DNA of 39,269 nucleotides. It comes from Bacillota bacterium (GTDB lineage: Bacteria > Bacillota > Dehalobacteriia > UBA4068 > UBA4997). The translations under genes were made by a program, and so were the position numbers. Shown piece after piece: positions 1 through 39,269 of the stretch (its first letter is position 1; each line of letters starts with the position of its first letter). The notes beneath the pieces were generated by a model. It was not told the DNA's origin. It was given only the letters and a program-made list of their open reading frames with translations, and made no database searches. Location of the stretch: NCBI GenBank assembly GCA_021769035.1, contig JAETTP010000020.1:1-39269 (forward strand). Direction: 5' to 3'.

Positions 1-125
1 TTGCGTTTGGCAAACAGCCTGTAATCATTGCCTGGTCTATCTATTTGGTGACTCGGACGCACTTATGGTGGTTCTACCTGCATAAATCGAACGCTGCAAA
101 TGAGGAGGCTGGCTGAAAGACTTTT
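1..125 (+). ncRNA. possible 3' part of a structured RNA at the window edge
   Basis: No ORF is evident here. The stretch folds well by eye: CAGCCT (about 16-21) can pair with AGGCTG (about 106-111), just inside it ATCATTGC can pair with GCAAATGA, and a local hairpin forms around TTATGGTGGT / ACCTGCATAA. It ends in a run of six T at about 122-127. That suggests a small structured RNA, or the 3' end of one cut by the window edge. I could not match it to tmRNA, SRP RNA or RNase P RNA. A 6S-like RNA is possible but unproven. Confidence 0.3.
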
Positions 126-262
126 TTGCGGATGTTTAGTCCTTGGAGTGATTCATCAGGCCAGACGCATTCTCATTATACAGCTTTGGCAACAATACGG
201 ATAGGTTACAGCTTAACACTGTGATTTACTCCGCAAATATATTGTAATAGGAGCGATGAAAA
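125..262 (+). promoter_or_regulatory. structured leader upstream of the SatP-like gene
   Basis: TTTGCGGA at about 125-132 is the exact inverted complement of TCCGCAAA at about 230-237, just before the ribosome site (TAGGAG, about 248-253) of the transporter. If transcribed as one RNA, about 100 nt would be enclosed by this 8-bp stem, and the stem would close immediately upstream of the SD. This could be an ordinary leader fold or a regulatory one. I see no known riboswitch signature and no convincing -35/-10 pair. Confidence 0.3.
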
Positions 263-799
263 ATGTTACCTGTAAACCCCGAAGCGATCGGCTTGTTTGG
301 CCTGATTGCCACTGTAATCTGTTTTGGCCTGGAGCAAGTGGGCGTGGGCGTTAAAGGCGCTGACCATGCCAAGCTGACCACCTCGTTGGGGCTTATCGCC
401 ATTTTGTTCGGCGGCTGTGCACAGTTGTTCACAGCGCTGTGCATGTACCTTTTCTCGGTGGGCGGCGGCCACAGCATTTACTTAGGCACTGTTTTTGGCT
501 TTTTTGGCCTTTTCTGGGTGCTGGTGGGCCTATTCTTCCTGAAAGGTGGCGACAAAAAGGTTTATGCACACTTTTTTGCTTGTGGCCTTGTTCTCTGCCT
601 GGGCTTCACCGTTAAGGCGTTTCAGGATGGCCTGGTTTGGCCGCTGGGTGTGGATTTGATTGTGATTGATTTGCTGCTGGCCGTGTTGGTGCCGGCCTGG
701 TACACCGGCAGCCCGGCCCTGACCAAATTGGCGGGTGCCTGCAACTTGGCAATCGGCGTAATCTCAATGTTCTTGCTGTTCCCGGCAATCGGACTCTAA
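263..799 (+). CDS. satP: GPR1/FUN34/YaaH (SatP-like) acetate/succinate transporter
   Basis: This 178-aa protein is almost entirely hydrophobic, with about six membrane segments. It opens with NPEAIGLFGL, matching the family's N-terminal NPxxLGLxGF signature. GGCAQLF after the second helix corresponds to the family's GGIAQ(I/L)F motif, and FGFFGLFWVLVGL to its YGSFW segment. Members such as E. coli SatP (YaaH) move acetate or succinate with protons across the inner membrane. The length (178 against about 190) fits a complete gene. The start follows TAGGAG by 9 nt; an upstream ATG at 256 is in another frame. The gene stands alone, with a hairpin terminator after it. The substrate is inferred from the family; formate or other short acids remain possible. 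Confidence 0.78.
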   Translation: MLPVNPEAIGLFGLIATVICFGLEQVGVGVKGADHAKLTTSLGLIAILFGGCAQLFTALCMYLFSVGGGHSIYLGTVFGFFGLFWVLVGLFFLKGGDKKVYAHFFACGLVLCLGFTVKAFQDGLVWPLGVDLIVIDLLLAVLVPAWYTGSPALTKLAGACNLAIGVISMFLLFPAIGL

Positions 800-808
800 A
801 GTCTCTTA

Positions 809-854
809 ATTAAAGCGACGTTTTCCAAACGGAACGCCGCTTTAATATTCTTTT
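809..854 (+). terminator. terminator of the SatP-like gene
   Basis: A 14-bp stem with one mismatch (ATTAAAGCGACGTT 809-822 against AACGCCGCTTTAAT 833-846) is followed by ATTCTTTT. It sits 10 nt after the stop codon. Confidence 0.75.
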
Positions 855-860
855 CAGTCA

Positions 861-897
861 AAAAAGGCCCTGCGGATTGAAAACCGCGGGGCTTTAA
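861..897. terminator. second, bidirectional hairpin terminator
   Basis: GCCCTGCGG (867-875) pairs with CCGCGGGGC (884-892), with one G-U pair. It is flanked by an A-run on the left and TTTAATAATTT on the right, so it could end transcription in either direction. It insulates the transporter gene from the tRNA promoter. Confidence 0.65.
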
Positions 898-938
898 TAA
901 TTTAATGAAAAATATTTTACAAAAATCGGCTGTAGCTA

Positions 939-967
939 TTGACATTTGGCGCATAGTCTTGTATAAT
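939..967 (+). promoter_or_regulatory. perfect SigA promoter for the tRNA cluster
   Basis: TTGACA (939-944), a 17-bp spacer and TATAAT (962-967) lie 33 bp before the first tRNA base. Both hexamers match the housekeeping consensus exactly, as expected for stable RNA genes. Confidence 0.92.
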
Positions 968-999
968 ATTTTATGCGTGATTGAAGGGTGCATTGCCGT

Positions 1000-1088
1000 G
1001 GAGAGGTACCGAAGTGGTCATAACGGAGCGGTCTTGAAAACCGTCGCACAGCAATGTGTCGTGGGTTCGAATCCCACCCTCTCCGCCA
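1000..1088 (+). tRNA. tRNA-Ser (anticodon UGA)
   Basis: A class II tRNA of 89 nt with a long variable arm. The acceptor stem GGAGAGG pairs with CCTCTCC. The anticodon loop CTTGAAA places TGA at 1035-1037. The T arm reads GTGGGTTCGAATCCCAC, and CCA is encoded (1086-1088). It is the first of three tRNAs on one transcript. Confidence 0.95.
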
Positions 1089-1104
1089 TTTACGCACTTG
1101 ACAT

Positions 1105-1199
1105 GGAGAGTTGGCCGAGTCGGTCGAAGGCGCTCGCCTGCTAAGCGAGTATACGGGCAAAAACCTGTATCGGGGGTTCGAATCCCCTGCTCTCCGCCA
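1105..1199 (+). tRNA. tRNA-Ser (anticodon GCU)
   Basis: A class II tRNA of 95 nt. The acceptor GGAGAG pairs with CTCTCC, and the anticodon stem CTCGC/GCGAG holds loop CTGCTAA with GCT at 1140-1142. It has a long variable arm (TATACGGGCAAAAACCTGTA) and an encoded CCA. It lies 16 nt after tRNA-Ser(UGA). Confidence 0.95.
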
Positions 1200-1216
1200 T
1201 TTTTTAATAAAACTAT

Positions 1217-1293
1217 GTGCTACTAGCTCAGCTGGATAGAGCGTCTGGCTACGGACCAGAAGGTCGGGGGTTCGAATCCCTCGTAGCACGCCA
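1217..1293 (+). tRNA. tRNA-Arg (anticodon ACG)
   Basis: A 77-nt class I tRNA. The acceptor GTGCTAC pairs with GTAGCAC, the anticodon stem-loop TCTGG CTACGGA CCAGA gives ACG, the T arm contains GGTTCGAATCC, and CCA is encoded. The A34 is normally converted to inosine by TadA. It is the last gene of the tRNA transcript. Confidence 0.95.
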
Positions 1294-1296
1294 AAA

Positions 1297-1328
1297 GCGC
1301 CCACGGAGTAATCCGCGGGCGTTTGTTT
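1297..1328 (+). terminator. terminator of the tRNA operon
   Basis: CGCCCACGGA (1298-1307) pairs with TCCGCGGGCG (1312-1321) with a single A-C mismatch, followed by TTTGTTT. It begins 4 nt after the tRNA-Arg CCA. Confidence 0.8.
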
Positions 1329-1402
1329 ATATTCCAAAGCTAACGGTATTTGCTTACAGCTTGAAAATATCGTCCTAATTGGCGGGTTGAAAAGTGGAAA
1401 CG

Positions 1403-1445
1403 GCGGTTGAAAATGTGTATGAAAGTTGGACAAGTTTTCAACCGC
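1403..1445. repeat. perfect 11-bp inverted repeat, 21-nt loop
   Basis: GCGGTTGAAAA (1403-1413) is the exact inverted complement of TTTTCAACCGC (1435-1445). There is no T-run and no adjacent gene end, so it is not a normal terminator. It lies about 60 bp before the DnaA-box-like cluster. Confidence 0.7.
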
Positions 1446-1502
1446 GGATTTTGGCGAGTGTCGGGAAGCGGCTTGACAAAAGCCTGTCGCAATTCACAAA
1501 GA

Positions 1503-1543
1503 TGTGGATAACCCTGTGGAAAAGTGTGGAAAACAGTGGAAAA
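1503..1543. promoter_or_regulatory. cluster of four DnaA-box-like 9-mers
   Basis: TGTGGATAA (1503-1511) is the perfect reverse complement of the DnaA box TTATCCACA. It is followed by TGTGGAAAA (1515-1523), TGTGGAAAA (1525-1533) and AGTGGAAAA (1535-1543). Start-to-start distances are 12, 10 and 10 bp, about one helical turn each, all in one orientation. A weaker AGTGGAAAC lies at 1393. The last 296 bp before sbcD hold no ORF; this cluster and two inverted repeats are their visible content. DnaA binding is inferred from motif match. Confidence 0.6.
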
Positions 1544-1548
1544 CTACC

Positions 1549-1567
1549 CCTCAAATGGCATTTGAGG
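1549..1567. repeat. 9-bp palindrome beside the DnaA-box cluster
   Basis: CCTCAAATG-G-CATTTGAGG is perfectly symmetrical. It lies 5 bp after the last DnaA-box-like 9-mer and before an A+T-rich stretch leading to sbcD. It could be an operator for sbcDC or part of a replication-related element. Confidence 0.6.
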
Positions 1568-1621
1568 CAATAAATTGCAGTTTTGTCAGGAAAAAACAAT
1601 TATTAAAGGAGGTAAAATTTT

Positions 1622-2782
1622 ATGAAGCTGCTGCATTTAGCAGATTTACATATCGGAAAATCACTGAATGATTATAGTTTGCTTGAGGACCAGCGTTATA
1701 TTTTGGATCAGATTTTGGTTCTGATTGCCGAACATCAGGTTGACGCGCTATTGATTGCCGGCGATGTTTATGACAAGTCAATCCCCAGCGAAGAAGCGGT
1801 GAAACTGCTGGATTATTTTCTGTGCAGATTGACGGCAAGCGGGGTAAAAACTTATCTCATCAGCGGCAACCACGATTCGGACGAACGATTAAATTTTGGC
1901 AGCGCCTTATTTCAGAAGAACCAGGTATATATTGCCGCCAAATATCAGGGGCAGCTTTTTAAGCACAGCTGCGAAGATGAGTTCGGTTTGGTGAACTTCT
2001 TTTTGCTGCCGTTTGTTAAGGCCTCGCAGGTGCGCCATTTCTTTCCGGAACGGGAAATTGCCTCCTACAACGACGCGGTGGCGGCGGCCTTGGAGCAAGC
2101 GGAGTTTAACCCGGCAGAGCGTAATATCCTGTTGGCCCATCAATTTGTGGCCGGTCACGCCGCTGACCCGGAGCTGGCCGGTTCCGAGGGGGCTTCGGCT
2201 CAGGTTGTCGGCAATGTGGAAAAGGTGGGGGTGGATTGCTTTGCCGCCTTTGATTATGTGGCCCTGGGGCATATCCACGCGCCGCAGTCGGTGGGGCGGC
2301 CAACGGTGCGCTATGCCGGCTCGCCGCTGAAATATTCTCTGTCGGAAATCAACAATGCCAAATCGGTTCCGCTGATTACGCTGGGCCCGAAAGGTCAGTT
2401 GGATATTGAATTACTGCCTTTGCAGCCCCGGCGTGAGCTGCGTCAGCTGAAAGGCCAAATGCGGCAGCTGTTGCAGCCGGAAAATATTGTGTCCCCTGAC
2501 GATTACATATACGCGATATTGACAGACGATAAGCCAATCAACAACGCGATGGAGATATTCCGGCAATATTATCCCAACACGTTGAAAATTGCCTACGACA
2601 ATGCCCACACCAGAGCGATCGGGCAGGCGGTGCTTGGCGGTAATGTGACTAAGGATAGAAGCTTTGCCGAGCTGTTGGCTGATTTTTATCAGCTGATGTA
2701 TGGCCGTGAAATCAGTGAGGCGGAAATGCAAATTATGCGGCAGGCGGCCGGAGAGGCGGGTGTGCTTAATGAAACCGATTAA
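1622..2782 (+). CDS. sbcD: exonuclease SbcD (Mre11-type subunit of SbcCD)
   Basis: This 386-aa metallophosphoesterase is the nuclease subunit of the SbcCD complex, which opens DNA hairpins and trims blocked DNA ends. The phosphoesterase motifs are in order: LADLHIGK (D8, H10), IAGDVYD (D48), SGNHDSD (N83, H84), LLAHQFV and ALGHIHAPQ. The C-terminal capping part is present and the length is typical. The start is preceded by AAAGGAGG with good spacing. The stop codon overlaps the start of sbcC by 14 nt, so the two are one translationally coupled operon. No strong promoter is visible, but the region just upstream carries the DnaA-box-like cluster and the palindrome at 1549-1567. Confidence 0.95.
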   Translation: MKLLHLADLHIGKSLNDYSLLEDQRYILDQILVLIAEHQVDALLIAGDVYDKSIPSEEAVKLLDYFLCRLTASGVKTYLISGNHDSDERLNFGSALFQKNQVYIAAKYQGQLFKHSCEDEFGLVNFFLLPFVKASQVRHFFPEREIASYNDAVAAALEQAEFNPAERNILLAHQFVAGHAADPELAGSEGASAQVVGNVEKVGVDCFAAFDYVALGHIHAPQSVGRPTVRYAGSPLKYSLSEINNAKSVPLITLGPKGQLDIELLPLQPRRELRQLKGQMRQLLQPENIVSPDDYIYAILTDDKPINNAMEIFRQYYPNTLKIAYDNAHTRAIGQAVLGGNVTKDRSFAELLADFYQLMYGREISEAEMQIMRQAAGEAGVLNETD

Positions 2783-5579
2783 ATTGATTATCAGCGCGAT
2801 TGGCCCTTACGCGGACGAGCCGCTGGAGATTGATTTCAACCAATTTGCCGGCAAGGGGTTGTTTTTGATTTCCGGCGATACGGGGGCCGGCAAAACCACT
2901 ATTTTTGACGCAATTTGCTTTGCGCTTTATGGGGCGACCAGCGGCCAGTATCGGGATACCAAAAACCTGCGCAGTCAGTATGCCAGCCCTGGCACGACCA
3001 GCTACGTGGATTTTTATTTCAGCCACCAGGGGGAGGAATATCACATTTACCGGCAGCCGGGCTATCTGCGGCTTAAGCAGCGGGGCGAGGGCCTAATTGA
3101 AGAGAAAGAAAAGGCGGTGTTTTACCAAGGGACGGAGCCGCCGGTGGAGGGGCTTAATCAGGTGCGGGCGCGGGTGGAGGATTTACTGAAAATTAACTTC
3201 GACCAGTTTAAGCAGATTGCTATGATTGCCCAGGGCGAATTTTGGCGGCTGCTAAACGCCACCACCCCGGAGCGGACGGAAATATTGCGCACTATTTTTA
3301 TGACAGAGCGCTACCAGCGTTTGGAGCAATGCCTGCGGGAGCGGCGCAACGCCGGGCTGGCGGAAAAAAAACGGCTGGAAAACAGCGTGGTGCAGTACTT
3401 CAACGAGGCCGCGGCCGGCCCGCAAAGTGAGCTGGCAGAAGATTTGGTAGCCTTGCAGACACAGGCGGCGCAAAGTGGCAGCGCCTGGAATGTAGAGGCA
3501 ATGCTGGATTTGCTGCAAAAGCTGATTGATGAGGACAAGGTGCAAGCGAAAATGATCCAGGCCGATTTGCAGGCGGCTAATCAGCTTTTGGACGAGCGAA
3601 AGAAAGCCTTGCACGAGGCGCAGACCAATAACCAACTGCTGGAGCGGTTGGCCGAGCACCAGAACAGGCAGCGGCAGTTGGCTGCGCAAAAAGAGGATAT
3701 GGAGGAGCGGGCCCGCTTGCTGCTACGTCAAAAAGCGGCGTTGCGGGAGGTGCAGCCGGCCTATCAGCGTTGGCAGGAAGCGCAGGAACTGGTTGGTAAC
3801 ACAGCGGCGGCGATTGAGCGGCAAAAGTATTCTTTGGCGCAGGCGGAAGCGGCGCAGCGGCAAGCGACGGCGATTTTAGGGCCGGAGCAGTTGCAGCAGG
3901 CGGCGGCTTGGCTGGCGGAAAGCCAACACAAGCAGAAAGAATGGGGCCGGGTTGCCGGGGAGCTGAAAGAACTGTTGCAGCAGGTTATTCCGGCTTATAA
4001 CACCGCCAAAGGGAATTTGCAACAAAGGCAGCTGCATTTTCAGGCGGCGCAAGGTAAATATAATCAACTGGACGGAGAATATAAGCGGCAGGAGCAGATT
4101 TTGGAAAACTGTCGGGCGGGTATTTTGGCCCAAACGCTGGCGGTCGGTCAGCCCTGCCCGGTTTGCGGCTCCACCCAGCACCCCGGCCCGGCCCAGCTGC
4201 CGGCGGAGGCGGTGACGGAGGCGGATTTGGAGCGGAGCAAGGCCGCCTTGGAGCAGGCGCGGCAGACCAAGGAAAAGCTGCTGACGGAGGCGGAAAAGGC
4301 CAAGGGGATTTTGCAGAAGCAGGGCGAGCAGCTGAAACAGCAGGTGTTAAATGCGCTGGCCGAGGTCGGCCAGGCCCAGCCTGAAGAGGCGGCCAATGGG
4401 GAGAACCTTACGGCCCGGTTGCAGCAGGCGGCCCAGAAAATTAACGCCGAAATTCAGGCGGAACAGCAGCAACAGCAGCAGCTGGGCCAAAAGTGCCTGG
4501 CTTATATTGAGGCGGCTCAGCAGAAGAAGCCCTCGGCGCGGCCCGGCAGCGTTAAGCAGGCGATTGAGCTGGCCCAGCAGGCGGCAGCCGCGGTGCAGGC
4601 TAGCCAGGCTGAGCTGGCCGGCAGCTTAAAAACCTTGCAGGAAAATCTGAACAATCAGCAGGCGGAGGCGGCAAAATTGCAAGCCCAATTTGCAGTGGCT
4701 CTGCAAGAAAAGGAATTTGCGGACGAGGCGGAATTTAAAAGTCTGCTGACCACAGAAGCGGCAATCGGCCGGCAGGAGGAGCAAATCAATCAATATCGGC
4801 AGGCGGTGCAGACCAATCGGGAGCAGCTGGCCCAGGCGGCAGAGGACGCCAAAGGGCGCGCTTTGGTTGACGAGGCGGCTTTGCTGCGGCAGGTGCAGGA
4901 ACAGGCCGGGCAGGCGGCTAAATTGCAGGAGGAAAACAGTCTGTTTAAGGCGCGTTTGGCTCAAAACGGCCGCCTGCGGCAGAAAATTGCGGAGCAGGAA
5001 ACGCCGCTGGCCGCAGCTAACCGGGAAAGTGAGCTTTGCAGCCGGCTTTACAACCTAATCAGCGGCAACGTCAGCGAAAAAACTAAAATCACCTTTGAGC
5101 AGTATATTCAGGCGGCCGGCTTTGATAATATTATTGCGGCGGCCAACCGGCGGCTGCTGCCGATGAGCGACGGCCAGTTTGAGCTGTTCCGCCGGCAGGA
5201 GGCGGGCAACAAGCGCAGCAAGGCCGGCCTGGATTTGGAGGTGCAGGACAACTTCACCGGGCAGCGGCGGCCTGTCGGCAACCTTTCCGGCGGGGAGAGC
5301 TTTAAGGCTTCTTTAAGCCTGGCTTTGGGCCTTTCCGACACAGTGGCCGGCGATTTGGGCGGCGTGCAGATGGACGTGCTGTTTGTGGACGAGGGCTTTG
5401 GCACGCTGGACCGCAAGTCGATTGAAAACGCGCTGGAAATTCTGCTTAGCTTATCCGGCGCCAACAAGCTGGTGGGGATTATCAGCCACCGGGAGGAGCT
5501 GGTGGAGAGTATCCCGCAGCAAATCCGGGTGCGCAAATCCAAAAGGGGCAGCAGCATTGAGATTGATACGGGCTTTTAA
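2769..5579 (+). CDS. sbcC: exonuclease SbcC (Rad50-type ATPase subunit)
   Basis: This 936-aa SMC-like ATPase pairs with SbcD. Walker A is GDTGAGKT (residues 36-43). Two long Gln/Ala-rich coiled-coil arms flank a zinc hook, CPVC (about 463-466), which joins two molecules. The ABC signature LSGGES (about 839) and Walker B VLFVDEGFGTLD (about 875) follow at the C terminus. The longer frame can be read from 2700, but ATG 2769 is preferred: it gives the family's MKPIKLIISAIGPY opening and has GGAGAGG 11 nt upstream, inside sbcD. The 14-nt overlap with sbcD indicates coupled translation. The arms are extremely Gln/Ala-rich, which is usual for coiled coils. Confidence 0.95.
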   Translation: MKPIKLIISAIGPYADEPLEIDFNQFAGKGLFLISGDTGAGKTTIFDAICFALYGATSGQYRDTKNLRSQYASPGTTSYVDFYFSHQGEEYHIYRQPGYLRLKQRGEGLIEEKEKAVFYQGTEPPVEGLNQVRARVEDLLKINFDQFKQIAMIAQGEFWRLLNATTPERTEILRTIFMTERYQRLEQCLRERRNAGLAEKKRLENSVVQYFNEAAAGPQSELAEDLVALQTQAAQSGSAWNVEAMLDLLQKLIDEDKVQAKMIQADLQAANQLLDERKKALHEAQTNNQLLERLAEHQNRQRQLAAQKEDMEERARLLLRQKAALREVQPAYQRWQEAQELVGNTAAAIERQKYSLAQAEAAQRQATAILGPEQLQQAAAWLAESQHKQKEWGRVAGELKELLQQVIPAYNTAKGNLQQRQLHFQAAQGKYNQLDGEYKRQEQILENCRAGILAQTLAVGQPCPVCGSTQHPGPAQLPAEAVTEADLERSKAALEQARQTKEKLLTEAEKAKGILQKQGEQLKQQVLNALAEVGQAQPEEAANGENLTARLQQAAQKINAEIQAEQQQQQQLGQKCLAYIEAAQQKKPSARPGSVKQAIELAQQAAAAVQASQAELAGSLKTLQENLNNQQAEAAKLQAQFAVALQEKEFADEAEFKSLLTTEAAIGRQEEQINQYRQAVQTNREQLAQAAEDAKGRALVDEAALLRQVQEQAGQAAKLQEENSLFKARLAQNGRLRQKIAEQETPLAAANRESELCSRLYNLISGNVSEKTKITFEQYIQAAGFDNIIAAANRRLLPMSDGQFELFRRQEAGNKRSKAGLDLEVQDNFTGQRRPVGNLSGGESFKASLSLALGLSDTVAGDLGGVQMDVLFVDEGFGTLDRKSIENALEILLSLSGANKLVGIISHREELVESIPQQIRVRKSKRGSSIEIDTGF

Positions 5580-5595
5580 ATCCAAAAATAGCCGC

Positions 5596-5624
5596 TTGAC
5601 ATTTGGCTGTGGATTTTATATAAT
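5596..5624 (+). promoter_or_regulatory. perfect SigA promoter for antisense RNA, module 1
   Basis: TTGACA (5596-5601), 17 bp and TATAAT (5619-5624) have no ORF of any size behind them. The transcript would run head-on into the small ORF on the minus strand. Confidence 0.85.
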
Positions 5625-5630
5625 ATAAAT

Positions 5631-5721
5631 GAAAAGAGCCAACAGCTTTTTAAGCGGTTAGCCCTCAGCAGTTATTTAGAAAATAACCGCCGCTCTGTGG
5701 AATTTGGGGCGGTTATTTTTT
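5631..5721 (+). ncRNA. putative antitoxin antisense RNA, module 1 (about 90 nt)
   Basis: The RNA would start about 7 nt after the -10 box and end at a hairpin, AATAACCGCC (5682-5691) against GGCGGTTATT (5708-5717), followed by T5. It is complementary to the last codons and 3' UTR of the 27-codon ORF on the other strand. Its 5' part carries GCGGTTAGCCCTCAG (5654-5668), recurring near-identically in the small ORF's own leader. Expression and function are inferred from layout. Confidence 0.65.
5682..5721. terminator. shared bidirectional hairpin, module 1
   Basis: The 10-bp stem AATAACCGCC/GGCGGTTATT has T5 on the plus side and A/T-rich sequence ending in TTTTCT on the minus side. It would end both the antisense RNA and the small-ORF mRNA. 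Confidence 0.7.
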
Positions 5722-5796
5722 ATTGCGAAAGTTTAAAAGTAACCCTGCAAAATCTACTAACAAAATTAAAAGTGTTAAAACTTCTAATGTTGTCAT
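5713..5796 (-). CDS. 27-aa hydrophobic peptide, putative holin-like type I toxin
   Basis: ATG at 5796 follows a perfect SD (AAGGAGGTGA, 7 nt spacing). The peptide begins MTTLEVLTLLILLVDFAGLL and ends LNFRNKK: one short membrane segment with a basic tail. This is the form of the small 'holin-like' type I toxins of Bacillota, whose B. subtilis relatives (TxpA, BsrG, BsrE) also open with M(S/T)xxxxLxxM-type sequences. The mRNA leader is about 120 nt, contains TAGTCCTCAG preceded by GCGGT, and has a small hairpin (CACTTA/TAAGTG) just before the SD. A convergent RNA overlaps its 3' end. The gene lies between sbcC and glnS. Toxicity is inferred; the peptide is new to me. Confidence 0.7.
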   Translation of the reverse strand: MTTLEVLTLLILLVDFAGLLLNFRNKK

Positions 5797-5922
5797 AGAA
5801 TCACCTCCTTAGACACTTATGTAAGTGATAAGAAGGCTTAGCCCTCTCTCACTCCTCCTTTACATCGAGAATTTGACTGAGGACTAACCGCCGTTTGAAA
5901 GAGTCAGCTCTTTCCAGCTTTT

Positions 5923-5951
5923 ATTTTAGCATTTTTTGTTGAAAAAAGCAA
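5923..5951 (-). promoter_or_regulatory. promoter of the module 1 small ORF
   Basis: On the minus strand TTGCTT (5946-5951), 17 bp and TAAAAT (5923-5928). The -35 box lies within the T-run side of the glnS terminator hairpin. Confidence 0.55.
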
Positions 5952-5988
5952 TATCCCCCGCCTTGTTTGGCAGGGGATATTGCTTTTA
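5944..5988. terminator. terminator of glnS (bidirectional)
   Basis: AAAGCAATATCCCC (5945-5958) pairs with GGGGATATTGCTTT (5973-5986) and continues through GCC/GGC around a short loop. It lies 10 nt after the glnS stop and ends in T6 on the minus strand. Confidence 0.85.
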
Positions 5989-5997
5989 GGGCTTACA

Positions 5998-7695
5998 TTA
6001 AGCTTTAAAAGAGGATTTCAGCGAAACGATACGGTTGAAAACCATATGGTCGTTTTCGGTGTCCGGGTCGACGCAGAAGTAGCCGTGGCGCAGGAATTGG
6101 AAACGCTCGTTGGGCATAACGTAAATCGGTTCAATTTTAGCGTCCGGTAGAACCTCCAGGCTGTTGGGGTTCAGATTATCAATAAAATCGGCGCCCTCAG
6201 GGCAATCATAGGGGTTGTCCGCCGTGAACAGATAATCATAGAGGCGCACCTCAACGGTTTTGCACTCCTTGGCGTTCACCCAGTGGATAGTAGCTTTCAC
6301 CTTTTTGGTGCTGGGGCCGCCGCTGATAGTTTCCGGGTCGTAGGTGCAGTGCAGCTCCACAATGTTGCCGGCCTCGTCTTTGATGACTTCCTCACATTTG
6401 ATGATGTAGGCGGCTTTCAGGCGCACCTCGCCGCCGGGTTTTAGGCGGAAAAACTTTTTCGGCGGCTCCTCCATAAAATCGTCCTGCTCGATATAAATCT
6501 CTCGGCCAAAGGGCAGCAGACGTTTGCCGCGCTCCGGCTTTTCCGGGTTGTTCTCAATGGGCAGCATTTCCCGGCCGTCCTCCGGATAGTTGGTGATAAC
6601 CACTTTCAGCGGCCGCAGCACGCACATCACCCGGTCGGCCTGGGTGTTCAAATCCTCGCGCAGGCAATGCTCCAGCAGGGCGGAATCCACCATGCTTTCC
6701 GCCTTGGCCACGCCGATGCGCTCGCAAAAATCGCGGATAGCCTCCGGGGTGTAGCCGCGGCGGCGCAGGCCGGAGAGGGTGGGCATGCGAGGGTCGTCCC
6801 AGCCGCGCACATGGCCCTCCTCCACCAGGCGGCGCAGGAAGCGCTTGCTCATCACGGTGTGGGTCAGGTTCAGGCGGGCAAATTCAATCTGCCGGCTTTT
6901 GGTGGGGCAGCTGGTGTTGGCAATCACCCAATCGTAAAGCGGGCGATGGATTTCAAACTCCATGGTGCAGATAGAATGGGTGATTCCCTCCAGGGAGTCG
7001 GAAATTGGGTGGGCGAAGTCATACATCGGGTAAATACACCAATCGTTGCCGGTGCGGTTGTGCTCGCCATGCTGGATACGGTAGATAACCGGGTCGCGCA
7101 TTACGAAGTTGGGCGAGGCCAGGTCGATTTTGGCGCGCAGGGTGTATTGGCCGTCGGCAAACTCGCCGGCGCGCATGCGGGCAAAAAGATCCAGACTCTC
7201 CTCAATCGGCCGGTCGCGCCAGGGAGATGTGGCCGGCTGGCCAATGCTGCCGCGGTGCTCGCGCATTTGGTCGGCGTTGAGCTCGCAGACGTAGGCCTTG
7301 CCGGCTTTGATCAGCTCCACCGCATACTGGTAAATTTGCTCAAAGTAATCCGAGGCAAAAAAAAGCCTGTCCTGCCAATCGAAGCCCAGCCAGCGCACGT
7401 CGGCCTTGATGGCGTCCATGAACTCCTGCTCCTCCTTGGCGGGGTTGGTGTCGTCAAAGCGCAGGTTGCACAGGCCCTGATATTTTTTGGCCGTGCCGAA
7501 GTTCAGGCAAATGCTTTTGGCGTGACCGATGTGCAGATAGCCGTTGGGCTCCGGCGGGAAACGGGTGTGCACGGTTTGGGCGTGGCCGGCGGCCAGGTCG
7601 GCTTCAATTTCGTCGTGAATAAAATTGCCGGCCATCTGGGCGGCCGTTTCTTCTGGCCTGGCGGCCGGATTTTGCTCTTTAACTTTTTCTTCCAT
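5998..7695 (-). CDS. glnS: glutaminyl-tRNA synthetase
   Basis: This 565-aa class I synthetase charges tRNA-Gln with glutamine in the cytoplasm. The N-terminal Rossmann fold has [16 protein letters not shown] with HIGH at residues 55-58, and the KMSKS equivalent is VMSKR (about 281-285). The C-terminal half carries the beta-barrel anticodon-binding domains. Length is typical of the bacterial enzyme (about 555). The first ~25 residues are a charged Glu/Ala-rich extension before [16 protein letters not shown] precedes the ATG at 7695. It begins 24 nt after the metalloregulator gene on the same strand, so the two probably share a transcript. Confidence 0.96.
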
Positions 7696-7719
7696 TATAA
7701 AACCTCCAATATTCCTGGG

Positions 7720-8121
7720 TTAGCCTTGGTTTGCCTCGTCCGCCGGCCCAGCGGCCAGGCGTTGCAGATAATAGGCTTTGATTTTGGCAAAGCTGTCCTC
7801 GCTTAAATCGTGCTCCAGGCGGCAGGCGTCGGCCCTGGCGTCGGCCGGGTTGACGCCCAGGCGCAGCAGGCAAGCGGTGAGCACCTGGTGGCGATCATAA
7901 ACCCGCTCGGCAATTTCCTGCCCTTTAAAGGTCAGGTTGATCAGCGCGTCCTGGGAAACGGTGATGTAGCCGTTTTCTCGCAGGTTTTTCATTGCAATGC
8001 TGACGCTGGGGCGGCTGAAGCCCAGGCGGTGGGCGATGTCAATCGCGCGCACATTGCCGTTTTCGCCTTTCAATATCAAGATAGCTTCCAGATAATCCTC
8101 CGCGGATTCCCTAATTTGCAT
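7720..8121 (-). CDS. DtxR/MntR-family metal-dependent repressor with a mixed metal site
   Basis: This 133-aa protein has an N-terminal winged helix (IDIAHRLGFSRPSVSIAMKNL) and the helical dimerisation/metal domain. It lacks the SH3-like third domain, as in MntR. The metal ligands line up as D9 and E12 (SAEDYLEAI, the MntR D8/E11 pair), H78, C100, E103 and H104 (DACRLEHDLS). The cysteine is the DtxR/IdeR choice where MntR has Glu99. Such proteins repress Mn or Fe uptake genes when metal is bound. The ATG at 8121 is preferred over 8133 because TGAGGTG lies just before it. The gene precedes glnS, probably on one transcript. The target genes are not in the window. Confidence 0.85.
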   Translation of the reverse strand: MQIRESAEDYLEAILILKGENGNVRAIDIAHRLGFSRPSVSIAMKNLRENGYITVSQDALINLTFKGQEIAERVYDRHQVLTACLLRLGVNPADARADACRLEHDLSEDSFAKIKAYYLQRLAAGPADEANQG

Positions 8122-8173
8122 ATGGCACCTCATTCAACACGTTTAAGCTGCTTGTTCAACTGTTGTAGCTCTT

Positions 8174-8202
8174 ATTTTAGCATATTTTTCCTTGGTTTGC
8201 AA
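8174..8202 (-). promoter_or_regulatory. promoter of the metalloregulator-glnS unit
   Basis: On the minus strand TTGCAA (8197-8202), 17-bp spacer, TAAAAT (8174-8179), about 50 bp before the metalloregulator start. The leader holds two GTTGAA copies but no classical MntR or IdeR box. Confidence 0.7.
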
Positions 8203-8210
8203 TAATTGGC

Positions 8211-8657
8211 TTAAATTACGTAATCGCTTTCATTTTTGGGCCTGGCGCCTTGCTGCTCATTCAAAATATCCTGCAAGGTTATGGCGTCCAGATATTCGTT
8301 GATAACCTTTTCCAAGCCCTGCCAAACCGGCAGGGTGGCGCAGGCGCTGTGGCGCGGGCAGCTGGCGGGGTCGTGGTCTAGGCAGGCCACGGGCGACAAA
8401 CTGCCCTCCGTCAGGCGCAGAATATCGCCCACTGTATAATGCGCCGGTGGTTTGGCCAGCTTGTAGCCGCCCTGAAAGCCCCGGTTGGTTTGCAAAATAT
8501 CGGTTTTGTTCAGGATGGCCACAATCTGCTCCAGATATTTTTTGGAGATTTCCTGCCGGGCGGCGATGTCTTTCAGGGCGATGAAGCCCTGCTGCTGGTG
8601 CTCTGCCAAATCCAGCAGCATACGCAGGGCATAGCGCCCTTTGGTTGAAATCTTCAC
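8211..8657 (-). CDS. Rrf2-family regulator with three cysteines (IscR-like)
   Basis: This 148-aa regulator opens MKISTKGRYALRMLLDLA, the standard Rrf2 start. A winged helix-turn-helix follows (IALKDIAARQEISKKYLEQIV), then the wing GFQGGYKL. C92, C100 and C106 are arranged C-x7-C-x5-C, resembling the Fe-S ligand set of IscR (C92, C98, C104). Such proteins sense Fe-S or sulfur/redox state. GTG 8657 is chosen over GTG 8669 because GAGGTG lies 8 nt upstream and the family begins there. It stands alone: no isc/suf or cysteine genes are adjacent. Its own promoter carries an inverted repeat suggesting autoregulation. Confidence 0.88.
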   Translation of the reverse strand: MKISTKGRYALRMLLDLAEHQQQGFIALKDIAARQEISKKYLEQIVAILNKTDILQTNRGFQGGYKLAKPPAHYTVGDILRLTEGSLSPVACLDHDPASCPRHSACATLPVWQGLEKVINEYLDAITLQDILNEQQGARPKNESDYVI

Positions 8658-8681
8658 TTTTTGCTTCACCTCGCACTTCTA

Positions 8682-8716
8682 AAACCTATAATAACATATA
8701 TTTACTAGGTTTTCAA
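8682..8716 (-). promoter_or_regulatory. promoter and putative operator of the Rrf2 gene
   Basis: On the minus strand TTGAAA (8711-8716), 17 bp, TATTAT (8688-8693). AAACCTA (8682-8688) and TAGGTTT (8706-8712) form a perfect 7-bp inverted repeat whose arms overlap the -10 and -35 boxes. That is the expected position for an autorepressor site. Confidence 0.6.
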
Positions 8717-8738
8717 GGGGTAATCGGCAAAGTTGCGG

Positions 8739-8767
8739 TTGATTTATTGGCGCAAATCCATTATAAT
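8739..8767 (+). promoter_or_regulatory. promoter of the M18 aminopeptidase gene
   Basis: TTGATT (8739-8744), 17-bp spacer, TATAAT (8762-8767), 40 bp before the start codon and divergent from the Rrf2 promoter. Confidence 0.75.
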
Positions 8768-8807
8768 AGGTTAAAAAGCTAAAAAATAGAAATTGGAGGC
8801 GGAATTT

Positions 8808-10214
8808 TTGAAACGGGAGAATTGTTTTAAGTTATATAAGGCGGCGGATTTAACGCAGTTGGAGGCTGTGGCGGCTGATTATCGCCAGTTTTTAAGCCGC
8901 TGCAAAACAGAGCGCGAGAGCGTGCGGGAGATTGTGCGCCAAGCGGAGGCGGCCGGTTACATAAGCCTGGCGGAGGCAGCGCAGGCCGGGCGGCCGCTGG
9001 CGGCCGGGGCCAAGGTGTATAGCGTGTGCATGGGCAAGGCGGTGGCTCTCTTCCGCCTGGGCCGGCAGCCGCTGACGGACGGCCTGAACATTTTGGGGGC
9101 GCATATTGATTCGCCCCGGCTGGATATTAAGCAAAACCCGCTGTTTGAGGACGGCGAGCTGGCCTTTTTGGATACGCATTACTATGGCGGGATTAAAAAA
9201 TATCAGTGGGTAACTTTGCCGCTGGCTCTGCACGGGGTGGTGGTGAAAAAGGACGGTTCCACGGTGGAGATTGTGATTGGCGAGGATCCGGCCGACCCGG
9301 TTTTCTGCGTCACCGATTTGCTGGTGCATTTGGCGCAGGAGCAGCTGGAGAAGAAAGGGGCCCGCGTGGTGGAGGGCGAGGCTTTGAATATCCTGATTGG
9401 CAACGCCGCCCTGCCGGAAGCGCTGGCCGGCGAGAAAACCGACGATAAGGACACCAAGGAGGCGGTTAAGGCCAATGTGTTGCATTTGCTGGCGGAGAAA
9501 TATGACTTGACGGAGGAGGATTTCATTTCCGCCGAGCTGGAAGTGGTGCCGGCCGGCCCGGCCAGAGAAGCTGGTTTGGACCGCAGTATGATTTTGGCCT
9601 ACGGCCAGGACGACGCGGCCTGCGCCTATCCCTCGTTGCGGGCTATGCTGGCGGTGGAGCAAAGCGAACGTTGCGCCTGTTGCCTGCTGGTGGATAAAGA
9701 GGAGATCGGTAGCGTGGGGGCCACGGGTATGCAGTCCCGCTTTTTTGAAAACAGCGTGGCGGAGCTTTTGAACCTGACGGGGGACTACAGCGAGCTGACC
9801 TTGCGCCGTCTGCTGCAAAAAAGCCGTATGCTTTCCTCCGACGTTAGCTCCGCTTACGACCCAGCCTATGCCTCGGCCTTTGAGAAGAAGAATGTGGCTT
9901 ATCTGGGCCGCGGTCTGGTGTTCAACAAGTTCACCGGGGCCCGGGGCAAATCCGGCTCCAACGACGCTAACGCCGAATATCTGGCCTGGCTGCGCCGGGT
10001 GATGGACGAAGCCGGCGTGCATTATCAAACGGCGGAGTTGGGCAAGGTGGATTTGGGCGGCGGCGGCACCATTGCCTATATTTTGGCCCTTTACGGCATG
10101 GAGGTCATCGACAGCGGCGTGGCGGTTTTGAATATGCATGCGCCGTGGGAGGTCACCAGCAAGGCGGATATATATGAAGCGTATAAAGGCTATAAGGCAT
10201 TCATCGAGGCATAG
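8808..10214 (+). CDS. M18-family aminopeptidase
   Basis: This 468-aa zinc aminopeptidase removes N-terminal residues from peptides in the cytoplasm (eukaryotic relatives prefer Asp/Glu). The metal and catalytic motifs are GAHIDSPRLD (His, Asp), DKEEIGSVGATGMQS (Glu-Glu) and the C-terminal NMHAPWEVTSKADIY (His). GKSGSNDANAEY and GKVDLGGGGTIAYILA are typical of the Bacillota branch. Length is normal. A frame from TTG 8793 would swallow the ribosome site, so TTG 8808, 8 nt after GGAGG, is the likely start. topB follows with a 96-nt gap and no terminator, so the two may be cotranscribed. Confidence 0.9.
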   Translation: MKRENCFKLYKAADLTQLEAVAADYRQFLSRCKTERESVREIVRQAEAAGYISLAEAAQAGRPLAAGAKVYSVCMGKAVALFRLGRQPLTDGLNILGAHIDSPRLDIKQNPLFEDGELAFLDTHYYGGIKKYQWVTLPLALHGVVVKKDGSTVEIVIGEDPADPVFCVTDLLVHLAQEQLEKKGARVVEGEALNILIGNAALPEALAGEKTDDKDTKEAVKANVLHLLAEKYDLTEEDFISAELEVVPAGPAREAGLDRSMILAYGQDDAACAYPSLRAMLAVEQSERCACCLLVDKEEIGSVGATGMQSRFFENSVAELLNLTGDYSELTLRRLLQKSRMLSSDVSSAYDPAYASAFEKKNVAYLGRGLVFNKFTGARGKSGSNDANAEYLAWLRRVMDEAGVHYQTAELGKVDLGGGGTIAYILALYGMEVIDSGVAVLNMHAPWEVTSKADIYEAYKGYKAFIEA

Positions 10215-10310
10215 CGGCATAAGCTCAATAGAGGCTCATCTGCCTGTATTTGAACCACTTTTGAACTTATGCAGAATTGGGGAAAAGTTGATTTTTGGGG
10301 AGAGATACCT

Positions 10311-12293
10311 TTGGGAAAAGTTTTAGTAATAGCCGAAAAACCCTCCGTCGGGCGCGACATCGCGCGGGTTTTGGGCTGCCGCAACAAGGGCGAGGGCCTG
10401 CTTGCCGGCGGCGATTACATCGTATCCTGGGCGGTGGGTCATCTGGCGGCCCTCTGCGACCCGGAGGATTACAACCCGGCCTGGAAAAAGTGGAGCATGG
10501 AGGCGCTGCCGATTATGCCGGAGCAAATGCAGCTGCACGCTGTGACCAGCGGCCGGGCCCAGCTGGCGGTGCTGAAAAAGCTGCTGCATAACCCTGATGT
10601 GGACAGCCTGATTTGCGCCACCGATTCCGGCCGGGAGGGGGAGCTGATTTTCCGCTATATCTACCAGCTGTGCGGCTGTCGCAAGCCTTTTCAGCGGCTT
10701 TGGGTTTCCAGCATGACGGACGAGGCCCTGCGGGAGGGTTTTGCCAGCCTGCGCCCCGGTGCGGATTACGACAACCTGTTTGCTTCGGCCCGCTGCCGCT
10801 CCGAAGCCGATTGGCTGGTGGGCATTAACGCCAGCCGGGCCTACACCCTGAAATATAACACGCTGCTTTCGATTGGCCGGGTGCAAACGCCCACTTTGGC
10901 GATTATTGTGGCGCGGGCTCAGGAGATCGCTGCCTTTGTGCCGGAGGAATACTGGGAGGTGCGGGCAGATTTTGGCCTGCCGGACGGGCAGACCTACTGG
11001 GGCCTTTGGCAGGACCAGGCGGGCAAAACGCGCCTGACCGGGCCCGCCGCGGCGGAGCAGGCCAAGGCCCTGCTGGCGGCAGTGAAAGGCCGGCCGGCTC
11101 AGGTTTTGCAGCTCAGCCGGGAGGAGAAAAGCCAGCCGCCGCCGTTGCTTTACGATTTGACGGAGCTGCAGCGCGACTGTAACCGCCGCTACGGTTATTC
11201 CGCTCAGAAAACGCTGGATATTGCGCAAAGCCTTTACGAGCGGCGCAAACTGCTGACCTATCCCCGCACGGACAGCCGCTACCTCAGCGACGACCTGGCG
11301 CCGCATCTGGCCGGCCGGGTGCAACGCCTGGCCGCCCTGCCTCAGCTTGGGGCGCTGGCTGCGCCGCTGCTGGGCCAGCCGCTGCCGCTGAGCAAGCGGA
11401 TTATCGACAACAGCAAAATCAGCGACCACCACGCCATTATCCCCACGGAGGGCGCTTTGCGTCTGGATGGGTTGACCCAGGACGAGTTGCGCGTGTTCCG
11501 CCTGGTGGCCATGCGCTTTTTGGCGGTGTTTTACCCGCCTTATCGTTACGCTGTGACTAAGGTGCTGACGCAGGTGCAAACGGAGGCCAACCCCCAGGGA
11601 GAGCTTTTTGCTTCTCGCGGTCAGGAGGTTTTGCAGGCTGGCTGGCAGGCGGTTTATCAGCAGCTGCAAGACTGGGAGGCGGCGGAGGGGCCGCCGAAAA
11701 AGGCCGCCGCGCCGAAAAAGGGCGAAGAGGAACAGCAGCTGCCCAGCTTGCAGCAGGGCCAGGCGGCGCAGGTTTTGGCGGCTAAAAGCAGCCGTAAGAA
11801 AACCCAGCCGCCCAAGCCATACACCGAGGCCGGCCTGCTTTCCGCTATGGAGAACGCCGGGCGTTTTGTGGAGGACGAGGCCCTGCGGGAGCAGCTGAAG
11901 GAGAACGGCCTGGGCACGCCGGCTACCAGGGCGGCGATTATCGAGCGGCTGCTGAAGGTGGGCTATATCCGGCGGCAGGGCAAAAGTCTGCTGCCCACCG
12001 AAAAGGGCGAGCGTCTGGTGGAGGTGGTGCCGCCGGAGCTGAAATCGCCGGAAACCACCGGGAAATGGGAGCGCGGCCTGGCCGCTATTGCCGGCGGCCG
12101 TATGACGGACGCGGTGTTTATGGCCAGTATTCGTCGTTATGTGCAGTATTTGGTGCAGGATTGCCGTACCTCTAACCGGTTTGTGCGTTTCCCGGCGGAG
12201 CCGCGCCGCTACAAGCGGGCGAACCCCACTGCCGGCCAGCGCAAAACGGCGGCCGCGCCAAAAAATGCCGCTAAAAAATCTGCTGAAAAATAG
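10311..12293 (+). CDS. topB: DNA topoisomerase III (type IA)
   Basis: This 660-aa type IA topoisomerase decatenates and relaxes DNA by single-strand passage. The Toprim domain opens GKVLVIAEKPSVGRDIARVLG (E9) and continues to CATDSGREGELIF. The catalytic tyrosine is in LTYPRTDSRYL (about Y317). IIPTEG and ENGLGTPATRAAIIERL are further family motifs. The C terminus is Lys/Ala-rich and basic, without zinc fingers. The frame can be extended to ATG 10269, but TTG 10311 fits the family start and has GGGGAGAG 7-9 nt upstream. It follows the M18 gene; the next gene has its own promoter. Confidence 0.93.
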   Translation: MGKVLVIAEKPSVGRDIARVLGCRNKGEGLLAGGDYIVSWAVGHLAALCDPEDYNPAWKKWSMEALPIMPEQMQLHAVTSGRAQLAVLKKLLHNPDVDSLICATDSGREGELIFRYIYQLCGCRKPFQRLWVSSMTDEALREGFASLRPGADYDNLFASARCRSEADWLVGINASRAYTLKYNTLLSIGRVQTPTLAIIVARAQEIAAFVPEEYWEVRADFGLPDGQTYWGLWQDQAGKTRLTGPAAAEQAKALLAAVKGRPAQVLQLSREEKSQPPPLLYDLTELQRDCNRRYGYSAQKTLDIAQSLYERRKLLTYPRTDSRYLSDDLAPHLAGRVQRLAALPQLGALAAPLLGQPLPLSKRIIDNSKISDHHAIIPTEGALRLDGLTQDELRVFRLVAMRFLAVFYPPYRYAVTKVLTQVQTEANPQGELFASRGQEVLQAGWQAVYQQLQDWEAAEGPPKKAAAPKKGEEEQQLPSLQQGQAAQVLAAKSSRKKTQPPKPYTEAGLLSAMENAGRFVEDEALREQLKENGLGTPATRAAIIERLLKVGYIRRQGKSLLPTEKGERLVEVVPPELKSPETTGKWERGLAAIAGGRMTDAVFMASIRRYVQYLVQDCRTSNRFVRFPAEPRRYKRANPTAGQRKTAAAPKNAAKKSAEK

Positions 12294-12303
12294 TTAAAAG
12301 TAC

Positions 12304-12332
12304 TTGCCTAATCGCTGTAAATTACTTATAAT
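12304..12332 (+). promoter_or_regulatory. promoter of the stalk/PepSY protein gene
   Basis: TTGCCT (12304-12309), 17-bp spacer, TATAAT (12327-12332), 36 bp upstream of the start codon. Confidence 0.75.
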
Positions 12333-12368
12333 ATATAGATAGGAAGAAAAAAATAGGAGGAGATGCTT

Positions 12369-13820
12369 ATGCGTATTCTAAAATCCCGGAGGATTATGCT
12401 GTTGCTGGCGCTGGCCTTGCTGGCGGCCCTGCTTGGTGCAGCTGGCGCTGTAAGCGCGGCTCCCACGGTCACCAATGTGACAGCCCAACTGAACCCTGAT
12501 TACAAGATTGTGGTAGACGGAGTGAACCAGAACCTTTTCAACTCCGCCGGCCAGCCGGTTTATCCGTTGGTTTACAACAACAGCACCTATCTGCCCCTGC
12601 GGGCAATGGGCGAGCTGATGAACAAAAACGTCAACTGGGACGAGGCCAATCTGACGGCCAGCCTGGAGGGCACACGCACCACGGCCCCCTCCAGCGGGCG
12701 GGTGACGACGGCCTCCAGGCAATATGTAAACGCTCAGTTGCGCCCGGATTTTACAATTATGATGGACGGAGTGCGCCGCAGTTTTAGTAATTCCGACGGC
12801 ACCACGATTTATCCGCTGCTGTATAATGGCTCGGTTTATCTACCACTGCGGGCGATTGGCGAGTTGATGGGCAAAAACGTGGATTGGGACGGCCGCACTT
12901 CTACTATCAGTATTTACGGCGGCGCGGCCTCCGGCAGCACAGTGACGGACGCGGACAGCTTTAATTCCGGCACGTCAACCCAGCCGACAACGCCGACTAC
13001 CCCGGTCAATCCCGGAACCACTAACCCCAGCACTGGCGTTATGCTGACGTTGGACGAGGCCAAAGCGGTGGCCTTGCGTCTGGTGCCGGGTGCTGCGGCT
13101 GGCGATATTACCAAGCTGAAGCTGGATTATGACGACGGCCGGGCGATTTACGAGGTTGAGCTGCTTTATAACTTTGTGGAATATGAGTTTGAGCTGGACG
13201 CTTACACCGGCGCAACCTTGAAAATGGAAACCGAGAACAAAACGGGCCAAATTATCCAGCCGGGCCAGCCTAATCAGGGCCAGAATCAGAACCAAGCCCA
13301 GGTGATGAGCAACGACCAGGCGCGGGCGGCCGCTTTGCAGGCGGTGCCGGGCTCCAGTCTGAACAACATTACCAAGCTGAAGCTGGAATATGACGACAAT
13401 CGTTGGATTTACGATGTGGAAATTTACTACAACTTTGTAAAATATGAGCTGGAGCTGGACGCTTACACCGGCCAGGTGTTGGATATGCAGGCGGAACGGC
13501 AGGATTACTTCTATAATCAGGCCCACCAGATTACGCAGCAGGCAGCCAGCGCGGCCGGCCAGACGGTTTATTGTCCGCAGAATTGCACTCTTAATCACAC
13601 GCATTGCTATCAGACCGAGTTCTGTCCGCAGAATTGCCCGCTGAATCATACGCACTGCTATCAAACTGCGGACGGCTACTGCCAGCAGGATTGCCCGCTG
13701 AACCATACGCATTGCTATCAAACTGCGGACGGCTACTGCCCGCAAAACTGCACCCTGAGCCATACGCATCATTATGCTGTGCAGGCGGCCGGCGGTCATC
13801 ACGGCGGGCATCATCGCTAA
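12369..13820 (+). CDS. exported stalk-domain/PepSY protein with a Cys/His repeat tail
   Basis: This 483-aa protein has a Sec signal peptide (hydrophobic 10-28, AVSA-AP cleavage at about 30). Two copper-amine-oxidase-N-like 'stalk' repeats follow (about 36-97 and 120-182), each with a VYPLVYNNSTYLPLRAMGEL-type core. After a Thr/Pro linker come two PepSY-like repeats (about 224-287 and 312-374), both with ITKLKL(D/E)YDD and LDAYTG. The tail (401-469) holds four units of type CPQNCxLNHTHCYQT, then HHGGHHR. ATG 12369 is preferred because AGGAGG is 8 nt upstream; ATG 12363 is too close to it. It has its own promoter. Cell-surface location is predicted; metal binding by the tail is inferred from 11 Cys and 9 His in the repeats. 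No ortholog name is known to me. Confidence 0.85.
   Translation: MRILKSRRIMLLLALALLAALLGAAGAVSAAPTVTNVTAQLNPDYKIVVDGVNQNLFNSAGQPVYPLVYNNSTYLPLRAMGELMNKNVNWDEANLTASLEGTRTTAPSSGRVTTASRQYVNAQLRPDFTIMMDGVRRSFSNSDGTTIYPLLYNGSVYLPLRAIGELMGKNVDWDGRTSTISIYGGAASGSTVTDADSFNSGTSTQPTTPTTPVNPGTTNPSTGVMLTLDEAKAVALRLVPGAAAGDITKLKLDYDDGRAIYEVELLYNFVEYEFELDAYTGATLKMETENKTGQIIQPGQPNQGQNQNQAQVMSNDQARAAALQAVPGSSLNNITKLKLEYDDNRWIYDVEIYYNFVKYELELDAYTGQVLDMQAERQDYFYNQAHQITQQAASAAGQTVYCPQNCTLNHTHCYQTEFCPQNCPLNHTHCYQTADGYCQQDCPLNHTHCYQTADGYCPQNCTLSHTHHYAVQAAGGHHGGHHR
13569..13773 (+). repeat. four tandem repeats encoding C-x3-C-x4-HxHC units
   Basis: Near-identical units of 51-57 bp (period 17, 19 and 19 codons) encode Cys402/406/413, 419/423/430, 438/442/449 and 457/461 with paired histidines. 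The fourth unit has His in place of the third Cys. DNA identity between units 2, 3 and 4 is high, suggesting recent duplication. Confidence 0.8.
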
Positions 13821-13870
13821 AATTTAATATTAGCCATTTAGCCATGGCTTGAGATAAGGAGGCTAATCAA

Positions 13871-14560
13871 GTGAGGATCACAAATCGAAACAACATTTTT
13901 GGCCGGAATAATATTTTCGGCCCTAAGAGTCAAAATACATTGACCGGGCAAGGCGCGCAGGCCAAGTCGGTAGTGGCCGGCGTGGCGGATAATGTACAGG
14001 AAAACGCCCAAACCGGTTTGCGGCAGGCGGCACAGAAAACGGCGGCGGTGAGCAAGCAGGACAGGGTGACGCTTTCGGCGGAGGCGCGTCTGGCGGCCGC
14101 TAGTGCGGTTTATCAGGCGTTGACCGGAACCGACAACAAGTTGGAGAACGAAAAGCAAATGGCGGCGCAGGCGGCCAAGGCCATGCAGGAGGCCCTGGAA
14201 AAGCAAAAGGAATCGGCCCAGGACGAGGCGGAAGCAGCCAAAGAGGCGATGGACTATATGCTGAAAATGCTGGAGATTGCCCGCCGCATTTCCACCGGCG
14301 GCCAGGTGCCGGGTTCCGACGAGCAAAAGCTGCTGGAATACAGCCAGGTGCTTTACACAATGGCCAAAACGCTGGCGATGTCTGCCAAGGAGCACGAGAA
14401 ATACGACTCTCTGTTTGAGGACGAGGAGCAGGCTCAAAACGGCGGCGGTGAAGCTTCAGCGGCCGGTGCAGTTGAGGGAGCGCCGGCGGCAGCTTCTGGC
14501 GGCGGTGAGGTTGCGGCTGCTGCTCCGGCGGCTCCGGCTGAGGGCGCGGCGGTGGAATAA
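13871..14560 (+). CDS. unknown soluble Ala-rich coiled-coil protein
   Basis: This 229-aa protein starts at GTG 13871 behind AAGGAGG. I do not recognise the family. The N terminus repeats NRNNIFGRNNIFG. A segment KQDRVTLSAEARLAAA (about 62-77) resembles short motifs found in flagellar or other surface-assembly proteins, but nothing else supports that. Residues about 90-140 are a charged, Ala/Lys/Glu-rich helix likely to form a coiled coil, and the last ~40 residues are Ala/Gly/Glu/Pro low complexity. There is no signal peptide or membrane segment. It follows the stalk protein gene by 50 nt on the same strand, so they may share a transcript. Confidence 0.7.
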   Translation: MRITNRNNIFGRNNIFGPKSQNTLTGQGAQAKSVVAGVADNVQENAQTGLRQAAQKTAAVSKQDRVTLSAEARLAAASAVYQALTGTDNKLENEKQMAAQAAKAMQEALEKQKESAQDEAEAAKEAMDYMLKMLEIARRISTGGQVPGSDEQKLLEYSQVLYTMAKTLAMSAKEHEKYDSLFEDEEQAQNGGGEASAAGAVEGAPAAASGGGEVAAAAPAAPAEGAAVE

Positions 14561-14625
14561 AACCGATTTTTACCTATTTAAATATATTTGCATTTGAATT
14601 TACGATAAGGATGTGTTTTGTAGTA

Positions 14626-15012
14626 ATGTCAAAAAAACAGATTGCGACGGCGGCTGCCCCGGCTGCTTTGGGCCCATATTCTCAGGGGATTGTGACCGGC
14701 GGCTTCTTCTTTGCTAGCGGCCAGGTGCCGATTGACCCGGCCACCGGCGAGTTGGCCGGCCAAACGGTGGAGGCGCAGGCCCGGCAGGTTTTTGCTAATT
14801 TAGGCCAGGTTTTGGCTGCGGCCGGTTGTGGCTTTGCCGATGTGCTGAAAACCACCGTGTTTTTGACTGATTTGGCCAATTTTGCCGAGGTAAACAGCAT
14901 TTACGCGGAATATTTTGTGGAGCCTTTCCCGGCCCGCTCCTGCGTGCAGATTGCCGCCTTACCTAAAGGCAGCCTGCTTGAGGTGGAGCTGATTGCTAAA
15001 ATACCGGAATAG
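14626..15012 (+). CDS. ridA: RidA-family enamine/imine deaminase
   Basis: This 128-aa RidA/YjgF/UK114 protein hydrolyses reactive enamine/imine intermediates such as 2-aminoacrylate from PLP enzymes. The family pattern is complete: AALGPYSQGI near the N terminus, FFASGQVPIDP, the central QVLAAAGCGFADVLKTTVFL, and PARSCVQIAALPKGSLLEVELIA with the Arg and Glu that bind the substrate carboxylate. ATG 14626 is preferred to 14611 because the family begins MSKK and AAGGA would abut the earlier codon. The length is standard. It is followed by a terminator and then by the ATP synthase promoter. Confidence 0.92.
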   Translation: MSKKQIATAAAPAALGPYSQGIVTGGFFFASGQVPIDPATGELAGQTVEAQARQVFANLGQVLAAAGCGFADVLKTTVFLTDLANFAEVNSIYAEYFVEPFPARSCVQIAALPKGSLLEVELIAKIPE

Positions 15013-15020
15013 ACAAGCTG

Positions 15021-15058
15021 AACTGCCGCTCAAACCTTAGCTTTGGGCGGTGGTTTTT
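15021..15058 (+). terminator. terminator of ridA
   Basis: AACTGCCGCTCAAA (15021-15034) can pair with TTTGGGCGGTGGTT (15042-15055), using several G-U pairs, followed by TTT. It lies 9 nt after the stop. Confidence 0.6.
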
Positions 15059-15132
15059 GGTTTAAATTTGCCGTACTTTTCCGGCCTAAAAATTTTTTCT
15101 GTAAAAAAATTGCTTAAAATGTTATTTTGCTA

Positions 15133-15161
15133 TTGCCTTTTTGCAGTGTCTTTTGTATAAT
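15133..15161 (+). promoter_or_regulatory. promoter of the ATP synthase operon
   Basis: TTGCCT (15133-15138), 17-bp spacer, TATAAT (15156-15161), about 54 bp before atpI. No other strong promoter is visible before atpC ends. Confidence 0.75.
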
Positions 15162-15214
15162 AGTAAATGGAAAAGCGGCTTTGAGGAAAAGCCGCCACAG
15201 GAGGCCGAGGTTTT

Positions 15215-15568
15215 ATGGAAGTTTTTTATGCGCTGCTGCTGGGCGCCGCTGTGGGCGGGGTTTGGTCTTTGGCGGCGTTGGCGTGTCTTTTTCGGGTTGT
15301 GAAAAAAAGCGACGCCAAGATTGCGGCTGCCTTGCAGGAGGGCAAGAAGGGACAAGCCGTCAGCCGGGAGGCCTTAAATTCTGTTTTGAGATTTCACGTC
15401 AGCAAATATATTTTGGATGTGGTTTTGCTGCTGGTGTTGTTTTTGGCCCGCGGCTGGCTGCCTTTCCGTTGGGAGTTCACTTTGCTGGCCGTGGCTATTA
15501 TGGTAACGATATTTTTCCAGCTGTTGCTGGTTTGCACCGGCCTGAACAAGCGGTTGGCGCCTAAATGA
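15215..15568 (+). CDS. atpI: ATP synthase protein I (AtpI-like)
   Basis: This 117-aa integral membrane protein has about four hydrophobic segments (4-26, 62-78, 85-101 and the following helix) separated by a basic loop (KKSDAKIAAALQEGKKGQ). Its position as first gene of the atp operon, before atpB, and its size fit AtpI, a poorly conserved assembly or Mg-related factor. CAGGAGG lies just before ATG 15215. The sequence alone would not identify it; the call rests on context and topology. Confidence 0.7.
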   Translation: MEVFYALLLGAAVGGVWSLAALACLFRVVKKSDAKIAAALQEGKKGQAVSREALNSVLRFHVSKYILDVVLLLVLFLARGWLPFRWEFTLLAVAIMVTIFFQLLLVCTGLNKRLAPK

Positions 15569-15649
15569 GTTTTTTGGTTCTTTTTAATCAGAGTGTAAAA
15601 AATTTCAAATATTTTACATTAAGTTTGCAAAGAAAGGAGGCAGGTAAAT

Positions 15650-16321
15650 ATGTCTAACGCTACTTTGTTTGAAATCGGCAGTTTCCATGTAAACAGCGTG
15701 ATGACCACCTCCCTGGCGATTACGGCAGTGGTTAGCGTGGTGGCAATCGCTGGCACGCGCAGCCTGAAGGAACGTCAGCCTGGGCGCTTCCAGAGCGCTT
15801 TGGAATACGTGGTTGGCAGCCTGCGCGATTTTTACGCCAGCATTATTGGCAAGGAAAAGGCCACGGCTTTTTTGCCGGTGCTGGGCACGTTGTTTTTGTT
15901 TATTATCATTTCCAATTACAGCGGCTTGTTGCCATTTGCCGGCGAGCTACCAGGCTTTCAGCCGCCCACAGGCACCCTTAGCTGCACGGTGGGCTTGGCT
16001 TTAATCACGTTTTTAACCACGCAGTTTGGCGGTTTCAAATATCATGGTATACATTATTTAGGACATTTTGTGAAGCCGGTGGCGCCGTTGCTGCCTTTGA
16101 TGCTGCTGGAAGAGGTCACTCACCCGTTATCTCTTTCTTTGCGTCTATTCGGCAATATCTACGGTGAAGAAACCGTTTTGCATCAAGTGAGCGGTTTGAT
16201 TCCCTTGGGGGCGCCAATCGTTATTATGGGTTTGTCCCTGCTGTTTGGCTTCATTCAGGCCCTGGTGTTCACCATGCTTTCGGCCATTTATATCGATACG
16301 GCCACCAGCGCAGGGCATTAA
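15650..16321 (+). CDS. atpB: ATP synthase Fo subunit a
   Basis: This 223-aa membrane protein is the stator of the Fo ion channel. The essential arginine is in LSLSLRLFGNIYGEE, and the C-terminal helix ends FIQALVFTMLSAIYI, a typical subunit a pattern. Five or so membrane helices are visible. ATG 15650 has AAAGGAGG upstream. It lies 81 nt after atpI. Confidence 0.95.
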   Translation: MSNATLFEIGSFHVNSVMTTSLAITAVVSVVAIAGTRSLKERQPGRFQSALEYVVGSLRDFYASIIGKEKATAFLPVLGTLFLFIIISNYSGLLPFAGELPGFQPPTGTLSCTVGLALITFLTTQFGGFKYHGIHYLGHFVKPVAPLLPLMLLEEVTHPLSLSLRLFGNIYGEETVLHQVSGLIPLGAPIVIMGLSLLFGFIQALVFTMLSAIYIDTATSAGH

Positions 16322-16429
16322 GATGGTTTTTAGTTTTAGCCCGGATTTAAATTGTTTTCTCGTTTAACTATTATGGTATAAAAGTTTTAAAGTCCGACTA
16401 GTTTGGATTTGGAAAGGAGGAACTGGAAT

Positions 16430-16666
16430 ATGACAATGGAAGGTGCATTGATTGCATTTGCTGCTGCTTTGGCTATTGCTATCTCCACTATTTTCCCGGC
16501 TTTGAGCCAGGGCAAAGTGGGCACTGCTGCTATGGAGAGTATTGCTCGTCAGCCTGAGGCTGCCGGCGACATTCGTACAGCTATGATTTTGGCTATGGCT
16601 TTGTTGGAAGCTTTGACCATTTATGGTCTGCTGATTGCTTTTATGATCGTAGGCAATATCGGCTAA
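16430..16666 (+). CDS. atpE: ATP synthase Fo subunit c
   Basis: This 78-aa hairpin protein is the rotor ring unit. The polar loop is ESIARQPEA, and the ion-carrying glutamate lies in helix 2, LLEALTIYGLL. Helix 1 has alanines where most c subunits have the GxGxGxG packing motif (A11, A13, A15, A17, S19), and FPALSQG keeps the Gln aligned with Gln32 of Na+ c subunits. The residue after Glu is Ala, as in H+ chloroplast-type c (MEALTIYGLV), so protons are the likelier coupling ion. ATG 16430 follows AAAGGAGG by 9 nt; the frame is open further upstream but without a start of that quality. Confidence 0.95.
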   Translation: MTMEGALIAFAAALAIAISTIFPALSQGKVGTAAMESIARQPEAAGDIRTAMILAMALLEALTIYGLLIAFMIVGNIG

Positions 16667-16685
16667 TAAGCGGCCACAGATGTTT

Positions 16686-16732
16686 GGCTTTCCCCCTGGC
16701 GTTCCCTTTTGGGGCGCTGGGGGCGGGGAGCC
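16686..16732 (+). other. long imperfect G+C-rich hairpin between atpE and atpF
   Basis: The arms GGCTTTCCCCC... and ...GGGGGCGGGGAGCC fold back on each other around CCCTTTTGGGG. No T-run follows, so full termination is unlikely. It lies between the gene needed in most copies (c) and atpF, where an mRNA-stabilising or attenuating hairpin would make sense. Confidence 0.55.
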
Positions 16733-16768
16733 AATCGCAACCGAGATCGAGAGGAGGGCAATCGCCTA

Positions 16769-17257
16769 ATGGAGATTGATGTTCAGACTTTAGTATTTGT
16801 CATGGTGAACTTTTTAGTTCTCGTGGCTATTTTATATAAATTCATGTGGGGGCCGGTTATCCGCATGATTGACTCCCGGCAGCAAACCATTGACGACAGC
16901 CTGAACAAGGCTGACGCGGCGCGCCGTGAGGCAGAACAGATGAGCGCTAAACTGGCGGAGGAAATCGCCGACGCCAGACGCCAGGCCAAAGCTATTATTG
17001 ACGACGCCCAAAAAACGGCGGAGGAAACTAAGGAAGATATTTTGGCCCAGGCCAGAAATTCCGCAGACAGCATTTTGGCCCGTGCCGAAGCTGAGATTGC
17101 CAAGGAAAAGGCCGATGCTATTTTGGCTATTAAAGGTGAAGTGGCGGATATGGTTGTTTCCGTGGCCGGCCGCTTGTTGGCCGAGGATATGACCGACAAA
17201 CAGCACATGGCTTTGGTTGATAAATATATTGCAGAGGTGGCGGCAAAAAATGATTAA
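16769..17257 (+). CDS. atpF: ATP synthase Fo subunit b
   Basis: This 162-aa peripheral stalk protein has one N-terminal membrane helix (VFVMVNFLVLVAILYKFMW) followed by a long charged Ala/Glu/Lys-rich helix that dimerises and contacts delta. Length is typical. The frame opens at 16709, but ATG 16769 with GAGGAGGG 10 nt upstream is the likely start. The stop overlaps atpH by 8 nt. Confidence 0.95.
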   Translation: MEIDVQTLVFVMVNFLVLVAILYKFMWGPVIRMIDSRQQTIDDSLNKADAARREAEQMSAKLAEEIADARRQAKAIIDDAQKTAEETKEDILAQARNSADSILARAEAEIAKEKADAILAIKGEVADMVVSVAGRLLAEDMTDKQHMALVDKYIAEVAAKND

Positions 17258-17795
17258 GGCCGGTTTGACAAAACGCTATGCCAAGGCTTTGCTGGAATTG
17301 GCCCAGGCCAAGCAGCAGGAGGCCGTCTTTGGCCGCAATCTGCATGATTTTGTGGCTTTGTTGCAGCAAAACGAGGAGTTGGCCCAGGTTATTTACGGCA
17401 AGCTGATGTCCACATCCGACAAGAAAAAGCTGATTGAGAAGCTTTTGACGGAGGATACGCCGGTTGAGGTGAAAAACTTCATTTTTGTAATCCTGGACAA
17501 AGGCCGGGAAACCAGCCTGCCTGAATTTGCCACAGCTTACGAGGAGCTTTGCGATGAGGCTGCCGGCGTGCGGCAGGTTTTGGTGCACACCGCGGTGCCG
17601 CTGGCCGAAAAGGAGCGGCAGGCTTTGGAAAAAGCCCTGGCTGCCAAGCTGAACGCCAAAATTCGCCTGAAAACGCTGTTGGATAAGGAGCTTATCGGCG
17701 GTTTGAAGGTGCAGATTGACGACACTGTGTACGACGCCAGCCTTAGCCAGCAGCTGCGTTCCTTAAAGGAATCGCTGACGCTGGAGGAGGCCTGA
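17250..17795 (+). CDS. atpH: ATP synthase F1 subunit delta
   Basis: This 181-aa protein links the peripheral stalk to the alpha3beta3 head. It opens with the family pattern KRYAKALLELA and ends with IGGLKVQIDDTVYDASLSQQL, matching the OSCP/delta signature (GGxxxxIxDxxxDxS). ATG 17250 lies inside the atpF stop region, an 8-nt overlap typical of coupled translation. ATG 17217 would extend it into atpF and is less likely. Confidence 0.95.
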   Translation: MIKAGLTKRYAKALLELAQAKQQEAVFGRNLHDFVALLQQNEELAQVIYGKLMSTSDKKKLIEKLLTEDTPVEVKNFIFVILDKGRETSLPEFATAYEELCDEAAGVRQVLVHTAVPLAEKERQALEKALAAKLNAKIRLKTLLDKELIGGLKVQIDDTVYDASLSQQLRSLKESLTLEEA

Positions 17796-17870
17796 GCGTT
17801 TAGGGCATATTAAAAGACTGTTGCTTTGGCAGCAGTTGTTGTACAGGAACTTTAGAACTTAGAGGGGTGA

Positions 17871-19382
<1,512 letters not shown>

Positions 19383-19435
19383 AGGGAAGCCTCATTATTT
19401 GATTTCGATTACAGCGTAAAGGTGGTGAGATTGCT

Positions 19436-20317
19436 TTGGCTAATATGCGAGATATCAGACGCCGCATTAAGAGCGTTGTCAGCACCCAGAAGATTACCAA
19501 GGCCATGAAAATGGTTTCGGCAGCCAAGCTGCGCAAAACGCAGTCCACACTGGTGGCGGTGCGCCCTTATTCGGACAAGATTCAGGAGGTTATGAATCAC
19601 CTGCTTGGCGGCGGCGATGATTATAATAGTCCGTTTTTGCAGCCTCGTGAAGAGGTGAAAAATATTTTGTATATTGTGGTGGCCGGCGACCGCGGTTTGT
19701 GCGGCGGCTACAATATCAACCTATTGCGGTTTGCGGAGCGGCAGCTGGATTCCGTGCCGGAGGGCAAGCAGGGTGAAATGCTGCTGATTGGCAACAAAAC
19801 AGCGGAACACTTCCGCACCAGACCGCGCTACAACGTGATGGACGTGTTCACCAATATTGGCGATACGCCCAATGTCAGCCAAGGTAAGGCCCTGAGTGAT
19901 TATGTAATCAAAAAGTACCTTGATGGTGAGGTTGACGAGGTTCATGTGGTGTATTCCAAGTTTATCTCGGTGTTGACTCAGGTGCCGGATTGTCAGCAGG
20001 TGCTGCCCATTCCGGCCAAGCAGGACGATGCCGCGGCAGAGGGTGGAATGCAGGCTGAAACTGATTATATATTTGAGCCGGGCGGCAAGGAGATTTTGGA
20101 CGTTATTCTGCCAAAATATGTGGATTCTTCTATTTACCGTCTGCTTTTGGAAGCCAAAGCCGGTGAGCATGGCGCTCGGATGACGGCAATGGATTCGGCG
20201 ACCGACAACGCCTCCGAATTGATCGATAAACTGACCTTGTCCCTGAACCGGGCGCGTCAGGCTCAGATTACAACGGAAATCACTGAGATTGTCGGCGGTG
20301 CCGCAGCGCTGGAATAA
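19436..20317 (+). CDS. atpG: ATP synthase F1 subunit gamma
   Basis: This 293-aa central shaft has the two diagnostic ends. The N terminus is MRDIRRRIKSVVSTQKITKAMKMVSAAKLRK, quoted here in parts (MRDIRRRIKSV, TQKITKAMKMV, SAAKLRK). The C terminus is ASELIDKLTLSLNRARQAQI then TTEITEIVGGAAAL. AGDRGLCGGYN matches the central motif. The start TTG 19436 has AAAGGTGG upstream. It sits between atpA and atpD as in nearly all bacteria. Confidence 0.95.
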   Translation: MANMRDIRRRIKSVVSTQKITKAMKMVSAAKLRKTQSTLVAVRPYSDKIQEVMNHLLGGGDDYNSPFLQPREEVKNILYIVVAGDRGLCGGYNINLLRFAERQLDSVPEGKQGEMLLIGNKTAEHFRTRPRYNVMDVFTNIGDTPNVSQGKALSDYVIKKYLDGEVDEVHVVYSKFISVLTQVPDCQQVLPIPAKQDDAAAEGGMQAETDYIFEPGGKEILDVILPKYVDSSIYRLLLEAKAGEHGARMTAMDSATDNASELIDKLTLSLNRARQAQITTEITEIVGGAAALE

Positions 20318-20363
20318 GCCTGGGCACTATAAGAAAAAAGAACCCTGCTTTTAAGGAGGTTGA

Positions 20364-21764
<1,401 letters not shown>

Positions 21765-21767
21765 GCT

Positions 21768-22181
21768 ATGGCTGAAGATGTAATCCGTTTGGATATTGTT
21801 ACACCTGCCGGTTTGCTGATGTCGGAGAATGTGACGACGGTAAACCTGCCGGCCACGCTGGGCTCAATGGGCGTTTTGAAAAACCATGCGCCCTTGATGA
21901 CAACGCTGGATATTGGCATTGTGAAATATAAGCAAGCCGATACGGACCATTATCTGACGGTGAGCGGCGGCTTTGCCGAGGTTAAGGACAACACGGTTAT
22001 TGTGTTGGCCGAGGCCGCTGAGCGGGCTGAGGAAATCAACGTGGCCCGCGCTCAAGCCGCCAAAGACCGTGCGGAGGATCGTTTGCGTCATCGCACTGAA
22101 GAAAAGGATTTGGATATGTTGCGGGCGGAGCTATCATTGCACCGGGCAATTAACCGAATCAAAGCCAGTGGGCTTAAATAA
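21768..22181 (+). CDS. atpC: ATP synthase F1 subunit epsilon
   Basis: This 137-aa protein has the N-terminal beta sandwich (IVTPAGLLMSENVTTVNLP, GSMGVLKNHAPLMTTLDIG, VSGGFAEVKDNTVIVLAEAA) and a C-terminal two-helix domain that can inhibit ATP hydrolysis. It starts 3 nt after atpD and is the last gene of the operon, with a strong terminator 8 nt on. Confidence 0.95.
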   Translation: MAEDVIRLDIVTPAGLLMSENVTTVNLPATLGSMGVLKNHAPLMTTLDIGIVKYKQADTDHYLTVSGGFAEVKDNTVIVLAEAAERAEEINVARAQAAKDRAEDRLRHRTEEKDLDMLRAELSLHRAINRIKASGLK

Positions 22182-22185
22182 ACTA

Positions 22186-22222
22186 AATAAAAGACCACCT
22201 GTTTAACAGGTGGTCTTTTATT
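22186..22222 (+). terminator. terminator of the atp operon
   Basis: A perfect long stem, AAAAGACCACCTG against CAGGTGGTCTTTT, around TTTAA, followed by ATTTAG and preceded by A/T. It works in either direction. Confidence 0.9.
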
Positions 22223-22302
22223 TAGTTAGTAGTAATAGGTAACATTACTTTTGGCAGTGTTTCTTACCAATCTCGCGCACCGATAGCGTCATCAAGATCA
22301 AT

Positions 22303-23187
22303 CTAGCGTAATTTACAATTAAAAATGTTTAACTGTTCGGATTTATTTTTTTCCGGAAATTCAGAAAGATACTCAAATATCTGTTGGTTGCTGTGGACAA
22401 TACCGTTTTTCCGGCATTTTTGCTGGAAAAGCTGCATTAAGCGTTGATTGTTGGGGCTTGCCAACATATATTGGTTGCCAAAAAAGCTTATATATTTTTC
22501 CTTTAAGCCTGGGAAAAGGCGGTCAAGCTGTTGGTAGAAATATTCCCGGCTGCCCTCGCGCAGCGTCAGGCCCATGCCGAAGCAAATAATTCCCCAGACT
22601 TTAGCTTCAATGCACATATCTAAAAGGCCGGCGATATTCTCTTTCGTGTCGTTAATAAACGGCAAAATCGGTGAGAGCCAAACGACGGTGGGAATTCCAG
22701 CGTCGCGAAGCTGTTTTAAGACTGCAAAACGTTCTTCAGTGGGGCTGACGTTTGGCTCCAGCTTCCGGCAAAGGGCCTCGTCGTAGGTGGTGAGGGTCAT
22801 TTGCACAACGCACTTAGTTTTTTCATTGATCTTTTGCAGCAAATCCAAATCGCGCAGAATGAGGCTGGATTTGGTAATCACCGTGAAGCCAAAGCCGTAT
22901 TCATATATCAACTGCAAAGCCTGCCTGAGGTGACCGAGTTCCAATTCCAGCGGAATGTAGGGGTCGGTCATTGAGCCGGTGCCAATCATACATTTCTTAC
23001 GTTTACGGGCCAGGGCCGCGGCCAGCAGCTCGACGGCGTTTTCCTTAATCTCCACGTCCTCAAAAGCGTGCTTCATTTGATAGCAGCTGCTGCGGGAATC
23101 GCAGTAAATACAGCCGTGCAAACAGCCGCGGTATAAATTCATGCCGTTTTGGGCGGATAAAATGCCTTTTGCTTTTACAAAGTGCAT
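22303..23187 (-). CDS. radical SAM protein of the SplB-like group
   Basis: This 294-aa protein has the [4Fe-4S]-SAM motif C22-x3-C26-x2-C29 (GCLHGCIYCDSR). The following GTGSMTDPYIPLE and VITKSSLILRDLDLL segments are typical of the SplB-related (COG1533-like) radical SAM proteins. The group includes spore photoproduct lyase, but the substrate of this member is unknown; length and lack of a clear lyase cysteine at the C terminus make true SplB unlikely. Its ATG shares one base with the stop of the upstream membrane gene (TAATG), so the two are translationally coupled. It converges on the atp terminator. Confidence 0.82.
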   Translation of the reverse strand: MHFVKAKGILSAQNGMNLYRGCLHGCIYCDSRSSCYQMKHAFEDVEIKENAVELLAAALARKRKKCMIGTGSMTDPYIPLELELGHLRQALQLIYEYGFGFTVITKSSLILRDLDLLQKINEKTKCVVQMTLTTYDEALCRKLEPNVSPTEERFAVLKQLRDAGIPTVVWLSPILPFINDTKENIAGLLDMCIEAKVWGIICFGMGLTLREGSREYFYQQLDRLFPGLKEKYISFFGNQYMLASPNNQRLMQLFQQKCRKNGIVHSNQQIFEYLSEFPEKNKSEQLNIFNCKLR

Positions 23188-23564
23188 TAAAAGCTGACAA
23201 TTTTGGCCGGGGTTTCCGTGCCCAGCAGCATCACAAACTGGGGCAGGTCATACCCCTCCTCGCCGGTTTTCACCTCGATAAAATGATAGGAAAGCTGCTC
23301 GTTGATGATTTTGGGCTCCAGGATAACCACGGGAATACGGCGCATATTCAGGTAAACATCACGATAGCGATGGTAGCCATACTGCGGGAAAACGTCTAAA
23401 TCCTCCATGCCCTCCAGCCAAAGCTCCCGCGGCTGGCCAAATTTGGCCAAATCCGGCCACTCCATAGGCTTCTCGCGCAGCTTGCTCATAACGATAGCCA
23501 CAATAGCGATAATAACCACCGCATAAACGGCGATGTTCAGAATAAGATTTACATAAGGCGGCAT
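23187..23564 (-). CDS. small membrane-anchored protein of unknown function
   Basis: This 125-aa protein has one N-terminal membrane helix (about 6-26, LILNIAVYAVVIIAIVAIVM). A compact cytoplasm- or exterior-facing domain of about 95 residues follows, rich in aromatic and acidic residues (WLEGMEDLDVFPQYGYHRYRD). I do not recognise it. It is the first gene of a two-gene unit with the radical SAM gene (TAATG overlap). Pairing suggests it may localise or serve the radical SAM enzyme, but that is inference. Confidence 0.75.
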   Translation of the reverse strand: MPPYVNLILNIAVYAVVIIAIVAIVMSKLREKPMEWPDLAKFGQPRELWLEGMEDLDVFPQYGYHRYRDVYLNMRRIPVVILEPKIINEQLSYHFIEVKTGEEGYDLPQFVMLLGTETPAKIVSF

Positions 23565-23589
23565 AATGCTGACTCCTTTGCTATAATAT

Positions 23590-23645
23590 TACTATATAGT
23601 AGTGTAACATAAGAATATTATACTACTGTTAATAAAAATTTACAA
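23590..23645 (-). promoter_or_regulatory. promoter and palindromes before the membrane/radical SAM pair
   Basis: On the minus strand TTGTAA (23640-23645), 17 bp, TATAAT (23617-23622). AGTAGTGTAA (23598-23607) and TTATACTACT (23618-23627) form an inverted repeat with one mismatch across the -10 box and start site. TACTATATAGTA (23590-23601) is a separate perfect palindrome just downstream. Together they look like operator sites. Confidence 0.5.
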
Positions 23646-23660
23646 GTAAAAAAATAACAC

Positions 23661-23689
23661 TGGACTTTTTCTAAAAAATCTATTATAAT
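23661..23689 (+). promoter_or_regulatory. promoter of the activase operon
   Basis: TGGACT (23661-23666), 17-bp spacer, TATAAT (23684-23689), 58 bp before the ATG, divergent from the membrane/radical SAM promoter. Confidence 0.65.
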
Positions 23690-23747
23690 AGGTAGAAAAG
23701 CGACACACAAAGACTAAATAGGCTAAAATGGCAAAAGGAGTGTTGAT

Positions 23748-26693
23748 ATGTATAGACTGGGTATTGATATTGGCTCCACGACGATTAAGGTGGTGCTGAT
23801 TGATGACGGCGGCGGCCTTGTGTATTCTACCTATCAGCGGCACGGCTCCAGAATTGCGGAAAAGCTGGACGAGATTATCGGCGGGCTGCCCCTGCTGCTG
23901 AAAAACCGGCAGGTTAAGGTGGCTATCAGCGGCTCGGCGGGAATGTCGTTGGCCGAGGCCGGCGGCATAGCCTTTGTGCAGGAGGTTTACGCGCTTTCCG
24001 GCGCGGTGGCGGAGCTGGAGCCGCAAACCGACGTGGTGATTGAGCTAGGCGGCGAGGACGCGAAAATCCTCTTTTTAACCGGCGGCGTGGAGGAGCGCAT
24101 GAACGGCACCTGCGCCGGCGGCACGGGCGCTTTTATTGACCAGATGGCGATGCTGCTGGACGTTAGCGTGGAGGAGCTGGACGAACTGAGCCTGCGTCAT
24201 AAAAAGATTTACCCGATTGCCTCGCGCTGCGGCGTTTTTGCCAAAACGGATATTCAGCCTTTGATTAATCAGGGCGCGGCCAAGGAGGACATTGCGGCCA
24301 GCATTTATCAGGCGGTGGCGGAGCAGACCGTGACCGGCTTGGCGCAGGGCCGGCGGATTGAGGGCAAGGTGCTGTTTTTGGGCGGCCCGCTTTCCTTTAA
24401 TCTGGGCTTGCGCCAACGCTTTATGGAAACGCTACACCTGGAGCCGGAAAATGCCATTTTCCCGGAGCTGGGCACTTATTTTGTGGCATTGGGCGCGGCG
24501 GTTTATGCGGACGGGCAGCCGGAAGCCTACACTTACGACCAACTGCGCCAAAAGCTGTTGCAGGCGCGGAAATCAGTGCAGGGGAAGAGCCGCTTTTTGC
24601 CGCCCCTGTTTGCGGACGAGGCGGAATACGCCCAGTTTCAGGATCGGCACCAGCGCGACAGTGTGCCGCAGGCGGATTTGCAAACCTATCGCGGCGGCGC
24701 TTATCTGGGCATCGACGTGGGCAGCACCACCAGCAAGCTGGCCCTAATCAGTGAAAACGGCAACCTGCTTTACACCTACTACGCCAGCAACAAGGGAAAT
24801 CCGTTGCCGATTATCCAACAGCAGCTGCTGCATATTTACGAGCTGCTGGGTGAAAATATCACTTTGCGGGCGGCGGCGGTGACGGGTTACGGCGAAGAAC
24901 TGATTCAAAACGCTTTTAATATTGATTACGGCCTGGTGGAAACGGTGGCTCACTTTACGGCGGCGCACTACTTTGAACCGCAAGTGGATTACATTATTGA
25001 CATCGGCGGCCAGGATATGAAATGCTTCACCATTCGCAATGGTACGATTGACAACATTGCCTTGAACGAAGCTTGCAGCTCCGGTTGCGGTTCGTTTATT
25101 CAGGCTTTCGCGGAGGCGCTGGGCTACTCGGCGTCGGAGTTTGCCAAGCTGGCCTTGTTCGCCAAACGGCCGGTGGATTTGGGCTCTCGTTGCACGGTGT
25201 TTATGAACTCTTCTGTTAAGCAGGCCCAGCGCGACGGCGCGGAGGTTGGCGATGTGAGTGCCGGGCTGGCTATCAGCGTGGTTAAAAATGCGATATACAA
25301 GGTGCTGCGCGTGCACAGCGCGCAGGAGCTGGGCCGGCGGATTGTGGTGCAGGGCGGCACCTTTTTGAATGATGCGGTGCTGCGCGCTTTTGAACGAGAA
25401 TTGGGCTACGACGTGGTGCGGCCTAACATTGCCGGGCTGATGGGAGCCTTTGGCGCGGCGCTTTGGGCCAAGCAGCGGCATCAGGCGCAGGGCCTGACTC
25501 AATCCGGCATTATGTCGGCGGCGGAGTTGGCGGAGTTTCGGCACCAGCCGCGGCCGGCCACCTGCCAGGGCTGCGCCAATCATTGCTCGCTGACGGTGAA
25601 TATTTTCCCGAATGGACGGCGTTTTATCAGTGGTAACAAGTGCGAGCGCGGCCAGGGCGGAAAACCCCTAGATAGACCGAATGTTTATGAATATATTAAT
25701 GAAAAATTTAAGGCCCTGATGAAGCAGAGCGAGGAGGAAACTGCTGCAAATCCCGGCCGGCTAACCTTTGGTATTCCGCTGGTGCTGAATATGTATGAAA
25801 ACCTGCCGTTTTGGTATGAGTTTTTCCGGCAGCTGGGCTGCAATGTTGTTATATCCGGGGAGTCGTCGCGGCAGCTTTACGCCAAGGGTCAGCTGACTAT
25901 TCCCTCGGATACGGTGTGTTATCCGGCCAAGCTGGCTCACGGGCATATTGAGGCCCTGCTGGAAAAGGGCGTGGACAGGATTTTTTATCCCTGCTCCAGC
26001 TACAATATCGACGAAGGCCGCGGCGATAAGAACTATAACTGCCCGGTGGTGGCTTATTACCCGGAGCTGCTACACGCTAATGTGCCGGCGCTGAAAGAGG
26101 TGGATTTTAGCTTCCCCTATCTGAGCCTGAACGACCGGGCCCTGCTGGGGCAGCATTTTCAGGAGTTTTTCCGGGAACTGAATTTTTCTCTGGCCACGTG
26201 TATTATGGCGGCTAACAAGGCCTGGATTGCCTACAATAAGTGGTGGGCAGATGTGGAGGACTACGGAATCCGGGCGCTGCACCAGGCGGAGGAGCAGGGC
26301 TGGAAAGTGGTGGTTTTGGCCGGGCGGCCCTACCACGTGGATCGCGAGATTAACCACAGCATCGACAAGCTTTTTAATTCCCTTGGTTTTGTGGTGCTGG
26401 CGGAGCGGGTTTTGACCGATTTGGTTTACAGCCAAAAGGTAAACGTGTTGAATCAGTGGACTTTCCACACCCGAATGTATAACGCGGCGCGCTACGTGTG
26501 TCGGCACGAGAATATGCAGTTGGTGCAGTTGGTGAGCTTTGGCTGCGGGCTGGACGCTATCACCAGCGACGAGCTGAAAGATATTTTGGAGCGCAACGGC
26601 AAAATTTATACACAGTTGAAAATAGACGAGATTAATAATCTGGCCGCGGTGAAAATCCGGGCGCGTAGCCTGCTGGCGGCAATGGAGAAATAG
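23748..26693 (+). CDS. double acyl-CoA dehydratase activase (BadF/HgdC-type) with DUF2229-like region
   Basis: This 981-aa protein contains two ASKHA ATPase activase domains. The first (1-260) opens LGIDIGSTTIKVVL and has GTCAGGTGAF (C122) and ASRCGVFAKTD (C161), the two Cys that hold the intersubunit [4Fe-4S] cluster in HgdC. The second (about 320-585) repeats the pattern (LGIDVGSTTSKLAL, ACSSGCGSF, SRCTVFMNSS). A CQGCANHCSL motif near 605 and a C-terminal DUF2229-like region follow. HgdC-type activases use ATP to fire low-potential electrons into 2-hydroxyacyl-CoA dehydratase-like partners. In many anaerobes the whole assembly is one ~1400-aa chain; here the last third is the next gene, 12 nt away. 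The substrate is unknown. Confidence 0.88.
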   Translation: MYRLGIDIGSTTIKVVLIDDGGGLVYSTYQRHGSRIAEKLDEIIGGLPLLLKNRQVKVAISGSAGMSLAEAGGIAFVQEVYALSGAVAELEPQTDVVIELGGEDAKILFLTGGVEERMNGTCAGGTGAFIDQMAMLLDVSVEELDELSLRHKKIYPIASRCGVFAKTDIQPLINQGAAKEDIAASIYQAVAEQTVTGLAQGRRIEGKVLFLGGPLSFNLGLRQRFMETLHLEPENAIFPELGTYFVALGAAVYADGQPEAYTYDQLRQKLLQARKSVQGKSRFLPPLFADEAEYAQFQDRHQRDSVPQADLQTYRGGAYLGIDVGSTTSKLALISENGNLLYTYYASNKGNPLPIIQQQLLHIYELLGENITLRAAAVTGYGEELIQNAFNIDYGLVETVAHFTAAHYFEPQVDYIIDIGGQDMKCFTIRNGTIDNIALNEACSSGCGSFIQAFAEALGYSASEFAKLALFAKRPVDLGSRCTVFMNSSVKQAQRDGAEVGDVSAGLAISVVKNAIYKVLRVHSAQELGRRIVVQGGTFLNDAVLRAFERELGYDVVRPNIAGLMGAFGAALWAKQRHQAQGLTQSGIMSAAELAEFRHQPRPATCQGCANHCSLTVNIFPNGRRFISGNKCERGQGGKPLDRPNVYEYINEKFKALMKQSEEETAANPGRLTFGIPLVLNMYENLPFWYEFFRQLGCNVVISGESSRQLYAKGQLTIPSDTVCYPAKLAHGHIEALLEKGVDRIFYPCSSYNIDEGRGDKNYNCPVVAYYPELLHANVPALKEVDFSFPYLSLNDRALLGQHFQEFFRELNFSLATCIMAANKAWIAYNKWWADVEDYGIRALHQAEEQGWKVVVLAGRPYHVDREINHSIDKLFNSLGFVVLAERVLTDLVYSQKVNVLNQWTFHTRMYNAARYVCRHENMQLVQLVSFGCGLDAITSDELKDILERNGKIYTQLKIDEINNLAAVKIRARSLLAAMEK

Positions 26694-26705
26694 GAGGGGC
26701 TAAAA

Positions 26706-28154
26706 ATGTCGGAGAAAAGCAAAAAAACGGAAAATGAGCAAAATCTGCAAGCGCATTTGAACCGCCTGATGGAGCCTTTCAACAACCTGTGGGAGTGGCT
26801 TTTCACGCAGGCGGAGCGCGAGGAAATGGAGCTGCCCTTGCGGGAACACGAGATGCCGTTGCGGGAGTTTACGGCAGATATGAAGCGGGACTACACCATT
26901 TTGGTGCCGCAAATGCTGCCGGTGCATTTCAAGCTGATTGGCGGCATCCTGCGACGGCAGGGCTACAATGTGGAGTTTTTGGAAAACGACGGCTACAGCG
27001 TGACGGAGCAGGGGTTGCAAAACGTACATAATGATACTTGTTACCCGGCTTTGCTGGTGATTGGCCAGCTTTTGGACGCTCTGAAAAGCGGCAAATACGA
27101 TTTGGAGCGTACCGCTTTGCTGTTGACCCAAACCGGCGGCGGTTGCCGGGCTAGTAACTACATTTACCTGCTACGCAAGGCGATGGAGAAAAACGGCCTT
27201 TCAAATATTCCGGTGATTCCCTTGCGCCTGGACACCTTGCAGGCTGGCGGCGGCTTCAACCTCAGCAAAAAGGTTTTGTTGCGGTGCCTGTTCGCCTGCT
27301 ACTATGGGGATATGATTTTGTGGCTGAAAAACCAGTGCAAACCCTATGAGGAGGTGCCCGGCCACACGGACAAAGTGGTGGAAATTGTCACCAATCAGCT
27401 GGAGCAGGCCTTTGCCACAGGGCGTTATCTACTGCTGGGGCCGAATTATCTGCGCATTTTGAACGCATTTAAGCAAATTAAACGTCGGCCGGTGCAAAAG
27501 CCCAAGGTGGGTATTGTTGGCGAAATTTATATGAAATACGCACCGTTGGGCAACAATGACCTGGAAAATTATCTGATTAAGCAAGGGGCCCAGCCAGTGG
27601 TGACGGGTGTTTTGGATTTTTTGCTTTATTCTTTGAACAACAGCTTTGTGGACGCCAAGCTTTATAGCCGGATGACCTTGAGCAGCTGCCTGCGCAAGCC
27701 GCTGTTTAAGCTGCTGGTGCTGGGGCAGCAAGCAATGCGCAATGTTATTCGTTTGGATGGCACTTTTATGCCGCCGGCCACTTTCACCAAGGTGCAGAGG
27801 GCGGCTAAAGGTTGTATAAGCCAGGGGGTTAAGATGGGCGAGGGCTGGCTGCTGACTGGCGAGATGTTGGACCTTTTGGAAAGCGGCGTAAACAATATTG
27901 TTTCGGCGCAACCATTTGGCTGCCTGCCCAATCATATTGTGGCCAAAGGGATGATTAGGGCGGTTAAGGAGCGGCACCCGGAGGCCAACATTGTGGCGAT
28001 TGATTACGACCCCGGCGCCTCCCGCACCAATCAGGAAAACCGGATTAAGCTGCTGCTGGCCAACGCCAATGCGGCCCTGGCCGGTGAGGAGGCCGGGCGG
28101 CGGCATGTGCTGAATTTGCAGCCGCAGGAGGAGTTGGCGGAGAAGCGGGCCTGA
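26706..28154 (+). CDS. 2-hydroxyacyl-CoA dehydratase-like partner of the activase
   Basis: This 482-aa protein resembles the D-component-like C-terminal part of large activase fusion proteins (COG3581-like). Conserved-looking cysteines occur in NVHNDTCYPALL, TGGGCRASNY and FGCLPNHIVAKG, which may hold an Fe-S cluster. The start has AGGAGG 8-11 nt upstream and lies 12 nt after the activase stop, so both form one operon. No CoA-transferase, acyl-CoA dehydrogenase or glutamate-fermentation genes are near, so a standard 2-hydroxyglutarate pathway is not supported. Function remains unknown. Confidence 0.82.
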   Translation: MSEKSKKTENEQNLQAHLNRLMEPFNNLWEWLFTQAEREEMELPLREHEMPLREFTADMKRDYTILVPQMLPVHFKLIGGILRRQGYNVEFLENDGYSVTEQGLQNVHNDTCYPALLVIGQLLDALKSGKYDLERTALLLTQTGGGCRASNYIYLLRKAMEKNGLSNIPVIPLRLDTLQAGGGFNLSKKVLLRCLFACYYGDMILWLKNQCKPYEEVPGHTDKVVEIVTNQLEQAFATGRYLLLGPNYLRILNAFKQIKRRPVQKPKVGIVGEIYMKYAPLGNNDLENYLIKQGAQPVVTGVLDFLLYSLNNSFVDAKLYSRMTLSSCLRKPLFKLLVLGQQAMRNVIRLDGTFMPPATFTKVQRAAKGCISQGVKMGEGWLLTGEMLDLLESGVNNIVSAQPFGCLPNHIVAKGMIRAVKERHPEANIVAIDYDPGASRTNQENRIKLLLANANAALAGEEAGRRHVLNLQPQEELAEKRA

Positions 28155-28161
28155 CGGCGGC

Positions 28162-28190
28162 TTGACAAAAATCGGCGGCTGTGTTATAAT
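28162..28190 (+). promoter_or_regulatory. perfect SigA promoter for antisense RNA, module 3
   Basis: TTGACA (28162-28167), 17 bp, TATAAT (28185-28190), 8 nt after the dehydratase-like gene's stop. No plus-strand ORF follows. Confidence 0.85.
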
Positions 28191-28196
28191 ATAGGT

Positions 28197-28272
28197 GCAG
28201 TAAAAATCAGAGTTAGTATGTATCAAAACAGCAGAAAACCCTCGGAGGGGAGATCCGAGGGTTTTCTGTTTT
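28197..28272 (+). ncRNA. putative antitoxin antisense RNA, module 3 (about 75 nt)
   Basis: The RNA would run from the perfect promoter to the 15-bp hairpin at 28232-28268 and TTTT. Its loop (GGGGAGA) is by position complementary to the loop of the same hairpin in the opposing small-ORF mRNA, a natural kissing contact. It overlaps the mRNA 3' UTR rather than the start codon. Inferred from layout. Confidence 0.65.
28232..28272. terminator. shared bidirectional terminator, module 3
   Basis: A perfect 15-bp stem (28232-28246 with 28254-28268) with a 7-nt loop has T-runs on both strands (TGTTTTAC on plus, TGCTGTTTTG on minus). On the minus-strand transcript the loop and adjoining stem read CCCCTCC, complementary to GGAGGGG of the small ORF's SD. 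Confidence 0.88.
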
Positions 28273-28399
28273 ACAGCTTCCAGGTTGACGTTGTTCTAGG
28301 CTGGTTACCATTTTTCCTGTTGCTATCCAACCATTTGACTATGTAATAAGAAATTACATTGCCCATAACAGCAGCAGACAGAGTTAGCAAGAACTGCAT
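28271..28399 (-). CDS. 42-aa membrane peptide, putative Fst/PepA1-like type I toxin
   Basis: ATG 28399 follows AAAGGAGGGG. The peptide begins MQFLLTLSAAVMGNVISYYI, continues VKWLDSNRK, and has a polar 14-residue tail. One membrane helix followed by (K)WLD and a charged tail is the outline of Fst/PepA1-type toxins (helix, then WL(D/S)-type turn, basic or acidic tail). The gene ends at the bidirectional terminator it shares with the antisense RNA. It lies between the activase operon and the SLH protein gene. Membrane toxicity is inferred; the alternative is a small regulatory membrane peptide. Confidence 0.7.
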   Translation of the reverse strand: MQFLLTLSAAVMGNVISYYIVKWLDSNRKNGNQPRTTSTWKL

Positions 28400-28440
28400 C
28401 AAAACCCCTCCTTTCTGTCACCAGAATTGGAGATGGTAAC
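28303..28440. repeat. inverted repeat linking leader and coding end of the module 3 mRNA
   Basis: GTTACCAT (28304-28311) and ATGGTAAC (28433-28440) are perfect inverted complements. In the minus-strand mRNA they would join the 5' leader to the late coding region. Confidence 0.5.
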
Positions 28441-28446
28441 GATATA

Positions 28447-28475
28447 ATTATAGCACAATATACGGCCAATGGCAA
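28447..28475 (-). promoter_or_regulatory. promoter of the module 3 small ORF
   Basis: On the minus strand TTGCCA (28470-28475), 17 bp, TATAAT (28447-28452), about 48 bp upstream of the ATG. Confidence 0.78.
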
Positions 28476-28505
28476 ACATTTTGCCGAATGCTGTTGTTAT
28501 CTAAA

Positions 28506-28540
28506 AGAAATAGCCCCTCCATTTTGGAGAGGCTATTTTT
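28506..28540. terminator. terminator of the SLH protein gene
   Basis: AAATAGCC(C)CTCCA (28508-28521) pairs with TGGAG(A)GGCTATTT (about 28524-28537); T-rich on both sides. It lies 16 nt after the stop of the minus-strand gene. Confidence 0.8.
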
Positions 28541-28555
28541 ATTGCGGTTTAGCTT

Positions 28556-31500
28556 TTAATCAGCCCGCACTACAGTTTTACGATAACGTGAGCCGCCGCC
28601 GATGGCGGTTTTTGCTTCATTGGGCAGTTCACGATTTGTTCTTTCTTCAGGTTCAATCGTTTTTGGCGTGGTGACAACAACTGTAATTGTGTCGGACACA
28701 TTACCAATCGTGGCCTTAACCGTGATAGTTTTAGCTGTTTCATTGTCAGCAACAGTTAAAAGTCCGTCGTCACTAATTGTTGTGCCAGATTTCTTGGTGG
28801 AAGTAATCGTCCATTTAATCTGGTCTTTGTTGGTTGCATTGCTTGGGGTGACCGTAGCTTTGATTTGTGCAGTGTCGCCCTTTTCAACGCTTGATGCGCC
28901 GGAAAGCTTAATTGCGGTTGCAGGCACATTCAAGCTGTTGTTTGCAGCCGGAAGCTGGGTTGTAGTCTGGCTGTTGTTACTTGCCTTTGTGCTTTCGTTG
29001 CGCAAACTGAAACTTGTTGCGCTAGGCGTTTGTTCTGCCGGTTTCTTTACTGTTACCGTAAGGGTATTTGTGTTGCTTAAATCTTTTAATGCTCCATTAT
29101 TATCTATTTGAGCGCTAGCAATGGTAGCTTTAACTGTAATTTTCTTGCTCTCAGCTTCATCGCTAGCAACAGTTAAAAGTCCGGCATTGCTTATTTTCGT
29201 ATTAGCATTTAGGGCAGTACCACTAATTGTCCAGGTAATCTTATCTTTGCTAGTTGCATCGTTAGGAGTAATATTTGGACTGATTTGTAAAGTATCGCCT
29301 GGGGCAACTGTTAGGTTGGTTGTAGTTCCGTTAGGGCCTGAAAGAGTAAATGCTGTTACGGGTTTGAACTCATTAACAGTTATTTTTACTTGATCCTTTT
29401 CCGCTATTTCAACACCATTTACGGAAGCCGTAACATTGATTGTTAAATCAGTGGGGAAATCAGTTGGAATTGTTAATACGCCTTTTGCATCTATTTCTGG
29501 CGATTTGCTGTCGGCAGAAATTGCCTTGTTAATCTCTTCAATATTAGCAATCTTCCATTCAACAGTTCCATAGTCAGTAGCTGATTTGTCTGTGGTGAAA
29601 GTAACCTTTTGTCCTTGATAATAGGTATTATTACCCAATGGGCTTTCAGTGCTTGGTTTAATATAAGCAATTTCACCTAAGGCAACTGTAATATCCTGAG
29701 GCTTTGAAGTGACGTTCACCAGAGCATTGTTCTTTACATCCAGCGCAGCGTTAGCTAAAGTTGCGGTTACTGAAATATTATTGGCTGTTTCTTTTGGGCC
29801 GATGCGCAGCTCGCCGGTTGTGGAGTTAATGCTAGTCGTGGTATCTGTGGGTTTATTATCACCATCTATTGCCCAGGTGACTGTGTATCCTTTGGGCTCT
29901 ACGGTGAGCGTAACGGAACCATTAACCTTTGGATTGCTGGGCGCCGTAATTTTAATGTTGTCTGCTGAAACTGGCGTGAATTTAGCTACCTTTATGGTAT
30001 AGGTTTCTTCCTGCTTAGTTGCGTTGTTTGTAGCAGTTATAGTTATGCTGTCTTTGGCAAAATCCGCTGGGATAGTGAAAGTAAACAGCTGTTTTGTTTC
30101 ATCGTATGCTTCATCGATGATGTCATTGGAATCAACGTCCCAATCGATTTTATTTTGCGTCAATATCGATTTGTCCATTGTGAAGCTGACCTTTTGGCCG
30201 GTGTAGTAAGTATCGCTGCTGGCCAGCGGCGCGGTTTTGTGCTCAATGCTGCCGATTGGGGCAACGGCCACAACGATTTCAAAATCTTGCGATTTATCTT
30301 TTCCGTTTAGCAGATCGCCATTCTCTACTGTGGCTCGTACTTTATATGTTCCAGCGCCGTAAACGGTAAGCTTGCTGCCGTCCAATCTAACGATGTTTTG
30401 GTCAGGGGAGCCGACTAAGCTCCAGGTTACTGTTTTAAATGTTGCATTGTCTGGCGTCACAACGGTTTCCTTGGCTAAGTCAATGTCCAGTTGGAGAATT
30501 CCGCCCGTCATTGAATAGTTTAAATTCTTTTTATCTATTTTATCAACCGAAACAAAATCTTCCTTAGCAATTACAATAGCGCGATAAGTGCTGGGGTTTA
30601 GTCCCTGTTCGTTTTGTTTGTTTACCACTTCAACATCTATGCTGTTTATTCTTTCGGAAAGATCTTTTGGAATTTTCAATGTTGCAATCAAGCTTTGCTT
30701 ATCAACCGTAAGCAGGCCATTTATTTCGGTGTCAGTCATAAAACGGCCCAATTCGTCAACGTTTCTGATTGACCAATTCAATTTATCCTTGTATTGGCCC
30801 ACAATTTTAGAATCCAAATCAAGCTCAATGGTTTGCCCGCGATAGTACTTATCTTGACTTGGTTCCACGATAATATCGCCCATTAAGGAGGCCTGAACAT
30901 TGATGATTATTTGTTGTTCGTAGTCCTTGGTGCCGTCCTCTTTGCCGTTAACAACCGTGGCCTTAAGGATAATTCGGCCTGGTTGTTTGGGGGAAAGCTT
31001 GGGCGGATTGCCGGTTAAGCCTGCCGTTTTGATAGCTGCTTCTGTAGCATCAACCAACTCCCATTTAATGTTGGTGTAGGTGGGCGTAGCGTTTGGTTTG
31101 CTTGCCGGGGGCAGAACCTGGGCGCTTAATGTGAAGTCGGTGCCGGCATAGGCGATATAAGTGTTGCCGTCTTTATCGGTTTTATCCGGCATCAAATTAG
31201 TGTTAGTCAGTTCAATATGGTCCACCGGGCAGTACGGAGCCTCAATCTTAATATTGAAAGATTTGGTCAGGCTGCTGCCGTCGGCTTTGGCGTTGGGCAG
31301 GGTGGCCGTCAGGGTGACGGTGCCTCTTTCTTTCAAAATAAGTTTGGTGTAATCACTGTTAAACTCAGCGCCGGTGCCTTTCAGGCTCCAGTTTATTTTT
31401 CCGTCCTTAGCGGTTGCGTTGGAGGGCTTCACGATTACCGGGGTTAGGAGAATCGAATTTTCCGTGTCGTCACGCAATGTGTAGGTGGATTGAATGTTGA

Positions 31501-33853
31501 TGTCAAGATCCGTGGCCGGGATAAACTCCTGCGTAACGGGAATGTTGGTAAAGCTTTGGGTGTAAGGCGTGCCCAGGGCTTTGCCGTTGGCCACCGTAGC
31601 GGTCAGGGTGAAAGCGCCCGGTTTGGTAGCGGTCAGCGCATTGTTGGTTATCGTCGCTTCTGCGGTGTTATCCGTCAGCATCCAGGTTGCGTTGGTGATG
31701 GTTGCGGTGCTGTTATCGGAATACCTAACCCGGCAAGTGTTCAAATCAACAACACTGTTGGCTTCCATTGTTTCGGGAACGCCGCTGATGCTGATAATCG
31801 GCTTCAGGTTGGGCAGGTTTACTTCCTCTAAAATTTCCAGGCTCTTCACCGCGGAAACATCTTCAATGTTGCCTTTGCCTTTGGCCGTGACCTTGGCCTT
31901 GTCGGAAGTTGCAGAAAGGCTGGTGATGTTGCAGTTATCCAGCACCAGCGTCACCGGCGAGCTAGATGTAACTTCCAATCGACTGATATTAGCGCTGATA
32001 AGCAGTGGTTCGGTTAAGGTGCCATTGATAACAACCTTGTCAATCTTATGCTCCTTGGGGCTGGTTGAGATGTTGGCGTTGTTGGTGACGTAAACCGTGC
32101 CTTTCAGCGTGGTGCCGTTGTTCAATTTCAGGCCTACCGGTTGTTTAATAGTTTCGGTGGGCACCTTGTCAATATAAACATCCTTTTCCAGGGTGCAATC
32201 GGAGAAGATGACGGAATTTTGGCCGCCGCCGTGGATATACACCTGGCCTTTCACCGTCACGTGTTCAAAGGTTACGGTGCCGTCGCCAACGGAAGCGTCC
32301 ACGGTCAGGTTTTTGTCAACGATAATATTGCTTACGGTGACGCCGCCTCTGGTGACCTTGGCGGTTTCATAGGTGGTGTTGCCCCTTTTGCCGCTGCCGT
32401 TTACATTGCTGCTGGCCACCAGATTTTTGGTGTCCGGGGCGTTGTTGGTGTTATTGTTATTATTATTATTGTTGTTATTATTGTTATTATTGTTATTGCC
32501 GCCGTTCCAGCTGTTATCGTCGTCATCATCATCGTCATCGGTGTAGGTGGGGCGTTTGCCGGAGCCGGAAGTGGATACCCGGTTGGGCCGGATACTGGAA
32601 TAAATCCCGGAGGAATAGCAGTTCATCTTGTTGATTTCGCCGGAGCCTTTAATCTCAATGCTGTCGTAGATGTTCATTTCATCGACATAGGCGCTGCTGT
32701 TGAAGCGAATAATCGCGTCATCGGAGCTGGAAGTGGCTTCCAGTTCGTCTATGCGGGCGTAGCGGCCCAGATACAGGTTGGCGTCTGTGTCCAGTTGGAG
32801 AGTATCCACCGGCGCATTGACGGTGGCGGAGCTGACGGAGTTATCCGAGATGATAACTGTGTCGTAGCCGTGGCCCTCAATGGTGCCGTTGCGCCAAAAC
32901 TCCAGGCGGTCGATATTGCTGCGGCTATCGGCGTCGAAGCGAACGCCGGACTTATCCAGCACCACCTTGTTAAAATCGCAATCGTCCACATTGATGGTGC
33001 CGCCGCCGCGCACGTAAACAGTGCCGTCAACTGTCAGGTTGCGCAGGTTTACCGTTTTGGAACCTAAACCGGAGGGCAGATACAGATTGCCGGTGATGGT
33101 TTTGTTGGAAAGAGTGCTTTCATTGTTGCTCATTGTGTAATCGGACACGCGGGAGCTGCTGCTGGAAGATGAGCTGCTGCCGGTGGTGTTGTGGATTACA
33201 TTGTTGTTGGGTATGTAAGTGCTGCCGGAGCTGCCGCTGCTGCCGGTTTGGCGGGATTCCGCCTTGGAAAGCACCGAAGCGGCCTCGGCACGGGTTAGGG
33301 CTTTGCGCGGGTTGAAACGGCCGTCGCCACTGCCCGTCATATAGCCAGACTGGGTGACCGCGCCAACGTATGGCTTGGCCCAGGTGGCAATTTGGGCGCT
33401 GTCAAGGTAATTGGCGCTGGCGGACTGATTGGGCGCCAGGCCTTTAACACGGCAGATTATGGAGGCGGCCTCCTCTCTGGTGAGCGGCGCTTCCGGGTTG
33501 AAATTGCCGTTTTCGTCGCCGTTGACATAGCCGGCCATCACGCCTTTGGCAATTTCGTTGTAACCCCAATAGGAAGAGGGGACGTCGCCAAAGCTGATGG
33601 CGGCTGGGGTGTTGTAGCCAAACACGCTGTTCACCATTTTGACGAATTCAGCGCGGGTGACTGCGGCCTCCGGCCGGAAGGTGCCGTCTGGATAGCCGGA
33701 CATAATACCGCGGGAGATGTAGCCGTTGATGGTGCTGGCCGCCCAATGGGAATTGGGCAAATCGGAGGCCGCAAAGGCAGATTGCGGCACTGCCAGCAGG
33801 CCAAACAAGGCCAGGGCCGTTAAAAAACGGCGCAAAAATTTGTGTTTCTTCAT
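28556..33853 (-). CDS. giant SLH-anchored surface protein with beta-solenoid-like and Ig-like repeats
   Basis: This 1765-aa protein has a Sec signal peptide (AFA-A cleavage at about 29). Three SLH domains (about 32-75, 90-135, 147-190) carry GYPDGTFRPEAAVTRAE and GNFNPEAPLTREE type motifs and should bind wall polymers. A Ser-rich linker leads to two stretches of short beta-strand repeats (about 240-440 and 500-690) suggesting a beta-solenoid. Between them lies an Asp8 run and an Asn-rich run of about 16. About ten Ig-like (Big_2-type) repeats then fill 690-1710 (e.g. VAPGDTLQISPNITPNDATS; TYYTGQKVSFTMDK). There is no C-terminal anchor. It is probably an adhesin or S-layer-type protein; the ligand is unknown. 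It is a single-gene unit with its own terminator. Confidence 0.9.
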   Translation of the reverse strand: MKKHKFLRRFLTALALFGLLAVPQSAFAASDLPNSHWAASTINGYISRGIMSGYPDGTFRPEAAVTRAEFVKMVNSVFGYNTPAAISFGDVPSSYWGYNEIAKGVMAGYVNGDENGNFNPEAPLTREEAASIICRVKGLAPNQSASANYLDSAQIATWAKPYVGAVTQSGYMTGSGDGRFNPRKALTRAEAASVLSKAESRQTGSSGSSGSTYIPNNNVIHNTTGSSSSSSSSSRVSDYTMSNNESTLSNKTITGNLYLPSGLGSKTVNLRNLTVDGTVYVRGGGTINVDDCDFNKVVLDKSGVRFDADSRSNIDRLEFWRNGTIEGHGYDTVIISDNSVSSATVNAPVDTLQLDTDANLYLGRYARIDELEATSSSDDAIIRFNSSAYVDEMNIYDSIEIKGSGEINKMNCYSSGIYSSIRPNRVSTSGSGKRPTYTDDDDDDDDNSWNGGNNNNNNNNNNNNNNNNTNNAPDTKNLVASSNVNGSGKRGNTTYETAKVTRGGVTVSNIIVDKNLTVDASVGDGTVTFEHVTVKGQVYIHGGGQNSVIFSDCTLEKDVYIDKVPTETIKQPVGLKLNNGTTLKGTVYVTNNANISTSPKEHKIDKVVINGTLTEPLLISANISRLEVTSSSPVTLVLDNCNITSLSATSDKAKVTAKGKGNIEDVSAVKSLEILEEVNLPNLKPIISISGVPETMEANSVVDLNTCRVRYSDNSTATITNATWMLTDNTAEATITNNALTATKPGAFTLTATVANGKALGTPYTQSFTNIPVTQEFIPATDLDINIQSTYTLRDDTENSILLTPVIVKPSNATAKDGKINWSLKGTGAEFNSDYTKLILKERGTVTLTATLPNAKADGSSLTKSFNIKIEAPYCPVDHIELTNTNLMPDKTDKDGNTYIAYAGTDFTLSAQVLPPASKPNATPTYTNIKWELVDATEAAIKTAGLTGNPPKLSPKQPGRIILKATVVNGKEDGTKDYEQQIIINVQASLMGDIIVEPSQDKYYRGQTIELDLDSKIVGQYKDKLNWSIRNVDELGRFMTDTEINGLLTVDKQSLIATLKIPKDLSERINSIDVEVVNKQNEQGLNPSTYRAIVIAKEDFVSVDKIDKKNLNYSMTGGILQLDIDLAKETVVTPDNATFKTVTWSLVGSPDQNIVRLDGSKLTVYGAGTYKVRATVENGDLLNGKDKSQDFEIVVAVAPIGSIEHKTAPLASSDTYYTGQKVSFTMDKSILTQNKIDWDVDSNDIIDEAYDETKQLFTFTIPADFAKDSITITATNNATKQEETYTIKVAKFTPVSADNIKITAPSNPKVNGSVTLTVEPKGYTVTWAIDGDNKPTDTTTSINSTTGELRIGPKETANNISVTATLANAALDVKNNALVNVTSKPQDITVALGEIAYIKPSTESPLGNNTYYQGQKVTFTTDKSATDYGTVEWKIANIEEINKAISADSKSPEIDAKGVLTIPTDFPTDLTINVTASVNGVEIAEKDQVKITVNEFKPVTAFTLSGPNGTTTNLTVAPGDTLQISPNITPNDATSKDKITWTISGTALNANTKISNAGLLTVASDEAESKKITVKATIASAQIDNNGALKDLSNTNTLTVTVKKPAEQTPSATSFSLRNESTKASNNSQTTTQLPAANNSLNVPATAIKLSGASSVEKGDTAQIKATVTPSNATNKDQIKWTITSTKKSGTTISDDGLLTVADNETAKTITVKATIGNVSDTITVVVTTPKTIEPEERTNRELPNEAKTAIGGGSRYRKTVVRAD
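32445..32540 (-). repeat. trinucleotide microsatellite in the SLH protein gene
   Basis: A run of AAT/AAC codons (Asn, about 32453-32505) is followed in the gene's upstream part by GAT/GAC codons (Asp8, about 32515-32540). All units are multiples of three, so slippage would change spacer length without a frameshift. Confidence 0.85.
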
Positions 33854-34005
33854 AGTAAAATCATCCTTTCAGGCTTTGGAGATTTGTTCTGATGTTAGGC
33901 TTGACACTGGTCAGCAACCTATACACGATACCAAGCTAATTATAGCACAAATGAACGGCATAAGTAAATAGCTTTGTGGATAATTTGTGAGCTTTTTAAA
34001 TAGGA

Positions 34006-34038
34006 AAACCCCTTTGGCTGTTTACACCAAAGGGGTTT
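34006..34038. terminator. terminator of the secreted 275-aa protein gene
   Basis: A perfect 12-bp stem, AAACCCCTTTGG (34006-34017) against CCAAAGGGGTTT (34027-34038), with TTTTCC on the minus strand, 38 nt after the stop. Confidence 0.78.
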
Positions 34039-34076
34039 ACACTGTTTTCGATTTAGGTTGTCAATATCTTAAAAAA

Positions 34077-34904
34077 TTAAAGAATTTTTTCGATTGAGAG
34101 GATCCGGCCGGAGAAGCCGGCGTAGCTCATATCGCCCATGCGGCGGCAGGTTTTGGAGATGCGGCGTTGGTCGACGATGAACTCTACAATGTTGCCGTGG
34201 CGGTGTTGGTGCAGGGAATCGGTGTGGGCGTCGCTTTTGATGTCGCCGGTGATAGCCATAAAGCTGCGGCCGTCCTCCAGGGTTATGCGGAAACGCTGAC
34301 CCACGCTTTGGGAATAGTAGGTGCCCAGGGCCACCATATAACAGCCGTCGTAAATGCGGAAACCTTGCTCGTCCGTGTAGGCCTTTTGCTGGAGGGCATA
34401 TTGGCCGGTGCGCGGATTGGTTAGCACGCGGTAATCCATATAGGATTTGAAGCCGGTGTTGGCGCTGTATGCCGTGGGGACGGCCAAGGCCTTGGTGGCA
34501 GGCTCGGCTGGGGCTGGCTGGTTGGCAGCGACTGTGGCTTCGGTAGCCGTGGCGGGTTCGGCTGGGGTTGCAGAATCGGCGGTTTCTGTTGTGCTAGGCT
34601 GCGCCGGGGTTGGCGAATCACCGGCGGCGGCTTCGGTGGCGCTGGTTGTTTCGGTGGTTGGCTCAAGCTCCGGCATAGTGATAGGCGAGGGCTGGCGGAG
34701 GTCGGCCTCCGAATAGATGGGCGGCAGGCTCAGCTTAAGGGTTTGCTGCTGGCTTGCGTCGGCGTTGAGGCTGTCGGTGTTGAACTCCGGCATAGTGGTG
34801 TTGGTGAATGCCGAACAGCAGGTGAATATGAGCAGCAGCAAAAGCAGCAGGCTAAGCCGGCGCGACAGAAGCAGCTGCGGGGTGGAAGCAGTATATTTAG
34901 ACAA
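34077..34904 (-). CDS. exported protein with low-complexity linker and a conserved C-terminal domain
   Basis: This 275-aa protein has an N-terminal membrane anchor or signal (Leu-rich, about 11-28). The two cysteines after it (FTCC) fit a lipobox poorly. Residues about 75-145 are a Thr/Glu/Ala/Pro low-complexity linker (TETTSATEAAAG, EPATATEATVA). The C-terminal ~110 residues look folded (YDGCYMVALGTYYSQSVGQ, AITGDIKSDAHTDSLHQHRH, MGDMSYAGFSG). The GDIK-x-DxHT-like stretch recalls 3D/double-psi beta-barrel wall-active domains, but I am not certain. A cell-envelope role is likely. It shares strand with the SLH gene but each has its own terminator. ATG 34904 follows AAAGGAG. Confidence 0.72.
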   Translation of the reverse strand: MSKYTASTPQLLLSRRLSLLLLLLLIFTCCSAFTNTTMPEFNTDSLNADASQQQTLKLSLPPIYSEADLRQPSPITMPELEPTTETTSATEAAAGDSPTPAQPSTTETADSATPAEPATATEATVAANQPAPAEPATKALAVPTAYSANTGFKSYMDYRVLTNPRTGQYALQQKAYTDEQGFRIYDGCYMVALGTYYSQSVGQRFRITLEDGRSFMAITGDIKSDAHTDSLHQHRHGNIVEFIVDQRRISKTCRRMGDMSYAGFSGRILSIEKIL

Positions 34905-35074
34905 TATTCAACATCTCCTTTAAGCGTACACTTTTTGGCAAATTGTGCCTTATTATAAGAATATGCTGGGACAAAGGAGAGTATGCAGGGTTTTGGGGGT
35001 ATTTTTGCGCCAAAAAAACTGAAATATTTACTGGTGTTGCTTTAAAAATTTGTCTTTTTATGGGTTTTTTGAAG

Positions 35075-35104
35075 TTGACAGGGCGAGGGGCAAGGTGCTA
35101 GAAT
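35075..35104 (+). promoter_or_regulatory. SigA-type promoter of the sigma factor gene
   Basis: TTGACA (35075-35080), 18-bp spacer, TAGAAT (35099-35104), 43 bp before ATG. It lacks the repeated block found before the next genes. The 243 bp between the two divergent genes hold nothing else I can name. Confidence 0.7.
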
Positions 35105-35147
35105 GTAGTTAGGCGGATATGTTAGGCAATCTAAAAGTGAGCGTGAT

Positions 35148-35693
35148 ATGATGAAGTTATCTAAGCTGGGACGAAAATTGAAGCCGAAGGAAAAGAATAT
35201 TATTGACGAGTTGTATTGGAAAATGCAAAATAAGGAGCAAAAAAAAGACTTTTTGCGTAATTATACTAAAAAATTTATTATTGACCAAGCTTTTGTTGAC
35301 GACGTTATACAAACCACATTTTTAATAGCTTGCGAGAAGATTGATAAGCTGCTGGAAAGCCCTAATCAGGAGGGCTATATTATGCGTATACTTCAAAATA
35401 CGATTAAGAATTTTAATCGTGTGCGAAATAGTGTTACGCAAATGCTGGCGTTGGTTTCCCAAAAGGATTGGCTGGAAAATTATGTGGAGGCTAAAGAGGA
35501 CGAGGACGATTTGGATTTTCTATATGGTGATTTGGTAAAGTATAAGGAATATGAATTGTTAAAAAAATTTGCCGTGGAGGGCAAAAGTGTGGCGGAAATT
35601 GCCGCGGAGTTGGGAATATCTGAGGGCGCTTGTAAATCAAGGATTTTTAAGGCTAAAAGAAAACTTAAAAATATATTGGAGAGCAGAAAATAA
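35148..35693 (+). CDS. ECF-type RNA polymerase sigma factor
   Basis: This 181-aa protein has sigma region 2 (about 40-95, with FVDDVIQTTFLIACEKIDKL as the core-binding 2.2-like segment) and region 4 (about 130-178, HTH VEGKSVAEIAAELGISEGAC then KSRIFKAKRKLK). There is no region 3, so it is ECF class. It should direct RNA polymerase to alternative promoters. The next gene encodes a one-TM protein typical of an anti-sigma partner. Two nearly identical promoter-like blocks follow in the same locus. The SD is weak (GTGAGCG), and base composition is A+T-rich compared with the rest of the window. ATG 35148 or 35151 could start. Confidence 0.88.
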   Translation: MMKLSKLGRKLKPKEKNIIDELYWKMQNKEQKKDFLRNYTKKFIIDQAFVDDVIQTTFLIACEKIDKLLESPNQEGYIMRILQNTIKNFNRVRNSVTQMLALVSQKDWLENYVEAKEDEDDLDFLYGDLVKYKEYELLKKFAVEGKSVAEIAAELGISEGACKSRIFKAKRKLKNILESRK

Positions 35694-35720
35694 AATTTAA
35701 AAAAACAAAAAAATTAAAAA

Positions 35721-35757
35721 AATGAAAACCTTTTGCGGTTGTTGATACATATATAGA
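35721..35757 (+). promoter_or_regulatory. repeated ECF-type promoter block, copy 1
   Basis: GAAAACCTTTTG, then CGGTTGTTGATACATATA, matches copy 2 (37221-37257) at all but two of about 32 positions. AAACCTTTT has the look of an ECF -35 (AAC-type) and the ATAC/ATA region of a -10. It sits after the sigma gene and before the anti-sigma gene. Confidence 0.7.
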
Positions 35758-35776
35758 ATAGGAGGGAGGTTTGGCG

Positions 35777-36655
35777 ATGTTTGAGGTCGGAGATAAAGGG
35801 CGTTTAGATTATAGTAAATTCGACAATGTTGACACGGATATTTTAGAGGCGTTGCTGCGAGCCGATTTTGACGCCCCAGAGGCTGAGCAGATGGAACCGG
35901 AAGAGGTGCTTTATATTCTTAAGCTGTTGACGGAGCGCCAGGAGAATGAAGAAGCGGCGGAACAATTTGATGTTGCGGCCGCTAAGGCAGAGTTTGATGA
36001 AAAATATTATCCTTTGCTTGAAGATGAGGAAAAATTGCAAGCCTTTTTGGACGATATGGGTTATCAGGAGGAAAGCCAGGAAAAGGTTGTTCCGCTTAAG
36101 CCTTGGGTTAAATATTGGCGCAGATTTGCCAGCGCGGCGGCTGTGTTTTTAATATTTATGTTTGCGGGGAGTGTTACTGCCTATGCGTTGGGTTTTGACC
36201 CTGTTAAATTTGTTGGCAGGTGGAACGACGACCAGTTTTGGTATGAAGAAGAACTGGTGACAACTGAATTGTCCGATAAGGTGGCAGTTTATAGCAACGA
36301 AATTGACCTCGTGCCTAAAACGTTGCCAGAGAACTTTATTTTTGATGAAGTTACTGTTTTTAATTCAGAATCTTTTATAAAAATCAGCGCGGATTTTCAT
36401 AGGCAAACCGAAAATGGCACTGATAAATTATATATTGATTATATGATTTACTTAACTGAGAATAGGAAACCTTTTTATGAAAAGGACGCCGAAGAGGTTA
36501 ATATTTATGTTGTAAATAATATTGAGCATTATATTATGAGCAACTTGGATAAAACGGTGGTAACCTGGCGCAATGGTGATGTTGAGGGTTCAATTAAAGG
36601 TGATTTTTCAAGAGAAGAAGCAAAAAAAATGATTGATTCAATTTATGGGGAGTGA
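35777..36655 (+). CDS. putative membrane anti-sigma factor
   Basis: This 292-aa protein has an acidic cytoplasmic N-terminal part of about 115 residues, one membrane helix (about 117-139, FASAAAVFLIFMFAGSVTAYA) and a C-terminal extracytoplasmic domain of about 150 residues (ELVTTELSDKVAVYSNE, then strands). That is the usual layout of an ECF anti-sigma factor, with an exterior part resembling DUF4367-type sensor domains. It follows the sigma gene by 83 nt and has promoter block copy 1 before it. ATG 35777 is preferred to TTG 35771, since GGAGGGAGG is at 35761-35769. Pairing with the sigma factor is inferred. Confidence 0.75.
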   Translation: MFEVGDKGRLDYSKFDNVDTDILEALLRADFDAPEAEQMEPEEVLYILKLLTERQENEEAAEQFDVAAAKAEFDEKYYPLLEDEEKLQAFLDDMGYQEESQEKVVPLKPWVKYWRRFASAAAVFLIFMFAGSVTAYALGFDPVKFVGRWNDDQFWYEEELVTTELSDKVAVYSNEIDLVPKTLPENFIFDEVTVFNSESFIKISADFHRQTENGTDKLYIDYMIYLTENRKPFYEKDAEEVNIYVVNNIEHYIMSNLDKTVVTWRNGDVEGSIKGDFSREEAKKMIDSIYGE

Positions 36656-36660
36656 AGATT

Positions 36661-37086
36661 ATGCGGAAAAAAATGATTATGCTGGCAGCAATGGCGCTTG
36701 TGATTTTCAGCCTGGCTGCGGTTGCTAATGCTACTATATTTTCCAGTAAATATATTTATGATTGTTATGCAAATTGCAAAGCGATTTCCGGCGGTATTAC
36801 AATATCTATTGATATAACTGCCACCGATACGATGAGCGTTTTAGGCGCACAAACAATTATTGTGCAGGAGAGGGCCTCTAGTTCCAGTAGCTGGACCTCT
36901 ATTGATACGCTCAGCTCAGATGACTATGATAATATGTTGATAACAAATTCACGTAAGCATAATGCTAACATAAATTATTATGGCACTACGCCGGGTTATC
37001 AATATCGGGCCAAAGTATATTTCTATGCAGAAAAAGGCGGTTATGATACGCACGAATTTATTACGGCAGGGGTTACCGCAAAATAA
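36661..37086 (+). CDS. small exported protein (DUF6147-like)
   Basis: This 141-aa protein has a Sec signal peptide (MRKKMIMLAAMALVIFSLAA, cleavage about VANA-T). The mature part has predicted beta strands, C35 and C39 close together, and segments GAQTIIVQERASSSSSWTSI and PGYQYRAKVYFYAEKGG. The pattern resembles the DUF6147 group of small secreted Bacillota proteins; I recall the pattern but could not check it. ATG 36661 is preferred to GTG 36652, with GGGGAG 8 nt before. It follows the anti-sigma gene by 5 nt and is probably in its operon and regulon. Confidence 0.72.
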   Translation: MRKKMIMLAAMALVIFSLAAVANATIFSSKYIYDCYANCKAISGGITISIDITATDTMSVLGAQTIIVQERASSSSSWTSIDTLSSDDYDNMLITNSRKHNANINYYGTTPGYQYRAKVYFYAEKGGYDTHEFITAGVTAK

Positions 37087-37105
37087 TTGAAAGAAAGTTT
37101 AATAA

Positions 37106-37145
37106 AAGTACTCTGTGAACATTGGTTTGCAGAGTATTTTTTTGT
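37106..37145 (+). terminator. terminator after the small exported protein gene
   Basis: TACTCTG (37109-37115) pairs with CAGAGTA (37130-37136), followed by T7. It separates the sigma operon from the protease gene. Confidence 0.75.
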
Positions 37146-37220
37146 TTTATATTTGAAATGGTTGTTAAGAATATTGTATCTGAAAAAATTTTTAATAAAA
37201 AAGAAAAAATTTTGAAAAGA

Positions 37221-37257
37221 ATGGAAACCTTTTGGGGTTGTTGATACATATAGATAA
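37221..37257 (+). promoter_or_regulatory. repeated ECF-type promoter block, copy 2
   Basis: GGAAACCTTTTG then GGGTTGTTGATACATATA, near-identical to copy 1 including the preceding A/T-rich stretch. It lies about 165 bp before the protease ATG, leaving a long leader (37258-37420) with an orphan SD (AAGGAGG at about 37337) followed by ATG-TTT-stop. Confidence 0.7.
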
Positions 37258-37420
37258 TAGAGAAGTAAAAATCACCAACGATTTGCTGAAAACAACAGGC
37301 TTTTCATTGACGGTATGAAATTTATAGCAAGCAAGGAGGATAGATGTTTTAATCGGTGTGATTGGCAAAATAGCTTGGGAATTTGGCTCTCTAAAAAAAA
37401 AATGAAAAGAGGTAAATAAC

Positions 37421-38566
37421 ATGAAGAAGTCAAGATTGTTAGGTCTAATTTTAACATTATGTATGTGCTTTGCGATTGCAATGCCGGCTTGGGCAGCGGA
37501 TGATAATGAGCAGATGGCAGTGCCTACAATGGCCCCCAGAAGTCAATTTGAACAAATAACATTGCCTACAGAATCACAACAAAATGAACTTGTTTATTTG
37601 TTGAAATTTATTGGAGCACTCAGAACACCTTGGTTTGTTGATAACACTGATTATGCCGATATTACTGTGGGCAGGGGTATTCCTAATTATATCTATACAG
37701 AGGATGGATTTGAACCATTTAGGACATTTTTCCCCGTTTTTTCTGGAGATAAATTGATTGCTATTGCGGCGGAGAATTCAGGTACTGGTCTGTTTAATCT
37801 TGATACAGCTCTAGCTAAACAAATTGAACAATATGTTGATAATACAACTGAGTTTGCATTGGTTTTTGACCAACAATTTTGCTATTTATTCAATGGAAAC
37901 GAATGGATTATGCTAATAGAATATCCATATTTTGATCCTGATGATGCAGTATTAAATACTAATGTCAGAATAGATACATCTAATATCACGCTGAATTCAT
38001 TTGAGGAGAGAGTTGAATTGTCTATATTTTCTGAAAATGAATATAATACATTAGGTTTGTTAAGTGATATTAATATTGAGGATTTTCCTCGTTATCAATG
38101 TACAATAGACAATCCTGTACGTCAAACGGGAGATGATACTTGTTGGGCGGCAAGTATTGCTACAATTATTAATTTTCGCCAAGGTAAATTTTTAACGGAT
38201 GTTGATGTTGCAAAAAAATACTATGGAGATAATTATGATCAAGGTCTTAGTGTTTCTAAGGGACCTACTGTTCTAAGTATGTATGGCATAACAAATTATA
38301 ATAATGATAGCAATCCCAATGGAGTGCAACTTGCTAATAATATCTCATTGCAATATCCGGTATACGCTAATTTTAAAATAGTTGGAACAAATTATCATGC
38401 TTGTGTAGCTAATGCCATTGATTTTAATTTTAAATATTTAAATGTATGGGATCCAGATCTTGCCGAATGGCTTATTGCCGATAAGCAGGCTGATGGTACT
38501 TACGCTTTAGATAATACAAAACATATATACAGTTTAACTAGAGCTGCTATGCCTTATTGGAATTAA
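37421..38566 (+). CDS. secreted papain-like cysteine protease
   Basis: This 381-aa protein has a Sec signal (cleavage after AWA at about 25). A ~200-residue N-terminal region, possibly a propeptide or binding domain, precedes a papain-like catalytic domain. The visible catalytic set is Q235 (VRQTGDDT, oxyanion), C241 (TCWAAS), H326 (NYHACVAN) and N341/D344 (YLNVWDP). This resembles C39/C70-like or AvrRpt2-like secreted papain folds. The gene is A+T-rich, has SD AAAGAGG, and stands behind ECF promoter block copy 2, so it is a probable output of the sigma factor. No immunity or transport gene is adjacent. Substrate unknown. Confidence 0.82.
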   Translation: MKKSRLLGLILTLCMCFAIAMPAWAADDNEQMAVPTMAPRSQFEQITLPTESQQNELVYLLKFIGALRTPWFVDNTDYADITVGRGIPNYIYTEDGFEPFRTFFPVFSGDKLIAIAAENSGTGLFNLDTALAKQIEQYVDNTTEFALVFDQQFCYLFNGNEWIMLIEYPYFDPDDAVLNTNVRIDTSNITLNSFEERVELSIFSENEYNTLGLLSDINIEDFPRYQCTIDNPVRQTGDDTCWAASIATIINFRQGKFLTDVDVAKKYYGDNYDQGLSVSKGPTVLSMYGITNYNNDSNPNGVQLANNISLQYPVYANFKIVGTNYHACVANAIDFNFKYLNVWDPDLAEWLIADKQADGTYALDNTKHIYSLTRAAMPYWN

Positions 38567-38670
38567 ATATATAGTTTATAAAAAAAGAGATTTTCATTTG
38601 TAACTTGAACGTATTGATATAGGACTCAGCTTGTAGTGCTATAAAAACTGTGTTTTTGAGCCTTTTGTTA

Positions 38671-38840
38671 GCGCATAGGCGGAGTGCGCGGCAAAAGTCG
38701 CGGTTTGTTTGGCACGGTTCCTATCGCCAACCACTCCGCCGCCTCCCCCCATTGCCTGCTGGCTGTAGCCGAAAACAGCAACGCGCTTTGGGCTGAAAAG
38801 CCAACACAACCGGTTAGGGCTTAGCTGTGTGAGCAAAAAC
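38671..38840. other. G+C-rich structured block in A+T-rich surroundings
   Basis: From 38567 to 39034 no convincing gene is seen. Within it, 38671-38840 is markedly G+C-rich compared with both flanks. GGCGGAGTG (38678-38686) and CACTCCGCC (38732-38740) form a perfect 9-bp inverted repeat. A 65-codon frame on the minus strand (38836-38639) contains a Gly5 run but has no good ribosome site. It may be an intergenic repeat element, a structured RNA or a gene remnant. Confidence 0.4.
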
Positions 38841-38864
38841 CGCGGATTTTAACAAACGGCGAAA

Positions 38865-38908
38865 AACAAGCCTACTTCCTGATTGGGGCAGGGAGGTAGG
38901 CTTGTTGG
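38865..38908 (-). terminator. minus-strand hairpin terminator past module 2
   Basis: AACAAGCCTACTTCCT (38865-38880) pairs with AGGGAGGTAGGCTTGTT (38890-38906). On the minus strand it is followed by T5, so it would stop transcripts reading through module 2 from the right. Confidence 0.7.
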
Positions 38909-38932
38909 CGGAAATAAATTAAGTTGCATATC

Positions 38933-38961
38933 TTGACAAAATTGATTGCATAGGTTAAAAT
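38933..38961 (+). promoter_or_regulatory. promoter for antisense RNA, module 2
   Basis: TTGACA (38933-38938), 17-bp spacer, TAAAAT (38956-38961). Confidence 0.8.
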
Positions 38962-38967
38962 ATAAAT

Positions 38968-39050
38968 AGTAAGGCACCACAGATAAGCGGTTAGCCTAAG
39001 TGGAAATTTTTATTAACAAAATCGTCACTGTGGCTTAGTGGCGATTTTTT
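38968..39050 (+). ncRNA. putative antitoxin antisense RNA, module 2 (about 80 nt)
   Basis: The RNA starts about 7 nt after the -10 box, carries GCGGTTAGCC (38987-38996), and ends at AATCGTCACT (39020-39029) paired with AGTGGCGATT (39037-39046) then T4. It overlaps the last five codons of the opposing small ORF. The arrangement is the same as in module 1. Confidence 0.62.
39019..39050. terminator. shared hairpin, module 2
   Basis: AATCGTCACT/AGTGGCGATT with one G-U pair and a 7-nt loop; T-run on the plus strand. On the minus strand T is fewer, and the stronger stop at 38865-38908 lies beyond. Confidence 0.7.
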
Positions 39051-39118
39051 CTATGTGTAAGTCGTATCTCAATACTAATCGTAAAACGACCAATATGAAA
39101 AGTCAATCTTACTGGCAT
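39035..39118 (-). CDS. 27-aa basic amphipathic peptide of module 2
   Basis: ATG 39118 follows AAAGGGGGTGAGG. The peptide begins MPVRLTFHIGRFTISIEIRL and ends THRKNRH: alternating hydrophobic residues and a basic tail rather than a classical membrane helix. It has exactly the same length (27 codons), orientation, convergent RNA and GCGGTTAGCC repeats as module 1. The leader can fold ACCCC onto the GGGGT of its SD. By analogy it is a type I toxin-like gene, but the peptide itself is unlike the known hydrophobic toxins, so an unrelated regulatory peptide is possible. Confidence 0.6.
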   Translation of the reverse strand: MPVRLTFHIGRFTISIEIRLTHRKNRH

Positions 39119-39170
39119 AGTGCCTCACCCCCTTTCGTTCTTAATGGGGTTTGTTGGCTAACCGCCTACC

Positions 39171-39199
39171 GTTTTAAGTGAACACTTAGCGATTTGCAA
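39171..39199 (-). promoter_or_regulatory. promoter of the module 2 small ORF
   Basis: On the minus strand TTGCAA (39194-39199), 17 bp, TAAAAC (39171-39176), giving a leader of about 45 nt. The last 70 bases of the window hold no gene I can support; CACTTAGC (about 39183) and GCTTAGTG (about 39230) form a loose inverted repeat. Confidence 0.55.
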
Positions 39200-39269
39200 G
39201 CCTGAGCATAGCGAAAGGCGAAGCAAGAGCTTAGTGTGAACAAATATCGCAGGTGTAATTTATAACGAG

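Follow-up and report, generated by a model that had tools for sequence, protein, structure and literature searches.

Between sbcC and glnS of a Bacillota bacterium lies what is probably a type I toxin-antitoxin-like module, in which the mRNA of a short peptide is opposed by an antisense RNA that would lock it in trans through a copy of the mRNA's own leader. The module is real at the level of the DNA sequence, from which alone the antisense gene is known, and the short opposing RNA probably silences the peptide. Copies of the same RNA framework are numerous in the genus and, as compared below, carry at least two unrelated peptides, probably more; the peptide part of the module looks exchangeable. 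The window is the whole 39,269-nucleotide stretch of DNA that was analyzed, and its copy of the module is a clean insert between these two housekeeping genes, with junctions accurate to a few bases (Table 1).

Table 1. Features of the module in the window (positions in the window unless a locus is named).
Feature	Position	Strand	Remark
Insertion unit, 371 bp	5579..5949		Delimited by comparison with the closest relative, G006
ORF of the 27-aa peptide MTTLEVLTLLILLVDFAGLLLNFRNKK	5713..5796	-	Previously unannotated
Shine-Dalgarno (SD) AAGGAGG	5804..5810	-	
SD-sealing hairpin (L3:SD), 9 bp	5803..5837	-	L3:SD helix also in the consensus fold
L2 GAGGGCTAA	5838..5846	-	Partner of leader L1 in the predicted fold of the mRNA
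L1, mRNA leader GGCGGTTAGTCCTCAG	5877..5892	-	Conserved in class A
Predicted mRNA promoter TTGCTT-N17-TAAAAT	5923..5951	-	Extended -10
Predicted toxin mRNA, ~235 nt	5680..5915	-	Ends at the shared hairpin; both ends predicted
Antisense RNA promoter TTGACA-N17-TATAAT	5596..5624	+	12/12 consensus
Predicted antisense (antitoxin-like) RNA, ~90 nt	5631..5722	+	5' hairpin and terminator hairpin; covariance model R1
L1', leader copy within the antisense RNA, GCGGTTAGCCCTCAG	5654..5668	+	
Bidirectional terminator hairpin	5680..5721	both	Common to both RNAs
~80-bp palindromic repeat	L055:440-530; L013:20-110; L053:1120-1250; window 39180-39260		

The sequence elements named by the original prediction, namely a minus-strand 27-codon ORF with a strong SD, a perfect promoter firing towards it, a shared bidirectional hairpin and a 14/15-nt inverted repeat, are all present. 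For the promoter, shuffles of the region lead one to expect ~1.1 sites at the far laxer threshold of 9/12; the antisense promoter scores 12/12 in eight of ten class A copies, and the mRNA promoter 8-10/12. The hairpin folds at -20.3 kcal/mol on the plus strand and -15.1 on the minus strand (z ~-5 on both) and is the only long stretch over which the two predicted RNAs are fully complementary; the peptide's stop codon lies inside its stem, which is also where the other complete class A copies have theirs. The inverted repeat (GCGGTTAGYCCTCAG, 5654-5668 against 5877-5891) proved to be the core of a longer similarity of ~36 nt (AAAGAG...CCTCAG), equaled in none of 500 shuffles. Further features had no place in that prediction: the mRNA promoter, which overlaps part of the glnS terminator, the sealed SD and a helix between two parts of the leader. 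The leader of the window copy folds far better than shuffles (z -4.0), and in the predicted fold L1 (TTAGTCCTC, within 5877-5892) forms a 9-bp helix with L2, while the SD is held in a 9-bp hairpin.

The peptide belongs to a family, here class A (MsFlEVsaLLxLLiavaDFaixHxxKK), with a conserved E5 and a Lys-rich tail, and is predicted to be of membrane type. A four-member profile, searched against this 2.2-Mb genome and eight other members of the genus, found eight copies in this genome, some truncated, and further copies in three of the eight others (G001, G006 and G007). Another copy occurs in G057, and another is held by two named MAGs annotated Clostridiales/Oscillospiraceae. By its codon changes the peptide is under purifying selection, most coding differences between copies being synonymous: 12 synonymous against two nonsynonymous changes separate G6_C44 from G6_C36 (both in G006), eight against none separate the MAG copies L051 and L052 (P=0.0007), and three against none the orthologues C48 and G6_C36; C25_46k and G6_C28 differ by one and two, an uninformative pair. 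No family in Pfam or NCBIfam exceeded its cut-off for any class A member, Rfam gave no match at this locus at gathering or E-value thresholds, and phage, plasmid and viral collections held no match to the peptide, which is too short for such searches to be highly sensitive.

The antisense RNA was followed with a covariance model (R1) built from nine copies. Raw matches number 26 in this genome, 14 in G006, 11 in G007 and four in G001, and a handful of weaker matches come from G002 and G004; since the terminator is palindromic, some of all these matches are the same place on the opposite strand. In the 37 distinct sequences compared, pairing is possible in 93.6% of cells, and both sides have changed in 45 cells (≤11 in slid controls), and covariation reaches 0.263 against at most 0.068 in slid controls; the alignment (A9) was fitted to the model, yet shuffles and slid controls remain far below it. 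The pattern of substitutions makes this look like a genuine structured RNA. Of 249 genomes sampled from the phylum, none in another genus matched the model; within the genus it uncovered modules missed by the class A peptide search, including another peptide family. The existence of paralogues, purifying selection on the peptide and covariation in the antisense RNA back the proposal that this is an unannotated module of the type I toxin-antitoxin-like kind, with an RNA opposing the peptide and a terminator shared by both transcripts.

The inverted repeat was originally taken to join the 5' leader of the mRNA to its own 3' end. For this the mRNA would read through the hairpin, and the antisense RNA would displace the end-to-end fold. 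In nearly all copies L1 is indeed predicted to pair strongly with a read-through 3' end (the window copy at -49.5 kcal/mol), but such pairing is an automatic consequence of an inverted repeat. Leader differences within class A are mostly G-U-tolerant (43 against 9), a bias that reflects a few shared sites and falls to 17:13 outside class A; with so few independent sites, the asymmetry was discarded as proof of end-to-end folding. Moreover, the mRNA-strand hairpin (z -5.0, with a U-rich 3' arm and tail) should terminate the mRNA just past the stop codon. The terminated transcript would then not include the downstream repeat arm, and its expected length is ~235 nt rather than the ~280 nt that presume read-through. 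We consider end-to-end folding unlikely.

A leader copy explains the repeat better: the antisense RNA would start with a same-sense copy of the mRNA's ~35-nt leader rather than with its complement. Across 17 loci, which took in Hol_Tox loci, G057, the two MAG loci (individually weak) and class B, the copy is specific to its cognate leader (score 514 against 324.8 when permuted, sd 22.4; 0/5000), and the result holds with one locus per clade (306 against 178.6; 0/5000). Class D and E leader copies are likewise cognate-specific (284 against 203.4; 0/10000). The similarity ends at the predicted start sites, with a mean z of 8.2 in the leader against 1.0 upstream.

These data suggest a scheme for the toxin-antitoxin-like module in which we infer transcription, toxicity, the lock in trans and duplex decay. 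A weaker promoter would yield the ~235-nt mRNA encoding the 27-aa membrane peptide, and a consensus promoter on the opposite side the ~90-nt antisense RNA, both RNAs ending in one bidirectional hairpin. The mRNA would be made with its SD already sealed, L1 pairing with L2 and L3 with the SD; leader removal activates some type I mRNAs, and that it does so here is a guess. The antisense RNA would first contact its own mRNA through the complementary terminator hairpins, and predicted pairing is stronger for cognate (-77 to -81 kcal/mol) than for non-cognate partners (-42 to -59). Its 5' part would then replace L1 at L2 beside the SD, restoring the lock in trans, after which the duplex would presumably be degraded. 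L2 is complementary to the antisense leader over 9 nt, and where L1 forms a G-U pair with L2, its copy in the antisense RNA (TTAGCCCTC) would form a G-C pair. This replacement is nevertheless the least certain part of the mechanism, because direct energetic support for it is weak: the 9-nt complement in the window copy beats shuffles only weakly (58/1000), and pairing of the antisense leader with the 5'UTR stands at 1/30 in the window copy and varies in others. The L1:L2 pairs are mostly invariant, which leaves covariation support thin, and the leader copy sits in the 3' arm of a hairpin that must open first. A heteroduplex between the two leaders, L1 with L1', is a possibility suggested by weak pairing (746/20000; Fisher 0.001). 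Pairing of L1 with the 5' arm of the terminator, as a 5'-3' lock, was rejected (947/20000 permutations, against 1418/20000 for a control segment).

An unrelated peptide, class D (e.g. MFWLSIAALFMQTIQLVLQAVEFILNHGKQK), stands opposite several of the antisense matches, with three copies in this genome, five in G006, seven in G007 and one in G001. Overall, classes A and D are 73-85% identical in leader and antisense RNA and ~50% in codons 1-22. In G007, the identity between class A copy C115 and class D copy C32 is 84% in the 5'UTR and again 84% in the terminator and antisense leader, against 49% in codons 1-22, 78% in the last codons and 54-55% in the promoters, which lie outside; the corresponding values for the G006 pair C28/C47 are 80% (5'UTR), 84% (terminator and antisense leader), 49% (codons 1-22) and 89% (last codons). 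As the regulatory parts are highly alike and codons 1-22 only ~49% identical, the membrane segment appears to have been swapped inside a retained framework. Tentatively, and with some doubt, we suggest that the toxins of this type I antitoxin framework are interchangeable. The antisense RNA, through its same-sense leader copy, would stand in for the leader in trans, so that the RNA pair would be independent of peptide sequence; recombination would exchange the membrane segment (codons 1-22) without touching either regulatory RNA, and one genus would come to have several unrelated peptides.

Other peptides sit on comparable frames. Class B, on a similar frame with GCGGTTAGCC in both leaders, gives 13 profile matches in this genome, of which two are weak. 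One class B module lies in the window at 38933-39170, with MPVRLTFHIGRFTISIEIRLTHRKNRH at 39038-39118(-), GCGGTTAGCC-type sequence in both leaders and an opposing promoter-like TTGACA...TTAAAAT beginning near 38933(+); the hydrophobicity of the class B peptide is alternating rather than continuous, and it has no Pfam or NCBIfam match. A further peptide, class E (MSIENFVGILSLCLTSFSIGYLLGNKK), occupies the same kind of frame in G002 (L158:300-470), an otherwise module-poor genome.

Peptides and antisense RNAs differ in how often they stand alone. Every strong class A or D peptide match adjoins an antisense match (class D copies not all having been inspected one by one for this pairing), except C48:15378, which lacks an SD or leader, and G006:C43, which is truncated where its contig ends. 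In this genome, by contrast, about eight of the antisense copies face no intact peptide. Antisense RNAs of this kind (L142, L143, L144, L145, L147, L155, L017 and L011) may be solo antitoxins or remnants; a few hundred bases downstream of L017 is a gene resembling groES. An interspersed ~80-bp palindromic repeat (GTGAACACTTAGCGA...GCTTAGTGTGAAC) is seen next to or inside several modules, and in copy C60 (L055) it interrupts the peptide ORF. That peptides are nearly always accompanied by an antisense RNA, while antisense-only copies exist, is the bias in decay that one would expect of a peptide that did harm when its RNA was missing. The product could instead be an antisense-regulated small membrane protein that is no toxin, e.g. 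a signaling or stress peptide, given that toxicity is only predicted and that a peptide with a conserved E5 and a Lys-rich tail matches no family. At least two unrelated peptide types on one framework, the high copy number and the antisense-only remnants all fit toxins better, and we regard a non-toxic role as improbable.

The module behaves as a unit of gain and loss. In the closest relative, G006 (GlnS 97% identical), the flanks are kept and the glnS-sbcC gap is 6 nt against 371 bp in the window. Absence of the ORF between conserved flanks had been named as grounds for abandoning the original prediction; it is literally what G006 displays, but it is not refuting, because the module comes and goes as a unit and has intact orthologues and paralogues elsewhere. 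Orthologous copies hold their position in two species (L053/L058, L015/L057, L055/L056). Class C modules (e.g. MNILFSIATAIVANIISYYICKWLDSRRR) lie downstream of glnS in G001 and G007, where the window has class A; therefore, the sbcC-glnS gap repeatedly accepts small modules. Multiple copies and clean presence or absence at one site would also suit a MITE-like mobile element, with the inverted repeats as terminal repeats and the ORF incidental, but this is highly improbable: the repeat begins at the predicted RNA start sites rather than at the insert ends, which show neither terminal inverted repeats nor a target duplication, three relatives carry the copy inside the antisense RNA behind a separate hairpin, the ORF is under purifying selection, and the orthologous pairs stay in place.

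Type I modules are hard to annotate, their peptides being tiny and their RNAs unknown. A literature search turned up no account of type I systems with a leader copy or swapped toxins, a negative that counts as weak evidence that none exists. On sequence grounds, what appears to be new is that the antisense RNA carries a leader copy and that peptides are exchanged on one framework. Hol_Tox (PF16935) loci of related genomes (L074, L075, L077 and L078) also have an antisense RNA with a same-sense leader copy, of which we know of no report. The likeness extends to the short MxxxE...K-rich peptide, 44% identical pairwise to a member from G028, whose Hol_Tox loci have a convergent antisense RNA, a shared hairpin and the leader copy. 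Profile-profile comparison gives a probability of 76%, with a mixed shuffle control. The profile search originally suggested for this holin-like family gave no match for the window peptide; no peptide of its family passes the curated cut-off and this genome has no PF16935 match, and by that cut-off the module is not Hol_Tox.

The likeness to TxpA/RatA originally drawn is borne out for a hydrophobic-peptide mRNA converging with an antisense RNA, overlapping 3' ends and a sequestered SD, features also of BsrG/SR4 and BsrE/SR5, but not for the predicted dimensions. In the B. subtilis pairs the overlap is ~114-120 nt (~120 nt for RatA/txpA) and the antisense RNAs are 163-222 nt long (PMC7430163), whereas here the predicted overlap is one hairpin of ~40 nt, its ends placed from the hairpin position, and the predicted antisense RNA is ~90 nt.

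The nearest architecture, and by sequence the most similar predicted working, is rather that of Fst/par (RNA I/RNA II of pAD1; Fst/Ldr superfamily), with convergent promoters, a short antisense RNA, one bidirectional terminator that serves as contact site, an SD-sealing mRNA stem and a short hydrophobic peptide with a charged tail (PMC7472228), all of which have counterparts here. The direct repeats of par make its antisense RNA complementary to the start site; class A, class B and Hol_Tox loci lack them and have instead an inverted, same-sense leader copy. Such repeats (DRa/DRb) reach only 9 nt in the window copy (58/1000), with nothing significant in the other class A, B and Hol_Tox copies, and profile search gave no match of the window peptide to the Fst/Ldr family; judged by repeats and peptide, the module is not a member of Fst/par. 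The test is able to detect repeats, since it recovers near-perfect par-type direct repeats across SD and start codon in its positive controls, class C loci of this genus (0/1000 shuffles). Class C Ldr/Fst-like modules lie at L117:560-870, L118:250-900 and L021:130-420; a sister class C peptide has a weak Ldr_toxin match below cut-off (E=0.012). Class C loci, which occupy the same intergenic position in sister species and possess true direct repeats, are a natural comparison for the window module. If the leader copy of the window module acts in trans, the antitoxin logic would be unlike that of par's direct repeats, and would explain how toxins can be exchanged.

Follow-up and report, generated by a model that had tools for sequence, protein, structure and literature searches.

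Is the very short open reading frame found at the edge of a bacterial contig the cargo of an RNA-controlled module and, if so, what sort of cargo can it be? The window explored here (the whole stretch of 39,269 nucleotides) has near its right end, on the minus strand, a frame of 27 codons followed by TAA (39118..39035) that encodes MPVRLTFHIGRFTISIEIRLTHRKNRH. The original prediction saw in it a further case of the layout of module 1 (minus strand, 5570..5930, with a cargo beginning with MTTLEVLTLLILLVDFAGLLLNFRNK), where a conserved RNA chassis would carry another peptide, perhaps a new toxin class. The frame, the promoter motif, the hairpin (39018-39048) and the inverted repeat were all recovered at the positions that it gave, and the layout is that of module 1, save for one mismatch in the second arm of the latter. 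The inverted repeat, GCGGTTAGCC, stands at 38987-38996 on the plus strand and at 39156-39165 on the minus strand. The window contains this 10-mer three times, where 0.17 occurrences would be expected; genome-wide, the bare word is hardly above its reversed control (21 versus 17). Being about as common as its reversal, the word does not count alone: the evidence lies in pairing and position.

A selected peptide and its predicted fold

The peptide frame is under purifying selection. It is kept in some 30 copies, and dN/dS, computed over the codons of the hydrophobic core, is 0.186 in a subfamily of 14 copies, 0.211 in one of 6 and 0.097 in one of 8 (a fourth subfamily, with two copies only, gives an uninformative 0.43). 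There is an excess of changes at codon position 3, with p values of 0.0004 when the FHIG and RITLRIG forms are pooled and 0.006 for the RISF form, obtained by permuting columns, a procedure that ignores relatedness. The control of frame preservation and Ka/Ks that had been called for therefore yields about 30 intact copies, with ratios between 0.10 and 0.21 in the three subfamilies of 6 to 14 copies, rather than a conserved RNA only; an ordinary chance frame is likewise excluded by dN/dS. The basic tail of the peptide is under weaker constraint and, in several copies, is read in a different frame, since the same DNA also makes a terminator.

AlphaFold2, provided with 31 aligned members, confidently predicts a beta-hairpin, with strands at residues 2-9 and 12-19 and a pLDDT of 88-89 over residues 1-20. 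The claim that the peptide lacks a classical membrane helix agrees with this model, from which a single transmembrane helix of the Hol_Tox type is absent, and none of the beta peptides matches the Pfam family Hol_Tox (PF16935). Looking for described families, no match was obtained in PADLOC, NCBIfam or the PDB, and Rfam returned nothing at the gathering threshold, while PHROGs contributed a weak match only, to phrog_37754 (E 0.0022), of unknown function. A literature search covering mostly open-access papers retrieved no type I toxin described as a beta-hairpin.

The messenger, its paired ends and its predicted antisense RNA

Just before the frame, the Shine-Dalgarno (SD) region AAAGGGGGTGAGG (39123..39135, minus strand) is enclosed by a local hairpin, ACCCC..GGGGT (39127..39150, minus strand), which has equivalents in 31 of 32 copies. 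In every copy that keeps its leader the SD is located within a small hairpin, the stems of which vary, with loops mostly of the GNRA type. Further out, the two ends of the mRNA face each other, with a 5' arm (AACGGTAGGCGGTTAGCC) at 39156..39174 and a 3' arm (GGCTAACCGC..GTGGTGCC) at 38973..38996, both read on the minus strand. This 5'-3' long-distance pairing is well supported. In the 19 copies that have full arms, 97.2% of the cells are paired and 12 of 19 pairs show double, compensatory changes; pairing drops to 33-40% once the partner arm is slid. Covariation reaches 0.574, against 0.299 after shuffling and about 0.1 after sliding, for arms that were hand-picked as pairing segments and shuffles that do not control for relatedness. 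There exist eleven or so distinct outer arms, each one matching the partner in its copy; an unguided search for duplexes, in which partners were permuted, yields -40.7 kcal/mol for own arms and -33.5 kcal/mol for foreign ones. Wobble pairs of this stem amount to 46 G.U versus 17 A.C when read on the mRNA strand, and the full mRNA of a clean copy (C51) adopts a closed fold, with a z score of -9.6.

On the opposite strand, TTGACA-N17-TAAAAT (38933..38961, plus strand, with TTGACA at 38933-38938 and TAAAAT at 38956-38961) is a promoter by consensus match, as are all the promoters mentioned here. Of the convergent promoter initially proposed, the plus-strand motif stands, but it would drive an antisense RNA, whereas the promoter of the mRNA is located beyond the contig end. 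This antisense RNA, an antitoxin candidate predicted from promoter and terminator, would span 38968..39050 (plus strand), with approximate ends. The hairpin thought to be shared by both transcripts had to be reassigned. Named T1 here (39018..39050, plus strand), it overlaps the 3' end of the frame, folds at -14.8 kcal/mol on the antisense strand versus -6.5 on the sense strand, and displays 38 G.U versus 1 A.C wobble pairs when read on the antisense strand. It is seen on that strand in 32 of 32 copies, the sense strand being weaker or devoid of the following T residues. A bidirectional terminator at the end of the frame is thus ruled out, as the stem is strong solely on the antisense strand; T1 is an intrinsic terminator of the antisense RNA, with a T-run encoded by Lys and Arg codons of the frame. 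Antisense promoter and strand-specific terminator are conserved in the DNA of the copies. For the mRNA, folding points to another terminator, T2 (38859..38906, minus strand), situated past the antisense promoter; its energy is -8.7 kcal/mol or lower in 23 of 32 copies, and the antisense -35 box is often in its loop. Most likely, the mRNA reads through T1 up to T2, so that it would be complementary to the antisense RNA over the full length of the latter.

A plausible course of events would be as follows. The minus-strand mRNA would encode an amphipathic beta-hairpin peptide of 24-30 residues, the presumed toxin, and it would be silenced twice, with the SD held within the small hairpin and the two ends joined in the long stem. 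The convergent antisense RNA, about 85-100 nt long, would start in the 3' arm and end at T1 within the last codons; fully complementary to the 3' end of the mRNA, it would vie with the 5' arm for pairing and target the mRNA to RNase III, in the way that RatA acts on txpA. Opening or closing of the SD by the antisense RNA was discarded, for it has no effect in the fold model: SD accessibility is the same when the 3' end is left out of the fold, nor does it change when pairing of the antisense target is blocked in silico. Because the SD is unaffected by masking of this target, a translational switch is not predicted and degradation of the duplex is likelier, and control would have to operate through degradation or through kinetics.

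The leader of the window copy has a peculiarity of its own. An interspersed hairpin repeat, at 39177..39269 and running on past the contig end, lies inside it between the mRNA promoter and the frame, and has taken the place of the outer portion of the 5' arm; the genome has it at about 21 places, frequently where there is no module. This repeat (GTTCACACTAAGC..GCTAAGTGTTCAC, about 65 nt), seen besides the window in C59, C26, C18 and others, often follows terminators, and it is present in several module leaders. The last 103 bases of the window contig also terminate two other contigs, C101 and C8 (loci L101 and L102). Either may stand in for the sequence past the contig end; they have, in order, the promoter TTGACA..TTAAAAT, a hairpin whose loop is AGAGTGGAC, an outer arm, and GCACC..GGGTGC followed by a T-run. 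There, a ATCGCAGG..CCTGCGAT pairing competes with the GCACC..GGGTGC hairpin, which makes a leader terminator with its antiterminator possible. This possible leader terminator with the mutually exclusive ATCGCAGG/CCTGCGAT pairing, again between mRNA promoter and frame, is also visible in G006 C4 and in C25 near position 31100. As for the 5'-terminal hairpin, it comes just after the mRNA promoter, with a varying stem and the conserved loop AGAGTGGAC, in the leaders of C51, C60, C90, C68 and C111b, and G007 C18 has a similar one with loop AGAGAGGAC.

Copies, relatives and other cargos of the chassis

The genome, that of a gut bacterium and uncultured Peptococcaceae relative, contains about 20 copies of the module: a peptide search finds 16 places and a profile search 21, including two weak remnants. 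In each of three sister species (G001, G006 and G007) there are 3-6 copies. The peptides form five subfamilies, FHIG, RITLRIG, RISFDIWRFHVVI, IRITLHLGF and a single NYTFSI form. Some copies are decaying, C25b with an ACG start, C21 and C91 as remnants. A copy without leader in G001 (C16:93937-94017) is immediately preceded by DNA that looks, by eye, like the C-terminus of a tyrosine recombinase. A flank shared by the window (38671-38935) and G006 (C4:5-266) is placed on the antisense-promoter side in the former and on the mRNA-promoter side in the latter, as if the module had been inverted; this flank is itself repeated.

Matching the window peptide against phages and plasmids with tblastn gave no match, and a viral-contig scan with A2 found no relative. 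Distant members surfaced only via a relative in G243, a genome from another family and class added by a phylum sample, where the same chassis encodes MRITLHIFGYTVTIIIKRDNRH. The G243 sequence led to MT835905.1 (human faeces), to Vescimonas fastidiosa pMM35_01 and to gut viral contigs, all of which have the arms, the SD hairpin and the terminator of the chassis. Scanning viral contigs with the leader pattern gave 32 matches, 27 of them having downstream an arm matching at 8 positions out of 10 or more, against none of 13 with the reversed motif (Fisher p 1.2e-7); a few of these 27 loci (L114, L133 and L137, for example) resemble chance rather than modules.

Cargos on the viral contigs comprise beta peptides, Hol_Tox peptides above the Pfam cut-off (PF16935, E 6.9e-10 to 1.4e-11) and peptides ending in 'AC'. 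The leaders of beta and Hol_Tox modules are about 91-93% identical over 45-47 nt, an inflated figure in that the scan was seeded on the motif, which makes up 18 of these bases. One Hol_Tox peptide of the chassis weakly resembles the type I toxin PepG1, at a score below threshold, and some score below the cut-off against the ComI model. The third cargo (L111, L112, L115, L117, L118, L120, L139, L144, L146, L150) would consist, judged by eye, of one helix with a C-terminus in 'AC' (KAC or NAC); those of its peptides that were scanned match nothing in Pfam or NCBIfam. 'KAC' and Hol_Tox queries found nothing close in plasmids or phages. The window's own genome also combines this chassis with another cargo, MSFMEVATFLLVLIAFADVILTHCKKK, Hol_Tox-like by eye and without a Pfam match. 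The idea of a conserved chassis with differing cargo is therefore borne out, and on a wider scale than proposed, since nearly identical leaders precede beta peptides or, on viral contigs, Hol_Tox peptides and the 'AC'-ending family. We lean, with some reserve, towards one RNA control chassis distributed across gut Bacillota and mobile elements and carrying at least three structurally unrelated peptides (a Hol_Tox helix, an 'AC'-ending helix and a beta-hairpin), of which the beta-hairpin would be a first class of short type I toxins that is not helical.

Rival readings and known systems

What, then, is the function of the module? We think it probable that this multicopy module of the chromosome is toxin-antitoxin-like, of type I, with a toxin that belongs to a new beta-hairpin class. 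From sequence we infer the novelty of the toxin class, as well as transcription, antisense control, toxicity and a target that is probably the membrane. The same RNA-controlled module might instead produce a regulator or helper that binds the membrane or a protein partner, in the manner of ComI, a competence inhibitor related to Hol_Tox. The absence of a membrane helix, the sub-cut-off ComI scores and the diversity of the copies, with their five subfamilies, would fit such a peptide. Yet the tight double control (SD hairpin and closed mRNA, with the antisense RNA), the multicopy spread and the decaying copies are typical of toxin loci, and elsewhere the chassis carries Hol_Tox peptides, so that we hold a regulator to be rather unlikely.

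It is quite improbable that the ensemble is a mobile palindromic DNA element of the MITE type, with the paired arms as terminal inverted repeats and the frame as a passenger. To be sure, the inverted repeats take in the promoters, and many copies are intergenic, with copies also at contig ends. However, arms differ between copies while matching within each, unlike repeats that are read by one transposase; the wobble pairs counted above favour the mRNA strand, the frame is under strong purifying selection, and the repeat with which the contig ends is another element, an interspersed one. That the module makes an antimicrobial peptide, secreted or released, under antisense control seems more improbable still: the product is cationic, amphipathic and predicted to be a beta-hairpin, but it has no signal or leader peptide, most members are without cysteines, and genes for export, immunity or maturation were not noticed beside the window copy.

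If the toxin-antitoxin reading is true, a beta-hairpin is housed in the RNA of Hol_Tox, and it is the housing, not the fold of the peptide, that would define the system. Paired arms, an SD hairpin and an antisense terminator in the last codons would then offer a sequence and structure handle on unannotated modules, making toxin exchange within a chassis open to testing.

Several known systems share part of this organization. As predicted here, TxpA/RatA and BsrG/SR4 of Bacillus subtilis have a convergent antisense RNA overlapping the 3' end of the toxin mRNA; RatA acts through RNase III-dependent degradation, and SR4 also through SD sequestration (PMC4147584). Their toxins are larger (59 residues for TxpA), whereas here the mRNA has a long, covarying end stem and the antisense terminator is inside the frame. 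Fst/RNAII, the par locus of pAD1, likewise has convergent RNAs, an antisense RNA ending at a terminator adjacent to the frame and repeats in both 5' regions. In pAD1 the repeats are direct, making both RNAs complementary (PMC4147584); here they are inverted, leading to end-to-end pairing of the mRNA, and the peptides are unrelated by Pfam. In AapA/IsoA and hok/sok the full-length mRNA is closed by a 5'-3' long-distance interaction and has local SD hairpins (PMC6733600), as covariation and folding indicate here, with the difference that the SD is masked there by the 3' end and here by a local hairpin. AapA1 is alpha-helical, and so, according to a review of 2021 (PMC8309996), are the type I toxins acting on membranes that it brings together, where a structure is known or predicted; characterised toxins of this kind have a transmembrane helix, which the peptide studied here does not. 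A locus of Listeria pLI100, which bears the annotation 'putative holin-like toxin', likewise seems by eye to have mRNA ends that match, without the GCGGTTAGCC word. The Hol_Tox (PF16935) loci of viral contigs share with the window module the GCGGTTAGCC arm, the SD hairpin and the matching 3' arm, while the peptide is a membrane helix there and, here, a predicted beta-hairpin outside PF16935.
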